Positions 1 through 64,000 of a stretch of DNA of 64,000 nucleotides are shown piece by piece. The stretch spans positions 434,001 to 498,000 of the forward strand of contig NZ_JAMQOQ010000001.1 of NCBI RefSeq assembly GCF_031624635.1, in the 5' to 3' direction. The notes beneath the pieces were generated by a model. That model was not told the origin of the DNA. It was given only the letters and a program-made list of their open reading frames with translations, and did no database searches. This stretch comes from Halogeometricum sp. S3BR5-2 (GTDB taxonomy: Archaea; Halobacteriota; Halobacteria; Halobacteriales; Haloferacaceae). Every line of letters starts with the position of its first letter. Position 1 is the stretch's first letter. The translations under genes and the position numbers were made by a program.

Positions 1-24
1 ACCAACAGTCTTCGGTGATCGAAC

Positions 25-723
25 GTGAACGACACACGCGGAGAACGCGCGACCGACGGCCGAACTCGAAGCCGCCGGCTGGTCGCGGGTCCGCTCGCCC
101 TCTTGGCCGGGTACGCCCTCCTCAGACCGCGGCTGAACAACTGGGGAGCGACGGCCGACGAGAGAGACGCGACGCTGCCGGGCGACGAACTCGTCCCGCG
201 CCCGAACTACCAGACGACCCGCGCGGTGACGGTGGACGCCCCGCCCGAGGACGTCTGGCCCTGGCTGGTCCAACTCGGCGCCGGGCGCGGCGGCCTCTAC
301 AGCTACGACTGGCTCGACGTCCTGTTCGGCGTCCTCGACGCGCCGAGCGCCGAGCGAGTCCTCCCTCAGCACCAGCGCCTCGAAGCGGGCGACGAGATAT
401 CGCTCGGCGCCGAGGGCGGGGGACTCCTCGTCGAACGCGTCGACCCGGAGCGGGCGCTGGTCACCGTCTCGGAGGCGTTCACCGACGGAACGCTCACGTG
501 GGTGTTCGCCCTCGAACCGCTGGCGGACGGGCGGACGCGACTGCTCACGCGGAACCGCGCGCGGGTCGAGTGGTCCCCCCGCGCCGTCCTGACGCTCCTC
601 GGTCTCGAACCGGCCGCGTTCGCCATGACGAGGAAGATGCTCCTCGGCATCAAGCGACGGGCGGAGCGCGAGGCGGTGCGCATCGCCGTGGGCGTCGACG
701 CCGATATCGCCGGCCGCCGTTGA
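25..723 (+). CDS. SRPBCC-fold membrane-anchored protein
   Basis: A 232-residue protein beginning at a GTG. An N-terminal hydrophobic stretch (about residues 18-33) could be a membrane anchor or helix. It is followed by a segment with the SRPBCC (START/polyketide-cyclase-like) signature: a first strand ending in the phrase TVDAPPEDVWPWLVQLG (about residues 69-85), then a GRGGLYSYDWLD loop, alternating strands and a long C-terminal helix. Members bind hydrophobic ligands, and the ligand here is unknown. The gene is close to the window edge, so any upstream partner is not visible. An overlapping reading frame on the same strand is GC-driven and lacks family features. Family call is fairly secure; function is not. 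Confidence 0.75.
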   Translation: MNDTRGERATDGRTRSRRLVAGPLALLAGYALLRPRLNNWGATADERDATLPGDELVPRPNYQTTRAVTVDAPPEDVWPWLVQLGAGRGGLYSYDWLDVLFGVLDAPSAERVLPQHQRLEAGDEISLGAEGGGLLVERVDPERALVTVSEAFTDGTLTWVFALEPLADGRTRLLTRNRARVEWSPRAVLTLLGLEPAAFAMTRKMLLGIKRRAEREAVRIAVGVDADIAGRR

Positions 724-742
724 TTCGCCGGTCGTGTCGCCG

Positions 743-1315
743 CTAGACGGGGGTATCCTCGCGGGGCGCCGCGGCGTCTCCGACTTCTCCCTCGACGAAC
801 GCGGCGAAGTCGGCGGCGAACCGTTCGACCTCCTCCCAGTCCGTATACTCGTAGTCGCGCGAGGTGTCCACGTCGCCCGTCGACTCCGCGGCGATGCGCT
901 TCATCAGCGCGCGCTTGAGGAACCCGTACTCGGAGTAGCGGAGGGCGCCGCCGAGGACGGCGACCCTATCGGGGTCCCACTCCGTCTCCCGGAGGAAGTC
1001 GTGGGCGGCCCGGGCGGCCGCCTCCTCGTTGTCCACCGCGGACAGACACACCTGGACGAACGCCGTCGGTCTCGACGCGAGTTCCTCGCGGTGGGCGCGG
1101 ACGAACCGCCGGACGCCGCGTTGGAGTCGTCCCGCGTGGACGGACCCGCCGACGAGGACGGCGTCGTAGGCGTCGAGGTCGAACCCGCGGGGCAGTCGCT
1201 TCACGTCGACGGCCTCCGCCTCGTGCCCCCGTTCGCGCAGGGCGTCGACGATGCGGTCTGCGACCTTCGCGGTCTGTCCCTCTCCGGTTCCGTACGCGAC
1301 GAGCGTGGCTGTCAT
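743..1315 (-). CDS. Flavodoxin-domain protein (HemG-like)
   Basis: A 190-residue single flavodoxin fold. The FMN phosphate loop YGTGEGQTAKVA sits at residues 8-19, right after strand beta-1, and GGSVHAGRLQ in the middle of the protein matches the loop seen in menaquinone-dependent protoporphyrinogen oxidase (HemG) relatives. The frame stays open far upstream, but the ATG at 1315 is chosen because the flavodoxin strand begins immediately after it and the upstream part has no protein-like composition. It converges on the preceding SRPBCC gene and diverges from the E2-like gene. The electron partner and substrate cannot be told from sequence; haem biosynthesis is only one possibility. Confidence 0.8.
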   Translation of the reverse strand: MTATLVAYGTGEGQTAKVADRIVDALRERGHEAEAVDVKRLPRGFDLDAYDAVLVGGSVHAGRLQRGVRRFVRAHREELASRPTAFVQVCLSAVDNEEAAARAAHDFLRETEWDPDRVAVLGGALRYSEYGFLKRALMKRIAAESTGDVDTSRDYEYTDWEEVERFAADFAAFVEGEVGDAAAPREDTPV

Positions 1316-1475
1316 CTCGGTCACCGAGCGGAGAGACGCCTCGCAGGGCGATAACCACCGACTGCGGTTCTCTCCGACGGAGAAACGCGAGGCCGACGCG
1401 GCGGACCCCGCGGACGGAGCGAACGGGCGGACGCGACGGGGGAACGCGTATCTCGTCGCCGAGCGTACGCGGCGC

Positions 1476-2315
1476 ATGCAGGGTCGAGGATACACCCGGG
1501 AGCCGTTCTCGCCGCGGCGGCGGGCGACGGTCGACGCCATGCGGATGGCCGGGCGGCGCAACGACGTCCACGGCCTCGTGACGTTCGACGTAACCGAGGC
1601 GCGGCGGCGCATCAGGGAGCGAGAGGCCGAGACGGGCGAACGGCTCTCGTTCACCGCGTTCGTCGCGTACTGTCTGGCGCGGGCCGTCGCCGCCGACCCG
1701 CGGGTGCAGGCCTACCGCGACTGGCGGGGACGACTCGTCGTCTTCGACGACGCGGACGTGATGGTGGTCGTCGAACGGGAGGTGGACGGCGAGCGCGTCG
1801 GCCTGCCGCACGTCGTCAGGGCGGCGAACCGGCGGTCGCTCCGGTCGATTCACGACGAGATTCGGACCGCCCAGCGGGCCCCCGAACCGACCCATCGAAA
1901 CCGCTGGCTCAACTTGGCCGCGCGCCTCCCCGGACCGGTTCGTCGGCTGTTCTACCGACTCCCGCGGCGGGCGCCGGGGTACTGGAAGCGCGCCGCGGGG
2001 ACCGTCGCCGTGTCGTCGGTGGGGATGTTCGGCACGGGCGGCGGGTGGGCGGTAACGCCGACGAACTACGCCCTGCAACTGACGGTCGGCGGCGTCTCGC
2101 GGCGGGCGGTCGTCGTTGAAGACGGCGACGGCGGCGACGGCGGCGGTACGCGCGAAGGGGAAGGGCGCGTCGAGACGCGGGAGTTCCTCCACGTCACCGC
2201 GACGTTCGACCACGACGTGGTCGACGGCGCTCCCGCCGCGCGGTTCCTCGAACGCCTCCGGGAACTCGTGGAGTCGGCGCGCGGACTCGACGGCGACGAG
2301 GGCGCGTCCGGGTGA
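1476..2315 (+). CDS. Stand-alone 2-oxoacid dehydrogenase E2-type acyltransferase domain
   Basis: A 279-residue protein matching the catalytic (CoA acyltransferase) domain of dihydrolipoamide acyltransferases. The active-site motif HxxxDG is present as HDVVDG, with His246, Asp250 and Gly251, followed by the usual GAPAARFLERL helix. There is no lipoyl domain and no E3-binding domain, so it is not a complete E2. The Gly-rich VSSVGMFGTGGGW segment is also typical of the family. A low-complexity Asp/Gly insert (EDGDGGDGGG) separates two strands near residue 215. The chosen ATG gives a normal start for stand-alone haloarchaeal homologues; the longer open frame upstream overlaps the divergent gene. 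No E1 or E3 gene lies nearby, so the acyl substrate is unknown. Confidence 0.75.
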   Translation: MQGRGYTREPFSPRRRATVDAMRMAGRRNDVHGLVTFDVTEARRRIREREAETGERLSFTAFVAYCLARAVAADPRVQAYRDWRGRLVVFDDADVMVVVEREVDGERVGLPHVVRAANRRSLRSIHDEIRTAQRAPEPTHRNRWLNLAARLPGPVRRLFYRLPRRAPGYWKRAAGTVAVSSVGMFGTGGGWAVTPTNYALQLTVGGVSRRAVVVEDGDGGDGGGTREGEGRVETREFLHVTATFDHDVVDGAPAARFLERLRELVESARGLDGDEGASG

Positions 2316-2402
2316 GCCGTCGACCCGGGGACGTCCGTCGGTAGTTCCCGTGTGTCGAGAGTGATGTCGGTGTTCTAAGCCTTCTGCGGGCGTACTCGCC
2401 CC

Positions 2403-3428
2403 ATGGCTCTGTACGCGCTCGACAATCTGGACGACGCGCTGGACGCGACCCGAGCGTTCCTCTGGCCCGTCGACCGCACGACGTGGGTGAAACTTGCGCT
2501 CGTGACGCTGTTCGTCGGCGGTCCGGGGGCGAACTTCGGCGGCTCTCAGTACTCCGCCGGCGGCGGCGACGGCGGCGCCGTCCCCGGAACCGTTCCGCCG
2601 ACCGACTTCGGTCCGCGGGCGTGGCTGCTCGTGGCCGGCGTCGTCGGCGTTCTCGTACTGCTCGCACTCGCGTTCGCCTTCGTGGGGTCGGTGATGGAGT
2701 TCGTCTTCGTCGAATCGCTCCGGAACCGCGCGGTGACGGTTCGGCGCTCCTGGGGCCGCCGGTGGCGTCAGGGCGCCCGGCTCTTCGGATTCCGGTTGAT
2801 TCTCGGGCTGTTCACCCTCGGAGCCGTGCTCCTGTTCGCGGCGCCGTTCGTCCTCCCGCTCTTGGGCTTCGACGCCGGCTTCGTCCCGGCCGGCGGCGCG
2901 CTCTTGGGACTGCTGGTCGTCCTCGTCCCGGTGTTCGTCGTCCTCGCCGTCGTCGTGTCGCTGGTGGACGGCTTCACCACCGCGTTCGTCGTCCCGATAA
3001 TGCTGCTCGAAGACTGCGGCGTCCTCGACGGCTGGCGGCGCCTCTGGCCGACGATACCGGCGCAGTGGACGCAGTACCTCGCCTACGTCGTCGCCGGGTT
3101 CTTCCTCTCGCTCTTCGGCGGCCTCCTCGTCACCGTCGTCACCGCGGTGCTGGCGTTCGCGCTGCTCGTCCCCTTCGGCCTCCTGTTCGCCCTCGGCGTC
3201 GCGTTGCTCGTCTTCGTCTTCGAACCGCTCGGAATCGCGGCGCTCGTCGCGTTCGGCGTCCTCTACGCCCTCGCGGTGGTCGCCGCCGCCGCCCTCGTAC
3301 AGGCGCCCGTTCAGACTTACCTCCGCTACTACGCGCTCCTCGTCCTCGGCGACGTGGATTCCACCTTCGACCTGATCCCCGACCAGCGACGCGCCGTGCG
3401 CGGGGAAGACGGCGACCCCGCCGTCTGA
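2403..3428 (+). CDS. Multipass membrane protein, DUF7544-like
   Basis: A 341-residue integral membrane protein. The N-terminus (ALYALDNLDDALDATRAFLWPVDRTTWVKLALVTLFVGG) and the repeated pairs of long Leu/Val/Ala helices match a haloarchaeal family that I recognise as DUF7544. I count about six hydrophobic spans, with a short extracellular Gly-rich stretch after the first and a hydrophilic tail of about 25 residues. There are no catalytic motifs. The gene has its own promoter-like AT-rich patch about 25 nt upstream and no operon partner. The family identification is from memory of the N-terminal signature; the molecular function is unknown. Confidence 0.7.
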   Translation: MALYALDNLDDALDATRAFLWPVDRTTWVKLALVTLFVGGPGANFGGSQYSAGGGDGGAVPGTVPPTDFGPRAWLLVAGVVGVLVLLALAFAFVGSVMEFVFVESLRNRAVTVRRSWGRRWRQGARLFGFRLILGLFTLGAVLLFAAPFVLPLLGFDAGFVPAGGALLGLLVVLVPVFVVLAVVVSLVDGFTTAFVVPIMLLEDCGVLDGWRRLWPTIPAQWTQYLAYVVAGFFLSLFGGLLVTVVTAVLAFALLVPFGLLFALGVALLVFVFEPLGIAALVAFGVLYALAVVAAAALVQAPVQTYLRYYALLVLGDVDSTFDLIPDQRRAVRGEDGDPAV

Positions 3429-3543
3429 ACCCGGCCGCGCCGCGTCGACCTCTCGGGGTCGTCCCCCGGCGAGCGAAATATGTACTTCCGGATGTATGTC
3501 AATAAAAGAATACGGTTATACGCACGGCCGCGGTAAGGGGCGC

Positions 3544-3723
3544 ATGCGCGGAAAACTCGCGGCCGCCGTCGGCGTCCTCGTCGCCCTCGCCGGCGTCGTC
3601 TCGGTGGCGACGACCGGGGGCGAACTCTCCGAGGCGGTCATGTGGGGCGTCGCGGCCCTCGTCCCGGCCGGTATCGTAGCGCTCGGCGCCCTCCCGTCGG
3701 GGTACTCAACCGACGATAACTGA
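3544..3723 (+). CDS. Small two-helix membrane protein
   Basis: A 59-residue protein with two hydrophobic helices (about residues 4-22 and 31-50) joined by a short Gly/Glu loop (TTGGELSEAV). I start it at the ATG at 3544 because a TATA-like ggttata element lies about 30 nt upstream, as expected for a leaderless haloarchaeal mRNA. A 75-residue version from an ATG at 3496 would place that element inside the coding region. I do not recognise a family. The short length and simple composition leave some doubt, but the promoter placement and codon use favour a real gene. Confidence 0.55.
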   Translation: MRGKLAAAVGVLVALAGVVSVATTGGELSEAVMWGVAALVPAGIVALGALPSGYSTDDN

Positions 3724-4021
3724 CGGCCGACGGCGCGATCCGCCGTCCGACTCGATTCGGATTCGCGGCTCTTCGACGTTAATTTATTCTTTCACGAGTT
3801 TATTTCTTTACCCGCGGCCATAAACGATTATTAGTTATGGTCTGTCGGCGTACACATGGCGTCCCAACCGGCGGACAGTCCTGAGACTGCGAATAGAGGC
3901 ACAGTGCGTCCGTATCGGCGTAACGCGGGATGTGAGCGCGAGACGGACGGCGGTGGTCGGAGATGACGGGTCGTCTCCGAACGGACCCAATCGCGGCGCG
4001 ACGCGCCGCGCGGACCCCTCG
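3724..4021. other. AT-rich leader/promoter region of the ABC transporter operon
   Basis: This 298-nt stretch has no convincing gene. Its first half is AT-rich, with TATA-like elements around 3797-3808 and 3821-3836, far from the transporter start, so the operon could have a leader of up to about 180 nt. Inside the leader an imperfect inverted repeat spans about 3839-3882 (left arm ctgtc, right arm gacag with partly paired flanks) and contains a 15-codon reading frame from the ATG at 3837. A GTG at 3932 in frame with the lipoprotein would extend it by 30 residues, but that would bury the twin-arginine signal. I cannot tell whether the leader is regulatory. Confidence 0.4.
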
Positions 4022-5494
4022 ATGAGCCGAGAGACCAGCGTCAGCCGACGGCGGTTCGTGAAGGCCGTCGGCGCCGGAAGCGCCGTCGCGGCGTCCAGCG
4101 TCGCCGGCTGTATCGCCCGGGCGGAGTCGAACCCGAACACGGTCCAAATCGCGGCCAACACCGACCTCAAGAACATCTCCGGACAGGTAGAACGGAAGCT
4201 GAGAGAGGTCGGGATGCCCGACGAGATATCGATAGAGATCATCGCCGGGACGGCCTCGACCGGCGCCCGCCAACAGCAGTACAACCGGTGGCTGTCGGCG
4301 AACCTCCAACAGCCGTCGCTCCTGATGATGGACAGCGGGTGGACGATTCCGTTCATCGTCCGGGACCAACTGGCGAACCTCACGGAGGTGATGCCCGACG
4401 TCGCCGAGATGGTCAAGTCGAACTACTTCCAGACGTTCACCCAAACGGCGACGAGCGAGCAGGGGCACCTGCACGCGGTCCCGCTGTTCCCGACGACGGG
4501 GAACATGCTCTACCGGAAGGACCTGGTCAAAGAGGCCGGGTACAGCCCCGACCAGGAGGGGTGGGCGACGAACCCCATCTCCTGGCAGAAGTTCTCGGAG
4601 GTGACGAAGGAGGCGCGCGAGCAGTCCGATACGAGACTCGGCTTCACCTTCCAGGGCAGGGCTTACGCGGGACTGTCCTGCTGTGACTTCCGCGAGTTCA
4701 CCGGCACGTGGGGCGGGTCGTACTTCGGTTCGACCGAGAACCTGTTCGGACCCGTCGGCGAGCGACCGGTCACGGTCGACTCCGAACCCGTCGTCAGGGC
4801 CTCGCGGATGGTCCGCACGTTCATCGACGGCGACGCGAACAACGCCCTGGAGTCGGTGACGGGGGATATCGCCCCGCGGACCGTGCTCCAGTGGGAGGAG
4901 GAGTCCTCCCGACAGCCGTTCGCCGCGGGCAACGCCGTCACGCACCGCAACTGGCCGTACGCCATCGCCATCAGCGGCGCAGAGGACGCGTTCGGAGAGG
5001 ACCTCGGCGTGATGCCCATCCCGTACGGCGTCACGCAAGAGGAGGCGAAGTTCGACGGCTACGGCGGGTCCGTCTCGTCGCTCGGCGGCTGGCACATGGC
5101 GCTGAACCCGAACGCGGCGCGACCCGAGGCGGCGAAGGAGGTGCTCCGGGCGATGACCGACGAGCGGTTCCAACTGTTCCTGTTCGAGACGCTCGGCTAC
5201 CTCCCGCCGCGCCGGTCGCTGTTCGAATCCCAGCGCGCTCAGCAGGTCCCGGTGATGGGGCGGTATCTGGAGACCCTGAAGTACACCGTCGAACACTCCA
5301 TCCCGCGCCCCGTCACCGTCGCGTGGCCCCCCGAATCGGCGAAGATAGCACAGCAAGCGAACGCGAGCTTCACCGACCTCAAAGCACCACAACGGGCGAT
5401 GAACCAGTTAGCACAACAGATACGAGAGATAGAGGAAGCCTCGGAGCGAGACGAACAGTCGCGGGACGGCCGAATCGTGGCGGGAGGACGGTGA
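4022..5494 (+). CDS. ABC transporter substrate-binding lipoprotein (sugar type)
   Basis: A 490-residue extracellular solute-binding protein of the carbohydrate (family 1) type. Residues 9-15 (RRRFVKA) form a twin-arginine motif and Cys30, after SVAG, is a lipobox cysteine, so the protein should be exported folded through Tat and lipid-anchored. The mature region has the usual pattern: an early Gly/Thr-rich strand (IEIIAGTAS), VPLFPTTGNMLYRKDL for the hinge, and a Trp-rich binding face (PISWQKFSEV, GGWHMALNPNAA). The ATG at 4022 puts the signal at the right distance. Six bases separate it from the first permease. The sugar cannot be read from sequence; glucose, trehalose or maltose transport are all plausible. 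Confidence 0.88.
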   Translation: MSRETSVSRRRFVKAVGAGSAVAASSVAGCIARAESNPNTVQIAANTDLKNISGQVERKLREVGMPDEISIEIIAGTASTGARQQQYNRWLSANLQQPSLLMMDSGWTIPFIVRDQLANLTEVMPDVAEMVKSNYFQTFTQTATSEQGHLHAVPLFPTTGNMLYRKDLVKEAGYSPDQEGWATNPISWQKFSEVTKEAREQSDTRLGFTFQGRAYAGLSCCDFREFTGTWGGSYFGSTENLFGPVGERPVTVDSEPVVRASRMVRTFIDGDANNALESVTGDIAPRTVLQWEEESSRQPFAAGNAVTHRNWPYAIAISGAEDAFGEDLGVMPIPYGVTQEEAKFDGYGGSVSSLGGWHMALNPNAARPEAAKEVLRAMTDERFQLFLFETLGYLPPRRSLFESQRAQQVPVMGRYLETLKYTVEHSIPRPVTVAWPPESAKIAQQANASFTDLKAPQRAMNQLAQQIREIEEASERDEQSRDGRIVAGGR

Positions 5495-5500
5495 GCCCCG

Positions 5501-6487
5501 ATGTCGACCGAGACAGGCTCGCAGTCGGAATCGAACTCGCTGTCGCCGCTCGCCAGCGGTCAGCGCTGGGTGGAGAACCTCAGCGACACGCAGTTCGCCT
5601 ACCTGCTGTTGGCGCCGTCGCTCCTCATCTTCGCCGTCATCGCGTTCTGGCCGCTGGCGCGGACGTTCCAGATGTCGCTGTACGCCAACTCGCTGTACGG
5701 CGCCGAGCGACTGGGCGACTTCGTGGGCCTACAGAACTACGTGCGGCTCCTGACGGGCGACCTGAACTCCTCGCTCCCGCGGCCGTTCCTCGACCTCGCC
5801 CAACCGTTCACCAGCGCCGTCATCGTCACGCTCGTCTTCACCGTCGCGAGCGTGACGCTGGAGACGATAATCGGCTTCGGGCAGGCGCTCGTCCTGAACC
5901 AGGACTTCCGCGGGCGCCGCTGGGTCCGCGTCGCCATCATCCTGCCGTGGGCCGTGCCCATCGTCATCCAGGGGATGATATTCTACCTGCTGTTCCAGCC
6001 CACGGTCGGCTTCCTCGTCGAACCGCTCCACCAGCTGGGGCTGTTCTCGACGACGCCGCAGGCCAACAGCCTCGACTCGCTCATCATCGTCATCGTCGCC
6101 GACGTGTGGAAGACGTCGGCGTTCATGGCGCTCATCATCCTCGCCGGTCTGCAGAGCGTCGACCGCTCGCTGTACGACGTGGCGAAGGTGTCGGGCGCCT
6201 CGAAGTTCGAGGCGTTCAAGACGGTGACGCTGCCGCTGGTGCTCCCGTCGGTGCTCGTGGCGATGCTGTTCCGCACCATCGGGGCGATGCGCGTCTACGG
6301 CCTCATCACGACGGTGTCCTCGTGCAACACGGTGCCGTCGCTGTCGTGTCTCGTCGTCCAGACGTTCAGCACGAGTCGGTACGCCGCCGCCGCCGCCGTC
6401 GCGTTCGTCACGGCGGCGCTCATCGGACTGGTCGTGACCGTGTACATCGTCAAGTTCGCCGACGTGCAGGGCGCGGGGGGGATCTGA
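5501..6487 (+). CDS. Sugar ABC transporter permease, MalF-like
   Basis: A 328-residue inner membrane permease with about six transmembrane helices after a hydrophilic N-terminal segment of about 35 residues. The EAA loop that contacts the ATPase is visible as DVAKVSGASKFEAFKTVTLP, with the conserved Gly and Leu-Pro. The loop before the final helices contains two Cys residues (SSCNTVPSLSCL), a small oddity that could form a disulfide on the outer face. It lies between the binding protein (6-nt gap) and the second permease (1-nt gap), so translation is probably coupled. It pairs with the next gene as the two halves of the transport channel. Confidence 0.9.
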   Translation: MSTETGSQSESNSLSPLASGQRWVENLSDTQFAYLLLAPSLLIFAVIAFWPLARTFQMSLYANSLYGAERLGDFVGLQNYVRLLTGDLNSSLPRPFLDLAQPFTSAVIVTLVFTVASVTLETIIGFGQALVLNQDFRGRRWVRVAIILPWAVPIVIQGMIFYLLFQPTVGFLVEPLHQLGLFSTTPQANSLDSLIIVIVADVWKTSAFMALIILAGLQSVDRSLYDVAKVSGASKFEAFKTVTLPLVLPSVLVAMLFRTIGAMRVYGLITTVSSCNTVPSLSCLVVQTFSTSRYAAAAAVAFVTAALIGLVVTVYIVKFADVQGAGGI

Positions 6488-6488
6488 G

Positions 6489-7415
6489 ATGAGCACCGAA
6501 GACGGAAACGCGATTCAGCGGTGGGCCAGCCGGTCCATCTCGAACCCCGAGCGGACGTACAAGGCGCTGTTCTACGTCCTCACCGGGGTGTTCCTGTTCA
6601 CCACGCTGTTCCCGTTCTACTGGCTGACGGTGCTGGCGCTGACGCCGAGCGGGAACATGATAGACGTGGGACTGCTGCCGAACGGGTTCAACCCCGAGGC
6701 GTTCGTGACGGTGTTCACGCAGGTGCCGTTCCACCTCTACATCCTCAACAGCCTCATCATCGGCGTCGTCACGACGGCCGTCGTGTTGGTGCTGGCGAGT
6801 TTCGCGGGCTACGCGTTCGGGCGCTTCGAGTTCCCCGGCCGCCGTCCGCTCATGCTTATCTTCCTCGCCATCTCGTACTTCCCGCCGGCGGCGTTCCTGC
6901 TGCCGCTGTTCGAGTTGTTCACGGCGAACATCACGTTCTTCAGCCTCCCCGGCATCGGAACGGTGAACAGCCCGATGCTGTTCAACGGGCCGGGAGCGAT
7001 GGTGCTGCCGTACACGGCGCTGTTCATGCCGCTGTCCATCTTCATCCTCACGACGTTCTACAGCCAGATTCCGGACGGCTTGGAGGACGCCGCGCGCGTC
7101 GAGGGCAACACCCGCCTCGGCGCGCTGTTCAAGGTCATCATGCCGCTGTCGGCGCCCGGCGTCGCCACGGCGGGCGTGTTGACGTTCATCTCCGTCTACA
7201 ACGAGTTCTTCTTCGCGTTCCTGATGACCGACGGCCGGGTCCAGAACTGGGCGACCATCGTCTGGGGCCTGCTCAGCTATCAGGGCCGCTACGCCACGTC
7301 GTACAACCTCATGGCCGCGGCGAGCATCCTCGGGGTCATCCCCATCGCCATCCTCGTCGTCGTCGCACAGGAGAAGATCGTCAGCGGACTGACGGCAGGG
7401 GCCGTCAAGGAGTAA
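6489..7415 (+). CDS. Sugar ABC transporter permease, MalG-like
   Basis: A 308-residue permease with six predicted helices. The EAA coupling motif reads EDAARVEGNTRLGALFKVIMP, in the position expected for MalG-type subunits, and the start begins one base after the stop of the MalF-like permease. The region TVNSPMLFNGPGAM is an extracytoplasmic loop. The downstream ATPase starts after a 4-nt gap, so all four genes form one transcript. Substrate range follows the binding protein and is undetermined. Confidence 0.9.
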   Translation: MSTEDGNAIQRWASRSISNPERTYKALFYVLTGVFLFTTLFPFYWLTVLALTPSGNMIDVGLLPNGFNPEAFVTVFTQVPFHLYILNSLIIGVVTTAVVLVLASFAGYAFGRFEFPGRRPLMLIFLAISYFPPAAFLLPLFELFTANITFFSLPGIGTVNSPMLFNGPGAMVLPYTALFMPLSIFILTTFYSQIPDGLEDAARVEGNTRLGALFKVIMPLSAPGVATAGVLTFISVYNEFFFAFLMTDGRVQNWATIVWGLLSYQGRYATSYNLMAAASILGVIPIAILVVVAQEKIVSGLTAGAVKE

Positions 7416-7419
7416 CACA

Positions 7420-8820
7420 ATGGGAGACGTAACTTACGAGAACATCACGAAGAAGTACGAGGACGTAACGGCAGTCGACGACCTGAACCTCGAAATCGAG
7501 GACGGCGAGTTCGTCACGCTCGTCGGCCCGTCGGGGTGCGGCAAGTCCACGTCGCTGGAGATGGTCGCCGGACTCACCGAACCGAGTTCGGGGAACCTCT
7601 ACATCGACGAGAAGGAGGTGTCGGACCTGCCGCCGAAGGACCGGGATATCTCGATGGTGTTCCAGAACATCGCGCTGTTCCCGCACATGGACGTCTACGA
7701 CAACATCTCGTACGGCCTCCGACTGCGGGACTTCGAGAAGGAGGAGATAGACCGCCGCGTCGACGAGGCGGCCGAACTCGTCCAGATGAGCGGCATGCTC
7801 GACCGGATGCCCGACGAGATGTCCGGCGGGCAACGTCAGCGCGTCGCCATCGCCCGCGCCATCGTTCGGGACCCCGAGGTGTTCCTGATGGACGAACCGC
7901 TGGCGAACCTCGACGCCAAACTCCGCGTCCACATGCGGACGAAACTGCAGGAACTCCACAAGCAGTTGGACGCGACCATCATCTACGTCACGCACAACCA
8001 GGAGGAGGCGATGACGATGTCCAGTCGCATCGCGGTGATGAACCGCGGGGAACTCCAGCAGTTCGCCGCGCCGCTGACGTGCTACTACCGCCCGACCAAC
8101 GAGTTCGTCGCGGGGTTCATCGGGTCGCCGTCGATGAACTTCCTCGACGGGCGCGTGACGGAGGGTGCGGTCGAGACGGACGAGTTCTCCGTCGATGTGG
8201 ACGACGGCGTCCTCGACGGCGTCGACTCGGGGACGAACGTCACTCTCGGCGTCCGACCCGAGGACATCTACCTCGCCGAGGGGTCCGACATCGAGGACGA
8301 CGGCGGGCCGGTCGGCGCCGCCGACGCCGCCGACATGGACGGGGAGCCCTCGGCCCCCATCGACGTGACGACGACGGTGCTCGAACCCGTCGGCGACGAC
8401 ATCTACGTCTACACCGAGTTCGGCGACCTGACCGGCGATTCGGGCGGGACCGAAACCGGCGCCGGTGCGGCGACCGGAGGCGGGACGGCCGGCCCCGCCG
8501 TCGCGGACGGCGAGACGGACGCCGCGGAGTCGAGCGCGGACGCGGACGCCGACGACGAGGCCGCCGCCGGCGACGCGGGGATGGGCGACTCGGCGCTCCT
8601 CATGAGCATGCCGCCGATTCCGGACATGGACACGGACGCCGCGGAGGGACAGCAGGTCCGGGTGGTTCTCGACCGGACGATGGTCCACCTGTTCGACGGC
8701 GAGACGGGCGAGGCAATCGTCCACGGCCTAACGGCGGAGGCCGACGCGGCGGGCGGTCGAACGGGGCGCGGCGGACGGACCGAGAGCGGTCCGAGCGCCT
8801 CCGAGAGCAACGCGCGCTGA
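7420..8820 (+). CDS. Sugar ABC transporter ATPase, MalK-like with enlarged TOBE region
   Basis: A 466-residue ATPase. Walker A GPSGCGKST is at residues 36-44, the signature MSGGQRQ at 134-140, Walker B VFLMDEP at 154-160 and the switch His at 192. A TOBE/OB regulatory domain follows (ligand-type strand GVRPEDIYLAEG near residue 277). Typical MalK proteins have about 370-380 residues; here an Ala/Gly/Asp/Glu-rich insertion (about 337-405), ending in a Met/Pro patch LLMSMPPIPDM, interrupts the second OB half, and another low-complexity tail follows residue 440. It closes the ABC operon. Catalytic motifs are intact, so it should power the importer; the insertion may be a disordered haloarchaeal expansion. 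Confidence 0.92.
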   Translation: MGDVTYENITKKYEDVTAVDDLNLEIEDGEFVTLVGPSGCGKSTSLEMVAGLTEPSSGNLYIDEKEVSDLPPKDRDISMVFQNIALFPHMDVYDNISYGLRLRDFEKEEIDRRVDEAAELVQMSGMLDRMPDEMSGGQRQRVAIARAIVRDPEVFLMDEPLANLDAKLRVHMRTKLQELHKQLDATIIYVTHNQEEAMTMSSRIAVMNRGELQQFAAPLTCYYRPTNEFVAGFIGSPSMNFLDGRVTEGAVETDEFSVDVDDGVLDGVDSGTNVTLGVRPEDIYLAEGSDIEDDGGPVGAADAADMDGEPSAPIDVTTTVLEPVGDDIYVYTEFGDLTGDSGGTETGAGAATGGGTAGPAVADGETDAAESSADADADDEAAAGDAGMGDSALLMSMPPIPDMDTDAAEGQQVRVVLDRTMVHLFDGETGEAIVHGLTAEADAAGGRTGRGGRTESGPSASESNAR

Positions 8821-8865
8821 GACGACCGCCGAGTCCGATTCACGGCGGTCCGTCGCCCGCTGTTT

Positions 8866-9663
8866 TTACTGCCGATATGACGCCGCCAGGGCGTCGAGCG
8901 CGTCGTGCCGCATCGTCGTGTGCGGCGCGGTCAGCGGCGACACCGACACCCGACCCTCGACGACGGCGCGGCGGTCGGTGCCCTCGGGGTCGGGCAGGTC
9001 ACCGTCGCGCATCATCTCCCAGACGCCGTCGTGGAGCGTGACGCGCCCGTTCCCGTCGTGCCGCGCGGTCATCTCGTACAGCGTCGACGGCGTCGTCACT
9101 TCCAGCGGCGCCGGGTCCTCCTCGCCCGTCGCCATCGGCGCGTTCACGTTCAGGTACTCCGCCTCCTCGAAGACGCCCGCGTCGGGAGCGCGGTCGGTGA
9201 GATACGCCGCCGCCGCCGTCGCGTGCCGGTAGTCCGCCGGGTCCGACGCCTTCTCGTGCCACGGCGTGTCGTCGTCGGACGGGATGTACATCGAGACGGC
9301 GATGGCGGGCACGTCGAAGAACGCCGCCTCGACAGCGGCGCTGACGGTGCCGGAGCGCCCGAGGACGTACGCGCCGAGGTTCGCTCCCTTGTTGCAGCCG
9401 GCGACGACCATGTCGACGTCGGGGCAGAGCGCCTCCAGACCGACGACGGTGCAGTCGGCGGGCGTCCCCTCGACGACGTAGCCGAGTTCGTGCTCGGTCA
9501 CCGCCACGTCGTGCGACATCTTCCGGCCGACGGCGCTCTGGTCGTCCGCGGGCGCGACGGCCGTCACGTCTGCGACGGCGTCCAGCGCGTCGTACAGCGC
9601 GCGAAACCCGGTGCTGCCGACGCCGTCGTCGTTCGTCAGGAGGAGAGACAGTGACTCGCTCAC
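8866..9663 (-). CDS. surE: 5'/3'-nucleotidase SurE
   Basis: A 265-residue member of the SurE phosphatase family, which removes phosphate from nucleoside monophosphates and is often linked to stress or nucleotide clean-up. The metal site is visible: N11-D12-D13-G at the first strand, Ser43 in DDQSAVGRK and the Asn residues of GCNKGAN (about 91-95). The phrase GRSGTVSAAVEAAF is the usual helix over the active site. Length matches archaeal SurE. It converges on the ABC transporter ATPase gene with a T-rich stretch between them that includes its stop codon. No operon partner; the methyltransferase gene upstream is 75 nt away. Confidence 0.93.
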   Translation of the reverse strand: MSESLSLLLTNDDGVGSTGFRALYDALDAVADVTAVAPADDQSAVGRKMSHDVAVTEHELGYVVEGTPADCTVVGLEALCPDVDMVVAGCNKGANLGAYVLGRSGTVSAAVEAAFFDVPAIAVSMYIPSDDDTPWHEKASDPADYRHATAAAAYLTDRAPDAGVFEEAEYLNVNAPMATGEEDPAPLEVTTPSTLYEMTARHDGNGRVTLHDGVWEMMRDGDLPDPEGTDRRAVVEGRVSVSPLTAPHTTMRHDALDALAASYRQ

Positions 9664-9738
9664 GACCGTCCGTTCGGCGGACCGGGCAAATGTCTACCGC
9701 TCCCGCGGGTCCGACGGAGCGCCCGAACGCTCGGTTTC

Positions 9739-11178
9739 TCAGGCCACCCGGTCGACCACCGTCTCCGCGTCGACGACGAGGTTGTACGCCCCCTCGTCGC
9801 CGTTCCAGAGACAGAGGACGTTCTCGAAGGCGAGCACGTCGCCGTACCCCGCGCGGGCCACCGCCTCGTTCAGGGCGTCACGCTTGGTGAGGACGGCGTA
9901 GTGCTCGACGGCCTCGCTGCCGTCGCCCACCTTGAACAGCGGGTTCGAACCCTCCCCCTCGCTCAGGTCGCCGCTGAGTTTCACCGCGAGGAGGTCGATG
10001 CGGTTCGTGACGTGTCGCTCCATCTCGGCCATCTTCGCGTACCGACTCCCGTCGGCGGTCACGTCGACCCGTCGCTTCCCGTCGCGGCGGAGCACCGTCG
10101 AGGAGAACTGCACCGTCTCGTTCGCGAAGGTGCCGTCGCCGGGCGTCCGCCCCTCCGTCGCCGCGCCCGCCTCGTCGAGTCGGCGCTGGAACGCCGGTGC
10201 GGCGACGTCCGCGCCCGCCTCGAACGACCACCCGCGGTCGGAGGGGACGTGGCCGGGCCACAGGCGGAGCGTCGGCGCGTAGACGGTCGCGCCGCCGTCG
10301 GCGGGCGCGAGAGCGCGTTCGACCTCGCGGAGGCCCGTGCTGGTGTTCAGGTCCGCGGGCGCGAGGGCGACGAACGACCCATCGGCGGCGGCGGATTCGA
10401 GGTAACGCTCCGCGACGGCGACGGGGTCGTCGAGTTCCGAGAGCACGTTGGCGAACAGCACGAGGTCGAACCCCTCACCGTCGGGAACTATCGAGAGGGG
10501 GTCGAACGCCTCGGCCGTCTCGCGGTGTATCTCCGTCTTGAAGTTCGACCGCGTTCCCGCTACCATGTGGTCGAGCACGTCGGCCGAGGCGGACGGTTCG
10601 ACGGCGTGGTACTCGACGAGGGAGTCCTCCGGTAAGTAGTCGTGCAGGCCGAGGGCGGGGCCGCCGGCGCCCGCGCCCACGTCGAGGACGCGGAGCGTCC
10701 GCGGGAGAAGGCCGTTCTCCGCCAGGTCGTCGAGGACGTAGCCTATCGCGGCGTAGTAGTCGGGCAGGTGGTAGATGCCGTAGCCGAGGGCGGCGTCGGC
10801 GTCGTACTCGACGTCGTTCTGGTAGTAGTAGTCCTCCTTGAGACGGCGAATCGACTCGCGGAGTCGGTCACCCGACTCGCCGCGGTGCCAGTTGACGCCG
10901 TGGCGTTCGACGAGGAGGTCCTCGAACCGGAAGGCGTGCTCCTCGGGGAACTCGGTCGGCGCCCAGTCTCGATAGGGGACCGGGTCGTCTTCGACTGGGA
11001 CGAACGTCCCGTCGTCGCGTTCGACCATGCCGAGGTCGAACGCCTCCTCGCGCAGGGTCTCGCGCACGACGGCGGGGTGGGGCGTCCCCTCGATGTACTC
11101 GCATATCTCCTCGGGGTCGACGGGCCGGACGTTCCGCAGATACTTCGCGTTCGACCGGACGGCGTCTCTGTCTATCAT
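9739..11178 (-). CDS. Rsm22-like SAM-dependent methyltransferase
   Basis: A 479-residue protein. The SAM-binding motif VLDVGAGAGGPA is at residues 164-175, preceded by LGYGIYHLPDYYAAIGYVL, which I associate with the small ribosomal subunit Rsm22/METTL17 family. The C-terminal half (residues 300-479) includes strands with KRRVDVTADGSRYAKMAEMERHV and a short OB-like end. Eukaryotic relatives bind an iron-sulfur cluster through a Cys cluster; here I see only two isolated Cys residues, so that site is absent. The start ATG overlaps the stop of tyrA by four bases (ATGA), so the two are translationally coupled. A role in rRNA or ribosome maturation is inferred from the family; the methyl acceptor is unproven. 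Confidence 0.8.
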   Translation of the reverse strand: MIDRDAVRSNAKYLRNVRPVDPEEICEYIEGTPHPAVVRETLREEAFDLGMVERDDGTFVPVEDDPVPYRDWAPTEFPEEHAFRFEDLLVERHGVNWHRGESGDRLRESIRRLKEDYYYQNDVEYDADAALGYGIYHLPDYYAAIGYVLDDLAENGLLPRTLRVLDVGAGAGGPALGLHDYLPEDSLVEYHAVEPSASADVLDHMVAGTRSNFKTEIHRETAEAFDPLSIVPDGEGFDLVLFANVLSELDDPVAVAERYLESAAADGSFVALAPADLNTSTGLREVERALAPADGGATVYAPTLRLWPGHVPSDRGWSFEAGADVAAPAFQRRLDEAGAATEGRTPGDGTFANETVQFSSTVLRRDGKRRVDVTADGSRYAKMAEMERHVTNRIDLLAVKLSGDLSEGEGSNPLFKVGDGSEAVEHYAVLTKRDALNEAVARAGYGDVLAFENVLCLWNGDEGAYNLVVDAETVVDRVA

Positions 11179-11972
11179 GGTGGCTCGTTCTCCTCCGTCT
11201 CCTCCCCGCTCTCCGCGTCCGAACTCGTGTGCGCGTGCTTCGCGTTCGCCTCCCGGTACAGTCGCTCGAACGCCTCGGCGTCCGCCGCGGCGAGTTCGGC
11301 CGCGGCGTCGGCGACGCGGTCCGCGCCGGGGAACGACTCCTGAATCTCCCGGTAGACGCGGGGGGTGCCGCCGGTCACCGTCTCCGCGAGCGCCGAGAGC
11401 GCCTCGGAGACGGGGGTGGCGAACTCCTCGCGCACGTCCCCGGCCGCCAGCGCGTAGGCGAGGACGGCGGCGTGCGCCCCCGCCTGAACGGTCTCCATCG
11501 CCTCGTCGTGCTCCTCGGGCGTCGTCTCGAAGACGCGGTTGCCGGCAGCCGCGAAGGCGTCGCAGACGCGGTCCGTGACGGGGCCGGGGGCGTCGCGGAC
11601 GGCGGCGACGTTGCCGGGCGCGTTCGCCGCGGCGAAGAGGGGGTGGAGACTGAGTCGCTCTTTTTTCTCTGCGGCCTCGCGCATCGCCGCGACGGGCGCG
11701 GCCATCACCCCCGTCACGTCGAACACCGCGCGGTCGGCGCGTGAGGCGTGGTCGGCGACGGCGTCCGCGGCGGCCGAGATGGGCACCGCGAGGCAGACGG
11801 CGTCGAACGTCTCCGGGTCGTCGAGGGCGACCGGTCGGGCGTCGGGGGTCGTCGCCGCGGCGTCGCGCGCGGCCGCGGCGTCGCGGTCCGCGTACGCCAC
11901 GTCGAACTCGGGGGCGAGCGTCGCGCCCGTCCACCGACCCATCTCGCCCGCGCCGACGACCAGTACCTCCAT
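11175..11972 (-). CDS. tyrA: Prephenate dehydrogenase
   Basis: A 265-residue protein with an N-terminal dinucleotide-binding fold (VVGAGEMG, residues 5-12), the core DVTGVMAAPVAAM, and the LHPLFAA segment that carries the prephenate-binding His. This is the archaeal monofunctional TyrA: it converts prephenate to 4-hydroxyphenylpyruvate with NAD or NADP in tyrosine synthesis. No ACT regulatory domain is fused; the C-terminus is a short acidic tail. The stop overlaps the start of the Rsm22-like gene. aroA and aroC, which make the upstream chorismate, are 3-6 kb away in the same window but on the other strand. Confidence 0.9.
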   Translation of the reverse strand: MEVLVVGAGEMGRWTGATLAPEFDVAYADRDAAAARDAAATTPDARPVALDDPETFDAVCLAVPISAAADAVADHASRADRAVFDVTGVMAAPVAAMREAAEKKERLSLHPLFAAANAPGNVAAVRDAPGPVTDRVCDAFAAAGNRVFETTPEEHDEAMETVQAGAHAAVLAYALAAGDVREEFATPVSEALSALAETVTGGTPRVYREIQESFPGADRVADAAAELAAADAEAFERLYREANAKHAHTSSDAESGEETEENEPP

Positions 11973-12116
11973 CGCCGCCGACTACGCGCCGGGGCCGTCA
12001 AAAGGGGTTCGGTGACGGGACGCGCTCTCGGACTTCTCGCGCCGTTCTCCTTCCCCTCGAGCGTCCCGTCCGCGCGCGTGAGGAAACGTGAAGTACTCGG
12101 CTGCGGTAGGGGAGCC

Positions 12117-12962
12117 ATGACCGGGAGTAAACTCGACGGACGTGTAGCGTTTATCACGGGAACGAGTCGCGGTATCGGGAAGGCGTTGGCCCTCGAACTG
12201 GCCGAGAAGGGGGCGAAAGTCGTCTCCACCGGCAAGACCGTCGAACCGAGAGACGAACTCCCGGGGACGATAACGCAGACGACCGAGGAGATACGCGAAC
12301 GCGGCGGCGAATCCATCTGGAAGGAGTTGGACGTGCGCGACGAGGAGTCCGTCGAAGCGGCGGTAGCCGACACCGTCGAGGAGTTCGGCGGTCTGGACAT
12401 CCTGATCAACAACGCGGGCGCCATCCACATGGCGCCGTTCGAGGAGACGCCGCCGAAGCGGTTCGACCTTCTCACCGACGTGAACGTCCGCGGGACGTAC
12501 GTCACGACGCAGGCGGCCCTGCCGCACCTGAGGGAGAGCGACCGCGCGCACGTCCTCGCGTTCTCGCCGCCGGTGGCGAACCCCGCGCGGCCGGGGATGG
12601 CCGCCTACGCCGTCTCGAAGTACGGGATGACCGTCGTGATGCAGTCGCTGGCGGGGGAGCTCTCGGGGGAGGGAATCGGCGTGAACAGTCTCTGGCCCGT
12701 CTCGGCCATCGAGTCCGAGGCGACGCGGCACTTCGGCATGGGGTCGCCCGAGGACTGGCGGACGCCGCAGATAGTCTGCGACGCCGTCGTCGAGATTCTG
12801 CGCCGCGACCCGTCCGAGTGCACGGGCAACGCGTTCTACGACGAGGAACTCCTCCGGGAGGCGGGCGTCGAGGAGTTCGACCGGTACAACGTCGTGGAGG
12901 GGTCCTCGCCCGGCCCGATGTCCGCGCACCTGTTCGACCCCGAGTACGAGCGTCCCGACTGA
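12117..12962 (+). CDS. Short-chain dehydrogenase (HSDL2-like)
   Basis: A 281-residue classical SDR. The cofactor motif TGTSRGIG is at residues 14-21, NNAG at 98-101, and the active site has Ser150 with Tyr164-x3-Lys168. The phrase KTVEPRDELPGTITQTTEEIRERGG after strand beta-2 and the closing CTGNAFYDEELLREAGVEEFDRY are characteristic of the HSDL2-type subfamily, which lacks an acidic residue for strict NAD choice. Substrate unknown. The gene is divergent from tyrA (144 nt apart) and stands alone. Confidence 0.88.
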   Translation: MTGSKLDGRVAFITGTSRGIGKALALELAEKGAKVVSTGKTVEPRDELPGTITQTTEEIRERGGESIWKELDVRDEESVEAAVADTVEEFGGLDILINNAGAIHMAPFEETPPKRFDLLTDVNVRGTYVTTQAALPHLRESDRAHVLAFSPPVANPARPGMAAYAVSKYGMTVVMQSLAGELSGEGIGVNSLWPVSAIESEATRHFGMGSPEDWRTPQIVCDAVVEILRRDPSECTGNAFYDEELLREAGVEEFDRYNVVEGSSPGPMSAHLFDPEYERPD

Positions 12963-13006
12963 GCCGAAAAGAGAGTATCGAATCTGATTTTCGGAACCGT
13001 ACGCTT

Positions 13007-13156
13007 ATGTGGTATCGTCGAGACACGGCCGCCGCGGAGTGCCGGTCGGATTCGACGAGAGACTGGTACGGGCTCGATATCTCGGAAACTCTCCGGAGTT
13101 CACGTACGGCCGACGGGAACGGCCGTTCTCGGGAATCGACCGGGAAGGCGGGCTGA
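13007..13156 (+). CDS. Possible small hypothetical protein
   Basis: A 49-codon frame starting at an ATG just after a weak AT patch (gattttcggaac region). The peptide begins MWYRRDTAAAECR and is rich in Arg, Ser and Thr, with no hydrophobic segment and no family I recognise. It occupies much of the 250-nt space between the SDR gene and the thioredoxin-like gene. Amino-acid composition is less acidic than real haloarchaeal proteins, so it may simply be an open frame in GC-rich DNA. Confidence 0.2.
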   Translation: MWYRRDTAAAECRSDSTRDWYGLDISETLRSSRTADGNGRSRESTGKAG

Positions 13157-13216
13157 CGGGCGTCAGACTAGTTCTCTACTTTTGATAATTGCGTAGGTTT
13201 ATACGGTCTCGATTTG

Positions 13217-13741
13217 ATGTTCTCAGTGATGAAATTCCCCTCGGTCCCCGGGCGAACCAGCGACGGTCGGCGAGTCCACCTCCCCGTCGACTTCGAGGGG
13301 GAGCAGACGCTCGTCGTTCTGAGTTTCCACAACCGACAGCAGACGTTGGTGGACTCCTGGCGCGGGTTCGCCAACCAACTCCGCGAGGAGTACGACCACT
13401 TCGACTACTACGAACTGTTCGTCACGGGCGGTCGGGGCGGGATGCTTCCCCCCTCGGTGATGGGCGGCCTCTCCCCGGACAACGCGCGCCGGAAACTGGC
13501 CGACAACACGGTGTTCGTTCCGGTCGACAAGCAGGCCTTCCAGCGCCGACTCGGCATCCTCGGCGAGCAGACCATCTACGCCTTCCTCGTCGAGGACGGC
13601 GAGGTGGTCAGACAGGCGGCGGGCGTTCTCACCTCGACGACGGCCGAAGCCCTCGAATCGCTCCTCTCGGAGTACGAGAGCGCGCAGAGCCAGTGGTCGC
13701 AGGCGAACGGCGAGGCCGCAGAAGAGTCCTCCGGCGGCTGA
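13217..13741 (+). CDS. Thioredoxin-fold protein without redox cysteines
   Basis: A protein of about 174 residues. The N-terminal part (RRVHLPVDFEGEQTLVVLSFHNRQQTLVDSWRGFANQL) resembles the first beta-alpha-beta unit of peroxiredoxin or ATP10-like thioredoxin folds, and QTIYAFLVEDGEVVRQAAG resembles the closing strands; no Cys residue occurs anywhere, so it cannot do thiol chemistry. A TATA-like tttata lies near 13200. Three in-frame starts are available (TTG 13214, ATG 13217, ATG 13229); I take 13217, but the promoter spacing also allows 13229. It has an acidic Gln/Ser-rich tail. Fold assignment is an inference from pattern; function unknown. Confidence 0.6.
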   Translation: MFSVMKFPSVPGRTSDGRRVHLPVDFEGEQTLVVLSFHNRQQTLVDSWRGFANQLREEYDHFDYYELFVTGGRGGMLPPSVMGGLSPDNARRKLADNTVFVPVDKQAFQRRLGILGEQTIYAFLVEDGEVVRQAAGVLTSTTAEALESLLSEYESAQSQWSQANGEAAEESSGG

Positions 13742-13771
13742 TTCTCCCGTCTCTCTCGCGTCTCACCGTCC

Positions 13772-14944
13772 TCAGACGACCAACTCGACCGGGTAGGACG
13801 TGAGGTTCTCGTAGCCGTCCTCGGTGACGACGGCGATGTCCTCGATGCGCACGCCGCCGACCGACGGGTCGTACAGCCCCGGTTCGACGGTGATGACGTG
13901 ACCCGGCTTCAGTTCCTCGCCGGACGGCGACAGACTCGGGAGTTCGTGCACGTCGAGGCCGACGCCGTGGCCCGTCGAGTGGATGAACCCCGTCTCGGCC
14001 ATCGCGTTCGACCGGAGGGTGTCGTGGCCGGCCTCCTCGTAGACGTCGCAGACCACGTTGTGGACGTCCGCGCCGGTGACGCCGGGTTCGACGGCGTCGA
14101 AGGCGGCGTCCAGCGCCTCGTGGGTCAGGTCGTACCACTCGCGTAGCGTCTCGGAGGGCTCTCCCTTCAGGAACGTCCGCGTCATATCGGCGTGGTAGCC
14201 CGTCGTCTTCGACCGCGGGAAGATGTCGATGATAATCGGCTCGTCGGCGCGGAGCGGGCCGCTCCCCTGGTCGTGCGGGTCGGCGGCGTCGGCGCCGCAG
14301 GCGACGATGGTGTCGTCGAGTCCGCAGCCGTGTCGGAGCAGCGTCACCTCTATCTCCTCTTTGACGCGTTCGCTCGTCAGCGGTTCGCCGTCGCGGACGA
14401 GGCGGCCGTCCTCGACGTCGGCGTCGGCGATGAGTTCCTCCGCGGCGCGCATCGACGCCTCGTTGGCCTCCTGGGCCGCGCGGACGTGCTCGATTTCCTC
14501 GTCGGTCTTCGTCGCGCGAATCTCGGTCACCCGGTCGCTGTGGTCGGGGGTCACGGACACCTCGCGGTCGCGGAGGCCGTCGGCGGGGCCGAGGGGGAAC
14601 CGCTCGGGAGTCAGGACGTCCGAGACGCCGTAGTCGTCGAGGAACGACGCGTGGACGCGCGCCTTCGCCTCGGCGGGGCCGTGTTCGGCGACGACGTCGC
14701 GGTAGTCGTACTCGGCGAGGCGGCGCACCTCGTCGGCGCGGCTCTGTTTCTTCGCGCGCCCGAACTCCAGCGTGGAGACGAGTAGCACCGTCGCCTCGGG
14801 GGTGTACAGCGTCACGAACGGGTCGTGCGCCTCGAACCCCGAGAGGTACTGCTGCGTCGAGTTGTGGCTCGTGTCGTCGACGAGGTAGCCGTCGGCGTCC
14901 TCCTCGTCGAGGAGGGCGTCGAGCGACGAGAGGTCCGGATCCAT
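13772..14944 (-). CDS. M24 family metallopeptidase, Xaa-Pro peptidase type
   Basis: A 390-residue creatinase/prolidase-fold enzyme. The N-terminal domain (1-140) precedes the pita-bread catalytic domain in which the five metal ligands can be seen: Asp240 (IIIDIFP), Asp253 (YHADMTR), His326 ([12 protein letters not shown]), Glu354 (VEPG) and Glu368 (RIEDI). This set is complete, so a two-metal aminopeptidase that releases residues before proline is likely. The ATG at 14944 gives the usual length and is preceded by non-coding sequence shared with the divergent aroA promoter. It converges on the thioredoxin-like gene with 30 nt between them. Confidence 0.9.
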
Positions 14945-15082
14945 GGGGCCGGCTTCGGCGCGGCGACGCATAAGCGCACGCGTCCCGGAACGGTGCGGAG
15001 AGCGCGGGCGCCGGCCGGAGCGGGGACGGGAATCCTCGCCGCCTCCGGTACCCTCATACGGGCCCCCGCGCCATCGGAGGGC

Positions 15083-16384
15083 ATGGACGTCACCATCTCG
15101 CCGTCTCGCGTCGAGGGGCGCGCGCGCGCCCCGCCGTCGAAGAGTTACACCCACCGGGCGATTCTCGCCGCGGGCTACGGCGCCGACGCGACGGTTCGGA
15201 ACCCCCTCGTCAGCGCCGACACGAAGGCGACGATGCGGTTCGTGGACGCCTCCGGCGGCGAGACCGAACTGTCCGAGGACGAATCTTCGCTCTCCGTCTC
15301 CGGGTTCGGCGGCCGACCCGAGACGCCGGACGACGTGGTGAACTGCGAGAACTCGGGGACGACGACGCGTCTCGTCACCGCCTGCGCCGCCCTCGGCGAC
15401 GGACTGACCGTCCTCACCGGGGACGACTCGCTCCGCTCGCGCCCGCAGGGTCCGCTCCTCGACGCCGTCGAGTCGCTGGGCGCCCGCGGGGAGTCCACCC
15501 GCGGCAACGGGCAGGCGCCCCTCGTCCTCGGCGGGGGTATGACCGGCGGGAGCGTCTCCATTCCCGGCGACGTCTCCTCGCAGTACATCTCCGCGCTCCT
15601 CATGGCCGGGGCCGTCACCGAGGAGGGAATCGATATCGAACTGGAGACGGAGCTCAAATCGGCGCCGTACGTCGATATCACGCTGGAACTCTTAGGCGAA
15701 TACGGCGTCGACGCGGAACGGACCGAATCGGGCTTCGCCGTCGCCGGCGGGCAGTCTTACGACCCGGCGGGCGGCGAGTACGAGGTGCCCGGCGACTTCT
15801 CCTCCATCTCCTACCTCCTCGCGGCGGGCGCGGCGGCCGGCGCGGAGGGGGAATCAGTGGTCGTCGAGGGCGCCCGACCCAGCGCGCAGGGCGACGCCGC
15901 AATCGTGGACATCGTCCGCGAGATGGGCTCGGAGGTGAAGTGGGACCGCGACGCGGGAGAACTCACCGTCTCCGGCGCCGACCTCTCGGGGACGACGGTG
16001 GACGTGGGCGACACGCCGGACCTCCTGCCGACAGTCGCCGTCCTCGGCGCCGTCGCGGACGGCGATACCGTGATAGAGAACTGCGAGCACGTTCGCTACA
16101 AGGAGACCGACCGCGTGCGCGCGATGGCCGAGGAGTTGGAGAAGATGGGCGCCTCTGTCACCGAGGAGACGGACCGACTCACGATTCACGGCGGCGAGAC
16201 GGACCTGACGGGCGCGACGGTCGACGGGAGGGGCGACCACCGAATCGTGATGTCGCTGGCCGTGGCCGGCCTCGTCGCCGACGGCGAGACGACGGTGACC
16301 GGCGCCGAACACGTCGACGTGTCGTTTCCGAACTTCTTCGAGGCGCTCGAATCGCTCGGCGCGTCGGTTCGGCGGGACGAGTAG
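15083..16384 (+). CDS. aroA: 3-phosphoshikimate 1-carboxyvinyltransferase (EPSP synthase)
   Basis: A 433-residue enzyme of the shikimate pathway, joining phosphoenolpyruvate to shikimate 3-phosphate. Visible motifs are PPSKSYTHR near the N-terminus (phosphate-binding Ser/Lys), [30 protein letters not shown] and the late KETDRVRAM, in normal order across the two-domain inside-out barrel. A purine-rich cggaggg immediately before the ATG can serve as a ribosome site. The gene is divergent from the peptidase gene. With aroC 1.2 kb downstream and tyrA 3.1 kb upstream, this region holds three steps of aromatic amino-acid synthesis. Confidence 0.95.
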
Positions 16385-16387
16385 GCG

Positions 16388-16870
16388 CTACTCGCCGCTC
16401 GACTGTGCCGGCCCGTCCGCCGACCCCTCGCCGGTCACGCCCGTCTCCCGGACGACGGCGTCGACCCACCAGAGTTTGAACGCCATCGCGCAGAGCGTCC
16501 CGAGGACGGTACCCCGGCGGTCGCGGCGCAGGGCCGAGACGAGGGCGTACAGCGTCGCCGCGGCGTTGAGAACGTTGAGGACGTTCGGGTAGTCCGTTCC
16601 CATCGTTCCCCCGTCCTCGCGCAACCACTCGCGTTCGGCGAGGACGATGCGGCTGAGGTACGAGTCCGTCCGCTCCGGCGGCGGGAACAACACCGGGTTG
16701 ACGGCGACGAACGCCAGCGTCGCGAGGAGGAGTCGTCGGTCGCGGCGGTAGACGGCCGTCATCAGCGCCGGAAGCGCGAGAAAACGCGTCCCCGCGCTCC
16801 ACGGGTTCGCGTGGCGCGCCCAGAACGTCTCTTCGAGTCGGTCGCGGAGCGTTCCATCGAAAGGTGTCAT
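16388..16870 (-). CDS. Small membrane protein, DUF6653-like
   Basis: A 160-residue protein beginning MTPFDGTLRDRLEETFWARHANPWSAGTRFLALP, a signature I associate with DUF6653. It has three or four hydrophobic segments (about residues 27-40, 47-62, 100-112 and 120-135) and a Gly/Ser-rich acidic tail. The WARHANPWS element just before the first helix is the most conserved part of the family as I remember it. It converges on aroA with only three bases between the stop codons. Function unknown. Confidence 0.75.
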   Translation of the reverse strand: MTPFDGTLRDRLEETFWARHANPWSAGTRFLALPALMTAVYRRDRRLLLATLAFVAVNPVLFPPPERTDSYLSRIVLAEREWLREDGGTMGTDYPNVLNVLNAAATLYALVSALRRDRRGTVLGTLCAMAFKLWWVDAVVRETGVTGEGSADGPAQSSGE

Positions 16871-17014
16871 GCCGGTACGAGAACCTCGGGGGAGTTATAG
16901 CATCGGCGAGAGCGCCGCCGACCGGTTTCGTATCGTCCGGGAGCGGCATCCGGCGAGCGGAGGCGCGAGCCGACACCCACAGCACTATGTAACTGTTCGG
17001 CGACACTCCGGCGT

Positions 17015-17482
17015 ATGCTCTCCAGACGTGCGCTTCTCGGAGGAATCGCCGGCGGTTCGGGTCTCGTTGCCGGCTGTCTCGGAACGGAGGAGATCGCTCA
17101 CTGTTCCAGCGAGGGCCTCGGAAGCGGCTCTGAACATCTCCGTCGAGTCGCCCCGATAGAGGGCGACGAGCAGGTCGCTCTCGGGGTGTTAGTCTCCGAG
17201 GAGGCCGCGGCCGGGGGCGCTGGTCGCGCGGTCAGGGTACGAAACACCGACGGCGACCTCGTCGCCTCGATTCCGCTGTCGGACAACCGCGACATGAGCG
17301 ACCTCGACCCCGAGGACTACTCGATATTCACCTCCGAGGAGGGCGAACTGTACGCGGTCCCGCTCGGTCGCCCCCCGGTTCACGGCGAGTACACGGTCGC
17401 CTTAATCGCCCCGGACGGCGAGGAACGCGCGACCGTGCGCCTTCGATTCAACTGCTACGCCGCCGACGGAACGCTCCCGTAA
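17015..17482 (+). CDS. Tat lipoprotein of unknown function
   Basis: A 155-residue protein with the start MLSRRALLGGIAGGSGLVAGC: a short twin-arginine signal and a lipobox Cys at residue 21. The mature part contains two more Cys (HCSSEG near residue 30 and FNCYAADG near the end) that could pair, and a beta-rich pattern (ALGVLVSEEAAAG, VRVRNTDGDLVASIPL, YTVALIAPDGEERATVRLRF) that reads as an Ig-like sandwich. A TATA-like ctatgtaac lies 28 nt before the ATG. No family recognised; probably a cell-surface lipoprotein. Confidence 0.75.
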   Translation: MLSRRALLGGIAGGSGLVAGCLGTEEIAHCSSEGLGSGSEHLRRVAPIEGDEQVALGVLVSEEAAAGGAGRAVRVRNTDGDLVASIPLSDNRDMSDLDPEDYSIFTSEEGELYAVPLGRPPVHGEYTVALIAPDGEERATVRLRFNCYAADGTLP

Positions 17483-17581
17483 GTCGGCGCTCGTCGAGGG
17501 CGGCGCCCGGTCTCCCGAGTCGACCGCCGCGTTTGCGCCTTTCTACAAAGCCTAAATGCCCGCGTCACAGAGCGACGGGTA

Positions 17582-18733
17582 ATGAACGGCAACCGCTTCG
17601 GCCGACTCTTCCAGGTGACGACCTACGGCGAGAGCCACGGCGACGCGATGGGCGTCACCGTCTCGGGGTGTCCGGCCGGTCTCGAACTCGACGAGGACGA
17701 CGTGCAGGCGGAACTCGACAGGCGAAAGCCCGGACAGTCGATGATAACCACCTCCCGGGGCGAACCCGACGCCGTCGCCATCAACTCGGGGACGCAGGAC
17801 GGCTACACGACGGGCACGCCCATCGGGATGGTCATCGAGAACAAGGACGCCCGGTCGGGCAAGTACGAACCGTACGTGACGGCGCCGCGACCCTCGCACG
17901 GCGATTTCACTTACTCCGCGAAGTTCGGCACGCGCAACTGGGGCGGCGGCGGCCGGTCCTCCGCGCGCGAGACGGTGAACTGGGTGGCCGCCGGTGCGGT
18001 GGCCAAGAAGATTCTCGAAGAAGAGGGGGTCGAGGCGAAAGCGCACGTGAACCAGATCGGCGACGTGGAGGCGCCGCCGGTGACGTTCGAGGAGATGGTC
18101 GAGCACACCGAGGAGAACGAGGTGCGCTGTGCGCACCCCGAGACGGCCGAGGAGATGCTGGAGAAGATAGAGCAGTACCAGCAGGAGGGCGACTCCATCG
18201 GGGGGTCCATCTACTTCGAGACGCGCGGCGTCCCCCGCGGCCTCGGCGCGCCGCGATTCGACGCCTTCCCCGCCCGCCTCGGGCAGGCGATGATGGCCAT
18301 CCCGGCGACGACGGGATTCGAGTTCGGCCTCGGCCGCGAGGCGCGCGAGTGGACCGGCAAGGACAGAAACGAGGACTGGGAGTTCGACGGGGACGGCGAC
18401 CCGACGCCCGTCGGCAACAAACACGGCGGCATTCAAGGTGGAATCACGACGGGGCAGCCGATATTCGGCGAGGTGACGTGGCACGCGCCCACCTCGATAC
18501 CCAAAGAGCAGAAGACGGTCGACTGGGAGACGGGCGAGGAGAAGGACATCCAGGTCGTCGGCCGACACGACCCGGTGCTCCCGCCGCGGGCCGTCCCCGT
18601 CGTCGAGGCGATGCTGTATCTGACCATCGTCGACTTCATGCTCCTCGGCGGGCGCGTCAACCCCGACCGGATGGACGGGAATCCGGGCGAGTACGACACC
18701 GACTACCACCCCCGAAGTCCCGACAACGAGTAA
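17582..18733 (+). CDS. aroC: Chorismate synthase
   Basis: A 383-residue enzyme that removes phosphate from EPSP to make chorismate, using reduced FMN. All family signatures are present: the N-terminal GRLFQVTTYGESHG with the active-site His19, RPSHGDFTYSAKFG, GGGRSSARETVNW, and near the C-terminus NKHGGIQGGITTGQ with GRHDPVLPPRAVPVVEAM. Length fits the family. An AT-rich aaagcctaaat element about 30 nt upstream suggests a short leader or leaderless mRNA. A late acidic insert (KDRNEDWEFDGDGD) is a haloarchaeal feature. Confidence 0.96.
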   Translation: MNGNRFGRLFQVTTYGESHGDAMGVTVSGCPAGLELDEDDVQAELDRRKPGQSMITTSRGEPDAVAINSGTQDGYTTGTPIGMVIENKDARSGKYEPYVTAPRPSHGDFTYSAKFGTRNWGGGGRSSARETVNWVAAGAVAKKILEEEGVEAKAHVNQIGDVEAPPVTFEEMVEHTEENEVRCAHPETAEEMLEKIEQYQQEGDSIGGSIYFETRGVPRGLGAPRFDAFPARLGQAMMAIPATTGFEFGLGREAREWTGKDRNEDWEFDGDGDPTPVGNKHGGIQGGITTGQPIFGEVTWHAPTSIPKEQKTVDWETGEEKDIQVVGRHDPVLPPRAVPVVEAMLYLTIVDFMLLGGRVNPDRMDGNPGEYDTDYHPRSPDNE

Positions 18734-18881
18734 CGTCCCCCGAGGGGAACCGACGCGGAGACGATTCTTGCGCCTCCTCGCGCCGAAAACTGGTCACCCG
18801 TCCAAAACCTGACCGATTTCACGGGGCGTACTATGAATATTAGGTCTATCATCATCTTTCCTTGTTAACTCATAGCAAAGC

Positions 18882-18928
18882 CTTTAATCGCTTCCTCACG
18901 AAATTTGAGTCAGTGGCCCTCGCGGGCC
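18882..18928 (+). promoter_or_regulatory. porAB promoter and 5'-terminal hairpin
   Basis: A TATA-like ctttaatc occupies 18882-18889. Counting about 27 nt from it places the transcript start near 18913, immediately before a perfect hairpin: arm ggccc at 18915-18919, loop tcgc, arm gggcc at 18924-18928. The start codon follows 12 nt later. The hairpin would therefore be the very 5' end of the mRNA. The promoter position is an inference from haloarchaeal spacing. Confidence 0.5.
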
Positions 18929-18940
18929 TGAGTGGAAGAT

Positions 18941-20839
18941 ATGACTGACGATGAACTTATCTGGCGAATTGCAGGCGGTTCTGGGGACGGTATCGCCTCG
19001 ACGAGCCAGAACTTCGCAAAGGCCCTGATGCGCTCGGGGCTTCACGTATTCACACACCGTCACTACCCGTCGCGGATTCGCGGCGGCCACACGTACACGG
19101 AGATTCGCGCCTCCGCCGACCCCGTCAAGTCCCGCGGGGACGGTTACAACTTCCTGCTGGCGCTGGGCGACTCGTTCGCCCGCAACCCGCAGGAGAACGC
19201 GTACTACGGTAACGAGGAGGTCAAGCCCCTCTCGGAGAACCTCGACGAACTCCGCGAAGGCGGGGTCATCGTCTACGACTCCGGACTGCTCGACACGAGC
19301 GAGATAGAGGACTTCGACGAGCGAGTCGAGGAGAACGGCTGGCACGTCTACGACATCGACCTCCGTACGATGGCGCGCGAACACGGCCGCGAGGTCATGC
19401 GCAACACGGCCGGCGTCGGCGTCACGTGCGCCATCGCCGGCATCGACACCGAGTGGATCGAGAACCTCATGCGCGATGCGATGCCCGAGAAGATTCTCGA
19501 CCCCAACCTCGAAATCCTGCAGGCGGCGTACGACCTCGTTCAGGAGGAGTACGACGTCGATGCCCCGGACATCTCGGTGCCCGAGGGCGAACACGACGAG
19601 GAGCAGGTGCTTCTCTCGGGGTCCGACGCCATCGCCTACGGCGCCCTCGACGAGGGCTGCCGGTTCATCGCGGGCTACCCGATGACCCCGTGGACCGAGG
19701 TCTTCACCATCATGTCCCAGAACCTGCCCGAGGTCGGCGGTATCTCCGAGCAGGTCGAGGACGAAATCGCGGCGGCGGCGCTGGCCATCGGCGCCTCCCA
19801 CGCCGGCACGAAGGCGATGTCCGGTTCCTCCGGCGGCGGGTTCGCGCTGATGTCCGAACCGCTCGGCCTCGCGGAGATGACCGAGACGCCGGTCGTCCTC
19901 GTCGAAGCCATGCGCGCCGGCCCCTCGACGGGCATGCCGACGAAGCCCGAACAGGGCGACCTCGAACACGTCCTGTACACTTCGCAGGGTGACTCCCACC
20001 GCGTCGTCTTCGCGCCCGCGGGCGCCGAGGAGGCGTACCACCAGACGCGTAAGGCGTTCCAGATCGCCTACGAGTACCAGATTCCGAGCATCGTCCTCTA
20101 CGACCAGAAGAACGGCGGGGAGCTTCAGAACGTCCCGGCCAGCGTCTTCGACGAGGAGCCGAACGGCGACATCGGCTCGGTCATCTCCGAGGAGGACCTC
20201 GCGGACGCGCCGCACGACCCCTCCGGGAAGTACAACCGCTTCCAGTACGAAGGCGAGAACGGCGTCAGTCAGCGGTCCATCCCCGGTCAGAAGGGCGGCC
20301 GCTATCTCGCGACCGGCAACGAGCACATGCCCGCCGGTCACATCGCGGAGGACCCGGACAACCGCGTCTACCAGGTCAACCGCCGGATGGAGAAACTCGA
20401 AGCCATCCGCGCCGAACTCGACGACGGCGAGGTGCCGAACAACACGCAGTACGGTCCCGAGGACGCCGAGTACGGCATCATGACGTTCGGCTCCCAGCAG
20501 GGGACCGTCGAGGAGGCCGTCGACCGCCTCAACGACGACGGCCACTCCGTGAAGGCCCTCGGCGTCAGCGAGATGGCGCCGTACCCGGTCGAGCAGGTGT
20601 CGGAGTTCCTCGAGAGCGTCGACGAGTGTCTCGTCGTCGAGATGAACGCCTCGGCGCAGTTCCGCGGCCTCACGCAGAAGGAGATCGGCAAGTACGGCGA
20701 GAAGCTCTCCAGTCTGCTCAAGTACAACGGCAACCCGTTCGAACCCGAGGAGATCACCGAGGGCTTCGTCACGAGCATCGTCGAGGGTGAGGAACTGCCC
20801 ACCCACGAGACCAAATTCGTCCCCGCAGCGAGTGACTAA
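18941..20839 (+). CDS. porA: 2-oxoacid:ferredoxin oxidoreductase, gamma-alpha fusion subunit
   Basis: A 632-residue subunit. Residues 1-190 form the gamma domain (GGSGDGIASTSQNFA, YPSRIRGGHTYTEIR) and residues from about 215 the alpha domain, with the pyrimidine-binding region AGYPMTPWTEVFTIM and GSSGGGFALMSEPLGLAEMTETP. With the beta subunit it decarboxylates a 2-oxoacid to its CoA ester and reduces ferredoxin. Size and the adjacent Lrp gene match the haloarchaeal pyruvate enzyme (PorAB) better than the shorter 2-oxoglutarate enzyme (KorAB), but substrate cannot be settled by eye. The ATG at 18941 is preferred to a GTG nine bases earlier. Three bases separate it from porB. Confidence 0.85.
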   Translation: MTDDELIWRIAGGSGDGIASTSQNFAKALMRSGLHVFTHRHYPSRIRGGHTYTEIRASADPVKSRGDGYNFLLALGDSFARNPQENAYYGNEEVKPLSENLDELREGGVIVYDSGLLDTSEIEDFDERVEENGWHVYDIDLRTMAREHGREVMRNTAGVGVTCAIAGIDTEWIENLMRDAMPEKILDPNLEILQAAYDLVQEEYDVDAPDISVPEGEHDEEQVLLSGSDAIAYGALDEGCRFIAGYPMTPWTEVFTIMSQNLPEVGGISEQVEDEIAAAALAIGASHAGTKAMSGSSGGGFALMSEPLGLAEMTETPVVLVEAMRAGPSTGMPTKPEQGDLEHVLYTSQGDSHRVVFAPAGAEEAYHQTRKAFQIAYEYQIPSIVLYDQKNGGELQNVPASVFDEEPNGDIGSVISEEDLADAPHDPSGKYNRFQYEGENGVSQRSIPGQKGGRYLATGNEHMPAGHIAEDPDNRVYQVNRRMEKLEAIRAELDDGEVPNNTQYGPEDAEYGIMTFGSQQGTVEEAVDRLNDDGHSVKALGVSEMAPYPVEQVSEFLESVDECLVVEMNASAQFRGLTQKEIGKYGEKLSSLLKYNGNPFEPEEITEGFVTSIVEGEELPTHETKFVPAASD

Positions 20840-20842
20840 CCA

Positions 20843-21781
20843 ATGAGCGCATTCAACGCAATCGGCGAGAACGTCGAACGAGACCGCAACGAGTACACGC
20901 CCGGACTCGAACCCCAGCCCACCTGGTGTCCCGGCTGTGGCGACTTCGGGGTCCTCAAGGCCCTGAAGGGCGCCGCGGCGGAACTCGGTCTGTCCCCCGA
21001 GGAGATGCTCGTCGTCACGGGCATCGGCTGCTCGGGCAAACTGAACAGCTACTTCGATTCCTACGGCTTCCACACGATTCACGGCCGCTCGCTCCCCATC
21101 GCGCGCGCCGCGAAACTCGCGAACCCCGGCCTGACGGTCGTCGCCGCCGGCGGCGACGGCGACGGCTACGGCATCGGCGGAAACCACTTCATGCACTCCG
21201 CCCGCGAGAACCACGACATGACCTACATCGTGTTCAACAACGAGATCTTCGGCCTGACGAAGGGCCAGACCTCGCCCACGTCGCCGAAGGGTCACAAGTC
21301 GAAGACCCAGCCCCACGGCTCGGCCAAGCAGCCGCTTCGACCGCTGTCGATGTCCCTCAACGCGGGCGCGTCCTACGTCGCCCGCACCGCCGCCGTCAAC
21401 CCGAACCAGGCGAAGGACATCATCGTCGAGGCCATCGAGCACGACGGGTTCAGCCACATCGACTTCCTGACGCAGTGCCCGACGTGGAACAAGGACGCCA
21501 AGCAGTACGTCCCCTACATCGACATCAACGACTCGGAGGACTACGACATCGACATCTCCGACCGCAAGTCCGCCGCCGACATGATGTACGAGACGGAGGA
21601 TGCCCTCAACGAGGGTACCGTCCTCACCGGCCGGTACTACCACGACGAGGAGCGCCCGTCCTACCAGCAGGAAAAGCAGAACATCGGCGAGATGCCCGAG
21701 GAACCCCTCGCGGAGCGGTACTTCGACGAGGACTACGAGTGGGAGCGCTCGTACGACATGTTCCTCGACAAGCACAAGTAA
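20843..21781 (+). CDS. porB: 2-oxoacid:ferredoxin oxidoreductase, beta subunit
   Basis: A 312-residue thiamine diphosphate and iron-sulfur subunit. The diphosphate/Mg site is GGDGDGYGIGGNH (GDGD at 104-107) followed by NNEIFGLTKGQTSPTS. Four Cys (29, 32, 63 and 212, in CPGC, GCSG and QCPTW) are the expected ligands of the [4Fe-4S] cluster next to the cofactor. No separate ferredoxin-like delta subunit is encoded nearby, as usual in haloarchaea. It is co-transcribed with porA, and an Lrp-family regulator gene begins 95 nt downstream on the same strand. Confidence 0.9.
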   Translation: MSAFNAIGENVERDRNEYTPGLEPQPTWCPGCGDFGVLKALKGAAAELGLSPEEMLVVTGIGCSGKLNSYFDSYGFHTIHGRSLPIARAAKLANPGLTVVAAGGDGDGYGIGGNHFMHSARENHDMTYIVFNNEIFGLTKGQTSPTSPKGHKSKTQPHGSAKQPLRPLSMSLNAGASYVARTAAVNPNQAKDIIVEAIEHDGFSHIDFLTQCPTWNKDAKQYVPYIDINDSEDYDIDISDRKSAADMMYETEDALNEGTVLTGRYYHDEERPSYQQEKQNIGEMPEEPLAERYFDEDYEWERSYDMFLDKHK

Positions 21782-21844
21782 CGGCCCGAACGACGCCGGT
21801 TTCGCCGTCCCGCCCGACGGCCGCCGGCGTTTTCCGATTCGGAA

Positions 21845-21853
21845 GATATTTTT
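21845..21853 (+). promoter_or_regulatory. TATA element of the lrp gene
   Basis: The sequence gatattttt lies centred about 28 nt upstream of the ATG of the Lrp regulator, the spacing of a leaderless haloarchaeal promoter. It shows that the regulator can be expressed separately from porAB. Confidence 0.55.
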
Positions 21854-21876
21854 TCAGCGAAGCAAAACAGTTAGCC

Positions 21877-22305
21877 ATGGAAGCAACCTCTACGGAGGGA
21901 CGAATCCTCGCCGTCCTCGAACAGGACGCGCAGGCGTCCTACGCCGAAATCGCCGAACGGGCGGACGTCTCCAAGCCCACGGTCCGCAAGTACATCCAGA
22001 AGCTCGAATCCGACGGCGTCATCGTCGGCTACTCCGCGGACGTGGACCCGAAGAAACTCTCCGGGCAGTCCATCGCGTTCGTCGGCATCGACATCGCCTC
22101 CGAGCGGTACGTGGAGGCGACGCGCGCGCTGAAGGCGTTAGAGGACGTGGAATCGCTGTACTCCTCGTCGGGCGACCACATGCTGATGGCCGAGGTGCGC
22201 GCCGCCGACGGCGACGCCCTCGGCGACGTCATCGCCGAGCAGATACTCTCCATCGACGGCGTCACCGCCGCGCATCCCTCGTTCCTCCAAGAGCGTCTGA
22301 AGTGA
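21877..22305 (+). CDS. Lrp/AsnC family transcriptional regulator
   Basis: A 142-residue regulator: winged helix-turn-helix at residues 5-60 (AEIAERADVSKPTVRKYIQKLESDGVI) followed by a RAM ligand-sensing domain (residues 65-140; VGIDIASERYVEATRAL, SSSGDHMLMAEVRA). It is placed directly behind porAB and has its own TATA element, so it probably regulates the oxidoreductase and itself in response to an amino acid or other metabolite. In Halobacterium an Lrp gene (lrpA1) also lies next to this oxidoreductase, as I recall; the ligand there and here should not be assumed equal. Confidence 0.88.
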   Translation: MEATSTEGRILAVLEQDAQASYAEIAERADVSKPTVRKYIQKLESDGVIVGYSADVDPKKLSGQSIAFVGIDIASERYVEATRALKALEDVESLYSSSGDHMLMAEVRAADGDALGDVIAEQILSIDGVTAAHPSFLQERLK

Positions 22306-22473
22306 GGTAGGCCGCGTCCCGCGGGGCCGACCGGACCGCCGTCCCTCCGTTTCCGTTCTGCCACGTCGACCAGCGTCGGCGTCGCCCGCGCCCTCGCCGC
22401 CGGGACGCGCGGGCCCGTTCAGTTTCGCTCCGCTTTGCGAACACTAACGAGTCCGGAGGACCCACCGTCTCCC

Positions 22474-23793
22474 ATGGCGGGCGAGACGCTCCCCGGCGTG
22501 ACGCGCGAGGAGAGTTCCGACGCGCGCGTCGTCCTCCACGTCGACATGGACTGCTTTTACGCCTCCTGCGAACGCCTGCGCGAACCCGCACTCCGCGGGG
22601 AACCCCTCGTCGTCGGCATGGGCTACGAGGACGGCGAGTCGTTCGGCGCCGTCGCCACCGCGAGTTACGAGGCCCGGGAGTTCGGCGTCGAGAGCGCCCA
22701 ACCCATCTCGCAGGCCCTCGAACGCCTCCCGCCGGTCGGGGACGCGGAGTCCGACGACGAACCCGCCGGCCACTACCGCCCGGTCGACCTCGATTTCTAC
22801 GAGTCCGTCGCCGAGGAGGTGCGCGAGATTCTACACGACTGTGCCGACGTGGTGCGCGAGGTGAGCATCGACGAGGCGTATCTCGACGTGACCGACACGA
22901 CGGCGTGGCGAACCGTCGGCGGCGGTGAGGAGGGAGGAGGAAGAGAGCGAATGCTCGCGGAGGGCGTCGGGCGCCACCTCGGACAGCGCATCGCCCGCGA
23001 GGTGGGCGTCCCGGCCAGCGTCGGCGTCGCGCCCAACATGTCGGCCGCGAAGGTGGCCTCCGACCACGACAAGCCGGACGGCCTCGTCGTCGTCCCGCCG
23101 GGGTCGGTCCGCGACTTCCTCGCCCCCCTCCCCGTCACCGAGGTGCACGGCGTCGGCCCCGTCACGGCGCGGGAGATGGGCGAGATGGGAATCGAAACCG
23201 CGGGCGACCTCGCCGCGGCGGACCCCGACCGACTGGAGAGTCGGTTCGGGTCGCGGGGCCGCGAACTCCACGACCGGGCGCGCGGCGTCGACGACCGGGA
23301 GGTGACGCCGACGGGGCGGCCCAAGAGCCTCTCCCGCGAGTCGGCGTTCGCCGAGGCGACCGACGACGTCGAGGAGAAGGCGGAGGTCGTCACCGGCCTC
23401 GCCGCGGACGTGGCCGACCGTGCACGGCGGCGCGGCGCGATGTACCGAACCATCGGCATCAAGGCCGTCCGCCCGCCGTACGACGTGAACACGCGGGCGC
23501 GGTCGCTGTCGGGTCCCGTCGACGACCCCGAACTCGTGCGAGAGGTGGCGCTGGACCTCCTCTCAGAGTTCGACGGCGACGCGGTCCGGAAGGTGGGCGT
23601 CCGCGTCTCGAACCTCTCCTTCGCCGACGCCGACCAGTCCCGACTGGACGGTTGGGAGGGGTCGGCCGCGGTGTCGACGGACGGGGCCGGCGGGGCGTCG
23701 GCGGGCGCGGAGGAGACGGAGGAGACGGAGGGGGGAGACGACGAAGCGAGCGACGCGACGGACGGACAGGTCTCTCTCGGCGAGTTCGACTGA
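22474..23793 (+). CDS. dinB: DNA polymerase IV (Y family)
   Basis: A 439-residue translesion polymerase. Catalytic residues Asp24 (VDMDCFYAS) and Asp133-Glu134 (SIDEAYLD) are in place, GVAPNMSAAKVASDHDKPDG marks the palm-thumb region, and HGVGPVTAREMGEMGI is the helix-hairpin-helix thumb. Two acidic or Gly-rich inserts (about 88-99 and 152-162) are haloarchaeal expansions. The protein ends in QVSLGEFD (residues 432-439), a PCNA-interacting box, after an acidic linker, so it should be recruited to the sliding clamp. The ATG at 22474 is used because the frame upstream is not protein-like. It stands alone between the Lrp and HerA-like genes. Confidence 0.93.
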   Translation: MAGETLPGVTREESSDARVVLHVDMDCFYASCERLREPALRGEPLVVGMGYEDGESFGAVATASYEAREFGVESAQPISQALERLPPVGDAESDDEPAGHYRPVDLDFYESVAEEVREILHDCADVVREVSIDEAYLDVTDTTAWRTVGGGEEGGGRERMLAEGVGRHLGQRIAREVGVPASVGVAPNMSAAKVASDHDKPDGLVVVPPGSVRDFLAPLPVTEVHGVGPVTAREMGEMGIETAGDLAAADPDRLESRFGSRGRELHDRARGVDDREVTPTGRPKSLSRESAFAEATDDVEEKAEVVTGLAADVADRARRRGAMYRTIGIKAVRPPYDVNTRARSLSGPVDDPELVREVALDLLSEFDGDAVRKVGVRVSNLSFADADQSRLDGWEGSAAVSTDGAGGASAGAEETEETEGGDDEASDATDGQVSLGEFD

Positions 23794-23904
23794 GTCCCTT
23801 CTCTCCGTCAGACTCCCGTGCCGCGTCGCACCGTCCCGCCTGCGTCCGACGCGCGGCCGACGCGAGGGGAGGAACTATGAGGACGCGCGCGGACGAATCG
23901 GTAG

Positions 23905-25722
23905 ATGAGCGAGGAAACCGAGACTATCACCGTCGCCGACGTGCGCGACGGCGTGGGGGGAGACGCGGGCGCGGACCCGGGGTCGCCGGTGGACCTGCCG
24001 GTGGTCGACATCCTGACCGGCCGGGGGTTCATCACCGGCAAGTCGGGGTCCGGCAAGTCCAACACCGCGTCGGTGGTCATCGAGAAACTGCTGTCGAACA
24101 ACTTCCCGGTGCTCATCGTCGACACCGACGGCGAGTACTACGGACTAAAAGAGCAGTTCGAACTCCTGCACGCGGGCGCCGACGACGAGTGCGACATCCA
24201 GGTCAGCCCCGAACACGCGGAGAAACTCGCGCACCTCGCCTTAGAGCAGAACGTCCCCATCATCCTCGACGTGTCGGGCTATCTCGACGAGGGCGACGCG
24301 CAGAAACTGCTCACCGAGGTGGCCAAGAACCTCTTCGCCAAGGAGAAGAAGCTGAAGAAGCCGTTTCTCATGCTCGTCGAGGAGTGTCACGAGTACATCC
24401 CCGAGGGCGGCGGCATGGACGAAGCGGGCAAGATGCTCATCAAGATAGGCAAGCGGGGTCGGAAACACGGCCTCGGCATCGTGGGCATCTCCCAGCGACC
24501 CGCCGACGTGAAGAAGGACTTCATCACCCAGTGCGACTGGCTCTGCTGGCACCGCCTCACGTGGAACAACGACACGAAGGTGGTCGGCCGCATCCTGGGC
24601 AGCGAGTACGCCGACGCCATCGAGGACATGCGCAACGGCGAGGCGTTCCTCGTCACCGACTGGTCCGAATCCATCCGCCGGGTGCAGTTCAGAAAGAAGA
24701 ACACGTTCGACGCGGGCGCGACGCCCGGCCTCGACGACTTCGAGCGTCCGGACCTCAAGTCCGTCGACGGCGACTTGGTTTCCGAGTTGCAGGGCATCTC
24801 CGACGAGAAGGCCCGCCGCGAGTCCGAGATAGCCGACCTGCGCCAGCAACTGGAGCGCAAGGAGGCGCGGATACGCGACCTGGAGCGAGAACTGGAGGAG
24901 GCCCGCGACCTCTCGCGGATGGCCGACCAGTTCGCGCAGGCGATGTTCCGGAAGGCCGAGTCGCCCTACCGCGGCGGAGCGGGACGGAACCTCGGCCGCC
25001 CTGAGGACCAGCAGTCGGCGCTGGCCGAGTACGAGGCGTCGCGCGACGGAACGGTCGAGGACGGCGCAGGGACGGACGATGCGGCCGCCGATGGCGCGGT
25101 AACCGACGAGAGCGCGGCCGACGCTTCCGAGGGGGGGTCGGAGGTGGACGCGAACTCGGAGACGACCGCCGCCGCGGACGACGACGCGGAGGAGGAGGCG
25201 GTGACGTCGGCCGCGGCGGGCGCCTACCCCGGACTCGACGACGCCGTGGGCGCGTTCGTCGGCGGCGGCGATGATACGGGTACAGATACGGATGCGGACG
25301 TCGACGAGTCTTCGGTCGCGCCCGAACGCGCCCACAGCGGCGTTGCCGGCCTCACGGGTCGCGAGGACGTGGTCGAGCGACTGACGGACGTGCTCGCGGG
25401 ACTGCCCGACGCGTCCCGCCGGATGCTCGCCGTCTACCGCGAGTCGGACGCCTGCGACCCGGTGGACGCGCACGTCGCGGCGGGCGAAGTCGGCGACAAA
25501 CAGTTGGCCTACAGCCGAAACGGGCCGCTGCGACGCGCCGGGTTCGTCGAGCACGTCGGCCGGGGACGCTACGCCTACGCCGTCCCCGAACTCGTCCGCG
25601 AGACGTTCGCCGACCGATTGGACGAGGAAGAACTGGCGGCGGTCGTCTCGGCCGTCGAGTCGGCGTTCGTGTCGGACACTGCCGAGCGAATCGAGGACGG
25701 GGCGGCCGAGGCCGACGACTGA
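23905..25722 (+). CDS. HerA/DUF87-type ATPase with coiled coil and acidic linker
   Basis: A 605-residue protein. Residues 30-290 form a HerA-like P-loop ATPase: Walker A GKSGSGKSN at 45-53, VDTDGEYYG following, Walker B FLMLVEECHEY at 154-164 and the sensor ISQRPADV at 195-202. A coiled coil covers about 300-345 (ISDEKARRESEIADLRQQL and on), an acidic disordered linker about 385-480, and a C-terminal domain about 485-595 that could be a winged helix (SRRMLAVYRESDACDPVDAHVAAGEVG). HerA proper pairs with NurA nuclease in end resection, but no nuclease gene is nearby, so this is probably a haloarchaeal paralogue acting alone or with an unlinked partner. Confidence 0.82.
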   Translation: MSEETETITVADVRDGVGGDAGADPGSPVDLPVVDILTGRGFITGKSGSGKSNTASVVIEKLLSNNFPVLIVDTDGEYYGLKEQFELLHAGADDECDIQVSPEHAEKLAHLALEQNVPIILDVSGYLDEGDAQKLLTEVAKNLFAKEKKLKKPFLMLVEECHEYIPEGGGMDEAGKMLIKIGKRGRKHGLGIVGISQRPADVKKDFITQCDWLCWHRLTWNNDTKVVGRILGSEYADAIEDMRNGEAFLVTDWSESIRRVQFRKKNTFDAGATPGLDDFERPDLKSVDGDLVSELQGISDEKARRESEIADLRQQLERKEARIRDLERELEEARDLSRMADQFAQAMFRKAESPYRGGAGRNLGRPEDQQSALAEYEASRDGTVEDGAGTDDAAADGAVTDESAADASEGGSEVDANSETTAAADDDAEEEAVTSAAAGAYPGLDDAVGAFVGGGDDTGTDTDADVDESSVAPERAHSGVAGLTGREDVVERLTDVLAGLPDASRRMLAVYRESDACDPVDAHVAAGEVGDKQLAYSRNGPLRRAGFVEHVGRGRYAYAVPELVRETFADRLDEEELAAVVSAVESAFVSDTAERIEDGAAEADD

Positions 25723-25747
25723 TTCTTCTCTCCGCTTCTCTTCTCTC

Positions 25748-26392
25748 TTACAGCGGTTCGACGAGGTCCTCCAGCGCCGCGCGGGGGTCGTCGGCCTTGG
25801 CGACGCCCGAGGCCAGCAGGATGCCCGTCGCGCCCAGGTCGCCCGCCGCCTCGACGTCGTCGCCGGTGGAGATACCGGCGCCGCAGAACACTTCGACGTC
25901 CTCGTCGACGTTCGCGGCCGCCTCGACGGCGTCGCGGACGATGTCGGGGTCGGCCGAAGCGACGGAGTCGTCGCCGCCGATGAGTTCCGGCGGTTCGACG
26001 GCGACGGAGTCGGGACCGAGGGCGGCGACGGCGCCGATCTGCGCCGGGTTGTTCGCGCAGACGCACGTCTCCAGTCCGGCCCGTTCGGCGGCCCGGACGG
26101 AGCCGTCGATGTCGGCGAGTTTCATGCGCTTCTCGGAGTGGTTGACGAGCGTCCCCTCGGCGCCCGCCTCCGAGACGGCCTCCGCGAGGGTGCTGCCGGT
26201 GTGACTCCCGTAGTCGTTCGGGTCGACGTGCTGGGCCCACGTCTCGACGCCGGTGTCGGCCACGCGGCGCAGGTCCGCCGCCTGCGGCGAGACGGCGATG
26301 CGGACGTCCGACTCCTCGGCCACGTCGCGGGCCGCGGTCGCTACTTCGACGGGGTCGCACGGGTACGCCTTGAGGTTGACGAGGATGAACAC
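25748..26392 (-). CDS. tpiA: Triosephosphate isomerase
   Basis: A 214-residue enzyme, the short archaeal form of TIM, interconverting glyceraldehyde 3-phosphate and dihydroxyacetone phosphate. Active-site residues are Lys8 (NLKAY), His85 (VNHSEKR) and Glu133 (VEPPELIGG); the phosphate loop GAGIS is at about 171-175. The start is a GTG at 26392, chosen because the first strand FILVNLKAY must begin at residue 2 and because an AT-rich cctattttg element lies 27-35 nt upstream. It converges on the HerA-like gene and is divergent from a hypothetical gene. Confidence 0.95.
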
Positions 26393-26470
26393 GAGTGGGA
26401 GTAAACGGCGGGGCGCAAAATAGGTTGAGCATCCCGCTCTCTTTTGGGGGCGGAGCGCGAGTGGTCCCGC

Positions 26471-26917
26471 ATGGACGACCCGGACGATTCGGGGCCGGTC
26501 GCCGGCGACCCCGCGACGGTGGCCGAGACCCTCCAGCGACACCTCGAAGACGAGTCGGACACCGAGCGCGTCGGCGCGCTCCAGCCCGTGGTCGAAGCCG
26601 TCGCCGGGTGGCGCGACGCCGATTCGGTCGCCCCCGACGACTGGCTGGCGGCGCTGGAGACGACGCCGGACGTGCTCTACCTCCGCACCGACGAGGGTGT
26701 CCTCCGCCACCGGCCGACGGTATCGGGCGACCGGGTCGACCCCGAGCCGTTCCGGTTCGCCGCCGGTCCCGTCGGGGAGGATGACGCTTGCGCCGACCGC
26801 GCGGAACCGCTCTCGTACGCCGAGGCGTCGTCGATTTTGGAGAACGCGTCGGTGACCATCGGCGTCGTCGCGGACCTGTCGCTCGACGTTCGAGCGCGGT
26901 TCCTCACAGAAGAGTGA
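26471..26917 (+). CDS. Conserved-looking hypothetical acidic protein
   Basis: A 148-residue acidic protein of unknown family, starting at an ATG 79 nt from tpiA in divergent orientation. It is probably soluble and all-helical at the N-terminus ([34 protein letters not shown]), with a middle strand [17 protein letters not shown] and a Cys in DDACADR. Composition and codon use are typical of real genes here. No catalytic motif is visible and I cannot assign a function. Confidence 0.65.
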
Positions 26918-26944
26918 GCGTCGAATGAGACGCGAGCGGAGGGT

Positions 26945-27475
26945 CTAGTCCTTCCGCTTCACCACGTCGCCGAGCGTGGTCGTCGTCGACGACCCGCCGG
27001 ACCACTCGCTCTCCTCGTCGTCGCCGCCCTCCACGAGCGAGATTTCGAGCTTCCGTTCCAGTTTCTTCCGGACGTTGTCCGGCGGGAGGATGTCGGCGCG
27101 TTCGAGCTTGCGGATGAGACTCGCCTTCTCGTTGAGCGAGTTCGCGAGGTCCTCCTGGCTCATGCCGCGCTCCTCGCGGGCGTCGCGGATGCGGTCGTCG
27201 TAGTCGCCCGCTATCTCGTCCATGTCGTCGAACATGTCGCGCCGGCGCCGGGAGGACCCGCCGCCCGAGGAGGACCCGGAGCCCGACGAGTCGGACGACG
27301 AGGACGTCCCCGACGAACTCGACGTGGAGTACTTCGTCGAGCCGGAGGAACTCGACTCGGTGCGGACCTCGGTTCCGAACTGCGAACAGTCGTCACAGAG
27401 TTCGAGTTCGGCCCCTTCGACTTTGACCGTCGTGAGCGACGGTCGCTCCTTGCCGCACATTTCGCACTGGGGCAT
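26945..27475 (-). CDS. Multiprotein bridging factor aMBF1
   Basis: A 176-residue archaeal MBF1. An N-terminal zinc ribbon uses Cys4, Cys7, Cys27 and Cys30 (CEMC and CDDC); a long Ser/Gly linker (about 40-75) follows; then a Cro-type helix-turn-helix (residues about 90-150) with the core DRIRDAREERGMSQEDLANSLNEKASLIRKLERADILPP. MBF1 binds general transcription factors or ribosomes in archaea. The Ser-rich linker is longer than in many homologues. A TATA element sits 27 nt before the ATG, giving a leaderless mRNA, and the start is therefore well supported. Confidence 0.93.
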   Translation of the reverse strand: MPQCEMCGKERPSLTTVKVEGAELELCDDCSQFGTEVRTESSSSGSTKYSTSSSSGTSSSSDSSGSGSSSGGGSSRRRRDMFDDMDEIAGDYDDRIRDAREERGMSQEDLANSLNEKASLIRKLERADILPPDNVRKKLERKLEISLVEGGDDEESEWSGGSSTTTTLGDVVKRKD

Positions 27476-27498
27476 GGTGCGTGATAGTCGGAGGCGAC

Positions 27499-27506
27499 TT
27501 ATAAAA
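27499..27506 (-). promoter_or_regulatory. TATA element of the aMBF1 gene
   Basis: On the minus strand the box reads ttttataa, centred about 27 nt before the ATG. It is one of the clearest leaderless promoters in the window. Confidence 0.65.
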
Positions 27507-27568
27507 CGTGCGACGACGGCGATTCGGCGCTCGCCGAATCCGAATCTCGAACCCGACGTTCGTTTGCG

Positions 27569-28171
27569 TCAGGAGAGGTCCGACCACGCGCCCCAGAATC
27601 GCTGGAGCGCGGTGAAGTGGCCGATGACCGCGAAGAACGCCAACAGCCACCCGACTGGGGTGAGTCCGAGCACCGGCCGGGAAAAGGCCGCGGCGACGAA
27701 CGCGACGAGGCCGATGAGGGCCAGACGGTCCGCGCGGCCGACGAGGCCGCCGTACTGGCGGCCGAGGCCGACCGCTTGAATCTGCGTGCCGAGGTAGGAG
27801 GTCATCAGCACGCCCGTGACGGCGGCGAGGCCGAGGCCGTAGGAGTCGATGCCGGCGGCGAGGCCGACGAGCATGGCGATGTCGGCGTAGCGGTCGAGCA
27901 CGTGGTCTAACAGGTCGCCGCCGTCGGAGGAGACGCCCTGCGCGCGGGCGAGGGCGCCGTCGACGAGGTCTAACCAGCCGTTCAGGAAGACGAAGACGCC
28001 GCCGAGGGCGTACCACAGCGGCGTCCCGAGGTAGAACGCGACGCCGGCGGCGACGGCGAACGCGAAGGCGACGACGCTCACGCCGTCGGGCGAGAGGCCG
28101 AGTCGGTCCGCCGCGCCGACGAACGGGTCGAGCAGGCGGTCCGCGACGGAGCGGTACCGGTCGAGCGTCAT
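27569..28171 (-). CDS. CDP-alcohol phosphatidyltransferase family protein
   Basis: A 200-residue membrane enzyme with the complete family motif D-G-x2-A-R-x8-G-x3-D-x3-D, here DGALARAQGVSSDGGDLLDHVLD, including the four metal-binding Asp residues. Six hydrophobic helices surround it. Such enzymes join a CDP-lipid to an alcohol (inositol phosphate, glycerol phosphate or serine) to make archaeal phospholipids; the acceptor cannot be told from this motif. It follows the AMP-kinase-like gene after 10 nt and shares its operon with hisC. Confidence 0.88.
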   Translation of the reverse strand: MTLDRYRSVADRLLDPFVGAADRLGLSPDGVSVVAFAFAVAAGVAFYLGTPLWYALGGVFVFLNGWLDLVDGALARAQGVSSDGGDLLDHVLDRYADIAMLVGLAAGIDSYGLGLAAVTGVLMTSYLGTQIQAVGLGRQYGGLVGRADRLALIGLVAFVAAAFSRPVLGLTPVGWLLAFFAVIGHFTALQRFWGAWSDLS

Positions 28172-28181
28172 CGGGTTCGCC

Positions 28182-28697
28182 TCATAGGTAGTCGATGAAG
28201 TTCACGGCGCCCGCGCGGGGTTCCATCTCGCCCTCGATAGCGGCGACGACGTCGTCGGCGACGGCCTCGGGCGTCCGGTCGGTCGTGTCTATCTCGTACA
28301 CCGCCTCGGTCCCGAAGCGGTCGACCGCCTCGGAGAGAACGACGTCCAGCGCCTCGCTCTCGGCGTTCTCTCTCGCCTTGGCCTCGGACTCGCCGCGCTC
28401 TCGGAGGCGCGCTTCCAGCTCTTCGGGGTGACAGCGCAGGACGACGGCCTCGTCGGCGTCCAGCAGGTGCGAGAGGTGCGACTCCACGATGCCGTCCCAC
28501 TCGCCCAGCCACGACTCTATCGCCTCCACGTCGGCGACGAGCGAGTCGCGTTCGGCGTCGCGTTCGGTGTACAGTTTCTCGTCGCGTATCTCGTCGTTGA
28601 GGTGGACCACGTCGAGGCCGGTTCGCTCGGCGACGAGTTCGGAGACGGTGGTCTTGCCCGTGCCGGGCGTGCCGGTGAGGACGATGCGGCGCGTCAC
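28182..28697 (-). CDS. Archaeal adenylate-kinase-like NTPase (Fap7 type)
   Basis: A 171-residue P-loop kinase. The GTG start at 28697 overlaps the hisC stop by four bases (GTGA), which fixes it. Walker A GTPGTGKTT is at residues 9-17; DVVHLNDEIRDEKLY, then VESHLSHLL and RCHPEELEARLRERG match the AK6/Fap7 family, which has adenylate kinase activity and assists small-subunit rRNA processing in eukaryotes. The C-terminus ends AGAVNFIDYL, typical of the archaeal form. Function in lipid or histidine metabolism is not implied; co-transcription with hisC and the phosphatidyltransferase gene is common in haloarchaea. Confidence 0.88.
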   Translation of the reverse strand: MTRRIVLTGTPGTGKTTVSELVAERTGLDVVHLNDEIRDEKLYTERDAERDSLVADVEAIESWLGEWDGIVESHLSHLLDADEAVVLRCHPEELEARLRERGESEAKARENAESEALDVVLSEAVDRFGTEAVYEIDTTDRTPEAVADDVVAAIEGEMEPRAGAVNFIDYL

Positions 28698-29791
28698 GCC
28701 TCGGGGACCCCTGCATCTAGGTCGGCGATGACCTCGTTCAGCACCTCGACGGCGCGCCGCGTCTCCTCGCGCGTCCCGCAGGAGACGCGGACGCACTCGG
28801 GCAGACCGAAACTGCTCGTGTCGCGGACGATGACGCCCCGCTTCTGGGCCGCCTCGGCGACGGCGGACGCGTCGCCCACCTCCGCGAGGACGAAGTTGGC
28901 CCCGGAGGGCCACGTCTCTGCCTCGAGGTTAGCGCGGTAGTGCTCGCGGGCCCACTTCGCCGTCTCCACGGATTTCTCGACGTGTTCCTCGTCGCCGAGG
29001 GCGGCGAGGGCGGCCCGACAGGCCACCTCGCTCGCCGCGAACGGCGTGTTCACGCGGGCGTAGGCGTCGGCCCACTCCTCGGGGACGGCGGCGTAGCCGA
29101 TGCGGAGGCCGGCGAGGCCGAACGCCTTCGAGAACGTGCGCGTGACCGCGAGGTTGTCGTGTTCGGCGAGCAGTTCGATAGACGAGGGCTCGTCGCTGTA
29201 CTCGCCGTACGCCTCGTCGACGACGACCAGCGTCTCGTCGTCGACCGATTCGAGGAGTTCGACGATATCGTCGCGCGGCATCTCCGACCCCGTCGGGTTG
29301 TGCGGCGTCGTGACGTAGACGATGCGCTCGCCGTCGTAGGCGTCGAGCACTACTTCCGAGGTCTGCGCGAAGTCGTCGGCCTTCGAGAGGTCGTACTCGG
29401 CCACCTCGCCGTGGTGGTAGCGCGCGGACATGGGGTAGTAGGCGAAGCCCGGTTCCGGCGTGAGCACGCGGTCGCCCGGTTCGAGGAACGCCCGGGAGAG
29501 GTAGTCGAGGGCGCCGTCGGCGCCGGCGCTGACCCACACCTGCTCGGAGGCGAGGTCCCACCGCTCGGCCAACGCATCGGTGAGGTCCGTGTGCGAGGAC
29601 TTCGGGTAGACGTGCACCTCCGGGGCGGCGTCCTCGATGGCGGCCACCGCGTCGGGACTCGGCCCGTGCGGGTTCTCGTTCGAGGACAGTTTCGTCAACT
29701 CGTCGGGGTCCATCCCGAGTTCGCGGGCCACCTCTTCGGCGCCGCGTCCGGGTACGTACGCTTGGTGCGCGGAGAGGTCCCTCGGTCGCAT
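28694..29791 (-). CDS. hisC: Histidinol-phosphate aminotransferase
   Basis: A 365-residue class I/II aminotransferase of the HisC type, performing the seventh step of histidine synthesis with pyridoxal phosphate. Characteristic parts are LSSNENPHGPSP near the N-terminus, SAGADGALDYLSRAF for the cofactor phosphate, YVTTPHNPTGSEMPRDDI, VVVDEAYGEYSDEPS with the ring Asp, and the Lys-containing RTFSKAFGLAGLRIGYA. It is the first gene of the three-gene operon and its stop overlaps the next start. Confidence 0.94.
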   Translation of the reverse strand: MRPRDLSAHQAYVPGRGAEEVARELGMDPDELTKLSSNENPHGPSPDAVAAIEDAAPEVHVYPKSSHTDLTDALAERWDLASEQVWVSAGADGALDYLSRAFLEPGDRVLTPEPGFAYYPMSARYHHGEVAEYDLSKADDFAQTSEVVLDAYDGERIVYVTTPHNPTGSEMPRDDIVELLESVDDETLVVVDEAYGEYSDEPSSIELLAEHDNLAVTRTFSKAFGLAGLRIGYAAVPEEWADAYARVNTPFAASEVACRAALAALGDEEHVEKSVETAKWAREHYRANLEAETWPSGANFVLAEVGDASAVAEAAQKRGVIVRDTSSFGLPECVRVSCGTREETRRAVEVLNEVIADLDAGVPEA

Positions 29792-30210
29792 GGTCGAACG
29801 ATGCCGCCGGCGGTTCTTAAGGGTGCTTACACCGGACGGCGACTCGAACGAACACGAGAGCGGACGAATCGCTCCCGCGGTCGAGCAATCCTCGAAAGCC
29901 CCCTCCCGCTCGACGGCTGCGACTCGCTGCGGTCCTCGTCGCTCACTCGCTGCGCTCGTTCGCTCCTGCGGTCCTTACTTCGTCTCGCTCGTCGAGCGCT
30001 CGGCCCCTTTCAGCCCCGCCCGCGGCGGTTCCACGTCGAGCCGTCGTCGAACGAACGACACCGAGTGTCACGTCCAGTGGTTCGGTCGACAACAGACGCG
30101 TCGCACGCGTGAACCGCCGGCCACGCCGAAGCAAGAGGGCTGTGATATCTCTGACTTGATAGTCGGGGCGGTCAGAGCGCGGTTCGCGGGACGCCGAATG
30201 CGAGCGTCGC
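29792..30210. other. Intergenic region with haloarchaeal repeat
   Basis: No convincing protein frame lies in these 419 nt between the divergently read hisC operon and the acylpyruvase-type gene. Open frames here are Arg/Ser-rich on both strands and look like composition artefacts. The middle holds the repeat described separately. Towards 30150 an AT-rich patch (gtgatatctctgacttgatag) might be a terminator or promoter, but I cannot fix direction. Confidence 0.5.
29891..30024. repeat. Mosaic CTCGCTGCGGTC-type intergenic repeat
   Basis: The sequence actcgctgcg occurs at 29922-29931 and again at 29945-29954, and tgcggtcct at 29928-29936 and 29967-29975. They are surrounded by further cgctc/ctcgtc half-copies and flanked by ctcgaaagcccc on the left and cccctttcag on the right. 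From memory, cassettes built of the same words with the same flanks are common between haloarchaeal genes. Whether they are mobile, transcribed or structural is unknown. Confidence 0.5.
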
Positions 30211-30942
30211 TTACGGCACGCGCACGTCGTGTTCGAGGACGCCGACGCCCTCGACTTCGACTTCGACGCTGTCGCCGTCCGAGAGGGCGCCCACGCCCGC
30301 GGGCGTGCCCGTCGATATCACGTCGCCGGGTTCCAGCGTCACGTACGCCGTTATCTCCTCGATGAGTTCGGGAATCGAGAAAATCATGTGCTCGATGGTC
30401 GAGGACTGCTTCGTCTCGCCGTTGACGCGGAGTTCGACGGCGGCGTCGTCGGGCACCTCGTCGGGCGTCGCGAGGACGGGGCCGAGGGGCGCGGAGTTGT
30501 CGAACGCCTTCCCGCGCACCCAGTTCTGCTCCTCGTTCTGGTCGTCGCGGTTCGAGATGTCGTTCATGCAGGTGTAGCCGGCGACGTAGTCCATCGCGTC
30601 CTCGGCGTCGACGTCGCGGGCCTGCGCCCCGATGACGACGGCGAGTTCGGCCTCCCAGTCGATTCGCTCCTTCCCCTCCGGAACGGTCACGGTGTCGCCG
30701 TGGGACGCCAGCGCGTTCGGCGGTTTGAGAAAGAGCAGCGGTCGGTCCGGCAGGTCGTTGTCCATCTCGTCGGCGTGCTCGGCGTAGTTGCGGCCGATGC
30801 AGACCAGTTTCGTCGGTTCGCAGGGGGGAAGGACGTCCACCTCGTCGAGCGAGTACGTCCGGTCTGCGAAGGAGACGCCGTCGTCGTGCCACTGGCCGTC
30901 GCGGACCGAACCCGCCGGGTCGCGGAAGCGCACGCGGTGCAT
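30211..30942 (-). CDS. Fumarylacetoacetate hydrolase family protein
   Basis: A 243-residue FAH-fold enzyme. It has the family phrases VCIGRNYAEHADEM and FLKPPNALASHGDTV, the metal-binding segment RIDWEAELAVVIGAQARDVD, GYTCMNDISNRDDQ, KAFDNSAPLGPVL and the closing GDVISTGTPAGVGAL. The size and motif set fit acylpyruvase (FAHD1-like) or oxaloacetate decarboxylase types rather than true fumarylacetoacetase. A single-gene unit with its own upstream region; substrate not determinable. Confidence 0.9.
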   Translation of the reverse strand: MHRVRFRDPAGSVRDGQWHDDGVSFADRTYSLDEVDVLPPCEPTKLVCIGRNYAEHADEMDNDLPDRPLLFLKPPNALASHGDTVTVPEGKERIDWEAELAVVIGAQARDVDAEDAMDYVAGYTCMNDISNRDDQNEEQNWVRGKAFDNSAPLGPVLATPDEVPDDAAVELRVNGETKQSSTIEHMIFSIPELIEEITAYVTLEPGDVISTGTPAGVGALSDGDSVEVEVEGVGVLEHDVRVP

Positions 30943-31014
30943 GGACGCCGTGTCACCCCGCGGCGGTTTCGTTCTTTCCTTCGCGGAAAATCGTCCGGTT
31001 TCCCCTCGGCCCGT

Positions 31015-31695
31015 TCACTGCGTGCTCGGCGACGGTTGCGGGAGTTGAGGGATGAGCCACGCGAGGAAGGCGTCCTGACTCCGCGACTGCACCCACACCG
31101 TGCCGCTGCCGCCGAACTCGCAGACGAGGCCCTCGCCGCTGGTCAGCGTCGAGCGGATGCCGCCGACGCGCCGGACGGTGAACTCGGCGGTGTCCTCGAA
31201 GGCGACGACGTGGCCCGTGTCGACGACGAAGGAGTCCCGGTCGTCCAGCGATATCTCCTCGATGGCGCCGTAACTCGATAGGAACAGCGGACCCGTCCCG
31301 GTCACCTTGAGGAGGAAGAGCCCCTCGCCGCCGAAGAACGTCCGCGCGCCGCCGAACTCCGTGTCCACGTCGAGGCCCGCGTCGCCCGCGAGATACGACC
31401 CCGACTGGACGTACAGCGTCTCGCCGCCGAGTTCGACGTGGGAGATATCGCCCGGCAACGGCGGGGCGAACTGGACGTCGCCCGGCGCCGCCGCGCGGAA
31501 CGTGTTCTGAAAGAAGCTCTCGCCGCCGAAGGCGCGCCTGATGGACTTCAGAAACCCGCCCGTGGCGTTCGTCTCCATCTCGATGCCGGTGTCGTGGCTC
31601 ACCATCGCGCCCGACTCCGCGCGGAGCGACTCGCCCTCCTCCAAGGAGACGGTCAAGAGGGCGAACGACGGTCTGGCGGATACCTCGTGTCCCAT
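31015..31695 (-). CDS. TIGR00266/AIM24 family protein
   Basis: A 226-residue beta-rich protein of the AIM24 (TIGR00266) family. The repeats are visible as [49 protein letters not shown], which is the standard opening of the family, and [41 protein letters not shown] in the middle. The double-stranded helix fold has no known catalytic residues. The start is near a run of purines at 31695. It is divergent from the metallo-hydrolase gene, with 148 nt of shared upstream sequence. Function unknown. Confidence 0.88.
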
Positions 31696-31843
31696 ACCGC
31701 ACCGGTGGACGTGTCAGCTGAAGAATCTACTTTCGGTCCACCGGAGTGTCGGCCGGCGGCGACTGTCCGCCTCCGGTGAAACGGGAAGACCCTTCGTCGG
31801 CCATTTGGATTTATGCGCCCCACGGCGCAACTACCGGACGACT

Positions 31844-32566
31844 ATGACGATGGAACTCACCTGGCACGGTCACTCCACCTGGCACGTCGACGTCGACGGC
31901 ACGACGTTCCTCATCGACCCGTTCTTCGACAACCCGTTCACGGACCTCTCGCCGTCGGACGTGGAGGACCCCGACTACCTCCTGTTGACGCACAGCCACG
32001 CCGACCACATCTCCGACGCCGGCGCGTTCACCGACGCGACGGTGGTGGGCGTCCCCGAACTCACCGGCTACATGGAGGACGAGGAGGGCTTCACCGACAG
32101 CATCGGCATGAACATGGGCGGCACCGTCGAGTGCGGCGACGCGTTCGTCACGATGCACCGCGCCGACCACACGAACGGCCTCAACACGAGTTACGAGAAC
32201 GACTTCGGGGTGCCCGTCGGCTTCCTCCTCAGCGACAAGAAGCCGACGCAGGAGTCCGACGCCGACGCGACGACGTTCTACCACGCCGGCGACACCGGTC
32301 TGATGTCCGAGATGAAAGACGTCATCGGCCCGTACCTCGAACCCGACGCGGCCGCCCTGCCGTGCGGCGACCACTTCACGATGGGGCCGGTGCAGGCCGC
32401 CATCGCCGTCGACTGGTTGGACGTCGACCACGCGTTCCCGATGCACTACGACACGTTCCCGCCGGTCGAAATCGACGTCGACGACTTCGAGCGCGAGGTC
32501 AAAGCGACCGGTTCGAGCGCCGAGGTGCACGTCCTCGACGGCGACGAGGCGTTCACGCTGGAGTAA
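31844..32566 (+). CDS. Metallo-beta-lactamase fold hydrolase (UPF0173 type)
   Basis: A 240-residue single-domain metallo-hydrolase. The metal site HSHADH is at residues 50-55, with later ligands in HRADHTNG and FYHAGDTGL, and the closing MHYDTFPP. The compact form without RNA-binding insert fits the UPF0173 group. A TATA-like ggatttatg lies about 28-34 nt upstream of the ATG at 31844, consistent with a leaderless mRNA; a second ATG two codons later is equally possible. Substrate unknown. Confidence 0.88.
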
Positions 32567-32712
32567 CCGGCGCGACGCCTCCCGACCCGATTTCTTTAGC
32601 GACGCAGCGTCCGAGCGGCGCATCTATCACTTTAGACAGAAAGTAATTATATTCGATAAGTATACGTGAGCCGGAATCGAACTCCCCGAGAAGAAGGGGG
32701 AGACGCAGTCGG

Positions 32713-34395
32713 GTGAAACTACAGACGAAGCTGGCCGTCGTGCTCGTGGCGGTCACGCTGATACTGAGCGGCGCCACCTACGGCGGGTTGGAACTGTACA
32801 AACAGGAGGAGCTTCAGCGCAGCGAGTCGGCCGTCGAGGAGTCCGCTTCGCTCGGCGCCTCGCAGGTCGCCTCCTCGCTCGACGAGCGCGCCGATTACAT
32901 CGGGTACGTCGCCTCCCAGCCGGAGGTGTCGAACTTCTCGGACAACGCGGCGGTGATAGACGGTATCGTCGACAACAGCCGCTTCTCGGCGGTGCAGGTG
33001 GTCGACGCGAACGGCACCGTTCTCGCGTTCGACGGGCAGATAGACAGGTCGGTCCGCGAGGCGACCATCGGCGCCGACGTGAGCGACGAGGACTACTTCA
33101 CCGCCGCCCGCTACCGCGGGTCGGCCGTCTCCGACCCGGAGTACGTCCCCGCGCGCGACCAACATCTCGTCGTCGTCAGCGCGCCGATACTGCGCGAGGG
33201 GCGCGTCGTCGGCGTGCTGGCGGCCTCGACGTACGTCTCGACGGACACGTTCCTCGAACCGGTCGCGCCGCTGGCGCGCCACGACCAGCGCGTCACCGTC
33301 ACCGCCGGCGACGCGGTGCTGTACGAGAGCCGGGAGCCGTTCGAGCGCGCGATGACGGGGCGGGCCGCCGTCGAACCGTACGGGTGGACCGTCACCGTCG
33401 AACGCGACCGGGCGGGCCTCGACGCGCGGATTCGGACGCTCGGCGTCGCGCAGGGCGTGGGGCTGCTGTCGGTGCTGTTGCTCGTCGGACTGCTCGGGTG
33501 GACCGAACACCGCACGACGCTGGGGCAGACCCGACGGCTGCTCGACGGGTTCGAGGCGCTCCGGGCGGGCGAGTACGACCGCACGCTCGACCTCCGGTCG
33601 GCCGAGGAGTGGGTGCAGATCAGCGACGGGTTCAACGCGCTCTCGGCCGGTCTCGACGAGCGCGAGACGGCGGTTCGAGAGCGCGAGCAGCGACTCGGCG
33701 TCCTGAACCGCGTCCTCCGGCACAACGTCAGAAACGAGATGAACGTCGTCCTCGGCTACGCCGACGTCGTCGCCTCGCGGGCGGAGGACCCCGAGACGGT
33801 GCGGGCGGCCGAGACGATACTCCGACGCGGGGAGCGCCTCGTCGCGGTCAGCGAGAAGGCGCGCGTGTTCGACCGGCGCCTCGACGAGACCGACCCCGTC
33901 GCGCTGGACCTCGTGGCCGTCGTGGAGAGCGTCCTCGCGGACGCGGCGTCGGAGCACCCCGAAGCCGACCTGACGGCGACGGCCCCCGAGTCGCTCGGCG
34001 TCCGCGCCGTCCCCGGCATCGAGGACGCGGTCCGAAACGTCGTCGAGAACGCGTGTCTCCACCACGACGGCGTCCCGTCCGTCGGCGTCGGCATCGGCGT
34101 CGACGGCGGGGAGGCGACGGTGACCGTCGCGGACGACGGGCCGGGCATCCCCGAGCACGAGCGGTCGGTGCTCGCCGAGGGGGAGGAGACGGCGCTGGAC
34201 CACGGTAGCGGCATCGGCCTCTGGGTGACGAAGTGGCTCGTCGGTCGCTCCGGCGGGTCCGTCGCGTTCGCGGAGAACGACCCCCGCGGGAGCGTCGTCA
34301 CGCTCCGACTACCGCTCGCGGACCGAGCGGACGGAACGGAGGACGCGGACGGCGGCGACGAGACGGACGACGCGGGCGGGTCGGAGCGGCGGTAG
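32713..34395 (+). CDS. Sensor histidine kinase with extracellular dCache-like domain
   Basis: A 560-residue membrane sensor starting at GTG. Transmembrane helix 1 (residues 6-25), an extracellular domain of about 220 residues with Cache-like strands (VVDANGTVLAFDGQIDRSV, LVVVSAPILREGRVVGVLAAS), helix 2 (about 247-266) and a HAMP-like segment precede the kinase. The phosphorylation site is His337 in LRHNVRNEMNVV, the haloarchaeal H-box variant; the N box NVVENACLHHDG is near 441-452, and the ATP lid region DDGPGIPE and GSGIGLWV follow. The acidic tail is disordered. No response regulator gene is adjacent, so it is an orphan kinase. AT-rich DNA upstream (atttatattcgataagtata region) holds the promoter. 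Confidence 0.9.
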   Translation: MKLQTKLAVVLVAVTLILSGATYGGLELYKQEELQRSESAVEESASLGASQVASSLDERADYIGYVASQPEVSNFSDNAAVIDGIVDNSRFSAVQVVDANGTVLAFDGQIDRSVREATIGADVSDEDYFTAARYRGSAVSDPEYVPARDQHLVVVSAPILREGRVVGVLAASTYVSTDTFLEPVAPLARHDQRVTVTAGDAVLYESREPFERAMTGRAAVEPYGWTVTVERDRAGLDARIRTLGVAQGVGLLSVLLLVGLLGWTEHRTTLGQTRRLLDGFEALRAGEYDRTLDLRSAEEWVQISDGFNALSAGLDERETAVREREQRLGVLNRVLRHNVRNEMNVVLGYADVVASRAEDPETVRAAETILRRGERLVAVSEKARVFDRRLDETDPVALDLVAVVESVLADAASEHPEADLTATAPESLGVRAVPGIEDAVRNVVENACLHHDGVPSVGVGIGVDGGEATVTVADDGPGIPEHERSVLAEGEETALDHGSGIGLWVTKWLVGRSGGSVAFAENDPRGSVVTLRLPLADRADGTEDADGGDETDDAGGSERR

Positions 34396-34619
34396 TCTCG
34401 TCTCGCGCGCGGGACGACGGGGGGCGCCGCCGAGAACTCGTCTCCGCCGTCGGATTCGGTTCGGGACCCGAACGACCGGGCCGCCGACTAAAGATTTCTA
34501 CCGTCCGGAAACGCGCCCTCTCGAACGTCGAACGTCGAGCGCGCTCCGCGCACTTTTGCTTCGGGACTGCGAGCCGAGAAACCGTAGCCGAAGAGAAAGA
34601 GATGCGAGGCGGCGCCGAC

Positions 34620-36323
34620 TCAGCGGCGGCGGCGGACCCGAGCCACGACGGCCGCGAGTACCACGAAGACGAGCGCCGTCGGGTGGAACAGGGGGCTGGC
34701 GACGTCGGTGCCCGTCACCGTCGGCGCGGCCGTCTCCGCATCGGTTGCCGGGGGTTCGGTCGCCGACCCGGTCGCCTCCGCTCCCGTCGACTCCGCCCCG
34801 CCCGACCGACGGACGATGACGGACCCGGCGACGACGTCGTTCACCCGGACCTCGTACTCGCCGGCGTCGGCGACGGCGTGGTCGAACAGCGTCTGTCGCT
34901 GCCCGCCGGCCGCGATGGTGAGCGAGCGCTCCTCGACGGCCCTGCCGTCGAGGATGAGTTGCGCGAGGAACTCGCCGTCGGCGCCTCCGCCGTTGCCGAC
35001 CGTGACGTGGACCCGCACGCCGTCGCCGACGGTTATCTCCGAGACGGCCACGTCGACCGTCTCGACGGTGAACCGCGCGCGCTTCGCGCCGGCGGCGAAC
35101 TCCGAGAGGCCGGGCGACGCCGCGCGGAAGCGGACCGTCTCGTTCGTCTCGCCGACGACGTCGGTCGGGAGTTCGGTCCACGACCCGTTCTCGTAGCGGT
35201 AGAGAGCGACGTTCTCGGGCGCGACGCTGTCGTTGGCGAGGCGCGCCTTCGACACCTCGAAGCCGATGTCGACGGTGCCGTTCACCTCGGCGTTCGAGAT
35301 GGAGTGGTCGACGCGGATGTGCGACAGCGTCTCCGTCCCGTCGTCGGTCTCGAACTCGGGGGAGCCCTCGATTCGCTCGGCCGTGGTGAGGTTCATCGTG
35401 AACGACCCGTTCCGCGTCGGCGTCAGGTCGATGTTCGAGATGGCCACGTCCGAGGCGTTCGAGCGGTTCAGGAGGGCGTTCCGCCGCGCGTCGAGGTCGA
35501 TGCTGACGCGCTGGTTCCGCCGGACCTCGCCGACGGACGCGTTCACGACCGTCTCGTCGCGGCCCTTCGAGTTCCCGCGGGCCGTGAGGTTCACCGCCGC
35601 GGGGACGGCCGCGGGCGGGCCGCGGCCGCCGCCGCTGGCGGTGGCGGTGCCGTTTCGCCCCGGCGCGTCGCCGCTCCGTCCGGGGGCATCACCGTCTCTA
35701 CCGGGTGCATCGCCGCTTCGGCCGGGAGCGTCGTCACTCCGACCGGGGGCGCCCCCGTCCTCCTCGGATGCGCCGGATGCACCGCCGCTGTTGCCGGGGG
35801 CGTCCCCGCTCGGAGGAGCACCGCCCCGACCGGGCGCCTCTCCGCTGTTGCCGGGCGCGTCGGAGTCCGGTCCGTTCGAGTCCTCCGACTCGTCTCCCTC
35901 TTCGTCCCCCTCATCGCCGTCGTCGGGTGCGCCGTCTCTCTTACCGGGAGCGTCTCCGCTGTTTCCCGGTGCGCTGTCGCCCTCTTCTTCTTCGTCGCCT
36001 CCGTCGTCGCTTTCGTCGCCTCCGTCGTCGTCATCGTTTTCCTCGTCGTCGCCGCGTCGTCCCGGCGGTCCGTCTCCGTCCGGCCCCTTTCCTCTCGGCG
36101 GCGCGCCGACGAGCGCCGTCGGCCCGCCCAGCGACGTCGCCTCCAGAACCGGCTCGACGGCGGCCGCACCGCCGTCGGCGAGTCGGCCGTCGGCCGCGTC
36201 TGCGGCCGGATAGACGGCGGCGGTCGCGGACGCGATTCCGCCGGTGACGACCGTCACCAAGACGAGGAGGACGACCGCGCCCCCGCCGCCCGGAATCGTC
36301 GCCCGGTCCCTGTCTGCAGACAT
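34620..36323 (-). CDS. Secreted PGF-pre-PGF domain protein with APG-repeat linker
   Basis: A 567-residue exported protein. A signal/anchor helix (about 14-35) is followed by an Asp/Glu-rich stretch and by ten imperfect copies of A-P-G-[N/K/R]-x-[G/D] (about residues 120-225). Residues about 330-430 match the PGF-pre-PGF domain (FEVSKARLANDSVAPENVALYRYENGSWTELPT ending SPGLSEFA), then a CARDB-like Ig domain (FTVETVDVAVSEITVGDGVRVHVTVGNGGGADGEF), a Thr/Ala stalk and a C-terminal membrane helix with RRRR. Several N-x-S/T sites could be glycosylated. The ATG at 36323 is fixed by a TATA box 27 nt upstream. It looks like a cell-surface adhesin or S-layer-associated protein; ligand unknown. Confidence 0.85.
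   Translation of the reverse strand: MSADRDRATIPGGGGAVVLLVLVTVVTGGIASATAAVYPAADAADGRLADGGAAAVEPVLEATSLGGPTALVGAPPRGKGPDGDGPPGRRGDDEENDDDDGGDESDDGGDEEEEGDSAPGNSGDAPGKRDGAPDDGDEGDEEGDESEDSNGPDSDAPGNSGEAPGRGGAPPSGDAPGNSGGASGASEEDGGAPGRSDDAPGRSGDAPGRDGDAPGRSGDAPGRNGTATASGGGRGPPAAVPAAVNLTARGNSKGRDETVVNASVGEVRRNQRVSIDLDARRNALLNRSNASDVAISNIDLTPTRNGSFTMNLTTAERIEGSPEFETDDGTETLSHIRVDHSISNAEVNGTVDIGFEVSKARLANDSVAPENVALYRYENGSWTELPTDVVGETNETVRFRAASPGLSEFAAGAKRARFTVETVDVAVSEITVGDGVRVHVTVGNGGGADGEFLAQLILDGRAVEERSLTIAAGGQRQTLFDHAVADAGEYEVRVNDVVAGSVIVRRSGGAESTGAEATGSATEPPATDAETAAPTVTGTDVASPLFHPTALVFVVLAAVVARVRRRR
35655..35975 (-). repeat. Tandem APG-type coding repeat
   Basis: Inside the PGF-pre-PGF gene, ten units of the form APG(N/K/R)(S/R/G/D/N)(G/D) are spaced irregularly by 4 to 30 residues, most often in the form DAPGRSG or DAPGNSG. 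The DNA shows matching near-repeats (cgctccgtccgggggcatc and close variants). The unit count may vary between strains by slippage or recombination. Confidence 0.7.
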
Positions 36324-36341
36324 AGTATGATGTAAGATATT

Positions 36342-36441
36342 CTCTATATACGATATATACCTATGTGCTTCGGACTTCACGTTCGAGGAGCGGACGCGAC
36401 GGGTCGCTCCGGAACCGCGTGCCCGGTTGAGCAACATTTAG
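36342..36441. promoter_or_regulatory. Divergent promoter pair between the PGF gene and the OsmC gene
   Basis: On the minus strand a TATA-like gtatataga (36342-36350) lies about 23 nt before the ATG of the PGF protein. On the plus strand acatttagg (36433-36441) lies about 32 nt before the OsmC ATG. The segment around 36336-36362 is very AT-rich (alternating tatata) and may include both the basal elements and a regulator site. Confidence 0.5.
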
Positions 36442-36468
36442 GAACGGGGCGCCCGACCGTCGAAACGC

Positions 36469-36867
36469 ATGAGCGATATCGAAACTTCCACCGTCAGCGA
36501 AGAGGGCTTCACCTCGACGAGTCAGGTCGGCGACTTCGAACTCACCATCGACGCCACGGGCGAGGAGGGTCCCGACCCGAACCAGGTACTCGTCGCGGAC
36601 TACGCGTCGTGCTTCCTCCCGGCCTTCCGCGTCGGCGCCAACAAGACGGGCCACGAGGACATCGGCAAGGTCCAGATCGATGCCGACGCCGACATCAACG
36701 ACGACGACGACCTGGAGGCCGTCCGCTTCTCCATCCACGTGGAGGAGGACGTCGGCGACGACGACCTCGAAGAGATCGTCTCCCGCGCCGAGGACATCTG
36801 CCACGTCCACGCGGCGCTTCGCGAGGGACTGCACGCCGAGATCGAAGCCCACGGCGACGCCTTCTAA
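36469..36867 (+). CDS. OsmC family peroxide-reducing protein
   Basis: A 132-residue OsmC/Ohr-fold protein. The two redox Cys of the family are present: Cys48 in DYASCFLPAF and Cys111 in DICHVHAAL, so it can reduce organic hydroperoxides in principle. The N-terminal half is beta-rich and the Cys48 helix is central, as in the family. The length is normal. It is transcribed from its own promoter and is likely an oxidative stress enzyme; the reductant is unknown. Confidence 0.9.
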   Translation: MSDIETSTVSEEGFTSTSQVGDFELTIDATGEEGPDPNQVLVADYASCFLPAFRVGANKTGHEDIGKVQIDADADINDDDDLEAVRFSIHVEEDVGDDDLEEIVSRAEDICHVHAALREGLHAEIEAHGDAF

Positions 36868-37001
36868 GCGCTACGCACCCGCGCGCCTCCGACCTCGCTC
36901 TTCTTTACGGCCGCCGCTCCGCGGAGCGACGGCGTCGAAAACGGATTCGGACCGAAGTCGGAACCGAAACTGGGGACGGTCCGCTCGCCCGAGGCGGGCG
37001 G

Positions 37002-37172
37002 TCAGCGTCGGTGATACGCCCGGTAACTCATGGCCTGCCCCTCCACGATGACGACCTCCCGTTCCTCGGGGTCGTCGATAGGGGTCTCTTCCACCTCGTC
37101 GCGCGAGACGTACGGTCCGTGTAGTTCTCCGTCGTCGTCGAAGACGTACGGGCTGTTCGGCTGCCCTTCCAT
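37002..37172 (-). CDS. Small conserved-type haloarchaeal protein (56 aa)
   Basis: A short gene encoding MEGQPNSPYVFDDDGELHGP and on to YHRR. The frame is acidic, has a clear order (PYVFDDDGELHGPYVSRDEVEETPIDD, then REVVIVEGQAMSYRAY) and ends in a TGA at 37002. A TATA element (minus-strand tttataa at 37197-37203) lies 25-31 nt before the ATG, exactly as in other leaderless genes here, so it is very likely expressed. I do not recognise a named family. The YxxDDDGxxxGPYxS pattern could be a small beta domain. Confidence 0.72.
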   Translation of the reverse strand: MEGQPNSPYVFDDDGELHGPYVSRDEVEETPIDDPEEREVVIVEGQAMSYRAYHRR

Positions 37173-37196
37173 GCTACTCTATACCGCACCTGTGGT

Positions 37197-37203
37197 TATA
37201 AAG
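37197..37203 (-). promoter_or_regulatory. TATA element of the 56-residue gene
   Basis: The plus-strand ttataaa reads tttataa on the minus strand and is 25-31 nt upstream of the ATG at 37172. It is the reason for calling the small gene expressed. Confidence 0.65.
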
Positions 37204-37305
37204 CTTCGTCAGACATTCACAACCACGAAAAGGTGACGCACCCCGTGCGTCCGATCGTCGGGCGGACCGTCCGTCCTCGGACGTTCGCGCCCGTCAGTCA
37301 CCGCT

Positions 37306-37896
37306 TCAGTCGTCGGCGGGAGCGGTTTCTCGGTCCGTCACCTCGGTTCCGAGGAGGTCGAAGAACTTCGCCAGCCACTCGGGGTGGTCGGGCCACGCCT
37401 GCGCGGTGACGAGGTTGCCGTCGACGGTCACCTCGTCGGTCCACGCGCACCCGGCCGCCTCGACTTCGGCGCGGACGGCGGGGTAGGCCGTCATCTCGTA
37501 GCCGTCGAGGACGCCCGCGGCGGCGAGAATCTGCGGTCCGTGACAGAGCGACGCCACCGGCTTGTCCTCCTCGAAGAAGTGCCGGACGATATCGAGCACT
37601 CGGTCGTAGGTTCGGAGGTACTCGGGCGCGCGGCCGCCGGGAACGACGAGGGCGTCGTAGTCGGCGGGGTCCACGTCGTCGAACGTCGCCGTCACCTCGA
37701 AGTCGTGGCCGCGCTCTTCGAGGTAGGTCTGGTCGCCCCGGAAGTCGTGAATGGCCGTCTTCACCGTCTCGCCGGCTTCCTTCTCGGGACAGACCGCGTC
37801 CACCTCGTGACCCACCGCCTGGAGCGCCTGAAACGGTACCATCGTCTCGTAGTCCTCGCCGAAGTCGCCGACGAGCATCAGAATCTTCTTGCCCAT
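37306..37896 (-). CDS. DJ-1/PfpI family protein
   Basis: A 196-residue protein of the DJ-1/PfpI superfamily. The nucleophile elbow is SLCHGPQ with Cys118 and His119; [29 protein letters not shown] is the opening of the fold and [12 protein letters not shown] the glycine loop. PfpI proteins act as proteases or, in many cases, as glyoxalase/deglycase enzymes against methylglyoxal damage; no substrate can be read here. An ATG at 37896 gives the standard N-terminus [13 protein letters not shown]; an upstream GTG at 37905 is a weaker alternative. Confidence 0.9.
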
Positions 37897-37958
37897 TGGT
37901 GTCACTCCGCTGAGGGTACGGTCGCCGCAGGCTTAACCGTTCGTCCGACCCCGCTCGC

Positions 37959-38750
37959 CTACGTCTCCTCCTCCAGCAGGCGGCCGACCTCCCCGAGAGA
38001 GTCGAGGACGTAGTCGGGGGTTATCGACGACGCGGCGAGGGTGTCGTCGTCGGTGACGCCGGTCTTCACGAGCGCCGTCGTCATGCCCGCGCGTTCGCCG
38101 AGAGCGATGTCGGTGTCGAGTCTGTCGCCGACGACCAGGACGGACTCGGCCGGGACGCCGAGGCGTTCGAGCGCCATCTCGCGCGCCGTCTCGGAGGGCT
38201 TGCCGAGCACCGCGTCGGGTTCGCGTTCGGCGACGCCCGCGATGGCGTTGATGACCGCGCCCGACCCCGGCACGTCGCGTCCGACGGCGGGGATGACCAC
38301 GTCCGGGTCGGTGCCGACGAATCCCACGTCGTCGTCCGACAGCGTCCAGAGCGCCTGACACATCGCGTCGTAGTCGAACTCGTGGTCGATGGACGCCACC
38401 AACGCGTCGGGGTCGTCGTCCGCGTCGACGACGGAGAGGCCGGCGTCGGTCAGGATGTCGACCAGACCGGGCGCCCCGACGACGAACAGGTCGTCGTCGG
38501 GGCGTTCCTCGCGGAGGTACCGGGCCGTCACCGACCCGGCGGTGATCACTTCTTCCGGAGATACCTCCAGGCCGACGCCGGCGAATCGGTCGACGTACGC
38601 CTCGGGCGGTTTCGTCGGATTGTTCGAGACGAACACGCGCGTCACTCCGGCGGCCGCGAGGGCGTCCAACCCCTCTCGGGCGCCCGGAATCGGTTCGTCC
38701 CCGCGCACCACCGTGCCGTCCACGTCGAGGACGACGCCTCGGAAGTTCAT
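37959..38750 (-). CDS. HAD superfamily (type IIA) phosphatase
   Basis: A 263-residue HAD-IIA hydrolase of the NagD/phosphoglycolate-phosphatase type. The nucleophile motif is VVLDVDGTV (Asp9, Asp11), FVSNNPTKP is motif II, KPSE with Lys is motif III, and VVGDRLDTDIALG with two Asp is motif IV. The ATG at 38750 starts just before the nucleophile strand; a longer frame upstream adds residues without family similarity. It is 62 nt from the PfpI gene on the same strand, so possibly co-transcribed with it. Substrate unknown. Confidence 0.9.
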   Translation of the reverse strand: MNFRGVVLDVDGTVVRGDEPIPGAREGLDALAAAGVTRVFVSNNPTKPPEAYVDRFAGVGLEVSPEEVITAGSVTARYLREERPDDDLFVVGAPGLVDILTDAGLSVVDADDDPDALVASIDHEFDYDAMCQALWTLSDDDVGFVGTDPDVVIPAVGRDVPGSGAVINAIAGVAEREPDAVLGKPSETAREMALERLGVPAESVLVVGDRLDTDIALGERAGMTTALVKTGVTDDDTLAASSITPDYVLDSLGEVGRLLEEET

Positions 38751-38864
38751 CGCTCCCACTTGGGCGGCGCCCGGGTTTAATCGATGGGAAACTCCCATCT
38801 CGTCGGAGTCGCGACCTCCATGTGGTTCGGTAACAATTATGTGCGTCCGGGTAGATTATTAATT

Positions 38865-39143
38865 ATGAATGTATTCGTGGCGCGGGCGGAGGAGGGAACG
38901 TCGACGGGACCGCACACGCCGGGAGCGCGGAGCCACTACGCCTTCGGCGCCGTCGGCCTCGGCATCGCGGTGCTGTCGGTGTTCCTCACCTACTCCGTGC
39001 TGGTCGGCATCGCGAGCCTCCTCCCCCTGCTCTCGACGACGGTGGTCACGTTCGTCGGCATCGTCACCTGGGTGGTAGTCTGGATAACGCTCGACGTCGC
39101 GCACGACAGGTACACCCGCAGGCGGCGCGCGGCCGCGAAGTGA
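38865..39143 (+). CDS. Small two-helix membrane protein
   Basis: A 92-residue protein with two hydrophobic helices (about 32-52 and 53-78) and a positively charged tail (HDRYTRRRRAAAK), suggesting the C-terminus is in the cytoplasm. The ATG at 38865 is chosen because an AT-rich acaattat element is about 30 nt upstream; an earlier ATG at 38784 would add a segment unlike a protein. No family recognised. It is divergent from the HAD gene. Confidence 0.6.
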   Translation: MNVFVARAEEGTSTGPHTPGARSHYAFGAVGLGIAVLSVFLTYSVLVGIASLLPLLSTTVVTFVGIVTWVVVWITLDVAHDRYTRRRRAAAK

Positions 39144-39226
39144 GCGGCGGCGGCGGGAACGTCGGGTAGCGGCGCGTTCGCGCGCATAACCAAAGAACGA
39201 TATGCTCGAACTTCCTGTTTCCGAAC

Positions 39227-40009
39227 GTGACGAACACGCAGCTCTCGCTCGTTCAAATAGACAACTACGGTCCGTGGACCGTCACCCCGGAGCCGCGCCG
39301 AGAGATGGACCTCCAGACGCTCCAGTCGCGGCTGTTCGCGGACCTCGCGCAGTTCGTCGGGAGTCGGAACGGCTACGTCTTCTTCACCCGGTTCGACAAC
39401 ATGGTAGCCGTCACGAACGGCCTCGACGACGCGGACCACGAACTGCTGCAGGAGTCAATCGGGAACCGCTACCCGGTGACCATCAGCCTCGGAACCGGGG
39501 TCGACCCCTCGCCCATCGAGGCGCTCGAAGCGAGCACCGCCGGCCTCCAGACGGCCGGCAGCGCGCAGGACGGCGACCGCCGCGAGGTGCTCTCGGGGAG
39601 CACCCTCTCGGACGCCGAACGCACGGTCGAGGACCTTCAGATCGCCCACTTCGACGTGAACGACGCGACCGGCAAGTACACCGACCGGCTCAACGAGTTC
39701 GACTCGTTCATCCAGATCGAGCAGGGCTACGCGACGCTGATGCGCTACCTCCGCGAGGAGAACGGCGCGCTCTCCTTCTTCGTCGGCGGCGACAACATCA
39801 TCTCCGTCTGTCCGGCCATGACCGAGGCGGACTACCACGACGCCATCCGCCACGTCGGCGAGGAGGCTGGCGTCGAACTCAAAGTGGGCGTCGGCACCGG
39901 GGCCACCGCGCACGACGCCGGGTTCGCGGCGAAGCACGCTCTCGAAGTCTGCCGCGAGGACGGCACCGACGTGGAGTTCGACCGCCCGCACGCCGAACTG
40001 GCCGACTGA
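39227..40009 (+). CDS. GTP cyclohydrolase III
   Basis: A 260-residue enzyme of the archaeal GTP cyclohydrolase III (ArfA) family, which opens the GTP ring to give the formamide precursor of riboflavin and coenzyme F420. The opening TNTQLSLVQIDNYGPWTVTPEPRREMDLQTLQSRLFADLAQFVGSRNGYVFFTRFDNM is diagnostic, with a GGDN motif (SFFVGGDNIISVCP) in the second half, recalling its kinship with GGDEF cyclase folds. The start is a GTG at 39227; no other in-frame start fits the diagnostic N-terminus. Confidence 0.92.
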   Translation: MTNTQLSLVQIDNYGPWTVTPEPRREMDLQTLQSRLFADLAQFVGSRNGYVFFTRFDNMVAVTNGLDDADHELLQESIGNRYPVTISLGTGVDPSPIEALEASTAGLQTAGSAQDGDRREVLSGSTLSDAERTVEDLQIAHFDVNDATGKYTDRLNEFDSFIQIEQGYATLMRYLREENGALSFFVGGDNIISVCPAMTEADYHDAIRHVGEEAGVELKVGVGTGATAHDAGFAAKHALEVCREDGTDVEFDRPHAELAD

Positions 40010-40045
40010 CCCCACTTTTATCCGAGCGCTGACCCCCGCTCCGCT

Positions 40046-40345
40046 CTACGCCCGTTCCCCGCCGAGTCGCGGGACCGAAACCGAGACGCGTCCGTCGTCC
40101 CCGACGACCACCGCGCAGTCGCAGACCTCGAAGCCGACCGACGTTCCCGGAATCGCTCCGAGCGTGGCGACCGCTTCGAGGTCGACCTCTCTCGACAGCG
40201 GCGGAAGATCCATCGGAGTCGACCCGAGCGCCGCGGCCACCCCTTCGACGACGGCCTCGACGAGCGACGCCTCGTCGGCGCGCCGGTCGAACCCGCCGAT
40301 GGCTCCCTCGCCTGCATCCGCGCTCTCGACTCCGGTGTCTGTCAT
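40046..40345 (-). CDS. HalOD1 output-domain protein
   Basis: A 99-residue protein consisting almost only of a HalOD1 domain: SLVEAVVEGVAAALGSTPMDLPPLSREVDLEAVATL followed by VGFEVCDCAVVVGDDGRVSV. HalOD1 is a haloarchaeal presumed output domain in signalling proteins; alone it is usually a small stand-alone effector. The ATG at 40345 is used because upstream residues are not domain-like. It is convergent with GTP cyclohydrolase III. Function unknown. Confidence 0.82.
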   Translation of the reverse strand: MTDTGVESADAGEGAIGGFDRRADEASLVEAVVEGVAAALGSTPMDLPPLSREVDLEAVATLGAIPGTSVGFEVCDCAVVVGDDGRVSVSVPRLGGERA

Positions 40346-40471
40346 TGCCGTGGCGAGGTGCCGGGGAGGGATGACCCTTGAGCGTGTTCTCGTTCGGCGG
40401 GAATCAACCGCAGTCACTCTGTCTGACGGGAGAGCGCAGATGCTCACAGTGGTAAAGAGTTAAGATAGTAG

Positions 40472-40650
40472 TGGGGTCGGAGGGATTTGAACCCCCGATC
40501 GACTGATATCTCCGGTGTGCGCCTCGGAACTCCAGAGGGTCGTCAACGCGAACCGATGATCAGTCGGTCGCTCGGTATATCAGTCTGGAGTTTCGTCCCG
40601 GGCGCGTCGCCTCTGGAGTCAGTCGCCATGCCGGGCTTGGCCACGACCCC
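40472..40650 (-). tRNA. tRNA-Trp (CCA) with 105-nt intron
   Basis: Read on the minus strand: exon 1 is 40613-40650 (38 nt, GGGGTCG acceptor strand, D arm, anticodon stem ACTGA, loop CTCCAG ending at position 37) and exon 2 is 40472-40507 (ATCAGT, variable region, T arm with GGTTCAAAT, acceptor CGACCCC, discriminator A). The anticodon is CCA. The 7-bp acceptor stem and 5-bp anticodon stem pair perfectly. The intron is between positions 37 and 38, the standard archaeal site. CCA is not encoded at the 3' end. A TATA-like cctttacg element lies about 32-38 nt upstream of the 5' end. Confidence 0.97.
40508..40612 (-). ncRNA. tRNA-Trp intron, box C/D guide RNA
   Basis: The intron contains two guide units. 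In transcript order: a C-like GACGA core (about 40593-40597), guide ACTGATATA (40576-40584) with a CCGA box (40572-40575); then a second C-like TTGACGA (40540-40546), guide TCTGGAGTT (40528-40536) with CCGA (40524-40527). Counting five nucleotides upstream of each CCGA, the guides place the methylation on U39 and C34 of the tRNA. Between the units a short hairpin (gcgaccga / tcggttcgc) can form. This matches the established haloarchaeal system in which the tRNA-Trp intron directs Cm34 and Um39 methylation. Confidence 0.85.
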
Positions 40651-40707
40651 GCTGTCTGCGTCTTTCCGTATGGCGATTCCACGTAAAGGAATTTCGATTG
40701 GCGCGCG

Positions 40708-40932
40708 TCAGTCCCGGTCGGTTTCGGACCACTCGCATTCCTGACATTTGTACGCCGTCACGAACTCCGTCACGCTCGGCATGTACCCCACCGAGATGAC
40801 GTTACTCCCGCAGTCGGGACACTCTCTGTCAGCGTCCTCGATAGGCTCGGCTTCGAGCGGTTTCTCCCCCTCGACGAGTTCTGCGAGTCGTTCGGGCGTT
40901 ACCATCCGTCCTTCGACGACGCGGTTACTCAT
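40708..40932 (-). CDS. Small zinc-ribbon protein, DUF5795-like
   Basis: A 74-residue protein with a zinc ribbon: Cys residues in ECPDCG and KCQECEW, about 22 residues apart, separated by SNVISVGYMPSVTEFVTAY. The N-terminus MSNRVVEGRMVTPERLAELVEGEKPLEAEPIEDADR is the family signature I know as DUF5795. It could bind nucleic acid or a protein partner. It is read in the same direction as the tRNA-Trp and about 58 nt upstream of it, so the two may share a transcript or the tRNA may be read from its own promoter. Confidence 0.82.
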   Translation of the reverse strand: MSNRVVEGRMVTPERLAELVEGEKPLEAEPIEDADRECPDCGSNVISVGYMPSVTEFVTAYKCQECEWSETDRD

Positions 40933-41064
40933 ACCGGCCGGACGAACGGGACGGTGGTAAGTCCTCCGCGTGCGGACGGCTGTCGGGATGCGAGGAGTCG
41001 GGCGGGAAGAGAGCGACGACCCACGGCGAAAGCGAAGCCGAAGAGTCCGGCGTCGGCCGTCAGC

Positions 41065-42009
41065 TCAGAGCCACGGCGCGCGCGAGTCGCTGTCGCTTGG
41101 GTAGCCGTAGCCGGCGTCAGACGCGGTGTCGCCGGAGTCGTCGCGGGTCGGGTCCGGACGACCGTGGTCGCCGCCGTCGGCGACGGTGGCGGCGGAGGAG
41201 GGTGCGGCGGGCGCGTCCTCGGCGGCGGACGGGCCGTCGTCGTCCGTCCCCGTCGCCGACTCGTCGCTTCCCGCCGAGCGGTCGTAGGCGAACAGCGCCG
41301 TCACGGCGAGGACGCCCAGCGCGATGGGACGCTGCGTCGGGAGCACCCCGAGCACGTCCAGCGCCAGCATCCCGAGCGCGACGGAGCTTCCGAAGCGGAA
41401 GCGGTCGATGTCGACCGCGCCGCGGAGACGGGGGGCGAGCAGCGCGACGGCGAGCGCGAAGGCGATGCCCGTCCCGGCCGCCGCGACGGCGTGCGTGACG
41501 GTCGTCAGCATCTCCCCGTCGAGGTTCAGTATCAGCTGCGGGTTCGAGGGGTCGAAGCTCGCGACCAACCCGAGGCCGATGATGACGCTCGGGGACGGGA
41601 GCTTCTCGCCGATCTCCGAGGAGGCCGTCTTCGCTGCGACGGCGAGGATAACCAGTCCCGCGAAGCGGTGGAACACGTCGAAGTTCAACACCGTCTGCAG
41701 CGTCCTCGCGAACACCGCCTCCAACCCGGCGACGGGGAGCAGGACCGCGGCGAGGAGCAGTATCGAGGTGACCTGCTCGCGGCGGGTCCCCTCCATCTCC
41801 GCGAGGATAACCGCGACGGTGGCCGACCCGCCGAAGATGAGCAGTCCGGTCTGGAGGATGCCGACGGGAGTGCTCATCGCGCCCGCGATGACGAGCGCCG
41901 GGAAGATACCGTCGACGAGGGGCAGCGCCATGACCGTCGCGAGCAGGCGCGTCGCGCCGCCGACCTGCTGCTCCAAGCGGAGCGCGACGGGATGCTGTGA
42001 GACGCTCAT
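41065..42009 (-). CDS. Membrane protein, DUF5794-like
   Basis: A 314-residue membrane protein. Seven or eight hydrophobic helices occupy residues about 17-240, with a conserved-looking SQHPVALRLEQQVGGATRLLATVMALPLVDGIFPALVIAGA start and NFDVFHRFAGLVILAVAAKTASSEIGEKLPSP in the middle. The last 70 residues are a disordered acidic Ala/Asp/Ser tail. I recognise the family as DUF5794. A short open frame begins upstream and ends 6 nt before this start, so the two may be an operon. Function unknown. Confidence 0.75.
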   Translation of the reverse strand: MSVSQHPVALRLEQQVGGATRLLATVMALPLVDGIFPALVIAGAMSTPVGILQTGLLIFGGSATVAVILAEMEGTRREQVTSILLLAAVLLPVAGLEAVFARTLQTVLNFDVFHRFAGLVILAVAAKTASSEIGEKLPSPSVIIGLGLVASFDPSNPQLILNLDGEMLTTVTHAVAAAGTGIAFALAVALLAPRLRGAVDIDRFRFGSSVALGMLALDVLGVLPTQRPIALGVLAVTALFAYDRSAGSDESATGTDDDGPSAAEDAPAAPSSAATVADGGDHGRPDPTRDDSGDTASDAGYGYPSDSDSRAPWL

Positions 42010-42015
42010 CCGGCG

Positions 42016-42228
42016 CTAGCGGCCGTCACCATCGGCCAAGCGGCGATACGAACGCAAGCCAGTCGACCCGTCGTCGGTGGCCGCGAGTCCTCCGAGCGCC
42101 GTGAGGTCCGGGAAGGCCGATTTCCCGAATGTAAATGTCCGCCACATCGCCGCGAAATTGAAGAGGATGCCGGAGTCGAAGCTCGTCAGACCGGCGATAC
42201 GCGGTGCAGCGGGACACTCGAAGTCCAT
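42016..42228 (-). CDS. Possible small protein upstream of the DUF5794 gene
   Basis: A 70-residue frame beginning MDFECPAAPRIAGLTSFDSG. The main support is position: a TATA-like attttaata (minus strand, 42252-42260) lies 24-32 nt before its ATG and its stop is only 6 nt before the DUF5794 start. GC at third positions is moderate and there is no family match that I recognise; the central FNFAAMWRTFTFGKSAFPDLTALGG is weakly hydrophobic. It may be a leader peptide or a real small gene. Confidence 0.42.
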   Translation of the reverse strand: MDFECPAAPRIAGLTSFDSGILFNFAAMWRTFTFGKSAFPDLTALGGLAATDDGSTGLRSYRRLADGDGR

Positions 42229-42557
42229 GTCTACAAACAATCGTACTGAACTATTAAAATTTGTGTGAGACCGAGCGGCACGGGAATACGTTCCTCTCTT
42301 CCACGTACTTAAATGGACCTACGATTCGTCGGATATAGTCTTCTAAACCAACTATCTATCGGCACGACGTGGCGGTTCGGGTGATTCTTGCGAGAGGGGG
42401 GCCCGTTCGCTGGTGTCGGCCACCGCGAGTGCGCTTCGCGTCTCGATTTCGTCGACAGATATCCTCGAACGTGTGTATCTGACTCGGTAGAATGGCAATA
42501 CACTGCATGCCCGTGCCGTCTCGCAACCCTTTTGTCGCAGGAGTCTGGACGATTTAC
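42229..42557. other. Divergent promoter region before guaB
   Basis: These 329 nt carry the minus-strand TATA element of the DUF5794 operon (42252-42260, reading attttaata). Towards guaB there are AT-rich patches (gatatagtcttctaaacc, about 42330-42347, and cccttttgtcg, about 42529-42538), the latter 20-29 nt from the guaB start and the likely basal promoter. I see no coding frame with protein-like composition, although an in-frame ATG at 42492 would extend guaB by 22 residues of unlike composition. Confidence 0.5.
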
Positions 42558-44057
42558 ATGGCGAACGACGTTCCGGACCGGGATTCATTCTCCGAGAAAC
42601 TGCGCGTACCAGAGGCACTGACGTTCGACGACGTACTGCTCCGTCCGATGGAGAGTCGGGTCGAACCCGACGAGGCGGACGTGTCCACGAGCGTCTCGAA
42701 GAACGTCGAACTGAACCTTCCGGTGCTCTCGGCGGCGATGGACACCGTCACCGAGAGCGAAATGGCCATCGGGATGGCCCGCGAGGGCGGCCTCGGCGTC
42801 CTCCACCAGAACATGGACGTCGAGGCGATGGTGACGGAGATAGAGCGCGTGAAACGCGCCGACGAACTCGTCATCCGCCGCGAGAACGTCGTGACGGCCG
42901 AACCCTCCCAGACCATCCGCGAGGTGGACGAGATGATGGAGCGACAGGGCGTCTCCGGCGCCCCCGTCGTCGACGAGGACGACGAGGTACTCGGCATCAT
43001 CTCCGGCACCGACATCCGCCCGTACCTCGAAGTCGGCGAGTCCGACGCCGTCCGCGAGGCGATGACGGACGAGGTCATCACGGCCGGCCGCGACCTGAAC
43101 GCCCGCGACGCCCTCGAACTCATGTACGACCACAAGATAGAGCGCGTCCCCGTCGTCGACGAGGAGGGGTGCCTCGTCGGCCTGGTGACGATGCAGGGCA
43201 TCCTCCAGCGACGCGAGCACGAGAACGCCGCCCGCGACGACGACGGCCGCCTCGTCTGCGGCGTCGCCGTCGGCCCGTTCGAGTCCGACCGCGCGGCCGC
43301 GGCCGACGAGGCCGGCGCCGACGTGCTGTTCATCGACTGCGCGCACGCGCACAATCTGAACGTCCTCGACAGCGCCCGCGAGATAAAGCAGTCCGTGGAG
43401 GCGGACGTCGTCGTCGGCAACGTCGGCACCCGCGAGGCCGCCGAGGCGGCCGTCGACTTCGCCGACGGCCTCAAAGTCGGCATCGGTCCCGGTTCCATCT
43501 GCACCACCCGCGTCGTCTCCGGCGCCGGGATGCCGCAGATAACGGCCGTCGCCGAAGTCGCGGACGTGGCCGCCCCCGAGGGCGTGCCGGTCATCGCCGA
43601 CGGCGGCATCCGCTACTCCGGCGACGCCATCAAGGCCGTCGCCGCCGGCGCCGACGCCGTCATGCTCGGGTCGTACTTCGCCGGCACCGAGGAGGCGCCC
43701 GGCCGCGTCATCACGATGAACGGGAAGAAGTACAAGCAGTATCGAGGAATGGGTTCCGTCGGCGCGATGAAGTCCGGCGGCGGCGACCGCTACCTCAAGG
43801 ACGCCGACGAGGACGAGGAGTTCGTTCCCGAGGGCGTCGAGGCGGCGACGCCGTACAAGGGAACCCTCGCCTCCGAACTCCACCAACTCGTCGGCGGCAT
43901 GCGCTCGGGCATGGGCTACGTCGGCGCCGAGACGCTCCCCGGGTTCAAAGAGCGCGCCGAGTTCGTCCGCGTCTCCAGCGCCGGACAGACCGAGGGTCAC
44001 CCGCACGACGTGATGATCACCGACGAGGCGCCGAACTACAGCCCGCAGAACGAGTAA
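42558..44057 (+). CDS. guaB: Inosine-5'-monophosphate dehydrogenase
   Basis: A 499-residue IMPDH, oxidising IMP to XMP in guanine nucleotide synthesis. The barrel starts with [10 protein letters not shown]; two CBS domains are inserted at about 95-210 ([19 protein letters not shown] and [30 protein letters not shown]); the catalytic Cys315 is in [15 protein letters not shown]; the flap region [16 protein letters not shown] and [24 protein letters not shown] complete the active site. The CBS pair binds nucleotides and controls activity. The ATG at 42558 is the family start. A TrmB-type regulator gene follows 216 nt downstream. Confidence 0.96.
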
Positions 44058-44243
44058 CGCTACACCAAACCGCTCTCGGCTCTCGGTTCTCGACTCCCGT
44101 CTTCAGTTCTCTCAGCTTCGACCACACCGGTGGTGTCTTCGTCACCGAACGGGCCGTTCGGACCGCGAGGGCAGCGTTCGTCCCTCCCAAGGGTTTACGC
44201 CGACCGTGTTACACCTCCTGTAGTGGTCTTCCGGAACAATGAT

Positions 44244-44250
44244 GATTAAT
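44244..44250 (+). promoter_or_regulatory. TATA element of the TrmB-type regulator
   Basis: The sequence gattaat is 24-30 nt upstream of the ATG at 44274 and fits a leaderless promoter. Confidence 0.55.
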
Positions 44251-44273
44251 GCGGTTCAATCACGACGAAGCAC

Positions 44274-45350
44274 ATGAACTCCACGGAGTTGCGTGACGCC
44301 CTCGAAGACGCGGGGCTCTCGCAGTACCAAGCGGAGGCGTACAACACCCTCCTGCGGTTGGGAACCGCCAGCGCAACGGAGTTGGCCGACGCCTGCTCGG
44401 TCCCCACCGCGCGCATCTACGACGTGCTCAGGGACTTGGAGGCGAAGGGGTACATCGAGACGTACGAGCAGGACAGTCTCCACGCGCGGGCGTGTGACCC
44501 GGAAACCGTCCTCGAAGACCTGCGCGGCCGGGCGACGATGCTGGAGACGGCGGCCGACGAGATAGAGGACCGCTGGGAGGCTCCGGAGGTCGACCGGCAC
44601 ATGCTGAGTATCGTCAAGCGGTTCGACACGGTGCTCCAGCGCGCCGCGTCGTTCATCCGCGAGGCGGAGAACGAGGTGCAACTGTCGGCGACGCCCGAAC
44701 AGTACGAGAAACTCCGACCCGCCCTCCAAGAGGCGCACCGGAGCGACGCCATCGTGAAGGTGTCGCTGCACACCGACCCCGACGCCGACCCGTCGGCGTT
44801 CGACGTCGCCGACTTCGAGGGCGTCGTCACCGAGGCCCGCCACCGGACGCTCCCGACGCCGTTCGTCCTCCTCGTCGACCGGACCGGGACCTGTTTCGCG
44901 CCGCACGCGAACTCGCTGAACCAGTACGGGGTGTTGGTCGACGACTACACGCTCACGTACGTCTTCCACTGGTACTTCCAGACCTGTCTGTGGGAGGTGT
45001 GGGACACCGTCTACGCCGAGGGGGACGACGACCCGCCGTTCGTCTTCGCCGACATCCGGCGGTGCGTCCGTACCATCGAACCCTACTTTTCGGAGGGCAC
45101 GACCGTCCGCGCGTCGGTGGCGGGGTTCGACACCGAAACCGGCGAAGCCGTCGACCTGTCGGGTGAAATCGTCGAACTCCGCTACTCGGGCGCGGCGGAG
45201 ACGGACGGAACGCCCGCCCTCTCGCAGTTGGCCGGACAGGTGTGTTTCACCCTCCGAACCGACGAGGGGTCCTACAGCGTCGGGGGATGGGGGGCCGTCC
45301 TCGAAGAGGTGGAGGCGACGCGCGTGACCATCACCGACGTGGCGAAGTGA
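44274..45350 (+). CDS. TrmB-family sugar-sensing transcription factor
   Basis: A 358-residue regulator. Residues about 10-75 form a winged helix (SQYQAEAYNTLLRLGTASATELADACSVPTARIYDVLRDLEAKGYI), then a helical linker and a C-terminal sugar-binding domain like that of TrmB, with strands such as IVKVSLHTDPDADPSA and the HWYFQTCLWEVWDTVY region. In Halobacterium the homologous TrmB senses glucose and switches gluconeogenesis, glycolysis and nucleotide genes; length and domain order here agree. It follows guaB on the same strand, and the ABC sugar importer is 36 kb away. DNA targets in this window have not been identified. Confidence 0.87.
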   Translation: MNSTELRDALEDAGLSQYQAEAYNTLLRLGTASATELADACSVPTARIYDVLRDLEAKGYIETYEQDSLHARACDPETVLEDLRGRATMLETAADEIEDRWEAPEVDRHMLSIVKRFDTVLQRAASFIREAENEVQLSATPEQYEKLRPALQEAHRSDAIVKVSLHTDPDADPSAFDVADFEGVVTEARHRTLPTPFVLLVDRTGTCFAPHANSLNQYGVLVDDYTLTYVFHWYFQTCLWEVWDTVYAEGDDDPPFVFADIRRCVRTIEPYFSEGTTVRASVAGFDTETGEAVDLSGEIVELRYSGAAETDGTPALSQLAGQVCFTLRTDEGSYSVGGWGAVLEEVEATRVTITDVAK

Positions 45351-45392
45351 GCGGCCTGCGCCCGCGTCTCACGCCGTGCGAACCTCGCCGAA

Positions 45393-45402
45393 ACATATAA
45401 AT
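45393..45402 (+). promoter_or_regulatory. TATA element of the HalX response regulator
   Basis: The sequence acatataaat is the strongest TATA-like element ahead of the response regulator. It predicts a transcript start near 45425 and therefore an unusually long leader of about 120 nt that contains both inverted repeats listed next. Confidence 0.45.
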
Positions 45403-45475
45403 CTGAGTAGTTACGAACTTCTGACTGAAGATACATGTGGACCGGAACCAACACGTTCACGTCAGACAGAATAAG

Positions 45476-45493
45476 GGGTATATTGATATACCC
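45476..45493 (+). promoter_or_regulatory. Perfect inverted repeat, AT-core
   Basis: gggtata at 45476-45482 and tataccc at 45487-45493, spaced by ttga. It is a perfect 7-bp inverted repeat. It can be a dimeric regulator site or, in RNA, a weak hairpin. Position: 52-69 nt before the response-regulator ATG. Confidence 0.55.
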
Positions 45494-45516
45494 GCGCGTT
45501 TCATTCGGTGACGTGC

Positions 45517-45531
45517 GTGTTCCGGGAACAC
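45517..45531 (+). promoter_or_regulatory. Perfect 15-nt palindrome
   Basis: gtgttcc at 45517-45523, g, ggaacac at 45525-45531; cgtg and cacg on either side extend the symmetry with one extra base. It is only 14 nt before the ATG, close enough to act on ribosome access or to be an operator of the regulator itself. Confidence 0.6.
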
Positions 45532-45544
45532 CACGGACATACAA

Positions 45545-46147
45545 ATGAGTGCTGACCAGCCGCTCGTGCTCATCGTAGAAGATGAGCCGGACCTCGCCGA
45601 CCTGTACGCAACGTGGCTCAGAGAGAACTGTCGTGTCCGCGTCGCCTACGGCGGTCACGAGGCGCTCGACCAACTCGACGGAGACGTCGACGTCGTCCTC
45701 CTCGACCGTCGCATGCCGGACCTCTCCGGGGACGAGGCCCTCGCGGAGATACGGAACCGCGGCTTCGAGTGCCGCGTGGCAATGGTGACGGCCGTCGAAC
45801 CGGACTTCGACATCGTCGCCATGGGCTTCGACGACTACCTCGTCAAACCCGTCTCGAAGGAGGCCCTCGAGGAGACGGTGGACAACCTCCTCCTCAGGAA
45901 CTCCTACAACGACGGCGTGCAGGAACTGTTCTCGCTCGCCTCGAAGAAGGCCCTCCTCGAATCGGAGAAGGAGGCGGCCACCTTGGAGGAGAACGACGAG
46001 TACCGCGAACTCGACGCGCGCCTCTCGGAACTCCGCGCGAACCTCGACGAGACGCTCCGCCAGTTCGACGAGGAACGCGACATCGCGGCCGTCTACCGCG
46101 ACCTCGGCGACAACTCCGCCTTCGAGGACCTCGAAAGCGAGAACTGA
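45545..46147 (+). CDS. Response regulator with HalX output domain
   Basis: A 200-residue two-component receiver. The acidic pair is Glu12-Asp13, phosphoacceptor Asp54 (VVLLDRRMPD), Thr82 and Lys101 (YLVKPVSK); all sites are intact. Residues about 120-195 are the HalX domain (SLASKKALLESEKEAATLEENDEYRELDARLSELRANLDETLRQFD), a coiled-coil-like haloarchaeal output of unknown action. The histidine kinase in the window is 11 kb away, so the cognate kinase is unclear. Two palindromes and a long leader suggest regulated expression. Confidence 0.92.
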   Translation: MSADQPLVLIVEDEPDLADLYATWLRENCRVRVAYGGHEALDQLDGDVDVVLLDRRMPDLSGDEALAEIRNRGFECRVAMVTAVEPDFDIVAMGFDDYLVKPVSKEALEETVDNLLLRNSYNDGVQELFSLASKKALLESEKEAATLEENDEYRELDARLSELRANLDETLRQFDEERDIAAVYRDLGDNSAFEDLESEN

Positions 46148-46324
46148 CGGACCCCGGTCGGCACTCTCTTCGCGGATTTCGGGACCTCTTCCTCCGAGTG
46201 ACGACGTTCTTCCGCCGAGAACGGTCGTACAACGATTATATTCTCTCTGAACACGTCTCCGCGTTTATTCATAAAACTGAGAGTTTAAATTGAGTTAATT
46301 TCATATCAGAACTTCTCGAAAATA

Positions 46325-46332
46325 TTCATTTA
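46325..46332 (+). promoter_or_regulatory. TATA element of the DUF7503 gene
   Basis: ttcattta lies 26-33 nt before the ATG of the micro-protein, in a long AT-rich patch (46240-46335). The spacing supports a leaderless transcript. Confidence 0.5.
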
Positions 46333-46357
46333 GCGCCGGGTCCACGAATCATACGTC

Positions 46358-46501
46358 ATGTCCGACAATGACGCGAACGCTGTCGCACAGTACCTGACCG
46401 ACCACCCCCGCATGATGGGCGTCCTGTTCACGGCGCTGCTGCTGCTGTCGCAGGCGGGCTCCGTCGCGGCGGGGAACCACGTCGGTATCTCGGGTCCGTA
46501 A
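46358..46501 (+). CDS. DUF7503 single-helix micro-protein
   Basis: A 47-residue protein: a hydrophilic start (MSDNDANAVAQYLTDHPRMM), one hydrophobic helix (GVLFTALLLLSQAGSVAAG) and a short end (NHVGISGP). The N-terminus AVAQYLTDHPRMMGVLFT is the signature of the haloarchaeal DUF7503 family as I know it. It is likely inserted in the cytoplasmic membrane or exported. Its TAA stop ends at 46501 and the opposing CHAT gene's stop begins at 46502, so the two genes meet with no base between them. Function is unknown; such micro-proteins occur in several copies in haloarchaea. Confidence 0.8.
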   Translation: MSDNDANAVAQYLTDHPRMMGVLFTALLLLSQAGSVAAGNHVGISGP

Positions 46502-48679
46502 TCAGAACAGATCGAAACTTAGATCGTCGCTCCAGTAGAGCGAATCGTTGACAACGACTGGAATCGTTTCCATATCAAGGAACTCTTGTAACTCCGTTTC
46601 GGTGAGATAGAAGACATCCGCGATACCCGAAGAGAGATAGTACGGAACGTCTCCGGGCATAAACGGTTGAACCATCGAGCCCATGCCGAACTCCGCCGCG
46701 GGGTAGGTGTGAAATTCGACCTCGAACGAGTTGTCGGCCATTTTCTCGATTTCCACCGAGTTAGGAAAAGCCGCCTGAACCTGCGCAATCGGGTGTCCAC
46801 CGTCACCGATCACGAGGTAATCGCTGCCGATGATGCTGTCTTTGCTCACTAAGTTGAGCGACGTCCGAATCGGAAACCCCCTGTTCAACAACCGCGCCAG
46901 CATCGACCCGACTTCGACGGCGTTACTGTTCACCACGTCGTCGAGCGTCACGATACCGGCGATGGCGCCCGCGTCGATGAGGTGCATCCCCTGCTCGTAC
47001 GACCGGCAGGCGTTGAGCAGGAACGCGTCGGTGCCCACCTCCGAGAGCGTCGCGGCGTCCAGCGTCCCGTCGGAACAGTGGAAGCCGCCGTCGTCGATGT
47101 GACCGATGTAGTGGAAGAAGTCGGTCTCGCTCGCGAGCGCGTCGCGGAGTTCCTCCCGCGTCAACTCGTACTGCACCTGCACGTCGAACGGGAGCGCGTC
47201 GCGCGAGCCGTACACCGTCTCCACGTCCTCCCGTTCGTCCGCCATCTTCGGGTCGTTGCAGACGACGGTGATACCGATGTCGCCCTCCGTCGGCGACCGA
47301 TACAGTCGGTTGCGGTACGCCTGCAGCGAGGCCTTGCTCGCGCCGACGGGAGTGCCCTCCCCGACCCACGCCTGTTCGAGCGAGTCGGTCTCCTCGGGCT
47401 GGACGTACGTCCGCTCCGGGAGCGGGGTCGTCCTGCTCGCGCTTCGGGTGAAGTCCTCACCCGAGGCGCCGCCGCCGGCGACGGGTGACGAGGACCGCAG
47501 GAAGGCGCCGACGGCCGCCGCCTGCGTCTCGGAACTCGCGGTCGGTTTCGCCCGCGGCGTCCGGACGACGGCGAGGTCGTTCGCCACGAACGGTAGCAGT
47601 TCGACGTTGTCGGCCGTCGGCGTCACGTGCGTCGTGAGCTTCCACTCCGGGATGTGGTCGGCGACGGCGTCGTACGGCACCCGCAGGTAGGCTTCGACCC
47701 GTTCGGCCAGCGACCGACCGTACAGGTCGGCGAAATCGAGGTCGACCCGCTCCTCGACCGCCCGGCGTTCGTGGAGGTCCACCTGGTAGTAGCCCTCGGT
47801 GCGGGTGAGGCAGTCGAGGAAGAACGTCTGCTTGAGGGCGCGTTCGACGGCCCGTTCGTAGCCCGCCGCCGTATCGAGGTCGTAGGTAAAACCGTTCTCC
47901 GTCCGAAGCCGCGGCGTCTCCCCCTCGACGACGGTGGCGCCGAGGTAGTACGCCAGCGGCGCCGCCACGTACACGTGTCGGTACGTCGCCGGGAGTTCCA
48001 GCGTGACGCCCGTCTCGGGCGCGGTCATGGTCGGCGGCGCGCGGAACGCGTCCCCGCGTTCGATGAGGGGCGGATGCCCCCGGAGCGTCGGGTACGAGCG
48101 TTCGGGCGAGGTGGTCTTCAGCGCCGACCCGAGCAGCGACACCGCTCGCATCATCGACCGCGGGTCGTCGGGGGTCGTGATGGTCGCCGCGGGGCGCTCG
48201 TGGTGCGAGCGCGCGCCGACGAGTACCTCCGCCTCCTCGCCGAACGAGAGCGTCGTCCGCTCGGCGTCGGAACTGATAGTTAGGGGCGCGGTGACTCGGA
48301 CGTACGTCTTGACCGGCGCGAACAGCTCCAAACTGTACGTCGCGCGGGGGAACGACTCCGAGGCGTAGTGTTCGGTCTGACCGAGCATCCGCCCCTCGTC
48401 GTCGCGGACGCAGACCGAGACGACCGACCCGAGGTCGAGCCTGTCGGTGCGGAAGCGCACGGCGGCGTCGGCCGGAAACCAGAACGCGTCCGGGTCGGCC
48501 GGTTCGGGGGCGAGCACCGACGGCGTCGACAGCGCGAACTGGTGACGCTCTATCGGGTCGGTGACGAGTATCCCGTCGCCGCCGGGGACCGGTTCGAGCG
48601 AGAGTTCCAAGTGGGTCCCGGGGGTCTCTCCCGACCGACCCTCTGGATTCTCGAACCGTTCCATCATCTTCTCTGTCAT
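46502..48679 (-). CDS. CHAT-domain (caspase-like) protein
   Basis: A 725-residue protein. The C-terminal part is a CHAT peptidase: His527 in FFHYIGHIDDGG and Cys558 in FLLNACRSYEQG, followed by AIAGIVTLDDVVNSNAV, match the caspase-type His/Cys pair. Residues 1-430 are a beta-rich region of unknown fold (SLEPVPGGDGILVTDP, TYRHVYVAAPLAYYLGATVVEGE), and 430-500 a helical bridge (GASKASLQAYRNRLYR). No transmembrane helix is visible. The last 140 codons have clearly lower GC than the rest. The DUF7504 gene ends 55 nt before its start on the same strand, and the micro-protein gene is converging. CHAT proteases in other systems cleave a partner to trigger defence or death; here that is only a hypothesis. 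Confidence 0.85.
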   Translation of the reverse strand: MTEKMMERFENPEGRSGETPGTHLELSLEPVPGGDGILVTDPIERHQFALSTPSVLAPEPADPDAFWFPADAAVRFRTDRLDLGSVVSVCVRDDEGRMLGQTEHYASESFPRATYSLELFAPVKTYVRVTAPLTISSDAERTTLSFGEEAEVLVGARSHHERPAATITTPDDPRSMMRAVSLLGSALKTTSPERSYPTLRGHPPLIERGDAFRAPPTMTAPETGVTLELPATYRHVYVAAPLAYYLGATVVEGETPRLRTENGFTYDLDTAAGYERAVERALKQTFFLDCLTRTEGYYQVDLHERRAVEERVDLDFADLYGRSLAERVEAYLRVPYDAVADHIPEWKLTTHVTPTADNVELLPFVANDLAVVRTPRAKPTASSETQAAAVGAFLRSSSPVAGGGASGEDFTRSASRTTPLPERTYVQPEETDSLEQAWVGEGTPVGASKASLQAYRNRLYRSPTEGDIGITVVCNDPKMADEREDVETVYGSRDALPFDVQVQYELTREELRDALASETDFFHYIGHIDDGGFHCSDGTLDAATLSEVGTDAFLLNACRSYEQGMHLIDAGAIAGIVTLDDVVNSNAVEVGSMLARLLNRGFPIRTSLNLVSKDSIIGSDYLVIGDGGHPIAQVQAAFPNSVEIEKMADNSFEVEFHTYPAAEFGMGSMVQPFMPGDVPYYLSSGIADVFYLTETELQEFLDMETIPVVVNDSLYWSDDLSFDLF

Positions 48680-48734
48680 CGTTTTAGAGTAAAAGCGTGT
48701 TGGTCGGTCACACTCGGCGCACCGAACCCCGCGG

Positions 48735-49526
48735 TCATTCGAGAACGAGCCAGTCCGACGAGAGGTTGCGGTCGCGGAAGTGCCAGCGCTGGCACAACTG
48801 GGTTCCGTCGAGGCGGAGTTCGACCGTCGCGTCGAACAGCGGTTCGAGCACGCGGACCGCCTCGTCGTCCCGCTCGCGCGGGAGCCAGAAGTGCGCCATC
48901 CCGTCGACGGCGCGGACGTGGTTCGCGAGGACGTGCGCGAACCGGAAGCCGGTTTCGAGGTCGTACTCGGCGACGAGGGTCGGCAGACAGTCGAAGGCGA
49001 CCCGGAGTTCGGCCGGCGCCAGTCCGCCGGCGATGGCGTCGAACTGCTCGACCGTTTTGGTCACCTCCGCGCCCAATTCGGTCACGCCGCCGTCGACGCA
49101 GTGGGCGATGGGGTCGCCTGCGGCGTCGGCGTCGCTGTCGGCGTTCGATTCGGGCTCCGAGTTCGAATCCGAATTCGGCGCCCCCGGTTCCATCGGCGAG
49201 ACGGTCGACCCCGGTCCGTTCGACGCGGCCGCGGACCCCCGCGACGGGGCGGCGAACTGGACGATGCGGGTCCACTCGGGCGTCCGGCGCTCGACGGTTT
49301 CCAGCCGCGAGTCCCGTCCGTCGTCGGTCGCGTTCGTCACGAGGAGCCGACGTCTGGGCGCCGCGTCACCGTCGCCGAGCATCCGCACGGATACCTTCCG
49401 GTAGACGTCCGCTGGCACCGAACCGACGACCAGAAGCGCGCTTCCGCGCTGCTTCAGTCCGTCGAGCGCAGCGGCGAGTCCCGGCGCATCTCCGGGAGCG
49501 CCGCCGGCTCCACCTCCCTGATCCAT
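48735..49526 (-). CDS. DUF7504 family protein (RecA-like, HTR-like)
   Basis: A 263-residue protein with the features of haloarchaeal DUF7504: an early strand GSALLVVGSVPADVYRKVSVRMLGD in the place of a P-loop (the Walker Lys is missing), an internal Ser/Asn/Glu disordered insert (about 110-145), LRVAFDCLPTLVAEYDLETGFRFAHVLANHVRAVDGMAHFWLP, and a C-terminal strand rich in Trp (QRWHFRDRNLSSDW). The fold resembles RecA/KaiC-like regulators. The ATG at 49526 fits a TATA element 25-33 nt upstream. It precedes the CHAT gene and is probably co-transcribed with it, suggesting a regulatory partner. Confidence 0.75.
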   Translation of the reverse strand: MDQGGGAGGAPGDAPGLAAALDGLKQRGSALLVVGSVPADVYRKVSVRMLGDGDAAPRRRLLVTNATDDGRDSRLETVERRTPEWTRIVQFAAPSRGSAAASNGPGSTVSPMEPGAPNSDSNSEPESNADSDADAAGDPIAHCVDGGVTELGAEVTKTVEQFDAIAGGLAPAELRVAFDCLPTLVAEYDLETGFRFAHVLANHVRAVDGMAHFWLPRERDDEAVRVLEPLFDATVELRLDGTQLCQRWHFRDRNLSSDWLVLE

Positions 49527-49550
49527 TCGTCTTGACCCACGCAACCGCGA

Positions 49551-49559
49551 CAAATAATA
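49551..49559 (-). promoter_or_regulatory. TATA element of the DUF7504-CHAT operon
   Basis: On the minus strand the box is tattatttg, 25-33 nt before the ATG at 49526. One promoter here could drive both DUF7504 and CHAT. Confidence 0.55.
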
Positions 49560-49633
49560 CTTTGTGTATTTGATGAGTCTCTGAACGCGAGTGTCTCTCC
49601 GTGCGTGTCACCCGCACGGGGCGGGAACGCCGG

Positions 49634-50080
49634 TCAGGCCGTGAGAACGGTCACCGGTCCCTCGAAGTCGAGGATGACCCGCTGAGTCGCGTCGCCGAAC
49701 AGCGCCTTTCCGGTCGGCGAGCGCTGCCGTCCGGCGAAGAAGACGTGGTCGCAGTCGTACTCCTCGGCGGCGTCGAGAACCGCGTCGGCTTTGTCTCCGA
49801 CCGCGCTGGTGACCTCGTACTCGACGTCGAACGAGGCGAGTATCTCCCGACCCAAGTCGCGCGCGAACTCCTCCGCGCCCGCCCGGGCCTCTCCCGGCGT
49901 GTACTTCGTCGAGGCGTTCGAGAGCGATTCCATGGCTTTCCGGCGAGCGCTGTACTCCTCGTCCGTGGTCGCGTGGACGAGAACCAGTTCGGCGTCGACG
50001 CCTTCGGCGAGGCTTCCGGCCTCCCGGAGTAGGTCCTTCGATGCGTCGGTCGGTTCGACGACGGCGAGTGCTCGGTTCAC
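49634..50080 (-). CDS. Universal stress protein (UspA family)
   Basis: A 148-residue UspA-fold protein. The start is a GTG at 50080 so that the first strand NRALAVVEPTDAS begins right after it. The nucleotide-binding loop near the C-terminus reads FFAGRQRSPTGKALFGDATQRVI, the haloarchaeal variant with the SPTGKALFG core, so ATP binding is likely. Usp proteins mark stress or regulate transport; pairing with a transporter gene is common, and the GntP permease is divergent from it, 167 nt away across an AT-rich promoter region. Confidence 0.9.
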   Translation of the reverse strand: MNRALAVVEPTDASKDLLREAGSLAEGVDAELVLVHATTDEEYSARRKAMESLSNASTKYTPGEARAGAEEFARDLGREILASFDVEYEVTSAVGDKADAVLDAAEEYDCDHVFFAGRQRSPTGKALFGDATQRVILDFEGPVTVLTA

Positions 50081-50247
50081 GTTCGTCCGTTCACGTCGAG
50101 AGTGATAAACGCGGGGTCGTTTCGGGCCGCTCACTCGGCGGGTAATTAAACTCATCATCGAAATATAAAATAAAATACGAAAATTATTGCTACATATTTT
50201 GTAATGGAAAATATTTTCAACGAACGTGGGTGATACCCGGTGTCTCT

Positions 50248-51642
50248 ATGGTAGTCGAATTCGCTCATAGCCCGCTTCTGACGTTCGTCGTCGGGCTCGT
50301 CGTGGTCGTATTGCTGCTCGTCGTCTGGGACCTCCCGGCGTTCGTCGGGCTGACCATCGCCGCGTTCACGGTCGGACTCGTCAACGCCGCGTTCGTTCCG
50401 GACTTCGGACTGGCCGACGCCGCTACGAGAACGGCCACAGCGTTCGGGAACGGGATGGCGGGCATCGGTATACCCATCCTGATGGCCGCCGTCATCGGCA
50501 AGGCGATGCTGGAGGCCGGGTCCGCACAGCGAATCGTGCGGGGCTTTCAGTCGGCCCTCGGCAAGGACAACTCCGACATCGCGCTGTGGGGAAGCAGTAC
50601 CGTGCTCGCCATCCCCGTCTTCTTCGACAGCGTGTTCTACCTGCTCGCGCCGCTGGCCCGGTCGATGCGGGCGCGCCGCGGGAAGGACTACGCGCTGTAC
50701 ATCGTCGCCGTCGGCGCCGGCGGAGCGACGGCCCACGTGTTCATCCCCCCGACGCCCGGTCCGCTGGCCGTCGCCAGCGAAATCGGCGTGAACCTCGGGA
50801 TGACCATCGCCGTCGGCGTCGCCGTCGCCCTCCCGGCGGCGACGATGGCCGGACTCGTCTACGGTCGCTGGATAAACAACCGAATCGACATCCCGCTCCG
50901 CGATGCGATGGGAACCTCGACTGAGGAGTTGATGGAGCGCGCGAACCGTTCCTCCGAGAACATCCCGGGCGTCTTCGAGTCGGCGCTTCCCATCCTCCTC
51001 GCCGTCGTCCTCGTCGCCTCGTACACCGTCGTCGACACGCTCCAGTCCACGTACCCGGTGCTCCAGAGCATCAGGCCTATCGTGGCGTTCATCGGCGACA
51101 AGAACGTGGCGCTGACCATCGCGGCCATCGCGGCGGCGCTGACGTACCTCCGCTGGTCCGAACTGACGCGCTCGCAGTGGGAGGACGAACTCACCGAGGC
51201 GCTGAAGAGCGGCGGGAACATCGCGGCCATCACGGCGATGGGCGGCGCGTTCGGCGCGCTGTTGGCCGCCTCGGGCATCGGCTCGTACATCGCCGGCAGC
51301 CTGGAAGGTATCGGTATCCCGCTCATCGTGACCGCGTGGCTCATCGCCGCCATCGTCCGCATCGCGCAGGGCTCCGCGACGGCCGCGATGCTCACCACCG
51401 CGGGCATCATGGCGCCGCTGACCGGCCAACTCGCCGTGCACCCGGCGTACCTCGTCATGGCCATCGGCGCGGGCGGAAACATCTGCTCGTGGTACAACGA
51501 CTCGGGATTCTGGCTCGTCAAGGAGATCGGCGGCCTCACGCAGGCGGAGACGCTGAAGACGTGGACCGTCCTCACGACCATCATCTCCATTACCGGTATC
51601 GTCGCGGTGCTCGCCTACTCGTCGGTGCTCCCCCTCGCGTAG
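50248..51642 (+). CDS. GntP family permease
   Basis: A 464-residue transporter with about 12-14 hydrophobic helices. GntP signatures are GIPILMAAVIGKAMLEAGSAQRIVRGFQ, SSTVLAIPVFFDSVFYLLAPLARSM, FIPPTPGPLAVASE and IVRIAQGSATAAMLTTAGIM, with GNICSWYNDSGFWLVKE close to the end. Members carry gluconate, glycerate or other hydroxy acids with protons or sodium; the substrate is not known here. The ATG at 50248 is favoured because it follows an AT-rich promoter tract; a GTG at 50230 is possible. Confidence 0.88.
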   Translation: MVVEFAHSPLLTFVVGLVVVVLLLVVWDLPAFVGLTIAAFTVGLVNAAFVPDFGLADAATRTATAFGNGMAGIGIPILMAAVIGKAMLEAGSAQRIVRGFQSALGKDNSDIALWGSSTVLAIPVFFDSVFYLLAPLARSMRARRGKDYALYIVAVGAGGATAHVFIPPTPGPLAVASEIGVNLGMTIAVGVAVALPAATMAGLVYGRWINNRIDIPLRDAMGTSTEELMERANRSSENIPGVFESALPILLAVVLVASYTVVDTLQSTYPVLQSIRPIVAFIGDKNVALTIAAIAAALTYLRWSELTRSQWEDELTEALKSGGNIAAITAMGGAFGALLAASGIGSYIAGSLEGIGIPLIVTAWLIAAIVRIAQGSATAAMLTTAGIMAPLTGQLAVHPAYLVMAIGAGGNICSWYNDSGFWLVKEIGGLTQAETLKTWTVLTTIISITGIVAVLAYSSVLPLA

Positions 51643-51687
51643 GCGGCCGACCGCTCATTTTTGTGGACGCGCCGCCCACTCGGGCGT

Positions 51688-51975
51688 ATGGCTCCCGTCC
51701 GCCGTCTCGTGTTGGACGTGCTGAAACCGCACGACCCCCCGTTGGTCGAGTTCACGGAACGGGTCGCCGACCTCGACGCCGTCGAGGGGGCGACGTCGTC
51801 GCTCGTCGAACTCGACCGCGAGGTGCAGAACGCCAAACTCACCGTCGAGGGGTCGGCGCTCGACCTGCCGACGCTCGAAGACCGCGTCGAGTCGCTCGGC
51901 GGCACGGTCCACTCCGTCGACCAAGTGTCCTGCGGTGACCGCGTCGTCGAGGACCGCGAGACCCCGCAGGACTGA
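51688..51975 (+). CDS. DUF211 family protein
   Basis: A 95-residue ferredoxin-like-fold protein of the DUF211 family: VRRLVLDVLKPHDPPLVEFTERVADLDAVEGATSSLVELDREVQNAKLTVEGSALDL is the full-length signature. DUF211 proteins are thought to bind metals or act as subunits. The next gene, a VIT-type membrane protein, starts two bases after the stop, and the pair is commonly conserved in archaea, so they are likely to work together in one complex. Confidence 0.9.
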   Translation: MAPVRRLVLDVLKPHDPPLVEFTERVADLDAVEGATSSLVELDREVQNAKLTVEGSALDLPTLEDRVESLGGTVHSVDQVSCGDRVVEDRETPQD

Positions 51976-51977
51976 CC

Positions 51978-52556
51978 GTGGCGTCCATCGGAGCGGAACT
52001 GCGGCGCCTCCTCGGCCGGGGGGACGTGCTGTCCATCGCGCGCCGCTACTTCGTCTCGAACGGCTTCGACGGCACGCTCACCTGTATCGGCGTCGTCGTC
52101 GGCGCCGTCCTCTCGGGCGTCCCCGACGGTCTCACCGTCGTCAAGATAGGCGCCGGGGCGGCCGTGGGGCTCTGTACGTCCGCGGTCTGGAGCGTCTGGG
52201 AGATAGAGCGGGCCGAGACGAGGGCGGACATCAGGCGCATCGAGCGCGCGATGCTCACCGACCTCGACGACACCCGCGTCGAACGGGAGCGACGCGGCGC
52301 CCGCCTCCTCCACGCCGTCGCCTCGGGGCTCGGCCCCCTCATCGGCGTCCTCGTTCCGCTGAGCCCGTTCGTCCTCGAAGGCTCGCTCCTCGCCATGCGG
52401 GAGGCTGCGCTCGTCTCCATCGCCCTCGGCGTCGGCGTCCTCTGCGCGTTCGGCGCGTACATGGGCTCTATCTCCGGGCAGCGCTGGTACGTCGCCGCCG
52501 CCCGGATGGGCCTCGCCGGCCTCGTCGTCGCCGGCATCAACTACTTCCTGCCGTGA
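51978..52556 (+). CDS. VIT1/CCC1-type membrane protein (TIGR00267)
   Basis: A 192-residue membrane protein beginning at GTG. Five hydrophobic helices carry IARRYFVSNGFDGTLTCIGVVVGAVLSGV, which is the VIT/CCC1 opening, but the metal-binding Glu-rich cytoplasmic domain of true VIT1 is replaced by a short charged helix (EIERAETRADIRRIERAMLTDLDD). It belongs to the archaeal TIGR00267-type subgroup. With the overlapping-spaced DUF211 gene, metal ion transport is a reasonable but unproven inference. Confidence 0.8.
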   Translation: MASIGAELRRLLGRGDVLSIARRYFVSNGFDGTLTCIGVVVGAVLSGVPDGLTVVKIGAGAAVGLCTSAVWSVWEIERAETRADIRRIERAMLTDLDDTRVERERRGARLLHAVASGLGPLIGVLVPLSPFVLEGSLLAMREAALVSIALGVGVLCAFGAYMGSISGQRWYVAAARMGLAGLVVAGINYFLP

Positions 52557-52589
52557 CCCCGGTCGGACGCTCCCGGCGACCGACGCCGC

Positions 52590-53090
52590 TCACCAGCGCA
52601 CGTCGTCGCCGACGGCGACCCGCCCCGACTCGACGATTCGGGCGTCGAGGCCGCCGCGGTGTCTGAGCGCCTCCACCGCGTCGTCCTCCCCCGAGAGCGA
52701 CCGCATGTGCCCGCAGGGTTCACAGAGGCCGGTCCCCTCGAAGACGGCCTCGCCGACGCGGAACCGCACGCCGACGAGGTGGTTCAGCGCGACGCCCCGT
52801 GTCGTGATGTTTCGGCGATGTCCTCCGGACTCGAACTCGACGCCGTAGTCCGACTCGGCGGCCTCCAGCGCCTCGGCCTCGATGAGCGTCACGTCGCTCG
52901 GTTCGAGGTTCGGGTTCTCGTTGTAGACGCCCTCCCCCTCGTAGTATCTGTCTCCGGTTATCCCGCGGCCGGCGACGGCCTCGACGGACTCGCGGGGTTC
53001 GGCCTCGCCGCTCGCCGCCGGGACGACGTGGATGCGGTCGACGGTGCCGGTACGCGCCCCGAACTCGGCGTCCTCGCTCGTGCGACTCAT
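52590..53090 (-). CDS. MOSC-domain protein
   Basis: A 166-residue MOSC protein. The conserved MOSC segments are GRGITGDRYYEGEGVY, SDVTLIEAEALEA, HRRNITTRGVALNHLVGVRFRVGEAVFEG and the key Cys motif GLCEPCGHM. MOSC domains transfer sulfur or bind molybdopterin; alone they act in molybdenum cofactor or N-hydroxylated compound metabolism. The ATG at 53090 is used as the family start. Convergent with the VIT-like gene. Confidence 0.9.
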   Translation of the reverse strand: MSRTSEDAEFGARTGTVDRIHVVPAASGEAEPRESVEAVAGRGITGDRYYEGEGVYNENPNLEPSDVTLIEAEALEAAESDYGVEFESGGHRRNITTRGVALNHLVGVRFRVGEAVFEGTGLCEPCGHMRSLSGEDDAVEALRHRGGLDARIVESGRVAVGDDVRW

Positions 53091-53194
53091 GAGTGCAGGT
53101 GTGGGAGGCCGCTCCGAGCGCATAAGTGCGCCGTCGGCTCAGACCGATAGTTCGGCGTCGGTAGAATCGGTATCGCGACGGGCGGTTTAGCGGG

Positions 53195-54346
53195 CTACTC
53201 CCGCAGGAACGACTCGATGCGGTTCAGCGCCGCCTTCAACTCGTTCATCCCCGTCGCGTAGGAGACGCGGAGGTGCCCCTCGCCGCTCTCGCCGAAGACG
53301 CGGCCGGGGACGAGAGCGACCTGCTCCTCTTGGAGGAGCGCTTCGGCGAACGCCTCGTCGTCCTCCCACCCGGGCGGGCACTTCGGGAAGACGTAGAAGG
53401 CGCCCTTCGCCTCGAAGCAGTCCATCCCGAGTTCGTTGAACCGCGAGATGACGAACCGGCGCCGCCGGTCGTAGGCGCGACGCATCTCCTCGACGGCGTC
53501 GTCGCACGCCTCGATGGCCTCGATGGCGGCGTACTGCGCCGTCGTCGGCGCCGACAGCATCGTGTACTGGTGGATGCGGTTCATCGCGCCGACGACGTCC
53601 GAGGGACCGAGCGCGTAGCCGAGGCGGAACCCCGTCATCGCGTAGGCCTTCGAGAAGCCGTTGAACACGACGGTTCGCTCGCGCATCCCCGGTAGCGTGG
53701 CGATGGAGGTGTGCTCGTCCTCGTATCTGAGCGCCGCGTATATCTCGTCCGAAAGGACGAACAGGTCGTGTTCCTCGACGAACTCCGCCACCTCGGCGAG
53801 GCCGCCCTCGGACATCACCGCGCCCGTCGGGTTGTTCGGGTAGCAGAGCACGAGGGCCTCGGCGTCGGCCGCGCCCGCGCGTTCGAGGTCCTCGTACCGG
53901 AGGGCGAACTCCTCTTCGGCGCGCGTCCGCACGGGTAGGGGTTCCCCGCCGGCGAACGACACCGTGGGCGTGTAGGAGATGTAGGAGGGTTCCGGCACCG
54001 CGACGGCGTCGCCGGGGTCGACGAGGGCGCGCATCGCCAGGTCGACGGCCTCGCTCGCGCCCGCGGTGACGAGCACCTCCTCGTCCGGGTCGTAGTGCTG
54101 GTCGTAGCGCTCGACCCGGTCGGCGATGGCCTCCCGTAGGTCGCGGCGCCCGCGGTTCGACGTGTAGGAGGTCCGACCCCGCTCTAAGGAGTCGATGGCG
54201 GCGGTCCGGGCGGCCCACGGCGCGGAGAAGTCGGGTTCGCCGACGCCGAGGGAGATGACGTCGTCCATCTCCTCGGCCACCTCGAAGAAGCGCCGGATAC
54301 CCGACGGCGGCGTCTCCCGCGCGCGCGTCGAGAGGTGGCGGTTCAT
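53195..54346 (-). CDS. Class I pyridoxal-phosphate aminotransferase (AspB-like)
   Basis: A 383-residue aminotransferase. The cofactor Lys is in VVFNGFSKAYAMTGFRLGYALG; LCYPNNPTGAVMSEGG, VLSDEIYAALRYEDEH and EVLVTAGASEAVDLAMRAL are the other class I signatures. Aspartate or aromatic transamination is possible. The ATG overlaps the stop of an Lrp-family regulator gene (ATGA), so the regulator and enzyme are translated from one mRNA; this arrangement (lrp next to aspB) is known in haloarchaea. Confidence 0.92.
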   Translation of the reverse strand: MNRHLSTRARETPPSGIRRFFEVAEEMDDVISLGVGEPDFSAPWAARTAAIDSLERGRTSYTSNRGRRDLREAIADRVERYDQHYDPDEEVLVTAGASEAVDLAMRALVDPGDAVAVPEPSYISYTPTVSFAGGEPLPVRTRAEEEFALRYEDLERAGAADAEALVLCYPNNPTGAVMSEGGLAEVAEFVEEHDLFVLSDEIYAALRYEDEHTSIATLPGMRERTVVFNGFSKAYAMTGFRLGYALGPSDVVGAMNRIHQYTMLSAPTTAQYAAIEAIEACDDAVEEMRRAYDRRRRFVISRFNELGMDCFEAKGAFYVFPKCPPGWEDDEAFAEALLQEEQVALVPGRVFGESGEGHLRVSYATGMNELKAALNRIESFLRE

Positions 54347-54831
54347 GGCGAGAACGTGAGGCGGTCGTCCTCGTCCGTATCGCCCATCTCGATGCCGCGT
54401 TCCTTGTACGTCTCCATGACGAAGTGCGTCACCGTCTGGGTCACCTCCGGGATGGGAGCGATGCGCTCGGAGACGAACTGGGAGACGTCGTGCATCGACT
54501 TGCCCTCCACGTCGACGGCGAAGTCGAAGTCCCCGGAGACTAATCGGAGCGAGGACACCTCGGGGAACTTGGCGATGCGGCGGGCTATCTCCTCGTACCC
54601 CGTCTCGCGGTCGAGTTCCACGTTGAGTTCCAACTGCGCCTGCACGTGTTCTTCGTCCACGCGGTCCCAGTCCACGACGGCCTGGTACCCGCGGACGACG
54701 CCCTCCTCCTCCAACTCCGCGATGAGCGTTTCGACCGCTGCCGCGTCGAGTCCAGTCTGCCGGGCGATGTCTTCTGGGCTCTCGCGAGCGTCTCGCAGCA
54801 ACAGGTCGAGCAGTTCCCGCTTGTCGTCCAT
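54343..54831 (-). CDS. Lrp/AsnC family transcriptional regulator
   Basis: A 162-residue regulator with winged helix-turn-helix (MDDKRELLDLLLRDARESPEDIARQTGLDAAAVETLIAELEEEGVVRG) and a RAM domain (VQAQLELNVELDRETGYEEIARRI, SGDFDFAVDVEGKSMHDVSQFV). It precedes and overlaps the aminotransferase gene, so it is the probable local regulator, probably sensing an amino acid. The ATG at 54831 begins exactly at the DNA-binding domain. Confidence 0.9.
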   Translation of the reverse strand: MDDKRELLDLLLRDARESPEDIARQTGLDAAAVETLIAELEEEGVVRGYQAVVDWDRVDEEHVQAQLELNVELDRETGYEEIARRIAKFPEVSSLRLVSGDFDFAVDVEGKSMHDVSQFVSERIAPIPEVTQTVTHFVMETYKERGIEMGDTDEDDRLTFSP

Positions 54832-55050
54832 ACTACGGGGTTGCGGTCCCCCGTGAAATGGTTTGCTCACGGCGCAAGCTTGGGGCCGAGGACGAGCTAA
54901 ACTGAATACTGCGATACGAAAACGGATGTCGCGGCCGTGCGGCTCCGGGGCGGTGGCACCGCTCCGGGGCGGTGGCACTGACCCGTCGAAACCGCGGGGC
55001 TGACAACCGTATTCCGGACGCGGACGCTGGTGGGACTTTTCGTCCTCGGT

Positions 55051-55473
55051 TCAATCCATCGGGTGACGGACGAGCCGGCCGTGCTCGACTTTCATGCAGT
55101 GGTCCTGGACGACGTCCAATCCAGCCGTCTCCGCCGTTCGTGCGGCGTCGTCGTTCCGTATGCCCTGTTGCATCCAGATCGCCCGCACGTCGCCGCGAGT
55201 CACCGCCTGCTCGACGATTTCCGGAACCTCCTCGCTGGGCCGAAATATCTCGACGATGTCGACCGGCTCGGTAACGTCGGCCAGGGAATCGTAGGCTTGC
55301 TCACCGAGTATCTCGTTCGCCGTCGGATTGACCGGGGTGATTTCGTAGCCGTGACGCTGTAGATAGGCCGGTACGATGTGGGCCGCCTTCTCGTACGACG
55401 TCGACGCGCCGATGACCGCAACACGCTGGTAGCCTAGAATCCGCCGGAGGTTGTCGTCGTCTTCGATCGGCAT
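55051..55473 (-). CDS. CoA-binding protein
   Basis: A 140-residue single CoA-binding (Rossmann-like) domain: RVAVIGASTSYEKAAHIVPAYLQRHGYEITPVNPTANEILG is the nucleotide loop and AIWMQQGIRNDDAARTAETAGLDVVQDHCMKVEHGRL the late conserved part. Single-domain members are related to the acyl-CoA synthetase CoA domain but function unknown. It is one gene alone, divergent from the enolase-like gene across about 117 nt. Confidence 0.9.
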   Translation of the reverse strand: MPIEDDDNLRRILGYQRVAVIGASTSYEKAAHIVPAYLQRHGYEITPVNPTANEILGEQAYDSLADVTEPVDIVEIFRPSEEVPEIVEQAVTRGDVRAIWMQQGIRNDDAARTAETAGLDVVQDHCMKVEHGRLVRHPMD

Positions 55474-55590
55474 ACGCGAACTACTGGCGGCCGGAAAATC
55501 AGCGTATCGCCGGCGGGTGTTCGCACTCGTGCGGGTCGGAGGGCGGCCGTCCTACCTTTTACTGAACGGAATCCGTAGTGTGACGCAGCT

Positions 55591-56640
55591 ATGCTCTACG
55601 ATCGCGTCGCGAGTCTCGATCTCGAAATAGAGGGGTACGACCTCGAACGGCACGAACGGGAGACCTCCAGCGGCTTCACCCGAGCGACCACCGTCGTCTC
55701 GTTGCGCGGCGATGGCGAAACCGGACGGGGAGAAGACGTCACGTACGATAACGACGCTCACGACGTTCTTCGGGACTCCTCGGAGGAGTTCTCCCTTTCC
55801 GGAGAGTACACCGTCGACGAGTTCTCCGAACGACTCTCCGAGATCGACCTCTTTCTCGGAGACGAGCCGAATCAGACGATCTTCCGAAACTACCGGCGGT
55901 GGGCGCTCGAAAGCGCCGCACTGGACCTCGCGTTGAAACAGGCCGATACGAACCTCGCCGACCGACTCGAACGCGAGTACGACCCGGTTCGGTTCGTCGT
56001 GAGTACGCGTCTGGAGGACCCACCGACCGGCGACCGCGTCCTCGATTGGCTCGAGCGAAATCCCGAGTTAGAGTTCAAACTCGACCCGACGTCGGACTGG
56101 ACCGACGACGTCGTCAACCGATTGGCCGGCACCGACGCCGTCCTGACGCTCGACCTGAAAGGACAGTACCACGGAACGACCGTCGACCAGCCGGCCGATC
56201 CGGCACTCTACGAACGGGTCATCGAGGGCTTCCCGGACGCGCTCATCGAGGATCCGGAGTTGAACGAGGAGACTCGGCCGCTGTTCGAGGGGCAGGAGCG
56301 CCGCGTGACCTGGGACTACCCCATCCGCAGCGTCGAGACGGTCCGAGAACTCCCCTGGGAACCCGAGTGGCTCAACATCAAGCCGTCGCGGTTCGGGTCG
56401 GTGCGGTCGCTGCTGGATACGGTTGACTACTGTCAGGACCACGAGATTCGGATGTTCGGCGGCGGTCAGTTCGAACTCGATATCGGCCGCGAACACATCC
56501 ACGCGATCGCATCGCTGTTCTACCCGGACGCGCCGAACGACGTCGCTCCGAAAGCGTACAACGACCCGAATCCGAGCGGTAGTCTTCCGTCGAGTCCGCT
56601 TTCGCCGCCGCCCGCTCCCCGGGGGTTCGAGTGGGGGTGA
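55591..56640 (+). CDS. Enolase-superfamily protein
   Basis: A 349-residue protein with an enolase-type barrel. The metal and base positions are visible in the usual order: Lys in FKLDPTSDW, Asp in LTLDLKGQYHG, Glu in DALIEDPELN, Asp in VTWDYPIRS and Lys in NIKPSRFGSV. The C-terminal segment is Pro/Ser-rich (SGSLPSSPLSPPPAPRGFEW). It is not true enolase (too short, motif spacing of the mandelate-racemase/muconate group). Acid-sugar or related substrate is possible; substrate unknown. It stands alone. Confidence 0.82.
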   Translation: MLYDRVASLDLEIEGYDLERHERETSSGFTRATTVVSLRGDGETGRGEDVTYDNDAHDVLRDSSEEFSLSGEYTVDEFSERLSEIDLFLGDEPNQTIFRNYRRWALESAALDLALKQADTNLADRLEREYDPVRFVVSTRLEDPPTGDRVLDWLERNPELEFKLDPTSDWTDDVVNRLAGTDAVLTLDLKGQYHGTTVDQPADPALYERVIEGFPDALIEDPELNEETRPLFEGQERRVTWDYPIRSVETVRELPWEPEWLNIKPSRFGSVRSLLDTVDYCQDHEIRMFGGGQFELDIGREHIHAIASLFYPDAPNDVAPKAYNDPNPSGSLPSSPLSPPPAPRGFEWG

Positions 56641-57157
56641 GATAGAAGAGAGAAACGAGGGAAATGGAACCATCGGGTTCCACTCCTCACAACCGCCGTT
56701 CCGCCTCGGGGGCGTCTCCGAACGTCCGTAGCGGTGGTTCTCTGCGAGGACCGCGGGTCGCCGACCGTACACGTCGGCGTCTCAACCGTTCCGCCGCCGG
56801 CCGACCGAAGCGAACCCCTCTCACCGACTGAACACCCGCTACGTTCAGCGTACCGGTCCTATCGGTATCGGGACACTCGAACGGAGCTCGTTTATCCCCA
56901 ACCCGTACGGCGATGCGAGGCTCTCTCGGCGGAAACTGTCAACGCTGCGGACCGCCCGACGCGTGTCGAAAAAGTATTTCGGGCGGAGCGCTCCCGACCA
57001 CACGTGATACGAAAGAGCGCGGCGCGCGGCCGTCCGCGGTCCGGGAACCCGCCGGACCCGGCCGAGGCGCCGCCGTCCCCTCCGATTCGACCGTCGGACC
57101 AGCGAGGTAGCCCGACGGCCGTGACGCATATGAGTGTCGACCGCAGTCTGTACGCAC
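56641..57157. other. Intergenic region without a convincing gene
   Basis: These 517 nt hold open frames on both strands, but all are rich in Arg, Pro and Ser and low in Asp and Glu, opposite to real haloarchaeal proteins, and none has a promoter at the right distance. A purine-rich stretch (about 56640-56675) after the enolase-like gene may be its 3' end. I see no RNA gene by pattern. Confidence 0.5.
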
Positions 57158-58564
57158 ATGGTCTCTAAGCGGGCCGTCCGCGCACTCTTCGTCGCGGTCC
57201 TCTGTCTGTCCACCGCCGGAGTCGCATACGGATACGCCGCCGGGTCGTCGGGCAGCACCTTCGAGAGTCACATCTCGGGAGGGACCGTCGACGGGAGCGA
57301 GCAGGTAGTCCCGCCGCGGGACGGTATCACCGTGGTCGCCACCGACTCGAACTCCTGGCGCGGCCGGGCCAGCGAGGGACCGCGGGCGAGAGCGGAACTC
57401 GTCGCGTTCGCGCCGAACGGGACGACGATGTACTACAACGACACCCACACGCGCTACTGGGACGTCGACCCCGTGCCGGGGACCGAGGCGACGGTCGAAT
57501 ACATGTACGCCGACCACCTCGAACCCGGCGAGTGTCCCACCGAGTGGAACCTCTCGAAGCGAGGGGTGAGCCAGGAGAAGTGGGACCGCTATCAGGCCGG
57601 GCGCTCCTCGGACGCCTGCACGCGGAACGGGTTCGAGCGCGTCAACCTCTCCACCGGCGAGACGACCGAGGTGTGGGACCGCGTGACGCCGGGTAAGGAG
57701 GCGACGCGCTACCACGACGCCGACCGACTGAACGAGACGCACCTCGTCGTCGCGGACATCTACCTCGACCGCGTGTTCGTCGTGGACACGCGCGACGGGC
57801 AGACCGAGTGGACCTGGAACGCCAGCGAGTCGTTCGACCCCGACAGCGGCGACGACTCCCCGGGCGACTGGACCCACATCAACGACGTGGAGATACTCGA
57901 CGACGGCCGAATCATGGTCAGCGCGCGGAACCAGGACCGCGTCGTCTTCGTCGACGAGAACGGTCTGGACGAGAACTGGACGCTCGGCGCCGAGGACGAC
58001 ACGAGCATCCTCTACGAGCAGCACAACCCCGACTTCATCCCCGCCGAACGCGGCGGGCCGGCGGTGCTGGTGGCCGACTCGGAGAACAACCGCGTGATCG
58101 AATATCAGCGGACCAACGGCACGTGGGAGCAGTCGTGGCACTGGCGCGACGGCCGCATGCAGTGGCCGCGCGACGCCGACCGACTGCCGAACGGTCACAC
58201 CCTCATCAGCGACTCGAACGCCAACCGCGTCTTCGAGGTGAACGAGGACGGCGAAATCGTCTGGCGCGTCGACATCGCCTTCCCCTACGAGTCCGAGCGA
58301 CTGGGGACGGGCGACGAGAGCGCCGGCGGCCCGAGCGCGGCGTCGGGCGACCTCCAGTCGAAGGACCCGAGCCTCGCCGATCAGGCCTCGATCCTCGTCA
58401 AACAGATCGTTCCCGGGCGGTACCTGAACGGGCTGATGTACATCACGCCGGTCTGGATGGGCCTGCCGGAGATACTGGCGACGCTGCTCGCCGTCGGGAC
58501 CCTGTTCGCCTGGGGCGGGGCCGAGGCGACGTGGCGGTGGCGGGGTGGTGCGCGACGCGAGTAG
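57158..58564 (+). CDS. Arylsulfotransferase-like (ASST) exported/membrane protein
   Basis: A 468-residue protein with an N-terminal signal-anchor helix (VRALFVAVLCLSTAGVAYGYAAG) and a C-terminal membrane helix (about 440-458). The middle is a six-bladed propeller of the ASST family: repeated ends such as RVFVVDTRDGQTEWTW, THINDVEILDDGRIMVSARNQDRVVFVD, DADRLPNGHTLISDSNANRVFEVNEDGEIVWRVD. The final HTLISDSNANRVFEV is the family's strongest mark. Many N-x-S/T sites suggest glycosylation. ASST moves sulfate between phenolic compounds; here a surface role in glycan sulfation is only inferred. The gene precedes the GH5-like gene in the same direction. Confidence 0.8.
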   Translation: MVSKRAVRALFVAVLCLSTAGVAYGYAAGSSGSTFESHISGGTVDGSEQVVPPRDGITVVATDSNSWRGRASEGPRARAELVAFAPNGTTMYYNDTHTRYWDVDPVPGTEATVEYMYADHLEPGECPTEWNLSKRGVSQEKWDRYQAGRSSDACTRNGFERVNLSTGETTEVWDRVTPGKEATRYHDADRLNETHLVVADIYLDRVFVVDTRDGQTEWTWNASESFDPDSGDDSPGDWTHINDVEILDDGRIMVSARNQDRVVFVDENGLDENWTLGAEDDTSILYEQHNPDFIPAERGGPAVLVADSENNRVIEYQRTNGTWEQSWHWRDGRMQWPRDADRLPNGHTLISDSNANRVFEVNEDGEIVWRVDIAFPYESERLGTGDESAGGPSAASGDLQSKDPSLADQASILVKQIVPGRYLNGLMYITPVWMGLPEILATLLAVGTLFAWGGAEATWRWRGGARRE

Positions 58565-58736
58565 CCTCGGATAGCGGGAACTGAGGACGACCGACAGCGA
58601 CTGCGGCCGGAGACAACGCATAACGGACGGCGGCACGATACGATGACAACGACGATGACCGAACGAGAACGACGATGACGGGCGGCGACGGAGACGGAGG
58701 CGCGGGCGGACGCGGCGGCGAACACTGGAGCACGCA

Positions 58737-60101
58737 ATGACACGGAACACGCGACGGAGGTTTCTCCGATGGTGCGCGGCGAGTGGTATAGCCGGCCTCG
58801 CGGGTTGTTCGTCCCTCGGGTTCGACGGCCCGGAGGGGGACGACAACTCCGTGACCGAACTGAGCGACCAGGTGGAGACGGCGACGGCGACCGACGGGGA
58901 CTCGGCGACCCCCCCGGAGACGGCCACGCGGGACGTTACGGTCGCCCCCGATACCGACGCCCCCGTCGACGTTCGCGGGGCCATCTACATCCCCGCTCGG
59001 GCGTTCAACTTCTACCAGATGTGGCGGGACTACGACCACGAGATAATCGACCGCGACCTCGGGTACGCCGAGCAGGTGAACCTCAACGCGATTCGGACGT
59101 GGGGGAGTTACGAACTCTGGCAGGAGGACCCCGAGGGGTTCTTCGAGTCGTTCGAGGACTTCGTCTCGACGGCCGACGACCACGACATCCGGGTCCTCAT
59201 CGGTCTCTTCGAGGGCATCGGTAACCAGCCGACGCGGCAGAACCTCGAGGACGAAAATCTGATGACCGCCACCGGCGTCGCCTCGCCGTCGAATCAGGTC
59301 CTGAACAACCGGGACCGCTGGGAGGACACCCGCGAGTTCACCCGGCAGTTCATGGACCGCTACGCCGACGACGACCGGTTGCTGGCCATCGAGGTGATGA
59401 ACGAACCCGGGTGGAACTCTCGCCGGGTGACGTTCTCGAGGGAGATGTACCGGACGATGTGGGAGATGCGCGGGTCCGTCCCGCTGACCATCGGGTCGAC
59501 CAGCATGGCGAAGAACGCGAAGTACGCCGACTGGAACCTCGACCTGTTCCAGTTCCACTACAACTTCCCCACGAGTCAGGCGGAGTTCCGCGACGCCCTC
59601 CGGCAGGTGGTGACGCTCGACGAGAACATGGACGAACCGGTGATGCTCACCGAGTGGCAGCGCGTGCGCTCGGGAGCGGGGTTCCACACGGCGCCGCCGC
59701 GCGAGCAGCGCACGCCGGACTACGCCTCGATGGCGCCGATAATCACCGAGATGGGCGTCGGCAACTTCTTCTGGTCGCTGATGATCCAGCCCGCGTACTT
59801 CTCCTCGCAGCGCGAGGTCGGCATCCTCAACGGCCTGTTCCACGAGGACGGCGCGGTCTGGAGCCTCGAAGACGCCCGGGCCATCAAAGCGATGTCCGGC
59901 GAGGACTCCGTCGAGGAGTTGGAGGAACGACAGCTCTGGCCGCAGTGGACCGAACCGATAAAGCAGGAGGTGTACGGCGAGTCCGTCGGCACCGAGACGC
60001 CCGACGAGACGGAAACCGAGGCCGAGAACGCGACGGAGGACGAGACGCTCGGAAACGAGTCCCAGTCCGAGTCAGAGCCCACCGAATCGCCCGAACCGTA
60101 A
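58737..60101 (+). CDS. GH5-like (cellulase-family) lipoprotein
   Basis: A 454-residue lipoprotein. The Tat motif RRRFLR is at 6-11 and the lipobox Cys is residue 24. A glycoside-hydrolase TIM barrel follows; the acid/base Glu223 is in EVMNEPGW and the nucleophile Glu306 in VMLTEWQR, both in GH5-type positions. The tail (about 410-454) is Glu/Thr/Ser-rich and disordered. Substrate (beta-mannan, glucan or a host glycan) is not known. It is read 172 nt after the ASST-like gene and may act with it at the cell surface. Confidence 0.85.
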   Translation: MTRNTRRRFLRWCAASGIAGLAGCSSLGFDGPEGDDNSVTELSDQVETATATDGDSATPPETATRDVTVAPDTDAPVDVRGAIYIPARAFNFYQMWRDYDHEIIDRDLGYAEQVNLNAIRTWGSYELWQEDPEGFFESFEDFVSTADDHDIRVLIGLFEGIGNQPTRQNLEDENLMTATGVASPSNQVLNNRDRWEDTREFTRQFMDRYADDDRLLAIEVMNEPGWNSRRVTFSREMYRTMWEMRGSVPLTIGSTSMAKNAKYADWNLDLFQFHYNFPTSQAEFRDALRQVVTLDENMDEPVMLTEWQRVRSGAGFHTAPPREQRTPDYASMAPIITEMGVGNFFWSLMIQPAYFSSQREVGILNGLFHEDGAVWSLEDARAIKAMSGEDSVEELEERQLWPQWTEPIKQEVYGESVGTETPDETETEAENATEDETLGNESQSESEPTESPEP

Positions 60102-60229
60102 CCGCCCCGCCGCTCTCTGTCTCCGTTCTGCGTCCAGTCCGCTGTCCCTTCGTCGCTCGGAATCCGAACGGAGGGACGTCGAAAAATCGCGTTCGCGTAC
60201 GGCGCTCGGCGTTCAGCGCGCCGTTCGCC

Positions 60230-60913
60230 TCAGTAGTCCTCTTCGGTCGGCGTGGGTGTCGGCGTGGGCGTCGCGGTGGGAGTCGCCGTCGGCGTCTCCA
60301 CCGACTCGTCACCCTCGTCCGTTCCGTTCTCGACGACGTGGTCGCCGGCGTAGTTGCTGGCGTAGCGGATGTTCGAGAGTTCCGTGTCGGTGGTGTCGTT
60401 CTCGTAGATGCCGAGGAGGTTGTTGACGACCATGGCGTCGACCACCCGCACGTCCTCGGAGTGCTCGATGGACATCCCGTAGGCGCTGGCGCGGAGGGCC
60501 GACCCGCGGACGGCGCCGTTCTCGACGTGCCGGAAGTAGACGGCGCGGTTCCAGTCGGTGAAGGTGACGTTCGACACCGTCACGTTCTCGACGGGGTCCG
60601 ACTCGGTCCCGGCGACTTCGACGCCCGTCGTGTCGCTGTTGCCGAGGGCGTCGACGCGGTGGCCGTTACCCTGAATGTGCACGTCGTCGCTCTCGACGAC
60701 GATGCAGGACTGGGAGGCGTAGGTGAAGCCGTCGCCGCTCCCGCCGTTCGTGATGTCGGAGGTCAGTACGTAGCGTCCCGGTTCCGAGATGACGCCGCAG
60801 TTGTCTATCTCCCGTACGGGTTCCGATTGGCTCGACGCCGTCGTTCCGAACGCCGCCGGCGTGAGGAGGAGGACGGCGACGACCACGACGAGACCGGTCG
60901 AAGTGCGAGTCAC
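60230..60913 (-). CDS. Secreted beta-helix-type protein with Thr/Pro tail
   Basis: A 227-residue exported protein: signal helix (about 5-27), then a NosD/right-handed beta-helix-like pattern of short strands and Asn/Thr turns (SCIVVESDDVHIQGNGHRVDALG, VENVTVSNVTFTDWNRAVYF, MSIEHSEDVRVVDAMVV, NLLGIYENDTTD). Cys39 and Cys70 may form a disulfide. A Thr-Pro repeat (TPTATPTATPTPTP) and EEDY end the protein, like a glycosylated surface stalk without a membrane anchor. Carbohydrate binding or degradation is the usual role of such folds; no catalytic residues are evident. It converges on the GH5-like gene. Confidence 0.72.
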   Translation of the reverse strand: MTRTSTGLVVVVAVLLLTPAAFGTTASSQSEPVREIDNCGVISEPGRYVLTSDITNGGSGDGFTYASQSCIVVESDDVHIQGNGHRVDALGNSDTTGVEVAGTESDPVENVTVSNVTFTDWNRAVYFRHVENGAVRGSALRASAYGMSIEHSEDVRVVDAMVVNNLLGIYENDTTDTELSNIRYASNYAGDHVVENGTDEGDESVETPTATPTATPTPTPTPTEEDY

Positions 60914-61044
60914 GTTGTTCGACCATTTCCGGAGAGGGTGTTATATTCGTCGGCCGACGGCTGAAATGTTGTCTTGATTGACGTGTCGGATGAATGTTAT
61001 AGATGGCGTCCGCGATTCCGCGCGTCCCTCGGTCAACGAAAGCC

Positions 61045-61461
61045 TCACTCGAACGACGCGAGCCTCGTCTGCCGGTTCGCCGCCTCCCCGTCGAGCAGTC
61101 GGCGCTTCAGTTCGACGCCGCCCTCGGCCGAGAAGCCGACGAGTCGGCCGTCCGCGCCGACGACGCGGTGGCAGGGGACGACCAGCGGAACGGGGTTCCG
61201 CCCGCACGCCTGCCCGACGGCGACCGGACTCGTGTCCAACTCGGCCGCGAGTTCGCCGTACGTCCGCGTCTCGCCGTAGGGAATCGCGCGCATCGCCCGC
61301 ATCACGCGGCCGGTGAACGTGTCGGGGTAGGCCACCTCGACGTCGAACGCCGTCCGGTCGCCGCGCTCGTACTCCCGCGCCTGTTCACGGACCGCGTCCG
61401 GGTCCGCGTCGAGGTACGACTCGTCCAGTTCCAGCGTCGCCCCGTGAATCTCCGCGCGCAT
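61045..61461 (-). CDS. ogt: Methylated-DNA-protein cysteine methyltransferase (MGMT/Ogt)
   Basis: A 138-residue suicide repair enzyme. The active-site motif VPCHRVVG carries Cys97-His98-Arg99; GYGETRTYGELA-type segment (IPYGETRTYGELAAEL) and NPVPLVV complete the DNA-binding fold. The ATG at 61461 removes the long open frame upstream, which has no family features. The protein repairs O6-alkylguanine. It overlaps no gene and lies next to a PPOX gene in the same direction. Confidence 0.9.
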   Translation of the reverse strand: MRAEIHGATLELDESYLDADPDAVREQAREYERGDRTAFDVEVAYPDTFTGRVMRAMRAIPYGETRTYGELAAELDTSPVAVGQACGRNPVPLVVPCHRVVGADGRLVGFSAEGGVELKRRLLDGEAANRQTRLASFE

Positions 61462-61523
61462 GCGCGCCACTACGCCGCGCGGGGTGATAACTCCGGGCGT
61501 CGTCGCCCGCGGCCGAACTCCCC

Positions 61524-62021
61524 TCACTCCCCGCCGTCCCCGAACGTCCACCGCGTCGCGTCCGCCGGGTAGTCGGCCCACGCCAGCACCCGCGTCGGCC
61601 GAATCGAGAACACGGGCGTCCCGTGGCGGAGTCCGTACTTCGCCTCGTAGGCGTCGTCGATGCGCTCCAGTCGCCGCGGGTCGGCGTCCCCGTCCAGTCG
61701 CTCCGCGACGCCGTCGAGAATCACCACCTCCTCGCCGCTCTCCCGGTGGACGACCACGCGCGGGTCGCGCGAGGCGTTCCGCACCCACCGCGTCCCCGCG
61801 CCGCCGCCGCAGTGCAGTCGGCCGTCGACCCAGACGCCCCAGACGGGGCGGGCGTGCGGTCGCCCGTCCGGGAGCGTCGTCGACACCCAGAACGTCCGGT
61901 CGGCGGCCAGTCGCTCGGTCACGAACGACCACGGGAGCACCCCTTCCTCGGAGTCGGGGATACCGTAGCTCTCCTCGGTCTCCGGTCTGTCGCGGCGGGC
62001 GTCGGGTGCGTCGTCGACCAT
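61524..62021 (-). CDS. Pyridoxamine 5'-phosphate oxidase-like (split-barrel) protein
   Basis: A 165-residue PNPOx/split-barrel flavin-binding fold: LPWSFVTERLAADRTFWVSTTLPDGRPHARPVWGVWVDGRLHCGGGAGTRWVRNASRDPRVVVHRES is the family pattern for small stress proteins that bind FMN or F420. The ATG at 62021 is preferred; the frame upstream is not domain-like. Whether it uses FMN, F420 or haem is unknown. Confidence 0.85.
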   Translation of the reverse strand: MVDDAPDARRDRPETEESYGIPDSEEGVLPWSFVTERLAADRTFWVSTTLPDGRPHARPVWGVWVDGRLHCGGGAGTRWVRNASRDPRVVVHRESGEEVVILDGVAERLDGDADPRRLERIDDAYEAKYGLRHGTPVFSIRPTRVLAWADYPADATRWTFGDGGE

Positions 62022-62088
62022 GTCATACCGGAGGCGCCCGACGACGATGAACGTCGCGCGCGGGCCGAACCGACGGTCCGACGCGACG

Positions 62089-62598
62089 TTACGCGTCCGC
62101 CTCGTCCCCACCCTCGGGTCCGGCGCCGAACCGGTCCGTCTCGGTGCCGCAGGCCGCACAGGAGAGCACGTACACCGGCCGGCCGTCCGACTCGACAGAC
62201 TCGTACGTCCGGTCGGTCACCGCGCCGCAGGCGGGACACTCCTCCTCGATGACCGCGCCGTCGCCGTCCTTCGGCGCCCCGACGGCGACGACCTCTGCAA
62301 CCTCCTCGCCGTCGTTGCGCGCGCGGTTCTTTTCGCCGGGTTCGACGAAGATGGCGTCGCCCGCCGCCGCGCGGACCGGCCCGTCCTCGGTGTCGACGAC
62401 TATCTCGCCGGAGACGACGTAGAACAGTTCCTCGTGCTCGGGGTGGGAGTGGTAGCCCCACGGCACCCGCTCGCCGGGCCGCACCTCGTAGACGTTGAAC
62501 CCGAACGCCGACGCGCCCACCGCCTCGTCGACCTCCTTCTTGCGACTCGTCGGGTTCGGCGCGTCGGGCAGGTCCGGCGCTGAGACTCGCTTCACCAT
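62089..62598 (-). CDS. Cupin with C-terminal zinc ribbon
   Basis: A 169-residue protein. Residues about 30-115 are a cupin barrel; the metal ligands are in GYHSHPEHEELFYVVSGE (His50, His52, Glu57 and a later His is replaced by EPGEKNR). A zinc ribbon follows, with Cys121, Cys124, Cys147 and Cys150. The fusion of cupin and ribbon is found in haloarchaea, and the function is unknown. It runs in the same direction as the PPOX and MGMT genes but with 67 nt between coding regions. Confidence 0.85.
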   Translation of the reverse strand: MVKRVSAPDLPDAPNPTSRKKEVDEAVGASAFGFNVYEVRPGERVPWGYHSHPEHEELFYVVSGEIVVDTEDGPVRAAAGDAIFVEPGEKNRARNDGEEVAEVVAVGAPKDGDGAVIEEECPACGAVTDRTYESVESDGRPVYVLSCAACGTETDRFGAGPEGGDEADA

Positions 62599-62737
62599 GT
62601 CGTCCCTTCGGGCGGTCGGGCGATAAGTTCGGTGCCGGCGCGCCGTTCGGTGGTCGACTCGTCACCGTCCCGGGGGTTTCGTGCGCCGCAGTGACATTGG
62701 AAAAGACCCATTAGGGGTGCGAACGCCTTCTCTGTCG

Positions 62738-64000
62738 ATGGCCCTCTCCGACGCCTTTCTCACTCCGCTCGGGTTCGCCGCCCTGTTGGCGGCGGTTCCG
62801 ATACTCATCCTGTATCTCGTCCGGCCGGACCCGAGGCGCGTCCGACTGCCGACGTACCGGTTTCTCTCGGAGGACCGCCGCGACGTCACCTCCCACCCGC
62901 TCTTCGAACGGCTCAAGCGCAGCACGCTGTTGCTCCTCCAACTGCTCGCCATCCTGCTGTTCGCGACGGCGCTGGCGTCGCCGTACGTCCCCGTCTCGGA
63001 GTCATCGACGGTCGAGGAGACGGTGCTCGTCGTCGACACCAGCGCCAGCATGACCGTCGAGTCGGGCGGGCAGACGCGGTTCGCCCGCGCGGTCGGTAGC
63101 GCGGACGGAGCCGTCACCGGCACCACCTCGGTCGTCCTCAGCGGGTCGGACCCGACCGTCGCCCTCCGGAGCGGCGGCCCCGACGAGGCGCGGTCGGTCC
63201 TGTCTGAACTCTCGGCCACGACGGCTCCGGGCGACCTCCGCTCGGCCGTCTCGACGGCGGCGTCCATCGCGGGCGACGGCTCCCGCATCGTCGTCGTGAG
63301 CGACTTCGCCGACGAGAGCGCGTGGGAGGACGCCGTCCGCGTCGCCCGCGCCCGCGGCCTGTCGGTCGAACTCCGGCAGTTCGCCGACGGCGGCGCGAGC
63401 AACGTCGGCATCGTCGAGCGGTCGTTCTCCGGCGACGAGGTGACGCTGTCGCTGAAGAACTACGGCGAGGAGTCGGTCACGCGGTCGGTGTCGCTCGGCG
63501 GCCGGGAGCAGTCGCTGTCGCTCGGACCGGGCGACGTGCGCACGGTGACGCTCGGGATTCCCGCCGGCGGCGGCACCGCACGGCTCTCGCCGGGCGACGA
63601 CTTCGCCGCCGACGACGCCTCCTACGTCGCCGCCCCCTCCGACGCCGTCGTCGACGTGCTCGTCCTGACGAACGACGAGAACCGCTATCTGACGACGGCG
63701 CTGTCCGTCGTCGACAGCGTCGAGGTGACGGTGAAGGAGCCGCCCACCTCGGTGACGGAGGAGTACGACGCCATCGTCTACTCGAACGTGGACGGCGGGC
63801 GACTGCTCCGGACGAACGTCGAGGAGGGACGCGAGACGCTCGAACGCGGCGGCGGCGTCGCGATACAGGCGCAGGAGCCGATGCCGGACAGTTACGGCGA
63901 CCTGCTGCTCCTCGAACCGAACGGGACGGGGACGAACCCGACGCTGCGGACGCCCGCGGAGGCGGAACTGACGCGCGACATCGAGTTCCCGCCGCCGGAG
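62738..64000 (+). CDS. BatA/VWA-domain membrane protein, 5' part
   Basis: The gene runs off the window at codon 421. The N-terminus has a BatA-type helix pair (PLGFAALLAAVPILILYLV and LLLLQLLAILLFATALASP) on either side of a charged loop, followed by a von Willebrand A domain with an intact metal-ion adhesion site (DTSAS at residues 100-104; the later VVVSDFAD). After about residue 225 the pattern is a CARDB-like domain (VERSFSGDEVTLSLKNYGEESVT) and a Gln-rich beta-region. Such proteins are aerotolerance/MoxR-linked; no MoxR gene is in the window. The start ATG follows a short AT patch. The end and the C-terminal membrane part are missing only because of the window edge. Confidence 0.85.
   Translation, partial: MALSDAFLTPLGFAALLAAVPILILYLVRPDPRRVRLPTYRFLSEDRRDVTSHPLFERLKRSTLLLLQLLAILLFATALASPYVPVSESSTVEETVLVVDTSASMTVESGGQTRFARAVGSADGAVTGTTSVVLSGSDPTVALRSGGPDEARSVLSELSATTAPGDLRSAVSTAASIAGDGSRIVVVSDFADESAWEDAVRVARARGLSVELRQFADGGASNVGIVERSFSGDEVTLSLKNYGEESVTRSVSLGGREQSLSLGPGDVRTVTLGIPAGGGTARLSPGDDFAADDASYVAAPSDAVVDVLVLTNDENRYLTTALSVVDSVEVTVKEPPTSVTEEYDAIVYSNVDGGRLLRTNVEEGRETLERGGGVAIQAQEPMPDSYGDLLLLEPNGTGTNPTLRTPAEAELTRDIEFPPPE

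What the first reader, a model, noticed from the sequence alone, without database searches (positions are those of the whole stretch)
46358..49526. CHAT caspase-like protein in a DUF7504 operon, meeting a DUF7503 membrane micro-protein end to end
Sequence: a 725-residue protein has a complete CHAT-type His/Cys pair (His527, Cys558), a DUF7504 (RecA/HTR-like, degenerate P-loop) gene lies just upstream in its operon, and a 47-residue one-helix DUF7503 protein converges on it with zero bases between the two stop codons. Established: in bacteria, CHAT proteases often guard small membrane-active partners (for example gasdermin loci). Inference: this could be a haloarchaeal protease-gated membrane system in which DUF7504 senses and the micro-protein is a substrate or effector. 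No paper I can name describes these three together.
Basis: partly seen in the sequence, partly recalled or inferred. Interest (0 to 1): 0.72.

Follow-up and report, generated by a model that had tools for sequence, protein, structure and literature searches.

The report
Haloarchaeal caspase-like protease with peptide partner
Nearly all salt-loving archaea carry a caspase-like protease gene that meets, head-on, a tiny gene whose product ends in a short Gly-Pro peptide of fixed length, and this undescribed pair looks more like a peptide signalling or regulatory cassette than a membrane-killing device.

Summary
The 47-aa DUF7503 gene and the 725-aa protease gene meet with zero bases between stops, and a DUF7504 gene lies 55 bp upstream of the protease. 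The protease models confidently as a clan-CD (separase/gingipain/CHAT) enzyme, with His527 and Cys558 invariant in 88/88 homologues. The pairing is not chance. In 64 loci picked by DUF7503 alone, 64 converge on a CHAT gene. DUF7503 occurs in 250 of 271 CHAT-positive and 0 of 21 CHAT-negative haloarchaeal genomes. DUF7504 is optional (about 35 of 88 loci).

The "membrane micro-protein" reading needs revision. The lasting element is the C-terminal tail: 7-9 residues after an AxA motif, ending Gly-Pro. CHAT genes without DUF7503 often still face a Gly-Pro-ending ORF (15/28, against 1/704 for other genes). Several of these lack a membrane helix. In six species of one genus the helix is replaced by 4-13 tandem copies of a 13-residue unit ending in the tail, under purifying selection. 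In another genus the leader is nearly frozen while the tail is hypervariable at fixed length. I favour a peptide-precursor/CHAT regulatory cassette (0.4); its mechanism is unproven.

The parts
46358..46501 (+). DUF7503 micro-gene, 47 aa: N-terminal YLTDHPRMMG motif, hydrophobic helix, AxA (SVAA), 9-residue tail GNHVGISGP
   Evidence: Pfam PF24335 E=6.6e-22; family alignment; tail statistics
46472..46501 (+). Codons of the C-terminal tail GNHVGISGP plus stop; the same 9-mer pattern GN..GISGP is tandemly repeated in sister genus g14
46502..48679 (-). CHAT/clan-CD cysteine protease, 725 aa; His527, Cys558; candidate S1 residue Asp476
   Evidence: AlphaFold2 model and PDB fold matches; conservation
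48735..49526 (-). DUF7504 protein, 263 aa, KaiC/RecA fold with lost Walker A; upstream gene of the CHAT operon
   Evidence: Pfam PF24336 E=1.6e-53; model and fold search
46318..46329 (+). TATA-like promoter element (gaaaatattcat), about 30-40 nt upstream of the micro-gene ATG; comparable AT-rich boxes at a similar distance in many relatives
   Evidence: upstream regions listed side by side; promoter role is inference
45545..46147 (+). HalX response regulator directly upstream of the micro-gene, same strand; conserved neighbour in 13 of 77 pairs
   Evidence: Pfam Response_reg + HalX; neighbour tally

Best explanation
This is a conserved haloarchaeal cassette made of a cytosolic clan-CD (CHAT) cysteine protease and a dedicated small precursor/ligand gene that converges on it. 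The working end of the small protein is its C-terminal tail, about 7-9 residues ending in Gly-Pro. In most species the tail follows a near-invariant hydrophobic leader with a signal-peptidase-like AxA site, so it would be exported or displayed outside the cell. In some lineages the leader is absent and the tail is kept, even multiplied in tandem. Most likely the tail peptide is the specific ligand or product of the CHAT protease, that is, a peptide-signalling or peptide-regulated protease switch. It would work like the bacterial peptide/receptor pairs (Phr, SHP, LCP) without belonging to them. DUF7504, a pseudo-KaiC protein, would act as an optional regulatory partner. Shown: the association, convergent layout, conserved catalytic residues and fold, fixed tail length and end, selection on the tail repeats, and the leader/tail evolutionary split. 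Inferred: export, processing, binding of the tail by CHAT, signalling role.
For: Association: DUF7503 in 250/271 CHAT+ and 0/21 CHAT- genomes; 77/77 distinct pairs convergent; in 9 of 10 genomes with two pairs each micro-protein matches the clade of its own CHAT, and 1 is neutral. Tail: after the AxA motif, length 9 in 49, 8 in 23 and 7 in 5 of 77; Ala at -1 in 74/77, Val/Ala at -3 in 73/77; ends GP in 71/77. DUF7503-lacking CHAT loci: convergent GP-ending ORF in 15/28 against 1/704 other genes. Six species of genus g14 have 4-13 tandem copies of a 13-aa unit ending GN[GS][GS]GISGP and no helix, while their sister G290 has DUF7503 with a matching N-terminus; repeat differences are mostly synonymous (435:83 and 178:27) and nonsynonymous ones sit in the spacer. 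In genus g2 (30 species) the leader is nearly frozen (median distance 0.04) and the tail hypervariable (0.50) at fixed length 9 and fixed GP end, against CHAT 0.24. Precedents: group III shp genes converge on rgg (PMC3679016); leaderless communication peptides exist (PMC10518010).
Against: CHAT has no evident export signal, so an exported tail would have to be re-imported or act on another protein; no transporter is linked. The leader is conserved far beyond what a generic signal peptide needs, which suggests a function of its own. Within genus g2, tail and CHAT divergence correlate only weakly (rho 0.23). Helix-less forms would keep the tail in the cytosol unless exported otherwise. No binding, cleavage or secretion has been shown. 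About 17 of 111 sampled CHATs have no recognisable convergent partner of their own.
Confidence: 0.4

Rival explanations
1. One reading: DUF7503 is a membrane-active effector or substrate gated by CHAT, as gasdermins are gated by proteases. CHAT would cut the cytosolic face, for example after the conserved basic residue of HP[RK]M, freeing an uncharged hydrophobic peptide that harms the membrane.
For: Invariant catalytic residues. The only conserved basic residue, [RK], sits at the predicted cytosolic membrane face (76/78); 73/78 have no basic residue after it. The leader is extremely conserved. Nearest folds include Arg/Lys-specific gingipains and separase, and Asp476 lies at the end of the first CHAT strand, the usual S1 position (inference).
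Against: Helix-less partners exist in genus g14, L141, L183, L186 and L187. The conserved feature there is the tail, not the helix. The cassette is near-universal, with no match in phage or viral collections, which is unlike patchy defence/suicide modules. The basic residue is equally explained by membrane topology.
Confidence: 0.17
2. The small protein is a cofactor of CHAT: an inhibitor, membrane anchor or scaffold whose Gly-Pro tail is a short linear motif bound by CHAT. Tandem repeats in genus g14 would give multivalency instead of clustering in the membrane, activating or restraining the protease by induced proximity.
For: Strict pairing and co-inheritance. Tail kept with or without helix; multivalent repeats under purifying selection.
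Against: Positive-inside reasoning and the AxA motif place the tail of the common form outside the cell, away from the cytosolic CHAT (inference). Hypervariability of tail interior positions within a genus is odd for a fixed binding motif.
Confidence: 0.28
3. The convergent layout matters mainly at RNA level: overlapping 3' ends give mutual antisense control, and the small protein is a by-product.
For: Median stop-to-stop gap of 3 bp and constant convergent orientation.
Against: Gaps range up to 260 bp. Protein-level conservation is strong and repeat variation mostly synonymous.
Confidence: 0.05

Closest known systems
CHAT-gasdermin and CHAT-Csx30 (Craspase) protease/partner pairs of bacteria
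   Same: Clan-CD cysteine protease genetically tied to one partner; fold match to Craspase TPR-CHAT (Z about 15) and SAVED-CHAT (Z 16.8)
   Different: Partner is a 40-50-aa protein, not a gasdermin or Csx30; N-terminal part of the protease is modelled mostly as beta strands (27-170), not TPR; nearly universal in one archaeal class
RRNPP and Rgg-SHP / LCP peptide-receptor pairs of Firmicutes
   Same: Tiny precursor next to a cytosolic protein, short C-terminal peptide; Rgg group III precursor genes are also convergent (PMC3679016); leaderless forms known (PMC10518010)
   Different: Partner protein is a protease, not a TPR regulator; archaeal; leader more conserved than expected of an ordinary secretion signal; signalling not shown
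Haloferax volcanii caspase-like activity (PMC3615174)
   Same: Haloarchaeal caspase-type protease activity without an assigned gene; this CHAT family is an obvious candidate to test
   Different: That activity is caspase-like (caspase-4-like); Asp476 in the CHAT would rather suggest a basic P1 residue (inference)
KaiC/RecA-like ATPases
   Same: DUF7504 fold (Z about 17)
   Different: Walker A motif lost; ATP hydrolysis unlikely

Membership tests
CHAT / clan CD cysteine peptidase | Caspase-like alpha/beta fold | tested here: met
   AlphaFold2 pLDDT 89 and matches to gingipain, separase, SAVED-CHAT, Craspase, caspases
CHAT / clan CD cysteine peptidase | His-Cys catalytic dyad after the third and fourth core strands | tested here: met
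   His527 and Cys558 in 88/88, directly after strands 519-525 and 550-556; side-chain distance not measured
CHAT (Pfam PF12770) | Score above the curated cut-off | tested here: not met
   Window protein no hit; relative L096 20.5 bits against cut-off 24
DUF7503 (PF24335) | Profile score above cut-off | tested here: met
   77.3 bits against 27
DUF7504 (PF24336) | Profile score above cut-off | tested here: met
   182 bits against 27
KaiC-type ATPase | Walker A (P-loop) | tested here: not met
   VVGSVPADVY in place of GxxGxGK[ST]; family alignment
Gasdermin-protease locus | Gasdermin-fold pore-forming partner | tested here: not met
   Partner is 47 aa, DUF7503 only; too small for a gasdermin domain
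Craspase (type III-E CRISPR) | gRAMP/Cas7-11, TPR-CHAT and Csx30 genes | tested here: not met
   None among the neighbours examined; no PADLOC hit for the three proteins; CHAT residues 27-170 modelled as beta strands
RRNPP / Rgg-SHP peptide signalling | TPR-type cytosolic receptor | tested here: not met
   The partner protein is a clan-CD protease fold
RRNPP / Rgg-SHP peptide signalling | Small precursor with leader and short C-terminal mature peptide | tested here: inconclusive
   Architecture fits but export and maturation are not shown

The most novel reading that the evidence does not exclude
Haloarchaea possess a near-universal peptide-communication or peptide-regulated system built on a caspase-like protease: a precursor whose fixed-length Gly-Pro nonapeptide is exported (or, in one genus, encoded as tandem repeats, a multi-copy peptide precursor) and is sensed or produced by the CHAT protease, with species-specific tails acting as identity codes. 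It would be a peptide-signalling system new to archaea and one that uses a caspase-fold protein as peptide partner.
Probability: 0.25. Interest if true: 0.92.

Novelty: new variant of a known kind. Interest (0 to 1): 0.77.

Why it matters
A caspase-fold protease with conserved catalytic residues is present in 271 of 292 sampled haloarchaeal genomes and in most loci faces the same kind of tiny gene, yet the held literature says nothing about it. It gives a defined candidate for the orphan caspase-like activity reported in Haloferax volcanii (PMC3615174). If the tail proves to be a processed peptide, it would be a peptide-based regulatory system in archaea. Haloferax volcanii carries DUF7503 and DUF7504, so the question can be tested with standard genetics.

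Tried and rejected
1) DUF7504 as a constant third member: rejected, immediately upstream in about 35/88 loci only. 2) Mobile or viral origin: no CHAT match in phages or viral contigs; 25 haloarchaeal plasmids carry it, but it is near-universal across the class. 3) Known defence system: no PADLOC hit. 4) CHAT profile against PDB sequences: no hit at E<=10; the relation is visible by fold only. 5) Global Mantel test of CHAT against DUF7503 distances: weak (0.09, below the permutation maximum 0.18), probably because distances are saturated; the paralogue swap test was used instead. 6) Tail-CHAT co-divergence in genus g2: weak (rho 0.23), so no ligand-receptor coevolution is claimed. 7) Partner search for other CHATs: own-genome paralogue L148, genus g44 and a few others show no convergent partner; CHAT relatives in another family of the phylum (four genomes) have none either (one GP-ending hit there is a longer ORF that looks like an unrelated gene). 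9) Complex prediction (CHAT + tail) and atomic distances in the model were not available.
Full report
CHECK OF THE OBSERVATION. The coordinates are right. The 47-aa ORF 46358-46501 (+) and the 725-aa ORF 46502-48679 (-) meet with no base between their stop codons, and a 263-aa ORF (48735-49526, -) lies 55 bp upstream of the 725-aa one. Pfam confirms DUF7503 (6.6e-22) and DUF7504 (1.6e-53); the large protein has no hit in Pfam, NCBIfam or PADLOC. An AlphaFold2 model built on 87 haloarchaeal homologues has pLDDT 89 and pTM 0.90. Fold searches place residues about 345-669 with gingipain R (Z 20.3, 242 residues, 2.8 A), gingipain K, separase (Z 17.7), SAVED-CHAT (Z 16.8), Craspase TPR-CHAT (about 15) and, more weakly, caspases and legumain (about 10). 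His527 and Cys558 are invariant in 88/88 homologues and follow strands 519-525 and 550-556, as in clan CD; I could not measure their distance. DUF7504 models as a KaiC/RecA domain (Z about 17) whose Walker A motif is gone.

IS IT MORE THAN CHANCE. Yes. In 292 genomes of the class, CHAT homologues occur in 271 and DUF7503 in 250. Comparing the two lists, none of the 21 CHAT-negative genomes has DUF7503. In 64 loci fetched only because of a DUF7503 hit (L069-L132), all 64 have a CHAT ORF in convergent orientation. Over all 77 distinct pairs the stop-to-stop gap has median 3 bp and 57 are within 25 bp. In genomes with two pairs, each micro-protein matches the clade of its own CHAT in 9 of 10 cases and one is neutral. 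DUF7504 lies immediately upstream in about 35 of 88 CHAT loci. Elsewhere the upstream gene is an AAA/Cdc6-like ATPase (Natrialbaceae-like group) or a housekeeping gene. HalOD1-DUF7504 fusions occur. DUF7504 is thus an optional member.

WHAT THE SMALL PARTNER REALLY IS. The DUF7503 alignment reads YL..[HN]P[RK]M.GVLFT..LLLSQAG.[VA].A followed by a short tail ending Gly-Pro. After the last Ala the tail has 9 (49), 8 (23) or 7 (5) residues; -1 is Ala in 74/77, -3 is Val/Ala in 73/77, and 71/77 end in GP. The tail is almost never charged and basic residues lie before the helix, so an N-inside topology or a cleavable Sec leader is expected (inference). AT-rich TATA-like boxes at a similar distance upstream of the ATG suggest its own promoter and a short or absent leader RNA (inference).

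THE TAIL OUTLIVES THE HELIX. The CHAT loci without a DUF7503 hit are the informative ones. In six species of genus g14 the convergent ORF, overlapping the CHAT stop by 4 bases, encodes a short N-terminus and 4, 5, 7, 7, 10 or 13 tandem copies of a 13-aa unit such as YTADGNGGGISGP, with no hydrophobic helix. The window's tail is GNHVGISGP. A sister species of the same genus (G290, L087) has an ordinary DUF7503 whose N-terminus MSETDSGTV matches the MSERDSGTV of the repeat proteins, and its CHAT is sister to theirs in the tree. The helix was therefore most simply lost, and the tail multiplied, within one genus. Repeat copies differ mostly at synonymous sites (435 against 83 differences in L014; 178 against 27 in L019; about a quarter synonymous expected by chance), and amino-acid variation is confined to the spacer. 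Other DUF7503-negative CHATs face helix-bearing ORFs ending TPGP, TSGP, SPGP, IGIGP or HPGP, or helix-less ORFs ending YSGP, YGGP or YTGP. Counting -25 to +60 bp, 15 of 28 such loci have a GP-ending convergent ORF, against 1 of 704 other genes in the fetched loci. The six g14 loci are related, so the 15 are not all independent; without them it is 9 of 22.

EVOLUTIONARY SPLIT OF LEADER AND TAIL. In genus g2 (30 species) the 27-residue leader is almost frozen (median amino-acid distance 0.04; pN 0.03, pS 0.22) while the 9-residue tail is hypervariable (0.50; pN 0.26, pS 0.76). Tail length is 9 in 30/30 and the end GP in 30/30; the CHAT itself differs by 0.24. A fixed length with fixed ends and variable interior is what one sees in communication peptides, but the frozen leader says the leader has a job too. 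Within this genus, tail distances follow CHAT distances only weakly (rho 0.23), so I do not claim ligand-receptor coevolution.

HOW IT MOST LIKELY WORKS. I rank three readings. (a) Peptide cassette: the tail is exported or released and is the ligand or product of the protease, with DUF7504 as optional regulator (0.40). (b) Cofactor/anchor/inhibitor: the tail is a CHAT-binding motif, multivalent in g14 (0.28). For (c), Asp476, acidic in 85/88, sits at the end of the first CHAT strand where related proteases keep their S1 residue; together with the gingipain and separase kinship this hints at Arg/Lys before the cut (inference from my knowledge of these families). Against (c), the helix is dispensable and the tail is not. 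None of (a)-(c) has a direct test here.

COMPARISON WITH KNOWN SYSTEMS. It is not a gasdermin locus, a Craspase or an RRNPP system; a defining feature of each was tested and not met. It works at most like them. Group III shp genes of streptococci are likewise convergent with rgg (PMC3679016), and leaderless communication peptides are known (PMC10518010). Haloferax volcanii has a caspase-like activity without a known gene (PMC3615174); this CHAT family is a candidate, though the predicted S1 residue does not favour an Asp-specific enzyme. No paper held mentions DUF7503, and none combines CHAT domain with haloarchaea or Haloferax. Outside the class, CHAT relatives were seen only in one family of the phylum (four genomes) without such a partner.

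LIMITS. No complex modelling, no atomic coordinates and no SignalP were available; topology and processing are inferred. Genus names behind the g-codes are unknown. The repeat and tail partners outside DUF7503 were found with my own ORF scan, not with curated models. Related species are not independent samples.

Noticed in passing
L119, L120, L122, L123, L129 (about 5.5-11 kb): Tandem CHAT genes flank the micro-gene: one convergent, one divergent from it; the second CHATs form their own clade and have no convergent partner of their own.
   Followed up: partly
G124 (handle), e.g. L178, L188, L193: One genome holds 11 CHAT matches, several with different helix-bearing partners, including one with a signal-peptide-like start, an acidic ~50-aa middle and a GIGP end.
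   Followed up: partly
L250 (1072-8309): Three CHAT ORFs in a row on one strand, apparently a recent tandem expansion.
   Followed up: no
L148 (own genome, contig C2): Second CHAT of the window's genome lies in a 1438-aa open frame, belongs to a deep second CHAT clade and has no tail partner.
   Followed up: partly
L137, L138 upstream of CHAT: HalOD1 output domain fused to DUF7504, which ties DUF7504 to haloarchaeal signal transduction.
   Followed up: no
L093, L104 and other Natrialbaceae-like loci: AAA_16/Cdc6-lid ATPase gene just upstream of CHAT on the same strand, where other lineages have DUF7504.
   Followed up: partly
window 45545-46147: HalX response regulator upstream of the micro-gene, conserved in 13 of 77 pairs; possible regulator of the cassette.
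   Followed up: partly
genus g2 loci L197-L226: Leader of DUF7503 is conserved even at synonymous sites (pS 0.22 against 0.76 in the tail), suggesting extra constraint or tail-specific replacement.
   Followed up: partly
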